Of a stretch of 28,932 bases of DNA, positions 1-28,932 are shown in pieces. The stretch's first letter is position 1. Each line of letters starts with the position of its first letter. Location: positions 1 through 28,932 of IMG/VR virus record IMGVR_UViG_3300049222_000093; one strand, 5' to 3'. Below the pieces are notes generated by a model that worked only from the letters and a program-made list of their open reading frames with translations, searched no databases and had not been told where the DNA came from. Both the position numbers and the translations under genes were made by a program. Source of the DNA: a virus.

Positions 1-1
1 A

Positions 2-907
2 GAAAAAGCTAAGGCATACAGAATAGCTGATAATAAAACTAATGAATATTCTGATTGGGATATGGGTTTATTAATTCAAGAATTTACTGACTTATTAGAT
101 AATAATTATGATTTAGAACTAACAGGTTTTGATGCTGATGAATTAGAAAAATTAATTGTAGGTGAAAAAGAAGGACTAACAGATGAAGATGCAGTTCCAG
201 AAACACCAGAAGAACCTAAGGCACAACTAGGGGATATATATAAATTAGGTGAACATAGATTGATGTGTGGGGATAGCGTTAATATTACTGATGTTGAAAA
301 ACTAATAAATGGTGAACGAATTGAAATGATGTTTACTGACCCACCATATAATGTTGCATTTAATGGTAGAAGTGGAAAGTTTGATGTAATTAAAAATGAT
401 AATTTAGATAAAAAATCTTTTAATAATTTTATTAATGAATTTATCAATACATTTAAAACATTAGGTATTAATACATACTATATTTGTTGTAATTGGGCAT
501 TCTATGGTGTGCTACAAGAAACATTAGAACCTAAATCTTGTATTGTTTGGGCTAAAAATGTTTTTGGATTAGGCAAAGGTTATAGACACCAACATGAGTT
601 TATTTTATTTGATGGTTTTATTGATGCATCTATAACTAATGAATCCGATTTATGGCAAATAAAAAAGGATACCAATTATAAACATCCAACTCAAAAACCT
701 GTGGCAATAGCAGAAAGAGCCATAAAAAACTCAAGTAAATCACAAAATGGTATATTAGATTTGTTTGGTGGTTCTGGCTCAACATTACTAGCTTGTGAAA
801 AAACTAATCGTAAATGTTATATGATGGAACTTGACCCAAAGTATATTGATGTAATTATCAAGCGTTGGGAAGATTTTACAGGACAAAAGGCAGAAAAAAT
901 AAATTGA
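2..907 (+). CDS. ParB-like / DNA N6-adenine methyltransferase, 5' end missing
   Basis: Predicted to transfer a methyl group from S-adenosylmethionine to adenine in DNA. The frame is open from base 2, so the real start lies outside the window. The first residues (KAYRIADNKTNEYSDWD) resemble the end of a ParB/Srx-like domain often fused to phage methylases. Numbering from the internal ATG at 62, the catalytic DPPY motif is at residues 93-96 (nt 338-349), a HPTQKP motif is near 208-213, and the AdoMet-binding FGGSGST is at 235-241. DPPY before FxGxG is the beta-class order. It sits just before the terminase genes, which suggests genome self-methylation against host restriction or marking of DNA for packaging. 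No cognate restriction enzyme is visible. The class is well supported; the target site is unknown. Confidence 0.92.
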   Translation, partial: EKAKAYRIADNKTNEYSDWDMGLLIQEFTDLLDNNYDLELTGFDADELEKLIVGEKEGLTDEDAVPETPEEPKAQLGDIYKLGEHRLMCGDSVNITDVEKLINGERIEMMFTDPPYNVAFNGRSGKFDVIKNDNLDKKSFNNFINEFINTFKTLGINTYYICCNWAFYGVLQETLEPKSCIVWAKNVFGLGKGYRHQHEFILFDGFIDASITNESDLWQIKKDTNYKHPTQKPVAIAERAIKNSSKSQNGILDLFGGSGSTLLACEKTNRKCYMMELDPKYIDVIIKRWEDFTGQKAEKIN

Positions 908-933
908 TTAATAGTGTCTATTATTGATATAAA
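904..933 (+). promoter_or_regulatory. candidate sigma70-type promoter for the late operon
   Basis: TTGATT at 904-909 and TATAAA at 928-933 are 18 bases apart in the short gap before the small terminase gene. Two small hairpins overlap or follow it: AATAG/CTATT at 910-922 and GCGTA/TACGC at 941-955. The same TTGATT -35-like element recurs at 7165. In AT-rich DNA such matches are common, so this is tentative. Confidence 0.35.
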
Positions 934-971
934 GCAATTAGCGTACACTCTACGCATGAAAAGAGGACAAA

Positions 972-1274
972 ATGGCAAGACCGAAACTAAACATCAATGG
1001 GGAGGAAGTTCAAAAATTAGCTTCATTTGGTTGTACTAATGTTGAGATTGCAGATTTCTTTAATTGTAATGAAGCGACTATTAGAAAGAGTTATTCCGAA
1101 TATCTTACAAAAGGCAGAAGTTTGAAAAAACTACGTCTAAGACAGATACAATGGAAGATAGCTGAGAATGGAAATGCAACTATGGCTATATGGCTAGGCA
1201 AGAATGAACTGGGTCAATCAGATGGCGGAATGGTATCTGATGAGAATGAACCACTACCATTTAGTGTAGATTAG
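972..1274 (+). CDS. terminase small subunit (putative)
   Basis: A 100-residue protein with an N-terminal helix-turn-helix (around residues 8-45; core GCTNVEIADFFNCNEATIRKSY), followed by a basic stretch and a short acidic tail. Small terminase subunits recognise the phage packaging site and recruit the large subunit, and an N-terminal HTH of this kind is usual for them. The identification rests on the fold and on the large subunit starting directly at its stop codon: the two genes share base 1274 (TAG/GTG). A ribosome binding site AAGAGGA lies at about 961-967. Sequence alone cannot exclude another DNA-binding protein, but the position is diagnostic. Confidence 0.82.
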   Translation: MARPKLNINGEEVQKLASFGCTNVEIADFFNCNEATIRKSYSEYLTKGRSLKKLRLRQIQWKIAENGNATMAIWLGKNELGQSDGGMVSDENEPLPFSVD

Positions 1275-2494
1275 TGCCTTTAAGTACACCTCAAAAACAA
1301 GTTCTTGAATGCGATAAAAGATTTAGAACAATCATAGCAGGAAGAAGATGGGGTAAGACTTTTTTATCCGTCACTGAGATAGCTAAGTTTAGCCGATATC
1401 CAAAACGTAAAGTCTGGTATGTAGCACCCACTTATAGAATGGCTAAGACGATTGTTTGGACTGACTTAATAGAAAAACTAACTGCACATAAATGGATTAA
1501 ATCCGTCAATAACTCTGACTTGACTATTACATTAAGAAATGGCTCAACTATATCATTAAGGGGTGCTGATAATGAAAATAGCCTTAGAGGTGTAGGATTA
1601 GATTTTTTAATTATGGATGAGTTTGCAGATATTAGAGAAAATACTTGGTATGAAATACTCCGCCCAACTTTATCAGATAGGAATGGTTCAGCTTTATTTT
1701 GTGGTACTCCTAGAGGTTATGGAAATTGGAGTTATAACCTATTTACCAAATCTGATGAAGACCCAGATAATTGGGCATCATTTCAATTTACTACCTTAGA
1801 TGGTGGCAGGGTATCACCACAAGAAATAGAACAAGCTAAAGCAGACCTAGATGAACGAACATTCCAACAAGAATACATGGGTTCATTTGTTAATTATGCA
1901 GGACAGATTTATTACAACTTTGATAGAAAAGATAATGTCATGGATAATTATGTACCTGATACTAATGAAATACATATTGGCATGGACTTCAATATAGACC
2001 CAATGTCCGCAGTTATATGTGAGTTAAAAGGCAATAATATTTATCTCTATGAAGAAATTGTTATCTATAGTTCTAATACTGACGAAATGGTACAAGAAAT
2101 CAAAAATAGATTTAAGGATAAGCATATATTTATTTATCCTGACCCTGCGTCAAAGCAAAGAAAAACATCAGCAGGTGGTGTCACTGATTTGGCAATACTC
2201 AAGAACGCAGGTTTTCATTTACGAGTAAGAAACAATCATCCGCTGATTAGAGATAGAATAAATGCGGTGAACACCAAACTAAAGAATGGAGTAGGCGACA
2301 GAACATTATTTATTGCAAAAAAATGCAAAACTATGTTAAAAAGCATTGAAAGACAAATTTACAAAGAAGGAACGACTGTGCCAGATAAGGACAATAATTA
2401 CGACCACATGAATGACGCATTAGGATATTTAGTGGAGTATTTATATCCTGTCAAAAGACAGTTTACACCTAGCAAACCCCAGAGGTGGAGTTAA
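1274..2494 (+). CDS. terL: terminase large subunit
   Basis: The DNA-packaging motor, with an ATPase that drives DNA into the prohead and a nuclease that cuts the concatemer. In this 406-residue protein, Walker A is GRRWGKT (23-29), Walker B is FLIMDE (111-116, catalytic E116) and the coupling motif follows at FCGTPRG (142-148). The RNase H-like nuclease domain begins near 233, with candidate metal ligands in GMDFNID (D238), IYPDP (D290) and DHMNDALGYL (D377, D381). The length is typical of a compact siphovirus TerL. The start is GTG at 1274, overlapping the previous stop by one base; the stop TAA in turn shares its last base with the portal ATG. Confidence 0.96.
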   Translation: MPLSTPQKQVLECDKRFRTIIAGRRWGKTFLSVTEIAKFSRYPKRKVWYVAPTYRMAKTIVWTDLIEKLTAHKWIKSVNNSDLTITLRNGSTISLRGADNENSLRGVGLDFLIMDEFADIRENTWYEILRPTLSDRNGSALFCGTPRGYGNWSYNLFTKSDEDPDNWASFQFTTLDGGRVSPQEIEQAKADLDERTFQQEYMGSFVNYAGQIYYNFDRKDNVMDNYVPDTNEIHIGMDFNIDPMSAVICELKGNNIYLYEEIVIYSSNTDEMVQEIKNRFKDKHIFIYPDPASKQRKTSAGGVTDLAILKNAGFHLRVRNNHPLIRDRINAVNTKLKNGVGDRTLFIAKKCKTMLKSIERQIYKEGTTVPDKDNNYDHMNDALGYLVEYLYPVKRQFTPSKPQRWS

Positions 2495-3912
2495 TGGCAT
2501 TATACAGTAGAGAATTTTTAACACAAAAACACAAACATTATGAAGAAAAGTTTGCCGACTGGCACTTTCATCTCATGTCCTATCTTGGCGGACAAGATTA
2601 CCAAAACGGATATCAGCTTAACCGATATATTTTAGAAACTGATGAGGAGTATCTTAAAAGAGCAGAAAATACTCCGATTGACAATCATTGTAAGAATGTG
2701 GTGCAAATCTATTCGTCTTTCCTTTTCCGAGTACCACCAACAAGAAACTATGGTTCATTAACTGGTGATGAACAGCTAGAAAGTTTCATCAATGACGCTG
2801 ACTTAGATGGCAGGTCGTTTAACAATGTAGTTAGAGAAATGCAAATGAACGCATCCATCTATGGTACTTGTTGGGCAGTGCTAGATAAACCTGCAGTGCA
2901 AACACAATCAAGAGCAGAAGAACTACAGTTAGATATCCGACCCTACATGAGTTTATATACTCCAGAAAATGTTTTGAATTGGAACTTTGAAAGAAGCAGA
3001 AATGGTAAATACGTTTTAACCTCACTTACACTACTGGAAGATTTATTTGAGGACATGGCAACAATTAGAGTTTGGACTATGGAGGATATCACTACTTATA
3101 AAGTTGCAGAATTTACAAAAGGCTATTCAACATCTAAGCCTATGATGATTGATGAAATGCCAAACCAATTAGGGAAAGTTCCTGCTGTAATATTATATAA
3201 CCAAAAATCTCAAAGACGAGGTATTGGTATATCTGATTTGAATGATGTAGCAGAATTGCAAAAAGCTATTTACAATGATTACTCAGAGATTGAACAGCTA
3301 ATCAGATTATCAAACCATCCAAGTTTAGTTAAGACACCTAATGTAGAAGCAAGTGCAGGTGCAGGTTCTATTATTGAAATGCCAGAAGATTTAGATAGCA
3401 ACTTAAAACCTTATCTCATTCAACCATCTTCCCAATCATTAGATGGCATAATGAATAACATCAATATGAAAGTAGAATCTATTAATAGAATTACACACAT
3501 GGGTGCAGTCAGAGCCACTGAAGCTAGAATACAATCTGGCATAGCCTTACAGACTGAATTTCAATTATTAAACGCAAGACTAAGTGAGAAAGCTGATTAT
3601 TTACAGAACGCAGAAGAACAAATCTGGAAGTTATTCGCAGAATGGCAAGGTAGAGATTTTGATGGTGAAATTATTTATCCAGATAGTTTCAACCTTAGAG
3701 ATTATGCATCCGACTTACAGTTCCTACAAATGGCAAAAGCTAGTGGTGTTCAATCAGATAGTTTCTTAAAAGAAGTAGATAAACAAATCGCTAGAGCAGT
3801 TGTAGATGATGATGAAAAGATTAATACGATTGATAGTGAGATAGACGCAAAGGCAGTCACTATCGGACAGTTTTCAACACCGACTATTGAAGGTGAGGAA
3901 GTACAAGAATAA
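2494..3912 (+). CDS. portal protein
   Basis: A 472-residue protein placed directly after the large terminase. Portals form the dodecameric ring at the capsid vertex through which DNA enters and leaves and to which TerL and the head-tail connectors attach. The sequence has the alpha-helical, acidic C-terminal character of SPP1/HK97-type portals. The stretch DFNDVAELQKAIYNDYSEIEQLIRLSN-type region (about 245-275) is the kind of helical segment found near portal stem domains; I can place it only by likeness. A GTG at 2485 is in frame, but ATG 2494 is preferred because it has a GAGGTGGAG ribosome site just upstream and the usual one-base TAATG overlap with terL. Confidence 0.88.
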   Translation: MALYSREFLTQKHKHYEEKFADWHFHLMSYLGGQDYQNGYQLNRYILETDEEYLKRAENTPIDNHCKNVVQIYSSFLFRVPPTRNYGSLTGDEQLESFINDADLDGRSFNNVVREMQMNASIYGTCWAVLDKPAVQTQSRAEELQLDIRPYMSLYTPENVLNWNFERSRNGKYVLTSLTLLEDLFEDMATIRVWTMEDITTYKVAEFTKGYSTSKPMMIDEMPNQLGKVPAVILYNQKSQRRGIGISDLNDVAELQKAIYNDYSEIEQLIRLSNHPSLVKTPNVEASAGAGSIIEMPEDLDSNLKPYLIQPSSQSLDGIMNNINMKVESINRITHMGAVRATEARIQSGIALQTEFQLLNARLSEKADYLQNAEEQIWKLFAEWQGRDFDGEIIYPDSFNLRDYASDLQFLQMAKASGVQSDSFLKEVDKQIARAVVDDDEKINTIDSEIDAKAVTIGQFSTPTIEGEEVQE

Positions 3913-4625
3913 TGGCATTAAGTAATCAATATAATTTCCCATTAGGATTATCTATACAAAAAGGTTTAGTACAAAATTATTCTGGTATTCAAAAATTTGG
4001 TTTGAATACTGCTGTTGGTTCTTCATTTGAAACTATTTGGGATGGCAATAATACATACACCTATCCCTCAAGTGCAGGTACAGCAACTGCTACATCATCA
4101 GATACAGATGATAATACTGGAACTGTAGAGATACAGGGATTAGATAGTAATTATGATTTGGCTACTGAAACATTAACGATTGGTGGAAGTGCAGGTTCAA
4201 CTTCATTTACAAGAGTATTTAGAGCCGTAATGAAAACTGCCAACACAGGAACTGCCAATGTTGGTACAATCTCAATTACAGTATCATCAACAACAGTGGC
4301 ACAGATTAGACCAGATTATGGACAAACTTTAATGTGCGTTTATACAGTGCCAAGAAAACACAATGCTTATTTAATGCAGATTGATATCGGTAGTTCTAAA
4401 GACTTAGAGAATGAAGTAAGATTTGTCACCAAAGAAATAGAGAATGGGAATGTATGGAATACTAAATCATTCATTACAACTAGAGGTGGATTTATAGAAA
4501 AGAACTATGCAGTTCCTGTAGTTATTCCTGCAAAGACAGATATTGAATTAATTGCTAAAGCTAGTGCCACATCAGCAGTCAGTGGTGGATTTGAATTAAT
4601 CTTAGAGAAGATTGACCAGTCTTAA
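3912..4625 (+). CDS. putative virion structural protein, beta-rich
   Basis: A 237-residue protein, rich in Gly, Thr and Ser and with no predicted signal or membrane segment. Features include ETIWDGNNTYTYPSSAG (about 39-55), EIQGLDSNYDLATETLTIGG (about 73-92), a FTRVFRA segment and a C-terminal VPAK/VYTVPRKHNAYL region. I recall this pattern from marine tailed-phage proteins annotated only as structural. The beta-sandwich look and its place between portal and head genes fit a head decoration or head-fibre protein, but this is inference. It overlaps its neighbours by one base on each side (TAATG), so it is translationally coupled to the portal. Confidence 0.6.
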   Translation: MALSNQYNFPLGLSIQKGLVQNYSGIQKFGLNTAVGSSFETIWDGNNTYTYPSSAGTATATSSDTDDNTGTVEIQGLDSNYDLATETLTIGGSAGSTSFTRVFRAVMKTANTGTANVGTISITVSSTTVAQIRPDYGQTLMCVYTVPRKHNAYLMQIDIGSSKDLENEVRFVTKEIENGNVWNTKSFITTRGGFIEKNYAVPVVIPAKTDIELIAKASATSAVSGGFELILEKIDQS

Positions 4626-4798
4626 TGGCTAGACGAGTTCCTAAAGACAAGAAAACCAAAGTTCCTAAAAAATATTTATCTGGACTGAAAGGTGCTAAAC
4701 GAGCAAGACGAGCATCATTAATTAAAAGAGTTTCAGCATTATATAAAGCAGGTAAAAGAATCCCAATGTCATTATTAAAATCAAGAACTAAAGCATAA
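4625..4798 (+). CDS. small basic protein, 57 aa
   Basis: ATG at 4625 overlaps the preceding stop by one base, and the TAA at 4796-4798 overlaps the next ATG. The product begins MARRVPKDKKTKVPKKYLSG, is very rich in Lys and Arg, and ends KSRTKA. It has no Cys and no hydrophobic segment. The coupling on both sides and the coherent composition argue that it is a real gene. A role in binding DNA or RNA inside the head is possible from its charge alone; I do not recognise a named family with confidence. Confidence 0.8.
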   Translation: MARRVPKDKKTKVPKKYLSGLKGAKRARRASLIKRVSALYKAGKRIPMSLLKSRTKA

Positions 4799-5034
4799 TG
4801 GTAAAAGCTAAACCCATATCAGCTACTGTTAAAGCAACCTTACAAAGAAAAGCTAAAGCATCTAAAAGATATACTTATACAACACTAGCCAAAGTTTATC
4901 GTAGAGGACAGGGTGCGTTTTTGGGTGCAGGTAGTCGTAGAGTTCCTATGGCGGCATGGGCTATGGGTAGAGTAAACTCCTTTCTAAGAGGTAGTCGTAA
5001 ACACGACTTAGACTTACGCAAAAAGAAAAAGTAA
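4798..5034 (+). CDS. small basic protein, 78 aa (zero-frame product)
   Basis: A 78-residue basic protein. The motif VYRRGQGAFLGAGSRRVP, followed by AWAMGRVNSFLRGSRKHDLDLRKK (about 33-76), resembles a small domain of unknown function that I recall from phages and large DNA viruses (DUF5824-like; unverified). It ends in KKKK immediately before a TAA that lies inside a slippery-looking A-rich tract, C AAA AAG AAA AAG TAA (5019-5034). The -1 frame stays open for another 75 codons, so a longer frameshifted form is likely (listed separately). The start overlaps the previous stop by one base. Confidence 0.8.
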   Translation: MVKAKPISATVKATLQRKAKASKRYTYTTLAKVYRRGQGAFLGAGSRRVPMAAWAMGRVNSFLRGSRKHDLDLRKKKK

Positions 5035-5258
5035 AAGGTAGAACAGTATCCACTACCGAGTTCTATAACTGGACACATCAACAACACAATCAAAAGAAAT
5101 GTTTTTGTGGTGAATTTGCTTGTATAGGTTTTAATTATCGTTTTGGTATGTTAGAACTATTATGTTTTAAACATTATCAAGAAAGGGTTAATCAATGCCA
5201 TACGGAAAAGGAACATACGGAAGCAAAGTCGGCAGACCGCCAAAGAAGTCTGCTATGA
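4798..5258 (+). CDS. candidate -1 frameshift fusion: basic domain plus Cys-rich tail (about 153 aa)
   Basis: After codon 78 (AAG at 5029-5031), a one-base backward slip would continue at GTA 5031 and add 75 residues ending at TGA 5256-5258. The added part includes STTEFYNWTHQQHN and a metal-site-like pattern C-x-C-x4-C-x13-C-x2-H (codons at 5100, 5106, 5121, 5163 and 5172). That frame is blocked upstream by TAA 4998-5000 and has no ATG, GTG or TTG before ATG 5148, which lies after the first three cysteines, so the whole Cys-rich segment has no start of its own. A weak GGTAG/CTACC hairpin (5037-5057) begins five bases after the slip site. The two halves are seen; the frameshift is inferred. 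A sequencing error is the alternative. Confidence 0.45.
5025..5031 (+). promoter_or_regulatory. candidate -1 slippery heptamer G AAA AAG
   Basis: The zero frame reads CGC AAA AAG AAA AAG TAA. The last slip unit, G AAA AAG, directly precedes the stop. It is weaker than the classical A AAA AAG because the P-site tRNA would re-pair on GAA, although the A-site Lys tRNA would re-pair perfectly on AAA. It has the same direction and the same position just ahead of a stop as the tail-chaperone site at 11299-11305. Confidence 0.4.
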
Positions 5259-5284
5259 AAAGAAAGAAAAAGAAGAAAAAATAA
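5195..5284 (+). CDS. micro-protein, 29 aa, Lys-rich
   Basis: ATG at 5195 encodes MPYGKGTYGSKVGRPPKKS followed by a poly-Lys tail ending at TAA 5282-5284. It has a GAAAGGG ribosome site at 5181-5187, and its stop overlaps the next ATG by one base. The GRPPKK core is like an AT-hook, so minor-groove DNA binding is possible, but a 29-residue protein gives little to test. It overlaps the end of the Cys-rich -1 frame in another reading frame. Its coupling to the next gene and its clean ribosome site support it. Confidence 0.7.
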   Translation: MPYGKGTYGSKVGRPPKKSAMKRKKKKKK

Positions 5285-5562
5285 TGGCTACTTATAGAGG
5301 TCGTCAAGTTAAGCTGAATAAACCATTCAGAACCCCAAGCAAATCAAAGAAGTTTGGTGTTTATGTAAAGAATAAAGCTACAGGCAATGTTCAGATAGTC
5401 CGATTTGGCGACCCTAAATTATCTATAAAGAAAAATATCCCTGCTAGACAAAGAAGTTTTATGGCTAGATTTAGACCCATATTAGCCAAAGTCAAAGGAC
5501 AGAAAAACCTATCCCCTGCTTATTGGGCAGTACAATCTTGGAAAAAAGGATTTAAAGTGTGA
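5284..5562 (+). CDS. small basic protein, 92 aa
   Basis: A 92-residue basic protein with the ordered pattern KKFGVYVKN...VQIVRFGDPKLSIKK...PARQRSFMARFRPI...LSPAYWAVQSWKKGF. This resembles a domain I recall from phage proteins, sometimes attached to prohead proteases (DUF6321-like: FGDPxxxIKxxxPxxRxSFxAR, then YW...W). No protease catalytic residues are present here, so only the domain is supported. The stop TGA (5560-5562) lies inside the left arm of the inverted repeat that brackets the next, antisense gene. The start overlaps the preceding micro-gene by one base. Confidence 0.8.
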   Translation: MATYRGRQVKLNKPFRTPSKSKKFGVYVKNKATGNVQIVRFGDPKLSIKKNIPARQRSFMARFRPILAKVKGQKNLSPAYWAVQSWKKGFKV

Positions 5563-5573
5563 TATGGTTGGTT
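5550..5573 (+). repeat. inverted repeat, left arm
   Basis: These 24 bases match the reverse complement of 6050-6075, with only two single-base insertions in the right arm. The core is TATGGTTGGTT preceded by AGTGTGA. The arm includes the last codons and stop of the 92-aa gene. Together the arms bracket the only minus-strand gene in the window. Confidence 0.85.
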
Positions 5574-5586
5574 TGTTTAGTTTAGT

Positions 5587-6030
5587 TTATAAATAACCTT
5601 TTGAACTATTTGGGCTAAAATTATCAAAGACACCTTCTCTGATTTTTATATCCGCATCTGTCAAAGAGTTTATTTTTTCTTGTTTTTCTTTTATTTCTTT
5701 TTTTCTTTTTTCTATTTGCTTCTCTAAATCTAATATTCTTGCTTGAATACTATTTTTCTTTTCAGTTTTAGCAAATAGAATTGCGTCTTTTATACTTTTA
5801 TGGAAATAATTAGGTTTACTAAATTCCCAAAATTTTCTTATGCCTTGTTTTTTACCATACGAACTAGCTGAAAAATCAACATAGTGCATTTTGGCATAGA
5901 CATAAAAATTATTTGATTTTTTATTGAATTGATATCCATATATTTTTGTTTTTCTAATTTCAAATGTACTTCTATCAATCATATAAAAGGTTTTTCCATT
6001 AAGGAAATATTCGTGTTTTTTATCAAACAT
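5587..6030 (-). CDS. antisense accessory gene, unknown, 147 aa
   Basis: The only minus-strand gene. It has a perfect AGGAGG ribosome site (complement of 6037-6042) 6 bases before its ATG at 6030 and an extended -10 promoter further upstream. The N-terminal half (about 1-90) is rich in Tyr, Phe and Lys. Residues about 95-125 form a highly charged coiled coil (KQIEKRKKEIKEKQEKINSL). There is no signal peptide, membrane segment or recognisable catalytic motif. Its isolation, own promoter, opposite strand and flanking inverted repeats are the signs of a moron or recently gained cassette, interrupting the usual portal-to-MuF run. I do not recognise the family. A role in host takeover or superinfection exclusion would be pure inference. 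Confidence 0.8.
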   Translation of the reverse strand: MFDKKHEYFLNGKTFYMIDRSTFEIRKTKIYGYQFNKKSNNFYVYAKMHYVDFSASSYGKKQGIRKFWEFSKPNYFHKSIKDAILFAKTEKKNSIQARILDLEKQIEKRKKEIKEKQEKINSLTDADIKIREGVFDNFSPNSSKGYL

Positions 6031-6049
6031 AATTTACCTCCTGTTCGAT

Positions 6050-6075
6050 AACCAACCATATTCACACTGTTAAAT
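6050..6075 (+). repeat. inverted repeat, right arm
   Basis: The right arm of the pair with 5550-5573, read as AACCAACCATATTCACACTG followed by TTAAAT on the + strand. It falls in the 5' untranslated region of the antisense gene, just upstream of its ribosome site. The two arms are about 500 bases apart. Confidence 0.85.
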
Positions 6076-6080
6076 AGCAA

Positions 6081-6104
6081 ATTAAATTTTATATAAAATT
6101 TAAT
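6081..6104. promoter_or_regulatory. 24-base perfect palindrome, possible operator
   Basis: ATTAAATTTTAT is followed by its exact reverse complement. The palindrome lies between the antisense -10 element (6115-6120) and its ribosome site, inside the presumed leader. It could be a repressor operator or an RNA hairpin. It is pure A/T, so chance contributes, but 24 bases without mismatch is long. Confidence 0.5.
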
Positions 6105-6114
6105 AAACATCTCT

Positions 6115-6123
6115 ATTATACCA
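6115..6123 (-). promoter_or_regulatory. extended -10 promoter of the antisense gene
   Basis: On the minus strand this reads TGGTATAAT: a perfect TATAAT with the TGn extension. No good -35 lies at 17 bases (a TTGAAA is only 12 bases upstream), which extended -10 promoters tolerate. Transcription would start near 6108, about 80 bases before the ATG at 6030. Confidence 0.6.
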
Positions 6124-6249
6124 TATTGAGATTTTCAATTTTTCAGAAATAGGGTAAAAATGGACATAATGAAAAATAGAATTATTTGTTATCACAATTT
6201 AGGGTGCGACAAACTTGTACATTTGACACGATTTTTGGAAAAATAAAAA

Positions 6250-7179
6250 ATGGCAAAACAAGAGATATTAAACAGGCTAATTGATACTCACGAACAAAGA
6301 GTTATTGGCGTACTTAAAAAACTTGAAGATGACATTATTGCTGATTTAACCAAGTCAACCGCAGGTGGTGAAAAGCTAACCACCCAACTAGCAGTTCAAC
6401 TTAGACCGAACCTTAAAAGATTAATTGAAGAAAACTATTTATCAGAAGTAGATGATATTATCCGTAGTGACTATGATGAGATTATAAAAGAATATCAGAA
6501 GTTCATTAGACCGCTACCTATCCCTGCAAGGTTTAAATCATTAACGAAACCTAATCTGGAAGTCATTAACCAACTAAAGTTTTTATCTTTTAGTGGGTTT
6601 GAGGATATTGCAAACACCTACCTAGACACATTAGCGAATGAGGTTTATCAGTCCGCTATTGTAGGCAAGGACTTTAGAGATATGGTAAAAAATATTAGAG
6701 CCAAAATAAATGGCGTTTACCAGAGAAGTGATGAAACAGAAATCAATCGCCTTGTAGATTTCATAGATAAAAATAGATATTCCAACAATGCTAGTATCAA
6801 GGCACAAGTAGCTGTAGCAAAAGAAACACTACAGTCTAAATATGCCGCTGATATTTATGGCGATAATATGCGAAGATATGCAAGTCAAATGGCACACGAT
6901 AGTTTAATGCAGTTTGATGGACAGTTTACAAAGTACAAAGCCGCAGAAGCAGGTATCACTAACTATAAATACACAGGAACGAATATTGTGACTACACGAC
7001 CTTTTTGTAGAAATAACCTTAATAAAGTGTTTTCTGAAGAAGAAGCTATTAGTTTATGGACATCTACTAGGTGGGCAGGAAAGTCTGGAACTGACCCATT
7101 TATCAATAGAGGTGGTTATAGATGCCGCCACAGCTTTATTCCCTACGACCCAGAATGGGAAAATTTGATTGAAGAATAG
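6250..7179 (+). CDS. MuF / SPP1 gp7-like head morphogenesis protein
   Basis: A 309-residue minor head protein. The long helical N-terminal part (1-230) is followed by a conserved C-terminal block: GTNIVTTRPFCRNNLNKVFS (about 244-263) and GGYRCRHSFIPYDPEW (about 289-304). This RxFC...GxxxCRH pattern is the hallmark of MuF-type proteins, which associate with the portal and enter the head in small numbers. In most siphoviruses this gene directly follows the portal; here about 2.3 kb of small basic genes and the antisense island intervene. A TTGACA lies at 6223-6228 but without a convincing -10. No clear ribosome site is seen beyond GGAAAAA. Confidence 0.8.
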   Translation: MAKQEILNRLIDTHEQRVIGVLKKLEDDIIADLTKSTAGGEKLTTQLAVQLRPNLKRLIEENYLSEVDDIIRSDYDEIIKEYQKFIRPLPIPARFKSLTKPNLEVINQLKFLSFSGFEDIANTYLDTLANEVYQSAIVGKDFRDMVKNIRAKINGVYQRSDETEINRLVDFIDKNRYSNNASIKAQVAVAKETLQSKYAADIYGDNMRRYASQMAHDSLMQFDGQFTKYKAAEAGITNYKYTGTNIVTTRPFCRNNLNKVFSEEEAISLWTSTRWAGKSGTDPFINRGGYRCRHSFIPYDPEWENLIEE

Positions 7180-7193
7180 AAATTTTTTATATA
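7165..7193 (+). promoter_or_regulatory. candidate promoter for scaffold and capsid genes
   Basis: TTGATT (7165-7170) and TATATA (7188-7193) are 17 bases apart, between the MuF and scaffold genes. The -35-like hexamer is identical to the one at 904-909. With the hairpin after the capsid gene (8813-8833) it would define a separate, highly expressed scaffold-capsid transcript. The match is moderate only. Confidence 0.35.
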
Positions 7194-7227
7194 TCTCTTA
7201 AATAAATACTAACTAAAGGAGTATCTT

Positions 7228-7938
7228 ATGTCTGACGAGAATAAAACGGAACAGGTGGAAGCAACAACAACAGAAAATGTAGAAGTAAAACAGGAACAAC
7301 CTGTAGAACAACCACAACCAAAACAAGTTGATATTGATAAGGTAGTAAAGGATAGACTTTACCGCCAAGAACAGAAATTATTAAATGAACTAGGTGTTAG
7401 TTCATTAGATGATGCCAAATCAGCTATTGATTCAATCAAGAAAGCAGAAGAAGAAAAGCAGATTGAACGAGGTAAATTTGATGAAGTCATCAAAAAGAAA
7501 ACTCAAGAATATAATGAAAAACTTTCTAAATTAGAAAATGAGTTAAGAGATGAAAGAGTTGATAAGCAATTAATCAATGCGGCATCAAAACATAAAGCCA
7601 TCAATCCAGAACAAATCAAATCTCTACTAAAGAATAATGTTCATCTAAACAAAGATGGCAAAGTAGAAGTTGTTGATTCTAATGGAACACCGAGATATAA
7701 CAAGGATGGTGACTTATTGACTGTTGATGAGGCAGTACAAGAGTTTTTAACGCAGAACGCACACTTCCAAGCGGCAACTCCCTCTGGGAGCGGAAGCGTG
7801 TCTAATGTGGGTCAGTCAACTACGCAAAAGACTTTAAACATTGCGGACTTAGATATGAGTAATCCTGCTGATAGAAAAGCATACGCAGAGTATCGCAAAT
7901 CTAGAGATAGTGTTACTCAGATTAAATTAAATAAATAA
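7228..7938 (+). CDS. capsid scaffolding protein
   Basis: A 236-residue, highly charged protein placed immediately before the major capsid gene. It has an acidic, Gln/Pro-rich start, a long helical coiled-coil segment (about 60-125, with KKKTQEYNEKLSKLENELRDERVDKQL) and a Gly/Ser linker. The short conserved C-terminus (LDMSNPADRKAYAEYRK) is the end that typically binds capsid subunits. Such scaffolds direct prohead assembly and are then removed. The ribosome site is AAAGGAG (about 7216-7222). There is no protease domain in it or next to it, so scaffold exit without proteolysis, or proteolysis by an unrecognised enzyme, are both possible. Confidence 0.85.
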   Translation: MSDENKTEQVEATTTENVEVKQEQPVEQPQPKQVDIDKVVKDRLYRQEQKLLNELGVSSLDDAKSAIDSIKKAEEEKQIERGKFDEVIKKKTQEYNEKLSKLENELRDERVDKQLINAASKHKAINPEQIKSLLKNNVHLNKDGKVEVVDSNGTPRYNKDGDLLTVDEAVQEFLTQNAHFQAATPSGSGSVSNVGQSTTQKTLNIADLDMSNPADRKAYAEYRKSRDSVTQIKLNK

Positions 7939-7954
7939 CGAAAGGTAAAAACAA

Positions 7955-8800
7955 ATGGCAAACGAAAGCACAAGTAGTACGCTCAGCGAACTATATACTG
8001 AAATCGTTGCTGAAGCTGAGTTCGTAATTCAAGAGCAATCAATAATGAAGAACTTAGTGAAAAACTACACCATTGCAGGTGGCGGAAAATCTGTAGAAGT
8101 ACCGATTTATTCTGCAATCTCTGCGGCGGCTGTAGCGGAAGCAACCGATTTATCAAACACAGCAGTAAACCCATCTTCAGTAACAATCACTGCTTCTGAA
8201 GTTGGTGTAATGACAACTTTAACCGACCTAGCGAGAAACTCCGCACCAAGAAACGTAGCGGCAGATATCGGTAGATTATTCGGTGAAGGTATTGCAAAGA
8301 AAATGGATGAAGATTTAATTGCATTATTTGATGGTTTCTCAACTACTCTAGGTGATGGAACTGGTGCGATTGCGGCATCTTCTATTTTCAATGCGGCATC
8401 AACTCTAAGAGCGGCAGGACTGCCAATCAATGAGTGTTACGCTGTATTACACCCAAAGATTGCTTATGACTTAAAAGCAAACTTAACAAACACATTTGCA
8501 AACCCAAATGCAGGTGATTTACAGAACGAAGCATTAAGAAGCGGTTTTGTAGGTCAGATTGCAGGTATTTCCGTATTTGAAACTTCAAACATGGCTAATA
8601 CAGGTACAGCAGGTGACTACAAAGGTGCAGTATTCCACAAGGATGCACTTGCACTAGCTATGATGCAGGACATCAAGATTGAAACTCAAAGAGATGCTTC
8701 TCTAAGAGCAGACGAGATTGTTGCTACTGCTGTTTATGGCGTAGGCGAGTTACATGATTCTTATGGTGTAGAAATGCACTTTGATTCATCAATCCAGTAG
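7955..8800 (+). CDS. major capsid protein, HK97-fold type
   Basis: A 281-residue protein. It has a short helical N-arm (LSELYTEIVAEAEFVIQEQSIMKNLVKNY), then SVEVPIYS, a T-rich strand region ending in LTDLARNSAPRNVAADIGRLFGEGIAKKMDEDLIALFDGF (the long spine-helix region, about 88-130), the ECYAVLHPKIAYDL A-domain segment and a C-terminal GVYGVGELHDSYGVEM strand. The order and composition match marine HK97-fold capsid proteins. There is no long N-terminal delta domain, consistent with a separate scaffold gene just upstream. The ribosome site is GAAAGG at about 7939-7945. Confidence 0.9.
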   Translation: MANESTSSTLSELYTEIVAEAEFVIQEQSIMKNLVKNYTIAGGGKSVEVPIYSAISAAAVAEATDLSNTAVNPSSVTITASEVGVMTTLTDLARNSAPRNVAADIGRLFGEGIAKKMDEDLIALFDGFSTTLGDGTGAIAASSIFNAASTLRAAGLPINECYAVLHPKIAYDLKANLTNTFANPNAGDLQNEALRSGFVGQIAGISVFETSNMANTGTAGDYKGAVFHKDALALAMMQDIKIETQRDASLRADEIVATAVYGVGELHDSYGVEMHFDSSIQ

Positions 8801-8812
8801 TATATGCTTATG

Positions 8813-8833
8813 GGTGGGGATATACTCCCCACC
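8813..8833 (+). terminator. strong hairpin after the capsid gene
   Basis: GGTGGGGA (8813-8820), a 5-base loop and TCCCCACC (8826-8833) form a perfect 8-bp GC-rich stem in otherwise AT-rich DNA, 13 bases after the capsid stop. Only TGTT follows rather than a long U run. It may be a partial terminator or a stem that protects the abundant capsid mRNA from 3' decay. Confidence 0.7.
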
Positions 8834-8851
8834 TGTTAAAAAGGAATTATT

Positions 8852-9016
8852 ATGACTGAATTAGTAAAATTAAAAAAAGGCGATAAAATAATCACCAGAA
8901 CAAAATTTGATTGGGAAAAAAATTTAATCCATTGGAAAATGAGAGGGTTTGATTTAGTAGATAATAAACCCAAAGAAGAAAAACCAAAAAGAACTAGGAA
9001 GAAGAAAGAAGATTAA
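8852..9016 (+). CDS. small basic protein, 54 aa, after the capsid
   Basis: ATG at 8852 follows AAGGAA (8841-8846); TAA at 9014-9016 shares its last base with the next ATG. The product begins MTELVKLKKGDKIITRTKFD and ends in a Lys/Arg/Glu-rich tail (KPKRTRKKKED). Its layout (VKL.K.G..I, a central Trp, an aromatic G..L and a charged tail) is like the 59-aa product at 10408. A small domain associated with head completion is possible; the function is unknown. Confidence 0.75.
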   Translation: MTELVKLKKGDKIITRTKFDWEKNLIHWKMRGFDLVDNKPKEEKPKRTRKKKED

Positions 9017-9504
9017 TGGCAACAACAGAATTTTCAGTAACAGTCGCAGATATTAAAAAATATGTTCCAGACATTGAAGATTATGGATTATTAGATAGTA
9101 ATAATGATTTTGATGAACCACTACAACAAGCTGAAAATGATGTTATTAGACAGGTTAGAGAAGAATGGTGGGAAAGATACCGCCATACTGTTCGTTACAA
9201 AGATATAACAAAAGTTACTACATTAGAGTTAGATAGTTCAAAATTAACAAACGCACAATGGACTAGAAGTGTAGTTTATAGAGCATTAGCAGAATATATT
9301 TATCCAATACTAACTAAATGGAAAGACCCACAAGGTGGTGACGGACAAGATGCTTTCCAAGTGCAAATGGCACATTACAGAGCAAAATATGCAGAAGAAT
9401 TCCAAGCAGTTCTTCGTGACGGAGTTGAATATGATGAGGATGGGGATGCATCAGTTACTGCTAGTGAAAAAGAACCTATACATCATTTAAGATTAGTTCG
9501 TTAA
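9016..9504 (+). CDS. head-tail connector / adaptor protein (putative)
   Basis: A 162-residue protein directly downstream of the capsid genes. It begins with VTVADIKKYVPDIEDYGLLDSNNDFDEPLQQAENDVIRQVREEWW, a helical layout like HK97 gp6/SPP1 gp15 adaptors, which dock under the portal. A long central helix carries YRALAEYIYPILTKWKDP. The length is slightly above the usual 100-140 residues. The assignment rests mostly on position: capsid, adaptor, neck protein, tail terminator, tail tube. The gene is coupled to both neighbours by one-base TAATG overlaps. Confidence 0.7.
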   Translation: MATTEFSVTVADIKKYVPDIEDYGLLDSNNDFDEPLQQAENDVIRQVREEWWERYRHTVRYKDITKVTTLELDSSKLTNAQWTRSVVYRALAEYIYPILTKWKDPQGGDGQDAFQVQMAHYRAKYAEEFQAVLRDGVEYDEDGDASVTASEKEPIHHLRLVR

Positions 9505-9968
9505 TGGTTGCTGATGTTCGCATCAAGGACAACTCTGTTCAAGTAAGAAAATCACTACAAAGAGTATCTAAACAAGTACCTAAAGCTATTAAAAGAGCCT
9601 TAGCCAATGCAACAGCTTTTGAGATTGCGGCTATTAAAGAACGCACCCAATCTAAAGGAATAGATTTTAGAGGCAGGGCATTTAAATCTTATTCCCCTAA
9701 ATACAAAAGAAGATTAGTAAAACAATCTGGTGTTGTTGACTTAACAGATACAGGACAAATGTTTAGTTCATTAACAAGCAAGGTAACACCGAGTAAAGGT
9801 CAATTATTTTTTAGACAAGCATCAGCTAATAAAAAAGCATTTTTTCATGATGTTGCAGGTGTTGGTAAAAGTAAAGTTATCCGACCCTTTTTTAGAATAA
9901 GTAAAAAAGAAGAAACAAATATTGAAAAGATATTCTTTAATGTGTTAGAAAGAGAACTGAGATTATGA
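9504..9968 (+). CDS. neck / virion morphogenesis protein (HK97 gp10 or Mu gpG-like)
   Basis: A 154-residue basic protein. Residues about 14-50 (VRKSLQRVSKQVPKAIKRALANATAFEIAAIKERTQ) form a helical segment, followed by FRGRAFKSYSPKYKRR and VDLTDTGQMFSSLT. The pattern 'F..YS..Y...K...G...VDL..TG.M..SL' is typical of the phage virion-morphogenesis family that closes the neck between head and tail. The C-terminus VIRPFFRISKKEE also matches that family ('..R.F.G.S..'). It overlaps the preceding stop by one base and the following ATG by four (ATGA). Confidence 0.78.
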   Translation: MVADVRIKDNSVQVRKSLQRVSKQVPKAIKRALANATAFEIAAIKERTQSKGIDFRGRAFKSYSPKYKRRLVKQSGVVDLTDTGQMFSSLTSKVTPSKGQLFFRQASANKKAFFHDVAGVGKSKVIRPFFRISKKEETNIEKIFFNVLERELRL

Positions 9969-10408
9969 GTATTAGAGAAGATATAGCGGCAAATATTATT
10001 ACTGTATTAGATGCAGTAAGTTCGCCTATTGAATTAAAAAAAATTACTAGAGAACCTTTTGAACCTGAACAATTAGCTGACCCTCAATTTCCTGCTATTT
10101 ATATTTCTACAGGTGACGAGGTACGAGAGGATTATACTCTTGGTGATACTGCGGCAGGAAAAAGAAGTGGTACAATAGATTATGTTTTAGTGGGTTATGT
10201 CAAAGGCACAGAAACTAATTTAGATACAAAACGCAATCAATTAATTGAGGTTATAGAGGAAACACTTGATGTAGATAGGACTAGAGGTGGTAATTCTCTT
10301 AATAGCCAAATAGTAGAAGTTAGTTCAGATGAAGGCACATTATATCCTTTGGGTGGAATAAGAATTGTGGTAAGAGTATTTTATGAATTTGTACGAGGTA
10401 CAGCATAA
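9965..10408 (+). CDS. tail terminator protein (putative)
   Basis: A 147-residue protein with an N-terminal helix (IREDIAANIITVLDAV), PAIYISTGDEVRE, a repeating strand pattern (IDYVLVGYVKG) and a long helix (LDTKRNQLIEVIEETLDVDR), ending in IRIVVRVFYEF. This alpha-beta layout matches lambda gpU/HK97-type terminators, which cap the finished tail and form the joining surface with the neck. Its position just before the tail tube gene supports this. The start overlaps the preceding stop by 4 bases. Confidence 0.75.
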   Translation: MSIREDIAANIITVLDAVSSPIELKKITREPFEPEQLADPQFPAIYISTGDEVREDYTLGDTAAGKRSGTIDYVLVGYVKGTETNLDTKRNQLIEVIEETLDVDRTRGGNSLNSQIVEVSSDEGTLYPLGGIRIVVRVFYEFVRGTA

Positions 10409-10587
10409 TGGCTAAAAGAGTAAAGCTATACAAAGATGGTAATTCCATAGAAGTATGGGATAATAATATAGACAAGTTTCTTGCTAATGGTTATAAACTA
10501 GAAGCAGAAAAAAAATCTACTAAAAAGAAAAAAGTAGATGATAACATACAAGAAGGAGATAACGAATGGCAACACATACAGGCGTAA
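10408..10587 (+). CDS. small protein, 59 aa, before the tail tube gene
   Basis: ATG 10408 overlaps the previous stop by one base and TAA ends at 10587, overlapping the next gene by 22 bases. The product begins MAKRVKLYKDGNSIEVWDNN, continues IDKFLANGYKLE and ends in a charged Lys-rich tail. The AGAAGGAG sequence near its end (10551-10558) also serves as the ribosome site of the tail tube gene at 10566. It resembles the 54-aa protein at 8852 in layout and may be a distant paralog. Confidence 0.72.
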   Translation: MAKRVKLYKDGNSIEVWDNNIDKFLANGYKLEAEKKSTKKKKVDDNIQEGDNEWQHIQA

Positions 10588-10955
10588 GCGGAGTTGTTAA
10601 ACTAGGTACAGATACAGTTGCAGAAGTTGTAGGCTTCAATCTAGATGAAACAAATGATACTGTGGAAACGACAACTCTTACTTCCACCGCCAAAACTTAC
10701 TCAGCACTTAGAAAAGATGCTACAGGCACTATTGAATGTCATTGGGATGAAACAGATACTAATGGACAAGAATCACTAGACGTAGGTGCATCAGTAACAT
10801 TAAATCTTTATCCTGAAGGTTCAGATAGCGGTGATGCATATTATACAGGAACTGCTTTAGTGACAGGTGCAAGTGTAGCGGTAACTATGGATGGTGTAAT
10901 CAGCAGAACTTTTAACGTACAGTTCTCTGGTGGCGTAACACATACAACAGTCTAA
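10566..10955 (+). CDS. major tail tube protein
   Basis: A 129-residue Thr/Gly/Val-rich beta protein. It begins THTGVSGVVKLGTDTVAEVVGFNLDETNDTVETTTL, then TYSALRKDATGTIECHWDETD, and ends in a VTMDGVISRTFNVQFSG strand. This pattern, including short loops around 'A.V.GF.L......ET..L....', is typical of short marine siphovirus tube proteins, which stack as hexameric rings around the tape measure. The position (after the terminator, before the chaperone and tape measure) fits. It is expected to be one of the two most abundant virion proteins. The ribosome site AAGGAGA lies 6-12 bases before the ATG. Confidence 0.85.
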   Translation: MATHTGVSGVVKLGTDTVAEVVGFNLDETNDTVETTTLTSTAKTYSALRKDATGTIECHWDETDTNGQESLDVGASVTLNLYPEGSDSGDAYYTGTALVTGASVAVTMDGVISRTFNVQFSGGVTHTTV

Positions 10956-10960
10956 TCTAT

Positions 10961-11308
10961 ATGCCCAAGAAAGATTATCTTGAAGGTGCTATAAATCATT
11001 TTAAGCACCAAGAGATTAAAATTATTGAAGTAGAAGAATGGGGATTAACAGGCGAAGATGCCATTTATGTTAAACCATTTACACTTTTAGAAAAAGCAGA
11101 AATCTTTAAAGGCTCTAGTGATAACGACTTAACTGTCTTAATTGATGTCATTGTAAAAAAGGCACAAACAAAAGATGGTGAGTTAATGTTTGATATAGAA
11201 AGTAAGATTAGGATGAAGAAGTTTGTTGACCCAGATATTATAGCTAGAGTGTCTAGTGAAATATTAAATCCTTCAACTGATGATACTAAAACCCTAAAAA
11301 AAAACTAA
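10961..11308 (+). CDS. tail assembly chaperone, G form (115 aa)
   Basis: The zero-frame product of the tail chaperone gene. Residues 1-115 include IIEVEEWGLTGEDAIYVKPFTLLEKAEIFKG and a helical second half; it ends TDDTKTLKKN at a TAA (11306-11308) right after an A-rich tract. Lambda gpG-type proteins coat the tape measure protein before tube polymerisation and are absent from the finished virion. The neighbours (tail tube before, tape measure after) define the role. Confidence 0.85.
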   Translation: MPKKDYLEGAINHFKHQEIKIIEVEEWGLTGEDAIYVKPFTLLEKAEIFKGSSDNDLTVLIDVIVKKAQTKDGELMFDIESKIRMKKFVDPDIIARVSSEILNPSTDDTKTLKKN

Positions 11309-11487
11309 ATTCTGATTCAGATTTTAGATTTCATTTTTTCTTAGCAGAAAAGCTACATAAAACTATTGGGGAAATTTTACAAATCCCAGTAGATGAATAT
11401 AATATGTGGGTAGCTTATTATAATCTCAAACATGAAGAAGAACAAAAAGCATTGAATAAACAGAAGATGCAAGGTAAAAGAAGATAA
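10961..11487 (+). CDS. tail assembly chaperone, GT frameshift form (about 175 aa)
   Basis: A -1 slip on A AAA AAC (11299-11305) continues at CTA 11305 and adds 60 residues (LNSDSDFRFHFFLAEKLHKT, then IGEILQIPVDEYNMWVAYYNLKHEEEQKALN and a basic end), stopping at TAA 11485-11487. The added T domain has the helical, aromatic 'W.AYY' core seen in many siphovirus chaperone T domains. It has no sensible start codon of its own, and its stop overlaps the tape-measure ATG by one base. In lambda, GT recruits tube subunits while G coats the tape measure; only a small fraction of ribosomes shift. Confidence 0.88.
11299..11305 (+). promoter_or_regulatory. -1 programmed frameshift site A AAA AAC
   Basis: The zero frame is CTA AAA AAA AAC TAA: nine consecutive A residues (11296-11304), with a canonical X XXY YYZ heptamer placed right before the stop. 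Both P-site AAA and A-site AAC can re-pair after slipping. No strong downstream hairpin is seen. Confidence 0.88.
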
Positions 11488-13418
11488 TGACTAAAAAATT
11501 ACTGATTGACATTATCGCTAAAGATAAGACCAAACAGGCATTAAATGGTGTTCAAAAAAATCTTTCAAATGTAAAAAACTCAGTTTTTAGTTTAAAAGGT
11601 GCATTAGTTGGTCTTGGTGCAGGTGCGATTGTTAAATCCTTTGTTGATGTAGGTAAGGAAGTTGAAAGCCTACAAGTTCGTTTTAAATTTTTATTTGGTT
11701 CAATAGAAGAAGGTAAAGTTGCCTTTGATAGTCTTACAGATTTTGCAGGTAGAGTTCCCTTTTCATTAGAGGAAATATCAAGAGCATCAGGTAATTTAGC
11801 GGTTGTAGCCAAAGATGCACAAGATTTAAATAGAGTTTTAGAAATTACTGGTAATGTAGCCGCAGTCACAGGATTAGACTTTGAAACTACATCAAGCCAA
11901 ATTCAAAGAGCATTTTCAGGTGGTATTGGTGCGGCAGATTTATTTAGAGAAAGAGGTGTTAGAGCCTTATTAGGTTTCCAAAATGGTGCTAAAGTCACTG
12001 CTGAGGAAACAATAGCAAGGTTTGAAGAATTATTTGCAGGTGATGGACAGTTTGCTAGTGCCACAAAAGATTTAGCAACAACTCTTGAAGGAACTCTATC
12101 CATGATAGGGGATAAATATTTTAAATTTCAAAAAGATGTAGCATCAGGATTTTTTGATGAACTCAAAGGTGAGTTTGGTGATTTAAATGTATTCTTAGAA
12201 CAAAATGAACAACAAATAAAAGATATAGCAACTGCTATTGGTGAGAATTTTGCAGGTGCTTTAACAAGAACATCAGAAACTATAAAAGGGGTTGCTCCTG
12301 CGGTTAAAACTATTTCAAATGCTTTAGGAAGTACAATTCAAGGTTTTGCGTCATTACCTCCATTTGTTCAAAATGTTGGTTTAGTAGGTGCTTTATTATT
12401 TGGTAAAAAAGGTGCAGTGGCATTAGCAGGTGTCTCTTTCTTTTTTGATAAAATTACTGACTTTATTGATAAAGTTAAAAATGAAAAAAATTTAGAAGAA
12501 TTATTAAAATTACCTAATGATGAATTATTAGAAAGTGTCAAATCATTAGAAGATATAAACGAACTTATTAGCTTCACAGAGCCAAAATTAATTAAAATTA
12601 AGGGAAAAATTATTGAAACAAATACTCAATATAAAGAGCAAAATGAATTATTAAAGGAATTAAGAAATCAAATTAATAATAATAATTTAGCTATTGAACA
12701 TGGTACTAAAGTAGGTTCACAATTTGCTAATGCTCTTGGAAAGATTGATGTTCAAGCAAAAAATTCAAACGAACAATTAAAAGAAATGACAAGAACAACT
12801 AATAAAATGGTTGTCATAGGTGGAATGGTTGGTGAGCAATTTCAAAAAGCATTAGAGAGTATGGGCGAAGGGGTTGATACAATTACAGAAGATAAATTTC
12901 CTAGATTTAAACAAGCCTTAGAAGATGCAGGAAATACAACACTTCAATTAGATAATTTATTTACTAATACCTTTAATAGTTTTACAGATACTTTAGCTGA
13001 CAGTATTATGACAGGTAAGTTTGCATTTAAAGATTTTGCAAGGTCGGTAATAGCAGATATAGCTAGAATAATTGCAAGACAACAAGCACTAATTGCCATT
13101 CAAAAAATATCTGGTTTATTTGGTGGAAGTTTATTTGGATTTAATATTGGCGGTTTATTACCTGCGAGGTCATCAGGTGGTAGAGTAAACGCAGGTATGC
13201 CAGTGACAGTTGGCGAGGCAGGAAAAGAAATTTTTGTACCCCAATCATCAGGAACTATAATACCAAACAATCAAGCAGGTGGCTCAACAAATATAAACTT
13301 CACTATCAATACAGTAGATGCACAAGGTGTTGATGAATTACTTACAAATAGACGAAGCACTATAATTAATGTTATTAATGATGCTTTAAATAGACAAGGG
13401 AAGGAAGCATTAGTTTAA
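11487..13418 (+). CDS. tail tape measure protein
   Basis: A 643-residue protein, the longest in the tail-shaft block, following the G/GT chaperone as expected. The N-terminus has IIAKDKTKQALNGVQKNLSNVKNSVFSLKGALVGLGAGAIVKSF, the usual coiled start with a Gly/Ala-rich hydrophobic stretch. Another hydrophobic segment is near 295-325 (LVGALLFGKKGAVALAGVSFFF). The C-terminus has GKFAFKDFARSVIADIARIIARQQALIAIQKI, SSGGRVNAGMPVTVGEAGKEIFVP and a final NRRSTIINVINDALNRQGKEALV, all standard tape-measure signatures. At about 0.15 nm per residue the tail would be roughly 95-100 nm. No peptidoglycan hydrolase domain is visible. Confidence 0.93.
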   Translation: MTKKLLIDIIAKDKTKQALNGVQKNLSNVKNSVFSLKGALVGLGAGAIVKSFVDVGKEVESLQVRFKFLFGSIEEGKVAFDSLTDFAGRVPFSLEEISRASGNLAVVAKDAQDLNRVLEITGNVAAVTGLDFETTSSQIQRAFSGGIGAADLFRERGVRALLGFQNGAKVTAEETIARFEELFAGDGQFASATKDLATTLEGTLSMIGDKYFKFQKDVASGFFDELKGEFGDLNVFLEQNEQQIKDIATAIGENFAGALTRTSETIKGVAPAVKTISNALGSTIQGFASLPPFVQNVGLVGALLFGKKGAVALAGVSFFFDKITDFIDKVKNEKNLEELLKLPNDELLESVKSLEDINELISFTEPKLIKIKGKIIETNTQYKEQNELLKELRNQINNNNLAIEHGTKVGSQFANALGKIDVQAKNSNEQLKEMTRTTNKMVVIGGMVGEQFQKALESMGEGVDTITEDKFPRFKQALEDAGNTTLQLDNLFTNTFNSFTDTLADSIMTGKFAFKDFARSVIADIARIIARQQALIAIQKISGLFGGSLFGFNIGGLLPARSSGGRVNAGMPVTVGEAGKEIFVPQSSGTIIPNNQAGGSTNINFTINTVDAQGVDELLTNRRSTIINVINDALNRQGKEALV

Positions 13419-14008
13419 TGAGTGGTACTTATCCAACATCACCAGAATTTAGGTCAATCGGTTTTTCATCTGAGCAAAAGACAATCACATCTACTACTGA
13501 CAGTGGGAAAATGTTTTCAGTTCAAGTTGATGGACAAAGATTTAAATTTAGTGCTACCTATCCCCCAATGAGAAGAAGTGATTTCGCACCTGTCATAGCT
13601 TTTATAATGAAACAAAGAAGTCAAAAAGAAACATTCCAAATTGCCTTACCAGATTTAAAAAACGCTAAAGGTGATGTATCTGGAACAGTTTTAGTCAATG
13701 GTTCACATTCAGCAGGTGACACTACGATTGATGTTGATGGAATGACAGGAACTTTAAAAGCAGGTGATTTTGTTAAATTTGCAGGAAGTGATAAAGTTCA
13801 CATGGTAGTTAGTGATGCAACTGCTGATGGTTCTAATGAAGCTACACTTACTATTGAACCACCACTTAGAGATGCTTTGTCTGATAATGCTTCAGTCACT
13901 TATGATGGTGTGGAATTTACAGTAAGACTGACATCAGATATTCAAGAGTTTAATACTAGCGATTTAGATTTATATAGATTTGAAGTTGATTTTATAGAGG
14001 CATTGTAA
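13418..14008 (+). CDS. minor tail protein, distal tail (lambda gpM / HK97-like)
   Basis: A 196-residue beta-rich protein. The N-terminus (TYPTSPEFRSIGFSSEQKTITSTTDSGKMFSVQVDGQRFKF) and FAPVIAFIMKQRSQKETFQIALPDL match the lambda M-like family. A middle insertion (DTTIDVDGMTGTLKAGDFVKFAGSDKVHMV) is a small beta domain often seen in this position. These proteins join the tube end to the tail tip. The gene sits between tape measure and gpL-like genes and is coupled by one-base overlaps on both sides. Confidence 0.75.
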   Translation: MSGTYPTSPEFRSIGFSSEQKTITSTTDSGKMFSVQVDGQRFKFSATYPPMRRSDFAPVIAFIMKQRSQKETFQIALPDLKNAKGDVSGTVLVNGSHSAGDTTIDVDGMTGTLKAGDFVKFAGSDKVHMVVSDATADGSNEATLTIEPPLRDALSDNASVTYDGVEFTVRLTSDIQEFNTSDLDLYRFEVDFIEAL

Positions 14009-14553
14009 TGACTAGAGGATTATCTAGTAATCTTACAACTGAGTTAGCCAATCAGAATATAAAACCTATTGTCTTAATAGAAATATTATTTCCTACTCCA
14101 CAAAGAATAACCAATCACTATAAAAATATTACACATAATTCAAACACTTATACTGCCAGTGGGCATTTATTATCTATTGGTGGTAAAGCTGAAAAATCAG
14201 AATTAGATGTCGGTAATTTTCAAATAGAATTATCAGCGGTAGATAGTGCGTTTGTATCTATTGTTTTAAATAACAATGTCAGTAATGATGAAGTCACTAT
14301 TGATATTGGGTTATTAGATAGTTCAGATGCACTAATAGACACATTTAATTATGATACAGGATTTATTGAAAGTTTTAGTATTGACACAAATACAGGAAGA
14401 TTAATTTTAAGTTGTACTTCTCACTTTGCAGATTTTAGTAGAGTGGCAGGTAGAAAAACAAATGAAGGTAGCCAACAACTATTTTTTAGTACAGATAAAG
14501 GAATGGAGTTCTCAGCATTAACAGTTCAAGATATTTTATGGGGTAGAAAATAA
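14008..14553 (+). CDS. minor tail protein, lambda gpL-like
   Basis: A 181-residue beta-rich protein. It begins with LTTELANQNIKPIVLIEILF, then ITNHYKNITHNSNTYTASGHLLSIGG, EKSELDVGNFQIELSAVD and a C-terminal RLILSCTSHFADFSRVAGRKTNEGSQQLFFSTDKGMEF. The final 'GR.TN..SQQ.FF..D.G..F' pattern is characteristic of HK97/lambda L-type tip proteins. Only one Cys is present, so the C-terminal Fe-S cluster known from lambda gpL cannot form here. The next gene is the central tip protein. Confidence 0.75.
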   Translation: MTRGLSSNLTTELANQNIKPIVLIEILFPTPQRITNHYKNITHNSNTYTASGHLLSIGGKAEKSELDVGNFQIELSAVDSAFVSIVLNNNVSNDEVTIDIGLLDSSDALIDTFNYDTGFIESFSIDTNTGRLILSCTSHFADFSRVAGRKTNEGSQQLFFSTDKGMEFSALTVQDILWGRK

Positions 14554-17414
14554 TGGCATTTTTTACAGCAATACTTGGCACAATAATTAAATCTGTTATT
14601 ACAGGATTTGCCATATCCAAAGCAGTATCTTGGTTAGCACCTAAACCAGAAATACCAGAATTTACTCAAGATGCAGAAGCCACAGGTGTTCTTGTCAATA
14701 AACAATCTAATAATGCAAATATTCCTGTTGTCTATGGTACAAGATTATTAGGCGGAACAAGAGTATTTTTAGAAACATCTGGAACAGATAATCAATACCT
14801 GTATGGTGCATTGGTCTTATGTGAAGGTGAAGTTAATGCAATTACAAAAATTCTTGTTGAAGATAAAGAAGTTACTTTTACTGGTTCTTTTAGTGATGGT
14901 GGCACTGTCACCTCTAATGATAGTAGATTTGGTGACACTATCCAAGTTCAGACTTTTTATGGAACTGATAGCCAAGTAGCATCTAGCCTTTTAACAACAT
15001 TAACATCATGGACTTCTAATCATAAATTATCTGGATTATGTTATGTAGCATTTAGAATTACTTGGGATGCTGACAAATATATTGGTATTCCAAAAATTCA
15101 AGCCTTAGTTCAAGGAAGAAAAGTAGTTAGTTATAATGCAAGTTCTGTTGCACAAACTGCCGCCTTTTCTACTAATCCTGCTTGGTGTTTATTAGATTAT
15201 TTAACGAATACTAGATATGGAAAAGGTATTGATATTACTGATATTGATATTCCTAGCTTTTACACCGCATCTGGAATAGCAGAAACTCAAGTTACTCCTT
15301 ATTCTGGTGCTAGTGATATCAACTTATTTGATTGTAATGCAGTCATTGATACAGGACAGAAACTAATAGATAACACAAGAACACTTCTTAAAGGAATGAG
15401 AGGTTTTTTACCTTACGCACAGGGTAAATATAAATTAATTATTGAAACCACTGGTTCAAGTGTCTTAACACTAAACGAAGATAATATTATAGGTGGAATT
15501 AAGGTATCAAGTGAAAGAAAAAATGAAAAATACAATAGAGTTCAAGCAAACTTTATAAACCCAGATAAGAACTATCAAAGCGACACGATTGTTTATGACA
15601 CCGACCATGCCACATTAAAGACTGCTGATGGTGGTTTCTTACAAGAAGGTGTTATTGATTTACCAACAATTACTAATCCTTATCAAGCCTTAGAGTTTGG
15701 TGAAATTGTCTTACAAAGAAGCAGAAACAATTTAGGTTTAGAATTAACTGCTAATTATACAGCTATGAACTTAGCTATTGGTGATATCGTGGCAGTCACT
15801 TCAACTATTACAGGAATGTCAGCAAAACCATTTAGGGTAGTGGGTATGGCAATCAATCCTTCTTTTGAAGTAGCTTTATCTTTAATAGAGCATCAAGATG
15901 CTTGGTACACTTTTAGTGAAAAAGATGAAGTAGCTACAATACCAGATACTTCATTCCCAGACCCATTTACAGTTCAACCACCTGCTTCAATAACATTGAG
16001 TGATGATTTAGTGGAGTACAATGATGGAACAGTTATTACTAGATTATTAATTACTGTTGGTGATTCACCAGATGCTTTTGCTGATGATTTTGAGATTGAG
16101 GTAAAACAGACTTTAGACAAAGACGGAAATGCAGTTGTTGATGATTACAGATTAGTATCTCAAGGTAAAGCATTAGAATATCAATTATTAAATGCTATTG
16201 ATGGTGCTACTTATGAAGTAAGAGCAAGAGCTATCAACAGTATTGGTGTTAAATCTACTTATGTCACAGGAACGCATAAAGTTATTGGTGCAACATTACC
16301 ACCTGCCAATGTAGAAGAATTTTCAATTTCTTTAATAGGCAGTGACCAGATGCAATTATCTTGGTTGCCTGTTAGTGACCTAGATGTCGAAAGTTATGAA
16401 ATACGTTATCAAAAAGTATCAAGTGGTTATTCATGGTTTAATTCTACTGATTTAGTTCGTGTACCTAGAAGAAGTGCCAACAGTATTATTTTAAATAAAA
16501 TAGACCCACCATTTACTTTGGGTATTAAAGCTATTGATAAACTAGGGAATGAAAGTCTTGAACCTGCATTAATCGTATCTAGTAATGTCACTGCTCAAGG
16601 TTATCAATTAATTAATAGTATTTCAGAACACCCTACATTTGAAGGCACTTTTACCAATACCTTTAAAAGAACAGAAACAGGAACGATAGCAGGGGATAAT
16701 GTTATCACTTTAGACACAATCAGCACATTTGATGAAAAAACAGGATTATTTGATGCTGTGCCTTCTGGATATGTATTTGAAACAGGTGGAATAGATAAAA
16801 ACATTATTGGTAGCGGATTTTATGATTTTAATTCTACTTTTACTTTGCCTTTTGTTTTTGATGCTACATTTAAAATTCAATTAGATATGGTATCTGACGA
16901 CCCATATGACTTATTTGATTTTGGTAGAGGTGAAACCTTATTTGAAAATGCCAAAGCACCTTTTGATGGTAATTTGCCCACAAATGCAGGAACTAATATT
17001 CAAATTGGTGCTAGTGAAAGTAGTCTTGATGATATATCTACATTTACATCTGTTGCACAACAAGGAACATTTAGGGGTAAATTCTTTAAATTTAGAGCAA
17101 GACTAATATCATTAAACAATCAATCCAGAGCCTTAGTGAAAGGATTAACAGTATCTTTAAACTTACAGAATAGAACAGAAACAGGTGATGATTTATCAAG
17201 TGGTGCAGGAACTTACAGTGTTACCTTTACTAATCCTTTCTATGCAACACCTAATGTGAATGTGACAGGACAAGATATGGCAACAGGTGATTATTTTGTA
17301 GTCACGAATAAATCTGTTAATGGTTTTGATATTACATTTAACAATTCAAGCGATACTGCTATTTCAAGAACTTTTGACTATCAAGCAAGTGGTTATGGGT
17401 TGAAATCTGCATGA
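14553..17414 (+). CDS. central tail tip / host specificity protein (lambda gpJ-like)
   Basis: A 953-residue protein, the largest in the window. A hydrophobic N-terminal segment (FFTAILGTIIKSVITGFAISKAVSWL) is followed by NIPVVYGTRLLGGTRVF, and LTSWTSNHKLSGLCYVAFRITWDADKYIGIPKIQALVQGRKV, the classical 'N.P..YG..R..G......' and 'G.P.I...V.GRKV' features of gpJ-type tail hubs. Fibronectin type III-like segments lie at about 485-580 and 585-680. The C-terminal third (about 700-953) is beta-rich and probably carries the fibre-attachment or receptor end. It forms the central hub and needle base and contacts the host envelope. The gene ends at 17414. Confidence 0.9.
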   Translation: MAFFTAILGTIIKSVITGFAISKAVSWLAPKPEIPEFTQDAEATGVLVNKQSNNANIPVVYGTRLLGGTRVFLETSGTDNQYLYGALVLCEGEVNAITKILVEDKEVTFTGSFSDGGTVTSNDSRFGDTIQVQTFYGTDSQVASSLLTTLTSWTSNHKLSGLCYVAFRITWDADKYIGIPKIQALVQGRKVVSYNASSVAQTAAFSTNPAWCLLDYLTNTRYGKGIDITDIDIPSFYTASGIAETQVTPYSGASDINLFDCNAVIDTGQKLIDNTRTLLKGMRGFLPYAQGKYKLIIETTGSSVLTLNEDNIIGGIKVSSERKNEKYNRVQANFINPDKNYQSDTIVYDTDHATLKTADGGFLQEGVIDLPTITNPYQALEFGEIVLQRSRNNLGLELTANYTAMNLAIGDIVAVTSTITGMSAKPFRVVGMAINPSFEVALSLIEHQDAWYTFSEKDEVATIPDTSFPDPFTVQPPASITLSDDLVEYNDGTVITRLLITVGDSPDAFADDFEIEVKQTLDKDGNAVVDDYRLVSQGKALEYQLLNAIDGATYEVRARAINSIGVKSTYVTGTHKVIGATLPPANVEEFSISLIGSDQMQLSWLPVSDLDVESYEIRYQKVSSGYSWFNSTDLVRVPRRSANSIILNKIDPPFTLGIKAIDKLGNESLEPALIVSSNVTAQGYQLINSISEHPTFEGTFTNTFKRTETGTIAGDNVITLDTISTFDEKTGLFDAVPSGYVFETGGIDKNIIGSGFYDFNSTFTLPFVFDATFKIQLDMVSDDPYDLFDFGRGETLFENAKAPFDGNLPTNAGTNIQIGASESSLDDISTFTSVAQQGTFRGKFFKFRARLISLNNQSRALVKGLTVSLNLQNRTETGDDLSSGAGTYSVTFTNPFYATPNVNVTGQDMATGDYFVVTNKSVNGFDITFNNSSDTAISRTFDYQASGYGLKSA

Positions 17415-17434
17415 TTATAAGGTATTAAAAAGTA

Positions 17435-17746
17435 ATGTCACAAGTTTCACAAATTACGATAGATAACGTAGCTTTTGGTACTTTTAGAAGTAATTTAAAC
17501 GATACTTTAAACGCACTTAATTCTCAGCATATTGGAAGCACTGCACCGACTTCAGCAGTTGCAGGTACTATTTGGATTGACAACAGTGCCACTAATACAT
17601 TATCTGTAAAGATATATGATGGTGCTGATAGCTTAGAATTATTTTCTATTAACACATCAACAAACGCAATAACACTACCAAGTGGGATTTCGGTTACTGA
17701 AAGTGACCCAAACAGTATTCCATTTGCAGTAGCTTTAGGGAGTTAA
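17435..17746 (+). CDS. tail fibre-associated protein, 103 aa
   Basis: A short fibre-type protein. Its first half, FGTFRSNLNDTLNALNSQHIGSTAPTSAVAGTIWIDNSATNTLSVKIYDGAD, is a recognisable module that begins many marine phage fibres ('R..LN..L.AL.......PTSAV.GT.W.D......K.YDG.D'), used as a virion-binding element. Here it stands alone with a short tail, so it may be a fibre base or adaptor on the tip protein. The ribosome site is weak. Confidence 0.65.
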   Translation: MSQVSQITIDNVAFGTFRSNLNDTLNALNSQHIGSTAPTSAVAGTIWIDNSATNTLSVKIYDGADSLELFSINTSTNAITLPSGISVTESDPNSIPFAVALGS

Positions 17747-17748
17747 AT

Positions 17749-18069
17749 ATGGCTAATAATTTTAATGATGCTCAAATTTCTTTAACAGACGCAACACTTA
17801 CTGATGTCTATACTGCAACAAACAAATCTTTAGTTATTGCAGGAACAGTCGCAAATACGACTACAACATCAATGAATGTTTCTATTAAGAAATACGATAG
17901 TTCAGCAACAGCAGGAAAATTTATATTTGAAAATGTACCACTACCAAGTGGCTCATCTTTAGAATTACCAAAGGTTGTATTACAGACATCTGATAAAATC
18001 CAAGCACAAACAGATGACGCATCTGGCAACTGTGATATTCACCTTCAACTACTAACAGATGTGAGTTAA
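17749..18069 (+). CDS. tail fibre-region protein, 106 aa
   Basis: A 106-residue beta-rich protein (NNFNDAQISLTDATLTDVYTATNKSLVIAGTVANTTTTSMNVSIKKYDSS...). The 'T.VYTAT..S.VIAG.VANTTT....V.IKKYD' layout predicts a beta-sandwich like small virion attachment proteins in marine phage fibre regions. It starts two bases after the previous stop and ends two before the next start. The function is inferred only from position between the tail tip and fibres. Confidence 0.6.
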   Translation: MANNFNDAQISLTDATLTDVYTATNKSLVIAGTVANTTTTSMNVSIKKYDSSATAGKFIFENVPLPSGSSLELPKVVLQTSDKIQAQTDDASGNCDIHLQLLTDVS

Positions 18070-18071
18070 GT

Positions 18072-18698
18072 ATGGCAGGTTATATTGGAAACTTTCCGAC
18101 TGCTATACCCCTCAGTGGTACTGATATTGCTGACGGAACTATTACAAATTCAGATTTAGCTAATTCTTCAGTCACTGTTAATGGAACATCTATATCTCTA
18201 GGTGCTAGTGGAACAATATCAGCAGGTATTACCGAAGCAGACCAATGGAGATTAACTACAACTTTTAGTGCAACAACTGGAAGTACCCAAGTTATAACAA
18301 GTAATTTAGAAAGAGTAGATGGTTCAGGTCAAGGAACTTTAGGTAGTGGTATGACGGAAAGTTCTGGTGTTTTTACTTTTCCCTCTACAGGAATATACTT
18401 AGTTAGATTTGGAATATATACATTTGATAATAATGTATGGACTTATTGTTATAACAAAATTGAAGTAACTACTAATAATTCTACTTATAATAATCGTGCA
18501 TTTGGCTCAACATCAATGACAGGAACTATGAGTAACTACCCAGAACAATCTACTTTAATTGATACCTTAGTTGATGTGACTGATACGGCAAATGTAAAAG
18601 TAAGATTTGCATATACTACACCTGAAACGATATCTATTGCGGGTGATACAGATGCAAATAAAACTTATTTTACATTTATTAGATTAGGAGATACATAA
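18072..18698 (+). CDS. tail fibre, 208 aa (first fibre of three)
   Basis: A short fibre. The N-terminus GYIGNFPTAIPLSGTDIADGTITNSDLANSSVTVNGTSISLGASGTISAGI is a trimer-forming collagen-like repeat segment common in marine phage fibres. Residues about 60-208 form a C1q/TNF-like beta-sandwich (ATTGSTQVITSNLERVDGSGQG...FTFPSTGIYLVRFGIYTFDNN...TYFTFIRLGDT), the likely receptor-binding head. It is followed with a one-base overlap by a 93-aa chaperone-like gene. Confidence 0.72.
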   Translation: MAGYIGNFPTAIPLSGTDIADGTITNSDLANSSVTVNGTSISLGASGTISAGITEADQWRLTTTFSATTGSTQVITSNLERVDGSGQGTLGSGMTESSGVFTFPSTGIYLVRFGIYTFDNNVWTYCYNKIEVTTNNSTYNNRAFGSTSMTGTMSNYPEQSTLIDTLVDVTDTANVKVRFAYTTPETISIAGDTDANKTYFTFIRLGDT

Positions 18699-18979
18699 TG
18701 GAAAGACCAATACACATTGAAGATTATTTAGTATCTTTACACACAGGACAATGGTTTGGGTGGAGTGATGCAAAAAACAAAGTTTACTCAAACCTCATCA
18801 TTCACGATAGTTCTAAAACAAAACCAACAGAACAAGAATGTATTGATGGATTGACTCAACTACAGGCAGATTATGACCAAGCAATCATTGATAGAGAAAA
18901 CAACAAAACATCAGCTAAACAAAAATTACAAGATTTAGGTTTGACTGTTGAAGAAATAAAGGACACATTCGGATTATGA
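18698..18979 (+). CDS. putative fibre assembly chaperone or tail accessory, 93 aa
   Basis: A 93-residue acidic protein: MERPIHIEDYLVSLHTGQWFGWSDAKNKVYSNLIIHD, then a helical region (QECIDGLTQLQADYDQAIIDRENNKTSAKQKLQDLGLTVEEIKDTFGL). A small N-terminal beta part plus a C-terminal helical tail, immediately downstream of a fibre gene, is the layout of tail fibre assembly proteins. The identification is by position and layout. It overlaps the next fibre gene by 4 bases (ATGA). Confidence 0.5.
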   Translation: MERPIHIEDYLVSLHTGQWFGWSDAKNKVYSNLIIHDSSKTKPTEQECIDGLTQLQADYDQAIIDRENNKTSAKQKLQDLGLTVEEIKDTFGL

Positions 18980-19830
18980 GTTATATAGGTCGTTCCCCCC
19001 AAATAGGTGCATATCACAAGTTAGATGCAATCACCACAGACGGCAGTGCATCTTACACAATGCAATTAGATAGTGCTAACTTTGTTCCAGAAAGTGTTAA
19101 TCATTTAATCGTATCTGTTAATGGTGTTATCCAAGCACCTACTGATTCTTTTACAGTAAGTGGCTCAACAATTACTTTTGCATCTTCATTAAGTGTATCT
19201 GACACTATTGATTTTATTATGGCATTAGGAAATGTTTTAGATATTGGAGTACCGAGTGATGCAACTATCTCTACTGCAAAAATTCAAGATAGTGCAGTGA
19301 CTAACGCAAAATTACAAAACAGTTCAATTACACTAAATGGTAGTGCGGTATCATTGGGTGGGAGTGCTACTGTGGGTGGAAGTAATACACCCGCATTTGA
19401 TGTAACCAGAACATCTAATCAATCAGTTTTAAGTAATACTTGGACAAAAATTCAATTTAATGTTGAAAAATTTGATACTGATAATTGTTTTGATAGCACG
19501 ACTAATTATCGTTTTACACCAACAGAATCAGGAAAATATTATTTAAATGCAACTGTTTTAACAGAAAGCGTAAGTGATAATGTTCATCAGTTTGAGATAA
19601 GGATATATAAAAATGGGGTATATCATAAGTTAGTTAATATCAATGGAATTGGACTATCTGCATACAATGATATTTCTCAAAGTATTTCAGCTATTGTAGA
19701 AGCAAATGGAACTTCAGATTATTTTGAAGTGTATGTCAAAATTAAAGGTGACCAAGGACAGACACAAGGGATTGAAGTAGATACTGCTAGGTCATTGTGG
19801 TTTTCTGGGTACAAATTAGTAGGAGCATAA
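18976..19830 (+). CDS. tail fibre, 284 aa (second fibre of three)
   Basis: The N-terminal module MSYIGRSPQIGAYHKLDAIT, followed by SASYTMQLDSANFVPESVNHLIVSVNGVIQAPTDSFTVSGSTITF and ending LGNVLDIG, is a highly characteristic marine phage fibre domain (virion-anchoring, about 1-92). A repeat segment (ISTAKIQDSAVTNAKLQNSSITLNGSAVSLGG, about 97-128) is similar to that of the first fibre. The C-terminal beta-sandwich (about 137-284), which ends ARSLWFSGYKLVG, is C1q-like. Likely a receptor-binding fibre. Confidence 0.8.
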   Translation: MSYIGRSPQIGAYHKLDAITTDGSASYTMQLDSANFVPESVNHLIVSVNGVIQAPTDSFTVSGSTITFASSLSVSDTIDFIMALGNVLDIGVPSDATISTAKIQDSAVTNAKLQNSSITLNGSAVSLGGSATVGGSNTPAFDVTRTSNQSVLSNTWTKIQFNVEKFDTDNCFDSTTNYRFTPTESGKYYLNATVLTESVSDNVHQFEIRIYKNGVYHKLVNINGIGLSAYNDISQSISAIVEANGTSDYFEVYVKIKGDQGQTQGIEVDTARSLWFSGYKLVGA

Positions 19831-19831
19831 T

Positions 19832-20152
19832 ATGGCAAGTCTAGATACAAAAATAAAATTATACATAGAGGAAAACTCTGAAACTTGGGATGATACAAAA
19901 ATATCTTTGCAAGATGACGGACAAGGTGCATATATTAATGAATGGACATATAGTTTTTCTAAACCAACAGATGCACAACTAGACGCATTAGAAAGTGATG
20001 CTGATGATTATGAATTTAATCTAGGTCAAATTGCAAAACGCAAAGCAGAATACGGAAGTGCTGACAAGCAAATGGAAAATATTATAGAAAATGGTTTAGA
20101 AGCAGAACAGACTAGAATACAATCAATCAAGGATAAATATCCTAAGAGGTAA
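19832..20152 (+). CDS. putative fibre assembly chaperone, 106 aa
   Basis: A 106-residue acidic protein starting 2 bases after the second fibre's stop. The N-terminal part is SLDTKIKLYIEENSETWDDTKISLQDDGQGAYINEWTYSF, the middle is a linker, and the end is QIAKRKAEYGSADKQMENIIENGLEAEQTRIQSIKDKYPKR. The 'KR.AEYGS.D.Q......G' signature is familiar from phage tail assembly-type proteins (RxxEYPSxxxQLD). The context after a fibre supports a chaperone role. Confidence 0.55.
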   Translation: MASLDTKIKLYIEENSETWDDTKISLQDDGQGAYINEWTYSFSKPTDAQLDALESDADDYEFNLGQIAKRKAEYGSADKQMENIIENGLEAEQTRIQSIKDKYPKR

Positions 20153-20154
20153 AT

Positions 20155-20670
20155 ATGGCATTAATAACAATAGGCAGTAATGGTTTAGGAGCAGGTGTAG
20201 GTGGTGGTATCTTTGAAAGTCAATTACTTCACGTTCAAGACCAAAAATCATTAAGCACAGATGGTGGAACTTCAACAGGTGGTTTTCAAACAAGAGATTT
20301 AAACACTGTAGTCACTAATGAAATTACAGGTGCTAGTTTATCTAGTAATCAAATAACTTTACCTGCAGGAACATATTATTGTATTGCTTCATCTACTTGT
20401 TGTAAGGCGAGTAATAATCAATTATTTGTAAGAAATACAACAGATAGTAATGCTACATTATTAGTAGGAAGGTCTGATTCTCTTGGTGCAGGTGATAACG
20501 ATGGTAATAGCACTTTTGTAAATGGAAGATTTACTATATCAGCACAAAAGATAATTGATATTTACCATTTTACCAATACAGGATTAGCTACTACTGGTTT
20601 AGGAAGGCAACAACCATTTGGTAGTGATTATAATGTTTATACAGATGTGCAAATATGGAAGGTAGCATAA
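20155..20670 (+). CDS. tail fibre / receptor-binding tip, 171 aa (third fibre of three)
   Basis: A 171-residue protein: ALITIGSNGLGAGVGGGIFESQLLHVQDQKSLSTDGGTSTGGFQTRDLNTVVTNEITGASLSSNQITLPAGTYY, then SSTCCKASNNQLFVRNTTD and a beta-rich end (YNVYTDVQIWKVA). This sandwich domain is one I associate with fibre tips and structural proteins of marine phages. A CC pair (Cys82-Cys83 region) is noticeable. It lacks the anchoring N-terminus of the second fibre, so it may attach through another protein. Its stop overlaps the next start by one base. Confidence 0.7.
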   Translation: MALITIGSNGLGAGVGGGIFESQLLHVQDQKSLSTDGGTSTGGFQTRDLNTVVTNEITGASLSSNQITLPAGTYYCIASSTCCKASNNQLFVRNTTDSNATLLVGRSDSLGAGDNDGNSTFVNGRFTISAQKIIDIYHFTNTGLATTGLGRQQPFGSDYNVYTDVQIWKVA

Positions 20671-21008
20671 TGGCTTGGGTAAAAATTGAAAATAATATAG
20701 TCGTACAAAAACAACCTTATCAAGAAGATGGATTTGTAGAAGTAGCAGATACAGTTATCTGTGGTATGGAACAAGTCGGCGATAGTTTTGTTGTACCCCC
20801 TCAATCCTTTGATAGTGCTATGGCAAATTTAAGAGCAAAAAGAGATGCACTTCTTATTCAATCTGATTGGGAAGTGATTAAAGCAAAAGAAACAGGTGCT
20901 ACATTATCAGCAGGTTTTAAAACATATAGACAAGCACTAAGAGATATAACAGAAAATCTTACTACTGTTGAAGAAGTAGAAGCAGTAGTCTTTCCAGATA
21001 AACCCTAA
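20670..21008 (+). CDS. putative fibre chaperone, 112 aa
   Basis: ATG 20670 is chosen over the in-frame ATG at 20655 because it makes the usual one-base TAATG overlap with the third fibre. The C-terminal half, FDSAMANLRAKRDALLIQSDWEVIKAKETGATLSAGFKTYRQALRDITENL, has the 'RD.LL..SDW....A......L......YRQALRD' signature of DUF4376/tail assembly-type proteins. It is the third copy of a fibre plus chaperone arrangement. The N-terminus is a small beta domain. Confidence 0.65.
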   Translation: MAWVKIENNIVVQKQPYQEDGFVEVADTVICGMEQVGDSFVVPPQSFDSAMANLRAKRDALLIQSDWEVIKAKETGATLSAGFKTYRQALRDITENLTTVEEVEAVVFPDKP

Positions 21009-21562
21009 TGAAAAAGGACTGGTTTTTATGGTTATGTTCAATAACCCTAATTACCTTAGTCTTAGCTTTAGGATTTAGTAAAAAATCTTATGCAGAAACA
21101 AATACTGTTAGTTCTACGGTAGTTAATAATACTCCCCCTACTGCTAATTCCCCTGCCATCAATATAGTCAATAGTGATATTTGTAAATCTGGTGTAAGTG
21201 GTGCTATTCAATCTAATGTAATTGGATTTAGTACAGGTGTCACCATTACTGATATGAACTGTGAAAGAATTAAATTAGCAAGAAGCCTTTACTCTATGGG
21301 AATGAAAGTTGCAGGTGTTTCTATTCTTTGCCAAGACGCAAGAGTGTTTGATGCTATGATTATGAGTGGTACACCTTGTCCATATATGTCATCTATTGGT
21401 GAAGATGCACTTGATTTATGGGAACAAAATCCAGATAAAGTTCCTCAAGGCAGTACAGCTTTAATTAAACCAGAGCCAATTAAAGAGCCAACAAAAGAAG
21501 GGGATTGGGATGCAATCAAAGATTTTGGTCTTATTGCTCTTGGTATGCTTCTCATATTCTAA
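21008..21562 (+). CDS. exported protein, 184 aa, with signal peptide
   Basis: Residues 1-29 are a Sec signal peptide (KK, then WFLWLCSITLITLVLALGF, then SKKSYA with likely cleavage after A29). The mature part holds NTVSSTVVNNTPPTANSPAINIVNSDICKSGVSGAIQSNVIGFSTGVTITDMNCERIKLARSLYSMGMKVAGVSILCQDARVF, with four Cys in the mature region that could form two disulfides. The C-terminus is hydrophobic (DFGLIALGMLLIF), a possible membrane anchor. I recall this protein type from marine phages, where its function is unknown. It acts outside the cytoplasm, in the periplasm or membrane. The last 53 bases overlap the next gene in another frame. Confidence 0.7.
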   Translation: MKKDWFLWLCSITLITLVLALGFSKKSYAETNTVSSTVVNNTPPTANSPAINIVNSDICKSGVSGAIQSNVIGFSTGVTITDMNCERIKLARSLYSMGMKVAGVSILCQDARVFDAMIMSGTPCPYMSSIGEDALDLWEQNPDKVPQGSTALIKPEPIKEPTKEGDWDAIKDFGLIALGMLLIF

Positions 21563-22862
21563 GGCTCAAGACTGTTCCACTGATACAATAGGTTTATGTA
21601 CTCCCTCAGTCACAGATGTGATTGTAGAGGATAAAGTCATTGAAGAAGATACCGATAGTACAGGTATTACTATTATTGAGACTATAACCACTACAACAAC
21701 AACAACCACAGTCACTAATCAAGATAGTGGTGATTTGTTAGATGGAAGTAATGGATTTGTCAGTACATCTAAAGAGGGTGATATGGACTATGATTGGGGT
21801 GGACAGGGAAGTGCGTCTATGCCTACAGGAACATATTGTGGTGAATTAGGCACAGATAGATGTGCTGAGATTACAGATGCAAATCTAACTACTTTTTACC
21901 AAGTTATAGATATTTCAGAACTAGATATTAATTATGGTGGTGAAACTCAATACACGATTAAAGTAGATAAACAGGATAAAGAAGATTCTATTTATATGAA
22001 AGTTATCGGTAGAAACGGAACGACTGAAATCTTTAATGGTACTGATGTTTTATCAGCAACAGGAATAGATAGTGGCTATCAGCAATATTCTGGTAATTTT
22101 GATTTTTCTGGAAAACTAACAAACATTATTGTTGAGGTAGGTGGCAGAGATATTAACTTAGCAGTCGGTGTTGTCTTTGATGATGTGACTATTAATGTTC
22201 TCTACAATGTTATTGAAACAATAATCACCCAAGAGATTACAAAGTTAGAAACTTTTATCGCTTTGAATTTAGACCAACCAGAAATGATTGATGTCGCCAA
22301 AGATGTTTTTGAATTTAATGATATTAAGAAGCAAGATAATTTTATTATGTTTGAGCCTATAGAACCAGAACCTATGGAAATATCTTATGAAACTATTGAA
22401 GCTGAATTAGACGCACCTGTTGTTGAAGAAATAAAAATAGAAGAAGCACCTATGGAAGAAATCATAGAAGTTGAAATGGAAGAAGTTGTAGAAGAAATTG
22501 TAGAAGAACCTGTAGAGGAAATAGAAGTAGCAAAGGTTGATGAACCTGTTGAAGAAACAAAAGAAGAACCTAAAAAAGAAGTAGAAGAAACCAAACAAGA
22601 AAAAGCTAATAAGATAGTCAAGAAAATGGGTGATAAAGGTAAATATGATGCCAACAATCAAACAAAGACTTTAGTTGTGATGCAAGTATTAGCTGATAGT
22701 AAAAGTTTCTTTGAACAACCACAATTACCTCAGATACAAGGATTTTTTGATAATAGAACTTTGCCAGATGGTGAAATAGTTGATAATAATATCCTCATGT
22801 ACAACTTGTTTATGAACAATGATTTAGCACATAATGAATTGGTGGATAGTCAATGGAAGTAG
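21510..22862 (+). CDS. exported protein, 450 aa, with acidic Glu/Pro/Lys-rich C-terminal stretch
   Basis: Starts with a clear signal peptide MQSKILVLLLLVCFSYSKAQ (likely cleavage after A19). A Thr-rich segment (ETITTTTTTTTVTNQDSG) follows, then a beta-rich domain (about 80-240), a linker, and a long region of Glu/Val/Pro/Lys repeats (about 305-375, such as PMEEIIEVEMEEVVEEIVEE). A more ordered C-terminus includes TKTLVVMQVLADSKSFFEQPQLPQ. The extended acidic region recalls periplasm-spanning linkers such as that of TonB, but this is only likeness. It overlaps the preceding gene by 53 bases and the next by 10. Function unknown. Confidence 0.7.
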   Translation: MQSKILVLLLLVCFSYSKAQDCSTDTIGLCTPSVTDVIVEDKVIEEDTDSTGITIIETITTTTTTTTVTNQDSGDLLDGSNGFVSTSKEGDMDYDWGGQGSASMPTGTYCGELGTDRCAEITDANLTTFYQVIDISELDINYGGETQYTIKVDKQDKEDSIYMKVIGRNGTTEIFNGTDVLSATGIDSGYQQYSGNFDFSGKLTNIIVEVGGRDINLAVGVVFDDVTINVLYNVIETIITQEITKLETFIALNLDQPEMIDVAKDVFEFNDIKKQDNFIMFEPIEPEPMEISYETIEAELDAPVVEEIKIEEAPMEEIIEVEMEEVVEEIVEEPVEEIEVAKVDEPVEETKEEPKKEVEETKQEKANKIVKKMGDKGKYDANNQTKTLVVMQVLADSKSFFEQPQLPQIQGFFDNRTLPDGEIVDNNILMYNLFMNNDLAHNELVDSQWK

Positions 22863-23299
22863 AATATCAAGGAATGAAATTCAAAGGTGGTAAGTTCTTT
22901 ATTATCTTATCATTAATAGGTGTAATTATTGGTGGTGGTTGGAGTGGCTATAAATTCTATGATGACTACTTAGAGATGAAAGCCAAAATAGAAGAATATA
23001 CTGCACCAGATTTAAGCCATATTGATGAACAGATTGCAGTTCTTAAATCAGAAGTTTCAATGGTATTAGAAGAAGTAAGCCTAGTTAATGATGTTGCCAC
23101 CTCATTAAAGAATGATTTACGAGATGATATTAAAACCATGAAAGCTGATATAAGAGCCATAGACAAGGTAGTTAATGATATTGAAGATAGAGTTAAGGCT
23201 AATGAAAGAGAAATTTCAGAAGATTTTAAGATTTTAGAAAAAGAAATAGATGATAAGATAAGGAAGGCACTTAACAACCCATTGGCAGGAGTACAATAA
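22853..23299 (+). CDS. membrane-anchored coiled-coil protein, 148 aa
   Basis: A short N-terminal segment, a single membrane helix at about 14-30 (KFFIILSLIGVIIGGGW) and then a long charged coiled coil (about 40-140, LEMKAKIEEYTAP...LKSEVSMVLEEVSLVNDVATSLKNDLRDDIKTMKADIR...). N-in topology is predicted from the charge distribution, which would place the coil in the periplasm, as with i-spanins. Spanin candidacy is possible but its length and position, before the endolysin, do not prove it. It overlaps the 450-aa gene by 10 bases, so the two are coupled. Confidence 0.6.
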   Translation: MEVEYQGMKFKGGKFFIILSLIGVIIGGGWSGYKFYDDYLEMKAKIEEYTAPDLSHIDEQIAVLKSEVSMVLEEVSLVNDVATSLKNDLRDDIKTMKADIRAIDKVVNDIEDRVKANEREISEDFKILEKEIDDKIRKALNNPLAGVQ

Positions 23300-23613
23300 T
23301 GGCAACACAAAGCGAATTACAAGAACAGTTAAAGAAAGCAAAAAAAGAATTAAGAGAAGCAAGAGAAGAAGTTAAAGAAGCTAAGATTAGAGAACAACTC
23401 TATCTTGAAAGATTAGATAATTGGGCAGAAAAAAATCAATATTTAAATAGTAAAATTACGAATATGACTATGGATGATGTTGCAAAAATGCAACGTGCAA
23501 AAGCAGAATACACAGAAAAATATCTCAAGGATAAAGAGATAGCAGAAACATTTGACAAACAATCACAAGTAAAGTTAAACAGTATAGGAATAACAAAAAA
23601 CCAAGCACAATGA
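23299..23613 (+). CDS. coiled-coil protein, 104 aa, unknown
   Basis: A charged soluble helix: TQSELQEQLKKAKKELREAREEVKEAKIREQLYLERLDNWAEK is a near-continuous heptad pattern, followed by NSKITNMTMDDVAKMQRAKAEYTEKYLKDKEIAETF. It has no signal or membrane segment. It could pair with the preceding membrane-anchored coil. The start overlaps the preceding stop by one base and the end overlaps the next start (ATGA). Confidence 0.6.
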   Translation: MATQSELQEQLKKAKKELREAREEVKEAKIREQLYLERLDNWAEKNQYLNSKITNMTMDDVAKMQRAKAEYTEKYLKDKEIAETFDKQSQVKLNSIGITKNQAQ

Positions 23614-23801
23614 ATACTGATTTAAAAACCATGTTACCTTATATAGCTATTATTGCTTCTTTAGCAATGACTTGGGGGATGTGGTCAAATAGATTAGAAG
23701 CAGTAGAAAAAAAATCAGATTCAATTTCACAAATGCAACAAGACATTGCAGTCATTAAAGAAAAAATCATCTGGATAGAAAAATATCTAAATGGTGATTA
23801 A
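23610..23801 (+). CDS. small membrane protein with coiled coil, 63 aa
   Basis: Residues 8-25 (MLPYIAIIASLAMTWGMW) form one membrane helix. The rest (SNRLEAVEKKSDSISQMQQDIAVIKEKIIWIEKYL) is an amphipathic coil. The layout, N-terminal TM plus short coil, is like small phage hemolysin/holin-accessory (XhlA-type, though inverted in order) or i-spanin proteins. The overlap of four bases upstream and eleven downstream indicates coupling. The role in lysis is inferred from the endolysin and holin close by. Confidence 0.55.
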   Translation: MNTDLKTMLPYIAIIASLAMTWGMWSNRLEAVEKKSDSISQMQQDIAVIKEKIIWIEKYLNGD

Positions 23802-23985
23802 CATTCCCTCTATATTCCTTCTGGGATATATGTGCATAGCAGGGGAGTGCATTTCCATAAACGAAAGACACAAATCCGTAGAGGATTGCAAAAATCAAGG
23901 AATATATTTAAAGTCAATGTTAGATGAACAGAATATTCGCAAATATTTCTTTGCCTGTGTTGACGCTAATCCACCCACTTACTAG
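23791..23985 (+). CDS. small Cys-containing protein with hydrophobic start, 64 aa
   Basis: It begins MVINIPSIFLLGYMCIAGECI, a short hydrophobic segment, followed by a charged part with Cys33 and Cys56. The four cysteines (15, 20, 33, 56) suggest disulfides or membrane export. The lipobox is not satisfied. The start lies inside the preceding gene by 11 bases. I recognise similar small proteins in marine phages but not a function. Confidence 0.55.
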   Translation: MVINIPSIFLLGYMCIAGECISINERHKSVEDCKNQGIYLKSMLDEQNIRKYFFACVDANPPTY

Positions 23986-23995
23986 AAGGCTCTAA

Positions 23996-24337
23996 ATGGA
24001 TGAGAAGCAACAAAAGGGTGTAGCATCCGAACTTATTGCTGAATATTATTTAACCAAAGCAGGATATTTTGTTTATACCAAAAAATCAGTTCAATCCGCA
24101 GTTGATTTAGTAGCCATTAAACCAGAAACAGGGGAAGTTCTTTTAGTAGATGTGAAAACCGCTAGTATCAGAATGAGTGGTGCAAAAATAGGTTCTACTA
24201 TCCGCAGAGTATTGTCAGAAGAACAAAAACGTCTAAATGTTCATCTTCTTTATGTTTATGAAAACAAAATGTGCGAATTGATTAGTTATAAAGGTGATAA
24301 TATAATAACTACAATTTTAAATGAAGTATTAGTTTAG
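23996..24337 (+). CDS. PD-(D/E)XK-type nuclease (Holliday junction resolvase / endonuclease-like), 113 aa
   Basis: A small nuclease-like protein. The N-terminal helix has E12 (GVASELIAEYYLTKAGYFV), followed by D37 (SAVDLVAI) and D52-V-K54 (LLVDVKTAS). The spacing E-D-D.K and the strand pattern are those of the PD-(D/E)XK core of phage and archaeal Holliday-junction resolvases and Mrr-like enzymes. Its likely role is trimming or resolving replicated or recombining phage DNA before packaging. It sits unexpectedly among putative lysis genes. It starts 10 bases after the preceding stop. Confidence 0.75.
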   Translation: MDEKQQKGVASELIAEYYLTKAGYFVYTKKSVQSAVDLVAIKPETGEVLLVDVKTASIRMSGAKIGSTIRRVLSEEQKRLNVHLLYVYENKMCELISYKGDNIITTILNEVLV

Positions 24338-24345
24338 GAGGCAAA

Positions 24346-24540
24346 ATGACAGATAAAATTAACCCACCCTATTATAGAAAAAGCATAGAAGTATCAGATT
24401 TTATTGATGAATATGACTTAAATTATTTTGAGGGAAATGTGATTAAATATGTGGTAAGACATAAATCTAAGAATGGACTAGAAGATTTGCAAAAAGCAAA
24501 ATGGTACTTAGAAAGGTTAATTAAGAAATATGGACATTAA
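24346..24540 (+). CDS. DUF3310-family protein, 64 aa
   Basis: INPPYYRKSIEVSDFIDEYDLNYFEGNVIKYVVRHKSKNGLEDLQKAKWYLERLIKK contains the full DUF3310 pattern: NP..Y, FI, F.GN.IKYV.R...KNG.EDL.KA.WYL. These small helical proteins, related to SaV-like proteins, occur in very many phages and usually travel with nucleotide or DNA metabolism genes. The exact function is not established. A perfect AGGAGG (24336-24341) precedes the ATG. The stop overlaps the lysozyme gene by 11 bases. Confidence 0.85.
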   Translation: MTDKINPPYYRKSIEVSDFIDEYDLNYFEGNVIKYVVRHKSKNGLEDLQKAKWYLERLIKKYGH

Positions 24541-24970
24541 TAGATTAAGAGAAAGTATTATCGCCCATGAGGGTTTAAGGTACAAAGCCTATGCCGACCC
24601 TATTCTTGGTGAAACTGCCATGACTACAGGAGTAGGACATTTGATTATATTACCTCAAGAAGAAGAACTCCTTGAGAAAGAATTAACTATGGATGAAGTA
24701 ATGGAAATACTTGATAGTGATATTAACATAGCAATAGGCGGTGCAAAAAAATTTATTAACTTAGACGAACACCCAAATGTCATACAAGAAACTATTGTTA
24801 GTTTAGTCTTTAATATGGGTTTACCTCGCCTTAGAGGATTTAAAAAGATGAAAGCCGCATTAGATGCTAAAGATTATGTTGAAGCATCAAATCAACTTTT
24901 AGATAGTAAGTACGCAAGACAGTTACCGCATAGAGCCAAAGACTATGCAGAAAAAATAAGGTACGCATAA
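24530..24970 (+). CDS. endolysin, T4 lysozyme-like (GH24)
   Basis: A 146-residue muramidase that cleaves the glycan strands of peptidoglycan at the end of infection. The catalytic triad is visible as E14 (IIAHEGLRYKAYADP), D23 and T32 in AMTTGVGHL, corresponding to T4 lysozyme E11, D20 and T26. The C-terminal lobe has VIQETIVSLVFNMGLPRLRGFKKM and QLPHRAKDYAEKIR. There is no signal sequence or SAR helix, so release to the periplasm needs the adjacent holin. It overlaps the DUF3310 gene by 11 bases and the holin gene by one. Confidence 0.92.
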   Translation: MDINRLRESIIAHEGLRYKAYADPILGETAMTTGVGHLIILPQEEELLEKELTMDEVMEILDSDINIAIGGAKKFINLDEHPNVIQETIVSLVFNMGLPRLRGFKKMKAALDAKDYVEASNQLLDSKYARQLPHRAKDYAEKIRYA

Positions 24971-25383
24971 TGTTAAGTAAATTATTAGGTGGTGGATTAG
25001 TAGATAGTGTTGGAAAGATAGTTGATGAACTCCATACTTCTGATGAAGAAAAAGCCGCCGCAAAAGCAAAACTTTTAGAATTAGAAAATCAAGTCAATCT
25101 CAAACAAATGGAAATTAATCTTGCTGATGCAAAGTCAGCGGCAACAGGTATTAGTGGTTTCTTACAAAGAAGTTGGCGACCCCTCATAGGCATGAGTGCG
25201 GCTCTAGGAATATTCTTTGAATACGTTGCAAAACCTTTTATCACATTCTTTTTAGCTGTATTTAAAATTGAAACTCTACCCTTGCCAAGCCTTGACATGG
25301 GTGTTTTAATGCCTCTCGTTATGGCACTGCTAGGAATGGCAGGACTAAGAACATACGAGAAACAGAAAGGTATAAGCAAATGA
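24970..25383 (+). CDS. holin, GTA_holin_3TM type
   Basis: A 137-residue protein: a soluble amphipathic N-terminal part (SKLLGGGLVDSVGKIVDELHTSDEEKAAAKAKLLELENQ), then FLQRSWRPLIGMSAALGIFFEYVAKPFITFFLAVFKI and LMPLVMALLGMAGLRTYEKQKG. The RSWRPL motif before the first membrane helix and the closing GLRTYEK.KG are signatures of the 3TM holin family known from gene transfer agents and alphaproteobacterial phages. It would form membrane lesions that let the endolysin out. It is placed directly after the endolysin. The stop overlaps the next small gene (ATGA). Confidence 0.88.
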   Translation: MLSKLLGGGLVDSVGKIVDELHTSDEEKAAAKAKLLELENQVNLKQMEINLADAKSAATGISGFLQRSWRPLIGMSAALGIFFEYVAKPFITFFLAVFKIETLPLPSLDMGVLMPLVMALLGMAGLRTYEKQKGISK

Positions 25384-25511
25384 GAAAAATTATTTGGAAA
25401 CCTATTGAAGCTATCCTTGATTGGGCAGACCCCTATTGGAGTTGGTCAAATCTATGGAAGTTAATTATTGTGTTAGTGATTGTCTATTTCGGACATAACT
25501 TAATGCACTAA
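25380..25511 (+). CDS. small membrane protein, 43 aa
   Basis: ATG 25380 overlaps the holin stop by four bases (ATGA). The product begins MRKIIWKPIEAILDWADPYW, continues SWSNLWKLIIVLVIVYFG and ends HNLMH. It is Trp-rich (five W), with one C-terminal membrane helix at about 26-38. The start-stop coupling with the holin and the membrane helix suggest a holin partner or lysis modulator. It is unrelated to any family I recognise. Confidence 0.65.
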   Translation: MRKIIWKPIEAILDWADPYWSWSNLWKLIIVLVIVYFGHNLMH

Positions 25512-25657
25512 TGATTACCACCACCTCAACTTTAGCAGTTTTAATTAAACCTAGAATAATCGGTAGTAAAGGTAGAACATTTAGAAAATTAACTTTCGGA
25601 AAAATTCCCATCAAGAAACCTAAGTTAAGAATAGGCAAAATAAAAAAGGCGAGATGA
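25511..25657 (+). CDS. small basic protein, 48 aa
   Basis: ATG 25511 overlaps the preceding stop by one base (TAATG). The product begins MITTTSTLAVLIKPRIIGSK and is Lys/Arg-rich to the end (KKPKLRIGKIKKAR), terminating at TGA 25655-25657 inside the loop side of the terminator hairpin. No recognised family. The coupling supports it, but a 48-codon gene should be treated cautiously. Confidence 0.55.
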   Translation: MITTTSTLAVLIKPRIIGSKGRTFRKLTFGKIPIKKPKLRIGKIKKAR

Positions 25658-25673
25658 TTAAAACCTCGCCTTT
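25645..25673 (+). terminator. bidirectional-type terminator hairpin at the end of the late block
   Basis: AAAGGCGAG (25645-25653) pairs with CTCGCCTTT (25665-25673) across an 11-base loop. It is flanked by A-rich sequence before and TTTAAATATA after, as in a factor-independent terminator. It is the main transcription break between late and following genes. Confidence 0.75.
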
Positions 25674-25682
25674 AAATATACA

Positions 25683-25706
25683 CACAAACAATCCTTTCTG
25701 TTTGTG
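25683..25706 (+). terminator. second hairpin, CACAAAC/GTTTGTG
   Basis: CACAAAC (25683-25689) pairs with GTTTGTG (25700-25706), a 7-bp stem with a 10-base loop, ten bases after the first hairpin. It may reinforce termination or act on the leader of the next gene. Confidence 0.45.
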
Positions 25707-25717
25707 GTTCTAATATA

Positions 25718-25999
25718 ATGAAAAAAGAAACTCATACAATACTGTATCTTGAGTTTTACGACCATTCATCATCCACCAACTCATGGCAAGAATACAAAGA
25801 AATCCTTGCTGACTTAAACCCCTCTAATAACATTATGAAGGTAGTAGGCAAACTCTTAGCAGAAGATGATATTTGCTATAAATTAACCACTATGTGGGGT
25901 GATGATTGTGCAGGTTCTGGACATTCTATTATTAAGTCCACTATTGAAAGAGAACTAAGGTGGGAAGTGCCTATAAAATCCCCTAAAAAGCCGTTTTAA
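25718..25999 (+). CDS. hypothetical acidic protein, 93 aa
   Basis: A protein beginning KKETHTILYLEFYDHSSSTNSWQEYKEILADLNP, then NNIMKVVGKLLAEDDICYKLTTMWGDD and a C-terminal GSGHSIIKSTIERELRWEVP. The two-part pattern, an LYLEFYDH strand and a VGKLLAEDD.CY.L strand, looks like a small alpha/beta regulatory domain seen in other phages next to regulatory genes; no function is known. It has no clear ribosome site. An AATATAAT sequence overlapping the ATG looks like a -10 but would give a leaderless start, so I do not call it. Confidence 0.6.
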   Translation: MKKETHTILYLEFYDHSSSTNSWQEYKEILADLNPSNNIMKVVGKLLAEDDICYKLTTMWGDDCAGSGHSIIKSTIERELRWEVPIKSPKKPF

Positions 26000-26039
26000 G
26001 CCCTCTACAGGGGGTATTTAGCATTTTTGTGAGGTTAGA

Positions 26040-26067
26040 TTGGGCTACCTCGTAAAAGATAGCCCAA
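26040..26067 (+). promoter_or_regulatory. hairpin directly upstream of an AGGAGG site
   Basis: TTGGGCTA and TAGCCCAA form an 8-bp perfect stem with a 12-base loop, ending three bases before AGGAGG at 26070. It is not followed by a U run, so it is more like a leader element than a terminator. Confidence 0.45.
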
Positions 26068-26079
26068 ACAGGAGGAATA

Positions 26080-26118
26080 GTGTTAAAAGAAAATGTTTAT
26101 GCTAAAAACACTAGCTAA
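26080..26118 (+). CDS. possible 12-residue leader peptide
   Basis: GTG at 26080 lies four bases after a perfect AGGAGG. The frame encodes MLKENVYAKNTS and ends at TAA 26116-26118. It has the strong ribosome site used by neighbouring real genes but is tiny. It could be a leader peptide or a decoy. Confidence 0.25.
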   Translation: MLKENVYAKNTS

Positions 26119-26240
26119 AATCTAGCAATTCTAAAAGATAATTCAATCACCAAATAATTATAAAAATAATTATAAATAAGTTATTGCAAAAATTATAAAT
26201 TAGTTTACAACTTTTAATTATGAACAAACAGGAGGTTCAG

Positions 26241-26480
26241 ATGAATAAACAACAATATACTTTATGGGAAATAGTTACTCGTAATGGTAACAGAAAAGCA
26301 TTAGTGAAAACTGAGAATACTCACACTAACGAATATAATAATTTTTTAGAAGGCGATAAAATTATTAGGTCACATTATAGCCCAAGATTTTTTGACTGGG
26401 GTACATTTGATAATGCAGGATATAGTATTGATGTTAATAGATGTAAAAAAATAATTTTAAAAACTAGGAGGTATAGATAA
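26241..26480 (+). CDS. hypothetical protein, 79 aa
   Basis: Start chosen at ATG 26241 because the AGGAGG at 26230-26235 lies 6-11 bases before it; an in-frame ATG at 26220 would put the ribosome site inside the gene. The product is NKQQYTLWEIVTRNGNRKALVKTENTHTNEYNNFLEGDKIIRSHYSPRFFDWGTFDNAGYSIDVNRCKK. It has no recognised domain. It reads like a small beta-rich regulatory protein. The stop overlaps the next ATG by one base. Confidence 0.7.
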   Translation: MNKQQYTLWEIVTRNGNRKALVKTENTHTNEYNNFLEGDKIIRSHYSPRFFDWGTFDNAGYSIDVNRCKKIILKTRRYR

Positions 26481-26707
26481 TGAAAATAGAAATTAACAGT
26501 TCTGAATATATTAATTTATTAATGGGTCTGCATAGTTACCAACGTATGCTTAAAGATGACCTAAAAAATAACGCTAATTATTTATATGGTATGAATGGCA
26601 AAATTTCAGAAAAAACTACAGATGAGATGAATACAGTTATTCGTAATATAGATGTTTTAATGAATAAATTAATTAAAAAAAGAAATAAGGAGTTAAATAA
26701 TGTTTAA
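26480..26707 (+). CDS. hypothetical helical protein, 75 aa
   Basis: An AGGAGG site (26466-26471) precedes the ATG. It is a helical protein: KIEINSSEYINLLMGLHSYQRMLKDDLKNNANYLYGMNGKISEKTTDEMNTVIRNIDVLMNKLIKKRNKEL. No domain is recognised and the helices are amphipathic. It ends at TAA 26705-26707, eight bases inside the next small gene. Confidence 0.65.
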   Translation: MKIEINSSEYINLLMGLHSYQRMLKDDLKNNANYLYGMNGKISEKTTDEMNTVIRNIDVLMNKLIKKRNKELNNV

Positions 26708-26792
26708 CGATTTACTAACTATCATAGTCCACTTAGGTATGGTGGCATTTATATTATATTTTATAAAAATCATATTTGAGGAAAGGAGGTAA
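26700..26792 (+). CDS. micro-membrane protein, 30 aa
   Basis: ATG 26700, with AAGGAG at 26687-26692. The product starts MFNDLLTIIVHLGMVAFILY and ends FIKIIFEERR, one continuous membrane helix with a charged C-terminal end (N-out/C-in by the positive-inside rule). The final codons AGG AGG supply part of the next gene's ribosome site. Small helices like this often bind and modulate a membrane protein; no function is assigned. Confidence 0.55.
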   Translation: MFNDLLTIIVHLGMVAFILYFIKIIFEERR

Positions 26793-26795
26793 TTA

Positions 26796-26984
26796 ATGCC
26801 AGACATTAAATCTAAAATCTTACAGTTTGGTGGTAAACAGAAATCAACAGAAATGTTTACTACCATTAAAGTAAGAAAAAAAGATGTAGTGAAAATTAGA
26901 GAAACTCTAAAAGACATGGGTTTATCTATGACACTAACAGATGCGTTTACATTCGCAGTCAACAACACATTCGGAGGTAAATAA
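26796..26984 (+). CDS. putative ribbon-helix-helix DNA-binding protein, 62 aa
   Basis: The N-terminal tail (PDIKSKILQFGGKQKSTEMFT) is followed by TIKVRKKDVVKIRETLKDMGLSMTLTDAFTFAV. A short strand with alternating residues (TTIKV) then two helices is the ribbon-helix-helix arrangement of Arc/MetJ-type repressors. This would make it the window's best transcription-regulator candidate, binding DNA as a dimer. The ribosome site AGGAGG is at 26784-26789. Confidence 0.6.
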   Translation: MPDIKSKILQFGGKQKSTEMFTTIKVRKKDVVKIRETLKDMGLSMTLTDAFTFAVNNTFGGK

Positions 26985-27145
26985 TGAAAGAAGATGTTTG
27001 TGATTTGTGCAAAGGAAATGACTATATTTATTTTGAGGATTCTGTTGAATCCTGTCCTTTATGCACAGCACTAGGAAAACTATATGAACCACAGGAGGTA
27101 GAAAATGAAACCAGAACTGAAACCCTTTATTCACATAATAGCTAA
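26984..27145 (+). CDS. small zinc-ribbon protein, 53 aa
   Basis: ATG 26984 overlaps the previous stop by one base. The product begins MKEDVCDLCKGNDYIYFEDS and continues VESCPLCTALGKL, two CxxC knuckles (C6/C9 and C24/C27) separated by 14 residues: a compact zinc ribbon. The C-terminal tail is read over the start of the next gene (41-base overlap). Likely a nucleic-acid or protein-binding small regulator. Confidence 0.68.
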   Translation: MKEDVCDLCKGNDYIYFEDSVESCPLCTALGKLYEPQEVENETRTETLYSHNS

Positions 27146-27269
27146 TTTGTATTTAAAACATGGCTATAAAGAATATCCCTTATGTAAATATAAACAGGAG
27201 GTAGTAGATGCTAAGATTATTAGTGATTATGTTAGTAATTACATCATGCACTTACACCCCAATCCATGA
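27105..27269 (+). CDS. hypothetical protein, 54 aa, overlapping both neighbours
   Basis: ATG 27105 follows AGGAGG (27093-27098) by six bases. The product begins MKPELKPFIHIIANLYLKHG and ends YIMHLHPNP at TGA 27267-27269. It overlaps the zinc-ribbon gene by 41 bases and the lipoprotein gene by 62 bases, in different frames. Support is the ribosome site and a natural protein composition; nested overlap of this depth is unusual, so it is less certain than its neighbours. Confidence 0.5.
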   Translation: MKPELKPFIHIIANLYLKHGYKEYPLCKYKQEVVDAKIISDYVSNYIMHLHPNP

Positions 27270-27504
27270 CAGCAAGGGAAACAAAGGTAGCGAGGTAGCA
27301 GTGGATTTTACTGATGACTTACAAACTTGCCGAGCCATTGCAGATGAAAATACTTCTGACGCATTGGAAGCAACTAAGGTTGTCTATAACTGGTATGTGC
27401 GACCCTCACTATTGTTTTTTCCAGACAAGTGGGAATACGACTATAAACGAATGGTAAATACTTGCATGACAAATAGAGGTCATAGTATATTATCGAAAGA
27501 CTAA
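27208..27504 (+). CDS. small lipoprotein, 98 aa
   Basis: A ribosome site AGGAGG (27196-27201) precedes ATG. Residues 1-14 (MLRLLVIMLVITSC) form a lipoprotein signal with lipobox I-T-S-C14, so the mature protein begins with a lipidated cysteine. The mature part contains YTPIHDSKGNKGSEVAVDFTDDLQTCRAIADENTSDALEATK and YDYKRMVNTCMTNRGHSIL, with two further Cys. It would be anchored in the outer or inner membrane. Similar lipoproteins occur in marine phages. Located before the recombination genes rather than in the lysis block, a superinfection-exclusion role is possible, as is an o-spanin. Confidence 0.75.
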   Translation: MLRLLVIMLVITSCTYTPIHDSKGNKGSEVAVDFTDDLQTCRAIADENTSDALEATKVVYNWYVRPSLLFFPDKWEYDYKRMVNTCMTNRGHSILSKD

Positions 27505-27518
27505 GACAGGAGGTCTTA

Positions 27519-27953
27519 ATGACACTAATAGAAAAGCTGTTCAATATAACTCATAATATTGAAAATATTGTGCAGGGTAAAACTAACGGAGTACCTTATA
27601 AAATTACATCATGGAATGAAGTAAACGATAAGGTTCGCAAACAACTCAAAGAACATAAAGTATTAATTGTACCGAGAGTTCTTGAACATTCTAAAGACGG
27701 AAATCTTACAACTGTTAGAATGAACGCTGACTTAATCAATGTAGAAAATCCATCAGATAAAATTACTTTAGGTGATTACTTTGGATATGGAGTTGATAAT
27801 TCAGACAAAGGGGTGGGTAAAGCTATCTCTTATGCCTACAAATATATGTTAATGAAATTATTTATGACAGCAGTAGGTGAAGATGAGGATAGTGAATTTT
27901 CCAATCCTCAAGCAAAACAACCAATCAAACAAACAACCAAAGGAGGTTTATAA
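27519..27953 (+). CDS. ERF-family single-strand annealing protein
   Basis: A 144-residue recombinase of the Erf superfamily: SWNEVNDKVRKQLKEHKVLIVPRVLEHSKDGNLTTVRMNADLINVENPSDKITLGDYFGYGVDNSDKGVGKAISYAYKYMLMKLFMTAVGEDED. The GYGVDNSDKGVGKAISYAYKYMLMKLF block is the diagnostic ERF core, with the conserved G.G.D..DK...KA.SYA.KY. ERF proteins anneal complementary single strands during phage recombination and genome end joining. It works with the adjacent SSB-like protein, HNH protein and RecB-type nuclease. The ribosome site is AGGAGG at 27508-27513. Confidence 0.92.
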   Translation: MTLIEKLFNITHNIENIVQGKTNGVPYKITSWNEVNDKVRKQLKEHKVLIVPRVLEHSKDGNLTTVRMNADLINVENPSDKITLGDYFGYGVDNSDKGVGKAISYAYKYMLMKLFMTAVGEDEDSEFSNPQAKQPIKQTTKGGL

Positions 27954-28213
27954 TGGCAAGTTGGTTAAACTTATTTAGAAACGACAGAAAACAAGATGGT
28001 GACAGTCAACCACTATACAAGAATGCTAAAGTAGTTTTTGAAAGTGATGTTACCTTAACAGCAGGTATTCCATACGAAGTAGCTTTATGGAAAAAAGACC
28101 AGACGAATAATGGTAAACCTACTGACATGGTTTCAATCAAGATTGAACCTAATACATTCTTAATTAATGAAGGCGAAATTAAGGTAGAAGAAACTGACAA
28201 ACCGCCATTCTAA
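27953..28213 (+). CDS. putative ssDNA-binding protein, 86 aa
   Basis: Follows the ERF gene with a one-base overlap and an AGGAGG site (27941-27946). The product is ASWLNLFRNDRKQDGDSQPLYKNAKVVFESDVTLTAGIPYEVALWKKDQTNNGKPTDMVSIKIEPNTFLINEGEIKVEETDKPPF. The beta strands (NAKVVFESDVTL, YEVALWKKD, MVSIKIE) and an acidic C-terminal tip ending in PPF resemble an OB-like ssDNA-binding protein with its partner-binding tail (compare the DDIPF tip of bacterial SSB). The family assignment is inferred; position beside ERF supports it. Confidence 0.62.
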   Translation: MASWLNLFRNDRKQDGDSQPLYKNAKVVFESDVTLTAGIPYEVALWKKDQTNNGKPTDMVSIKIEPNTFLINEGEIKVEETDKPPF

Positions 28214-28238
28214 AATTATTAAGGATAAGAAATTTCTG

Positions 28239-28505
28239 ATGTGGGTATGCGAACTCCCTTGCTACCCATGTCAGATAAACAACCGCCTAAATTATTACCA
28301 GATACAAGCACACCACTTACAAGGTCGTCACCGCATTGGTGCAATGATACGTTCTGATGATAGAGTTGTTCCTTGTTGTTTTACTTGTCATCAAGAGTTG
28401 ACTTTTAAAACAGGTGAGAGAAACTTTTGGGATAATTTAGGCATAGACCCAATACACTATGCTAATGAACTCTGGGAGGAGTATAATGAAACTAGAAAAC
28501 TTTGA
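28239..28505 (+). CDS. HNH-like nuclease / zinc protein, 88 aa
   Basis: WVCELPCYPCQINNRLNYYQIQAHHLQGRHRIGAMIRSDDRVVPCCFTCHQEL: zinc knuckle C8/C11 with C47/C50, AHH at 24-26 and the D-x-VP-C...CH finish are an HNH/beta-beta-alpha-metal core like the recombination-associated Ref/DUF968-type proteins of phages. The C-terminus (FWDNLGIDPIHYANELWEEY) is also usual there. Such proteins nick or cut DNA in recombination modules. An AAGGATAAG lies about 10-18 bases before the ATG. It sits between the SSB-like and RecB-like genes. Confidence 0.78.
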   Translation: MWVCELPCYPCQINNRLNYYQIQAHHLQGRHRIGAMIRSDDRVVPCCFTCHQELTFKTGERNFWDNLGIDPIHYANELWEEYNETRKL

Positions 28506-28932
28506 AAAATGGGATTTACTCCCAATGTCACCCTCTAAACTTAGAGGATTTACTACTTACACAGGACAATTTATTGTTGAGAAGATTTACAAAAGATTAG
28601 GCACTTCATCACCACCTGCTTTAGCAGGTAATACAGTTGAACCCATGTTAATGGACTATGTAGAAGGCAAAGAAGTGGATATGGATAAGTATTTAAATAA
28701 CTTTAAAATAGATACTTTGGATTATCCCTTTAGAGATGATGTTGATAAATATCTAAAATTAATTCCTAAGTTTTTTGAACAAGCAAAAGCATTTAAAGAA
28801 ATAGTTGCTGACAAAGAATTACATTCTTATCAAGAAGAATTATTTACAGAGGTGCTAGGAATACCATTTAGAGGATTTAGTGATTTTGTTTACAAAAAAG
28901 ATAACAAACTTTTTATGTATGACTTAAAGACT
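28486..28932 (+). CDS. RecB/Cas4-like PD-(D/E)XK exonuclease, 3' end missing
   Basis: ATG 28486 is preceded by GGGAGGAG and the frame stays open to the last base (149 codons). The protein has SPSKLRGFTTYTGQFIVEKIYKRLG, AGNTVEPMLMDYVEGKE (an E in the position of the RecB-family GxxxE motif), SYQEELFTEVLGIPFRGFSDFVYKK and MYDLKT at the end. The G.SDF.......YDLKT arrangement matches motifs II and III (D...D-x-K) of RecB-like phage exonucleases. It is the partner 5'-3' resection enzyme for the ERF annealing protein. It overlaps the HNH gene by 20 bases. Confidence 0.82.
   Translation, partial: MKLENFEKWDLLPMSPSKLRGFTTYTGQFIVEKIYKRLGTSSPPALAGNTVEPMLMDYVEGKEVDMDKYLNNFKIDTLDYPFRDDVDKYLKLIPKFFEQAKAFKEIVADKELHSYQEELFTEVLGIPFRGFSDFVYKKDNKLFMYDLKT

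What the first reader, a model, noticed from the sequence alone, without database searches (positions are those of the whole stretch)
6081..6123. Palindrome and extended -10 form a compact control region for the antisense gene
A 24-base perfect A/T palindrome (6081-6104) lies just downstream of the TGGTATAAT promoter (6115-6123, minus strand), at a position where a repressor would block transcription start. Together with the inverted-repeat arm and AGGAGG, the antisense gene has a complete individual expression cassette, unlike its late-gene neighbours. This suggests expression at a different time.
Basis: partly seen in the sequence, partly recalled or inferred. Interest (0 to 1): 0.5.

Follow-up and report, generated by a model that had tools for sequence, protein, structure and literature searches.

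The report
Marine phage gene cassette with end-paired mRNA
The A/T palindrome is most likely the first hairpin of a messenger RNA whose two ends look built to pair with each other around a small inserted gene, a layout found in other marine phages around different genes and resembling the leader and trailer of ribosomal RNA operons.

Summary
6081-6104 is a perfect 24-base palindrome, the only one over 12 bases in the window, and TGGTATAAT at 6115-6123 (minus) is the window's only TGNTATAAT. The operator reading is not supported: in 41 of 44 distinct leaders a stem-loop ends 0-3 bases before the next motif, with differing stems, loops and inserts. Next come a boxA-like motif (GCTATTTAACA here, often GCTCTTTAACA elsewhere), a leader arm, Shine-Dalgarno, gene and, at the stop codon, a trailer complementary to the leader. 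The helix covaries: 14 of 21 pairs change on both sides, no shuffle of 500 matching. The frame encloses at least four cargo kinds without detectable similarity, in several phage types. In the window it is antisense in a head-gene site that is empty in 28 of 78 distinct loci with both neighbours. So this is a moron-like cassette with an rRNA-operon-like leader-trailer mRNA. Function is inferred: the window's boxA carries C4A, which relieves Nus repression of another gene in E. coli, transcription was not observed, and cargo function is unknown.

The parts
6115..6123 (-). extended -10 promoter element TGGTATAAT
   Evidence: TGNTATAMT within 150 bases upstream of the motif in 38 of 44 distinct leaders
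6081..6104 (-). the palindrome: predicted 5' stem-loop of the cassette transcript (10-pair A/U stem, 4-base loop)
   Evidence: pair probability 0.75-1.0, start at 6108 assumed; stem-loop kept in relatives with differing sequence
6068..6078 (-). boxA-like motif GCTATTTAACA (one mismatch, C4A, to GYTCTTTAANA)
   Evidence: position 4: C in 26, A in 15, G in 2, T in 1 of 44 distinct leaders; consensus from PMC5725501 (passages)
6051..6075 (-). leader arm of the leader-trailer helix (overlaps the boxA-like motif)
6021..6050 (-). predicted hairpin at the ribosome binding site, start codon partly in the stem, next to the long helix
   Evidence: probability about 0.9; comparable hairpins in some relatives only
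6037..6042 (-). Shine-Dalgarno AGGAGG
5587..6030 (-). cargo gene, 147 aa, four predicted strands and a long helix, function unknown
5550..5572 (-). trailer arm; on the plus strand it contains the last codons and the TGA stop of gene 5284-5562
5284..5562 (+). upstream neighbour gene (phrog_7595, function unknown) whose end overlaps the trailer
6250..7179 (+). downstream neighbour, weak matches to head maturation protease / minor head protein families

Best explanation
The palindrome is part of a self-contained moron-type expression cassette inserted antisense in the head-gene operon. Host RNA polymerase starts at the extended -10. The transcript begins with a stem-loop (the palindrome), then a boxA-like sequence and a leader arm, then the ribosome binding site and gene; just past the stop codon a trailer pairs back onto the leader, so the coding region is held in a loop closed by a helix of about 23 pairs. 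Supported by comparison: the recurring order of parts, the structural conservation of the stem-loop, the covarying leader-trailer complementarity and the exchange of cargo. Inferred: that it acts as RNA; that, as proposed for rRNA operons, the boxA-like leader is kept near the polymerase until the trailer emerges; and that end-pairing fixes and protects the mRNA ends and insulates the gene from the transcription around it.
For: The leader layout is in all 16 contigs found by a leader pattern, with the trailer seen in 15 (L165 ends too soon), and in 30 of 35 from a looser one, judged by eye. Leader x own trailer beats 200 shuffled trailers in each of 25 cassettes (0 of 200 each). RNAalifold on a MAFFT alignment of 22 joined leader+trailer pieces puts 9 pairs between leader and trailer, 7 with two-sided compensation. 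For the 21-pair helix that I named, 14 pairs change on both sides, covariation score 0.286 against 0.145 (sd 0.013) in shuffles, 0 of 500, and every slid register is lower. Loci found by cargo-d protein: 34 of 56 have the leader motif; 24 of these 34 have a significant helix against 1 of 22 without it. 11 of the 56 were contigs already known from the leader patterns; without them 23 of 45 have the motif, 14 of 23 with a significant helix (recounted). Stem-loop. Cargo kinds. Sites: head-gene junction, between an RNA polymerase gene and a Gp2.5-like gene, beside replication genes. Empty sites. The window transcript is predicted to fold this way.
Against: No transcript was seen. The window's boxA-like motif carries C4A, which relieved Nus-dependent repression of a Citrobacter gene tested in E. 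coli. The host's rRNA leader was not obtained. Swap control: against the trailers of the other 24 cassettes the own trailer ranks first in only 9 of 25 and as low as 10th; related trailers are alike and some pair longer with boxA. G-U against A-C counts do not fix the strand: 6 to 1 by pairwise alignment, 11 to 14 by fixed columns, and the plus-strand RNA can form the same helix. 22 of 56 cargo-d loci lack the leader motif and 10 of 34 with it miss the helix threshold; nine have a strong hairpin after the gene instead of a trailer. The stem-loops are weak: shuffles do as well in 5% or less for only 26 of 44. RNAalifold found 9 of my 21 pairs, at -5.7 kcal/mol, and not the stem-loop. The alignment holds 22 of 27 sequences prepared.
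Confidence: 0.6

Rival explanations
1. Repressor operator: a dimeric protein binds the palindrome just downstream of the start site and blocks transcription.
For: Perfect 24-base palindrome at a suitable place, unlikely by chance.
Against: Half-site spacing and sequence vary while a stem-loop at the same place is kept, with extra hairpins added in some; the exact palindrome occurs once in the record.
Confidence: 0.08
2. mRNA end-pairing as a translational lock, as in hok mRNA: leader-trailer helix plus ribosome-site hairpin keep the full-length mRNA silent until its 3' end is trimmed.
For: A predicted hairpin holds part of the window's start codon beside the helix; ribosome-site hairpins with z of -3.0 or lower in 6 of 19 distinct cassettes, mean z -1.8. 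Hok precedent: PMC4147584, passages and reference list.
Against: Many cassettes have no such hairpin; the cargos examined are 68-202 aa, not small membrane toxins (judged from sequence); no antisense RNA was looked for beyond the sequence.
Confidence: 0.25
3. RNase III site pair: the helix exists to be cut, releasing the gene's mRNA and stopping read-through from or into the late transcript.
For: Long paired stretches; the same helix can form in either strand's RNA.
Against: The leader strand keeps a primary sequence (GYTNTT...GTGAATA) that cutting alone would not need; bulges recur.
Confidence: 0.2
4. DNA-level inverted repeats: an invertible (phase-variable) gene or ends of a mobile element.
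For: Arms match within each genome and differ between genomes; the cassette is found at several sites.
Against: 34 of 34 leaders with a -10-like sequence upstream are followed by a sense ORF, none inverted; arms are unequal (recurring bulge, 2x2 mismatch); promoter and stem-loop outside the arms are shared too.
Confidence: 0.05

Closest known systems
rRNA operon leader-trailer with boxB-boxA-boxC (E. coli; PMC10250234: passages, and section 16)
   Same: Order stem-loop, boxA-like motif, leader strand, product, complementary trailer; leader-trailer pairing supported by covariation.
   Different: Encloses a protein gene; boxA-like motif lies partly inside the helix; boxC not tested; host Nus dependence unknown.
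Phage morons (PMC7067206, start of abstract in the listing; details recalled)
   Same: Accessory gene with its own promoter-like element between phage genes, at a site that is empty in relatives.
   Different: Antisense here; no intrinsic terminator found after the gene; a shared RNA frame reused by dissimilar cargos.
boxA in mRNA leaders: suhB, Citrobacter CKO_00699 (PMC5725501: passages, and section 14)
   Same: boxA-like motif in the 5' UTR of a protein gene.
   Different: [quoted passage not shown] here 25 nt away in the window, with a paired trailer.
hok mRNA end-pairing (PMC4147584, passages and reference list)
   Same: 5' and 3' ends of one mRNA pair.
   Different: Cargo not toxin-like by sequence; no antisense RNA or leader peptide noticed.

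Membership tests
Phage moron | Extra gene between conserved neighbours, absent from relatives | tested here: met
   28 of 78 distinct loci with both neighbours have under 60 bases between them; 6 of the 50 filled ones, the window among them, carry this cassette
Phage moron | Own promoter | tested here: inconclusive
   TGGTATAAT unique in the window and shared by relatives; no -35; no transcript data
Phage moron | Own intrinsic terminator | tested here: not met
   One search lists none within 300 bases after the gene on the minus strand; no U run follows the trailer directly
rrn-type boxA leader | boxA consensus GYTCTTTAANA | tested here: not met
   The window has GCTATTTAACA (C4A). Among 44 distinct leaders position 4 is C in 26 (the pattern used fixed some other positions)
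rrn-type boxA leader | Stem-loop upstream of boxA | tested here: met
   36 of 44 plus five of the L172 type when the whole stretch is folded
rrn-type boxA leader | Leader-trailer helix supported by covariation | tested here: met
rrn-type boxA leader | NusB/NusE binding and antitermination | not testable with these tools
   needs binding or transcription assays
Repressor operator | Conserved half-site sequence and spacing | tested here: not met
Rfam families | Match to a described RNA family | tested here: not met
   0 matches up to E 1 over 5400-6400
hok-type end-paired mRNA | Translation locked by end-pairing | not testable with these tools
   only a predicted ribosome-site hairpin

The most novel reading that the evidence does not exclude
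Marine phages carry a mobile expression frame that copies the logic of an rRNA operon: a boxA-like leader recruits host Nus factors so the polymerase reads the cargo through opposing transcription, and the trailer then pairs with the leader, boxA included, stripping the Nus complex and ending the privileged state right after the gene. It would be antitermination with a built-in off switch, on a closed-loop mRNA that also protects its ends.
Probability: 0.18. Interest if true: 0.85.

Novelty: new variant of a known kind. Interest (0 to 1): 0.62.

Why it matters
It would be a new structured-RNA frame for accessory genes in marine phages (the nearest named relatives of this phage infect SAR11), one that works with dissimilar cargos and in several phage types. 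It suggests how a small antisense gene can be expressed inside a head operon, gives a concrete test of whether phages imitate rRNA-style leader-trailer pairing, and gives a sequence handle for finding unknown cargo genes.

Tried and rejected
Operator reading: set aside on structural conservation. Invertible segment: 0 of 34 inverted. Copy of a cellular rRNA leader: pattern GCTCTTTAACANTGTGAATA over genome contigs gave one match (L166), which looks unrelated by eye; this does not test a diverged host boxA. Wobble bias to fix the transcribed strand: inconclusive. Cargo identity: Pfam, PHROGs and PDB sequence searches gave weak, scattered or coiled-coil-type hits only. Structure models of cargo a (pLDDT 82, five sequences) and cargo d (pLDDT 88, 43 sequences) have no PDB match with E of 0.001 or better; one search is a second look at Foldseek's own list, best Z 4.9 on the C-terminal helix. 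Isolate phages: for cargo a one match of no weight (E 7); for cargo d one distant relative (Erythrobacter phage, 30% identity) with no leader seen by eye; the leader DNA gave 151 partial matches, best E 0.01. One search was a faulty script (wrong window for the motif); one search replaces it. Library searches listed no paper that appeared to describe this cassette; this rests on titles and abstract starts of capped lists (pelagiphage with boxA, found none), apart from the papers cited. PMC10504331 was seen in passages only and decided nothing.

Full report
Observation. The record is a 28.9-kb virus contig with a large terminase, portal, scaffold and major head protein. The best named matches of its terminase are SAR11 phages HTVC111P and HTVC202P at 57% and 56% identity, so the host is a guess.

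Site. The antisense gene sits between a small gene (5284-5562) and a gene with weak head-protease and minor-head matches (6250-7179). Among 78 distinct loci that hold both neighbours within 1400 bases (drawn from the best 80 of each of two searches, plus the window's own), 28 have under 60 bases between them and 50 are filled; 6 of the 50, the window among them, carry this cassette (junctions). The other fillings look different, some with promoter-like starts on the plus strand (by eye). In cassette-bearing members the upstream gene ends ...GTGTGATATGG or ...ATTGTGATATGG, where empty ones end ...TTTAATGA and the like: the trailer arm supplies its stop codon on the other strand.

A shared frame. 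The homologue in L002 (76% identical) lies elsewhere, on a contig with a repressor-like gene, yet has the same upstream and downstream elements. Pattern TTTAACANTGTGAATATGG found 16 viral contigs, all cassettes; GCTCTTTAACANTGTGAA found 25, of which I judge 18 to be cassettes and 7 not; TTTAANANTGTGAATATGR found 35, of which 30 are cassettes and 5 not. 26 distinct cassettes were listed, 25 with a trailer. Their cargos fall into at least four kinds with no similarity at E below 0.5 between kinds: a 147-aa protein (the window), a two-gene type, a ~104-aa type and a ~200-aa type. They sit antisense beside the portal gene (L181) or in the window's site, in sense between an RNA polymerase gene and a Gp2.5-like single-strand-binding gene (L185), and beside a primosomal or replication-type gene (L159).

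The palindrome. In 44 distinct leaders the stretch between the -10 and the boxA-like motif folds a stem-loop ending 0-3 bases before the motif in 36 (exactly 2 bases in 30, counted), with 16 different 5' arms, many of them A/T-rich. Five more (L172 type) do so, 1 base before the motif, when the whole stretch is folded; in three (L213, L233, L239) the predicted fold ends earlier. Loops vary and several leaders carry two hairpins. Shuffles do as well in a mean of 5.5%. This is what an RNA hairpin would show more than a fixed DNA operator. The window's perfect palindrome is one of the most symmetrical versions.

The helix. The leader arm is complementary to a trailer just beyond the stop codon. 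Duplex energies are -23 to -37 kcal/mol against means of -8 to -14 for shuffled trailers, 0 of 200 in each of 25. The own trailer is not always the best among all cassettes (first in 9 of 25). Among 24 distinct leader/trailer pairs 11 leader positions carry two or more Watson-Crick pair types. On 22 joined sequences RNAalifold found 9 pairs of the leader-trailer helix, and the named 21-pair helix exceeds all 500 shuffles in four of five measures (7 of 500 reach the fifth) and every slid register. The shuffles ignore relatedness and the structure was drawn from these sequences, so neither is a probability. Cargo-d homologues were fetched by protein (75 loci; 56 with distinct usable flanks): 34 have the leader motif and 24 of these a significant helix, against 1 of 22 without the motif. 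Eleven of the 56 are contigs already known from the leader patterns; without them the figures are 23 of 45, 14 of 23, and 1 of 22. The motif expression fixes some positions. Nine loci without it (L219, L220, L226, L230, L231, L236, L242, L243, L249) have a G/C-rich hairpin near the stop codon in place of the trailer (by eye).

The window's own RNA. The predicted fold of 6108-5540 (minus; start assumed) has the stem-loop, 23 leader-trailer pairs with probabilities mostly above 0.9, and a hairpin that holds part of the start codon.

Mechanism. The anatomy is closest to an rRNA operon: stem-loop, boxA, leader strand, trailer. In the model described in PMC10250234 (section 16), boxA bound by NusB anchors the leader until the trailer emerges from the polymerase. 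I infer that the cassette uses this logic to make a closed, protected mRNA, insulated from the operon around it. The boxA part is the weakest step: the window and about a third of the distinct leaders have A at position 4 (15 of 44), and C4A relieved Nus repression of CKO_00699 in E. coli (PMC5725501 section 14). A translational lock of the hok kind and RNase III processing remain open.

Known or new. No Rfam match. The listed searches of the open library showed no description of it (calls named under Tried and rejected). As a moron it is a known kind; the leader-trailer frame is, as far as I could test, a new variant.

Noticed in passing
5562-6250 and relatives: The site between the two neighbour genes is a cargo hot spot: 50 of 78 distinct loci are filled, some with TTGACA...TATAAT-like starts on the plus strand.
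   Followed up: partly
6021-6050 (minus): Predicted ribosome-site hairpin (UAUCGAACA / UGUUUGAUA) next to the long helix; L025 keeps the pairing with changed letters.
   Followed up: partly
L171, L173, L174, L175: Other phage or provirus contigs also have GCTCTTTAACANTGTGAA after promoter-like sequences, in L171 shortly behind a G/C-rich hairpin and before an ATG (by eye).
   Followed up: no
L191-L265, cargo-d family (alignment A4): A family of about 180-200 aa with invariant GWR.L.H...H, a later H and E, and a long C-terminal helix; no Pfam, PHROG or PDB match of weight; possible metal site.
   Followed up: partly
L203, L154, L164, L198 downstream of the trailer: Hairpins with loops like GAAAGCGAGAA follow several trailers; perhaps terminators of the convergent neighbour gene.
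   Followed up: no
L169: Its ORF joins the L156-type start (92% identity over 24 aa) to the 104-aa cargo type (47-63% identity), suggesting cargo recombination inside the frame.
   Followed up: partly
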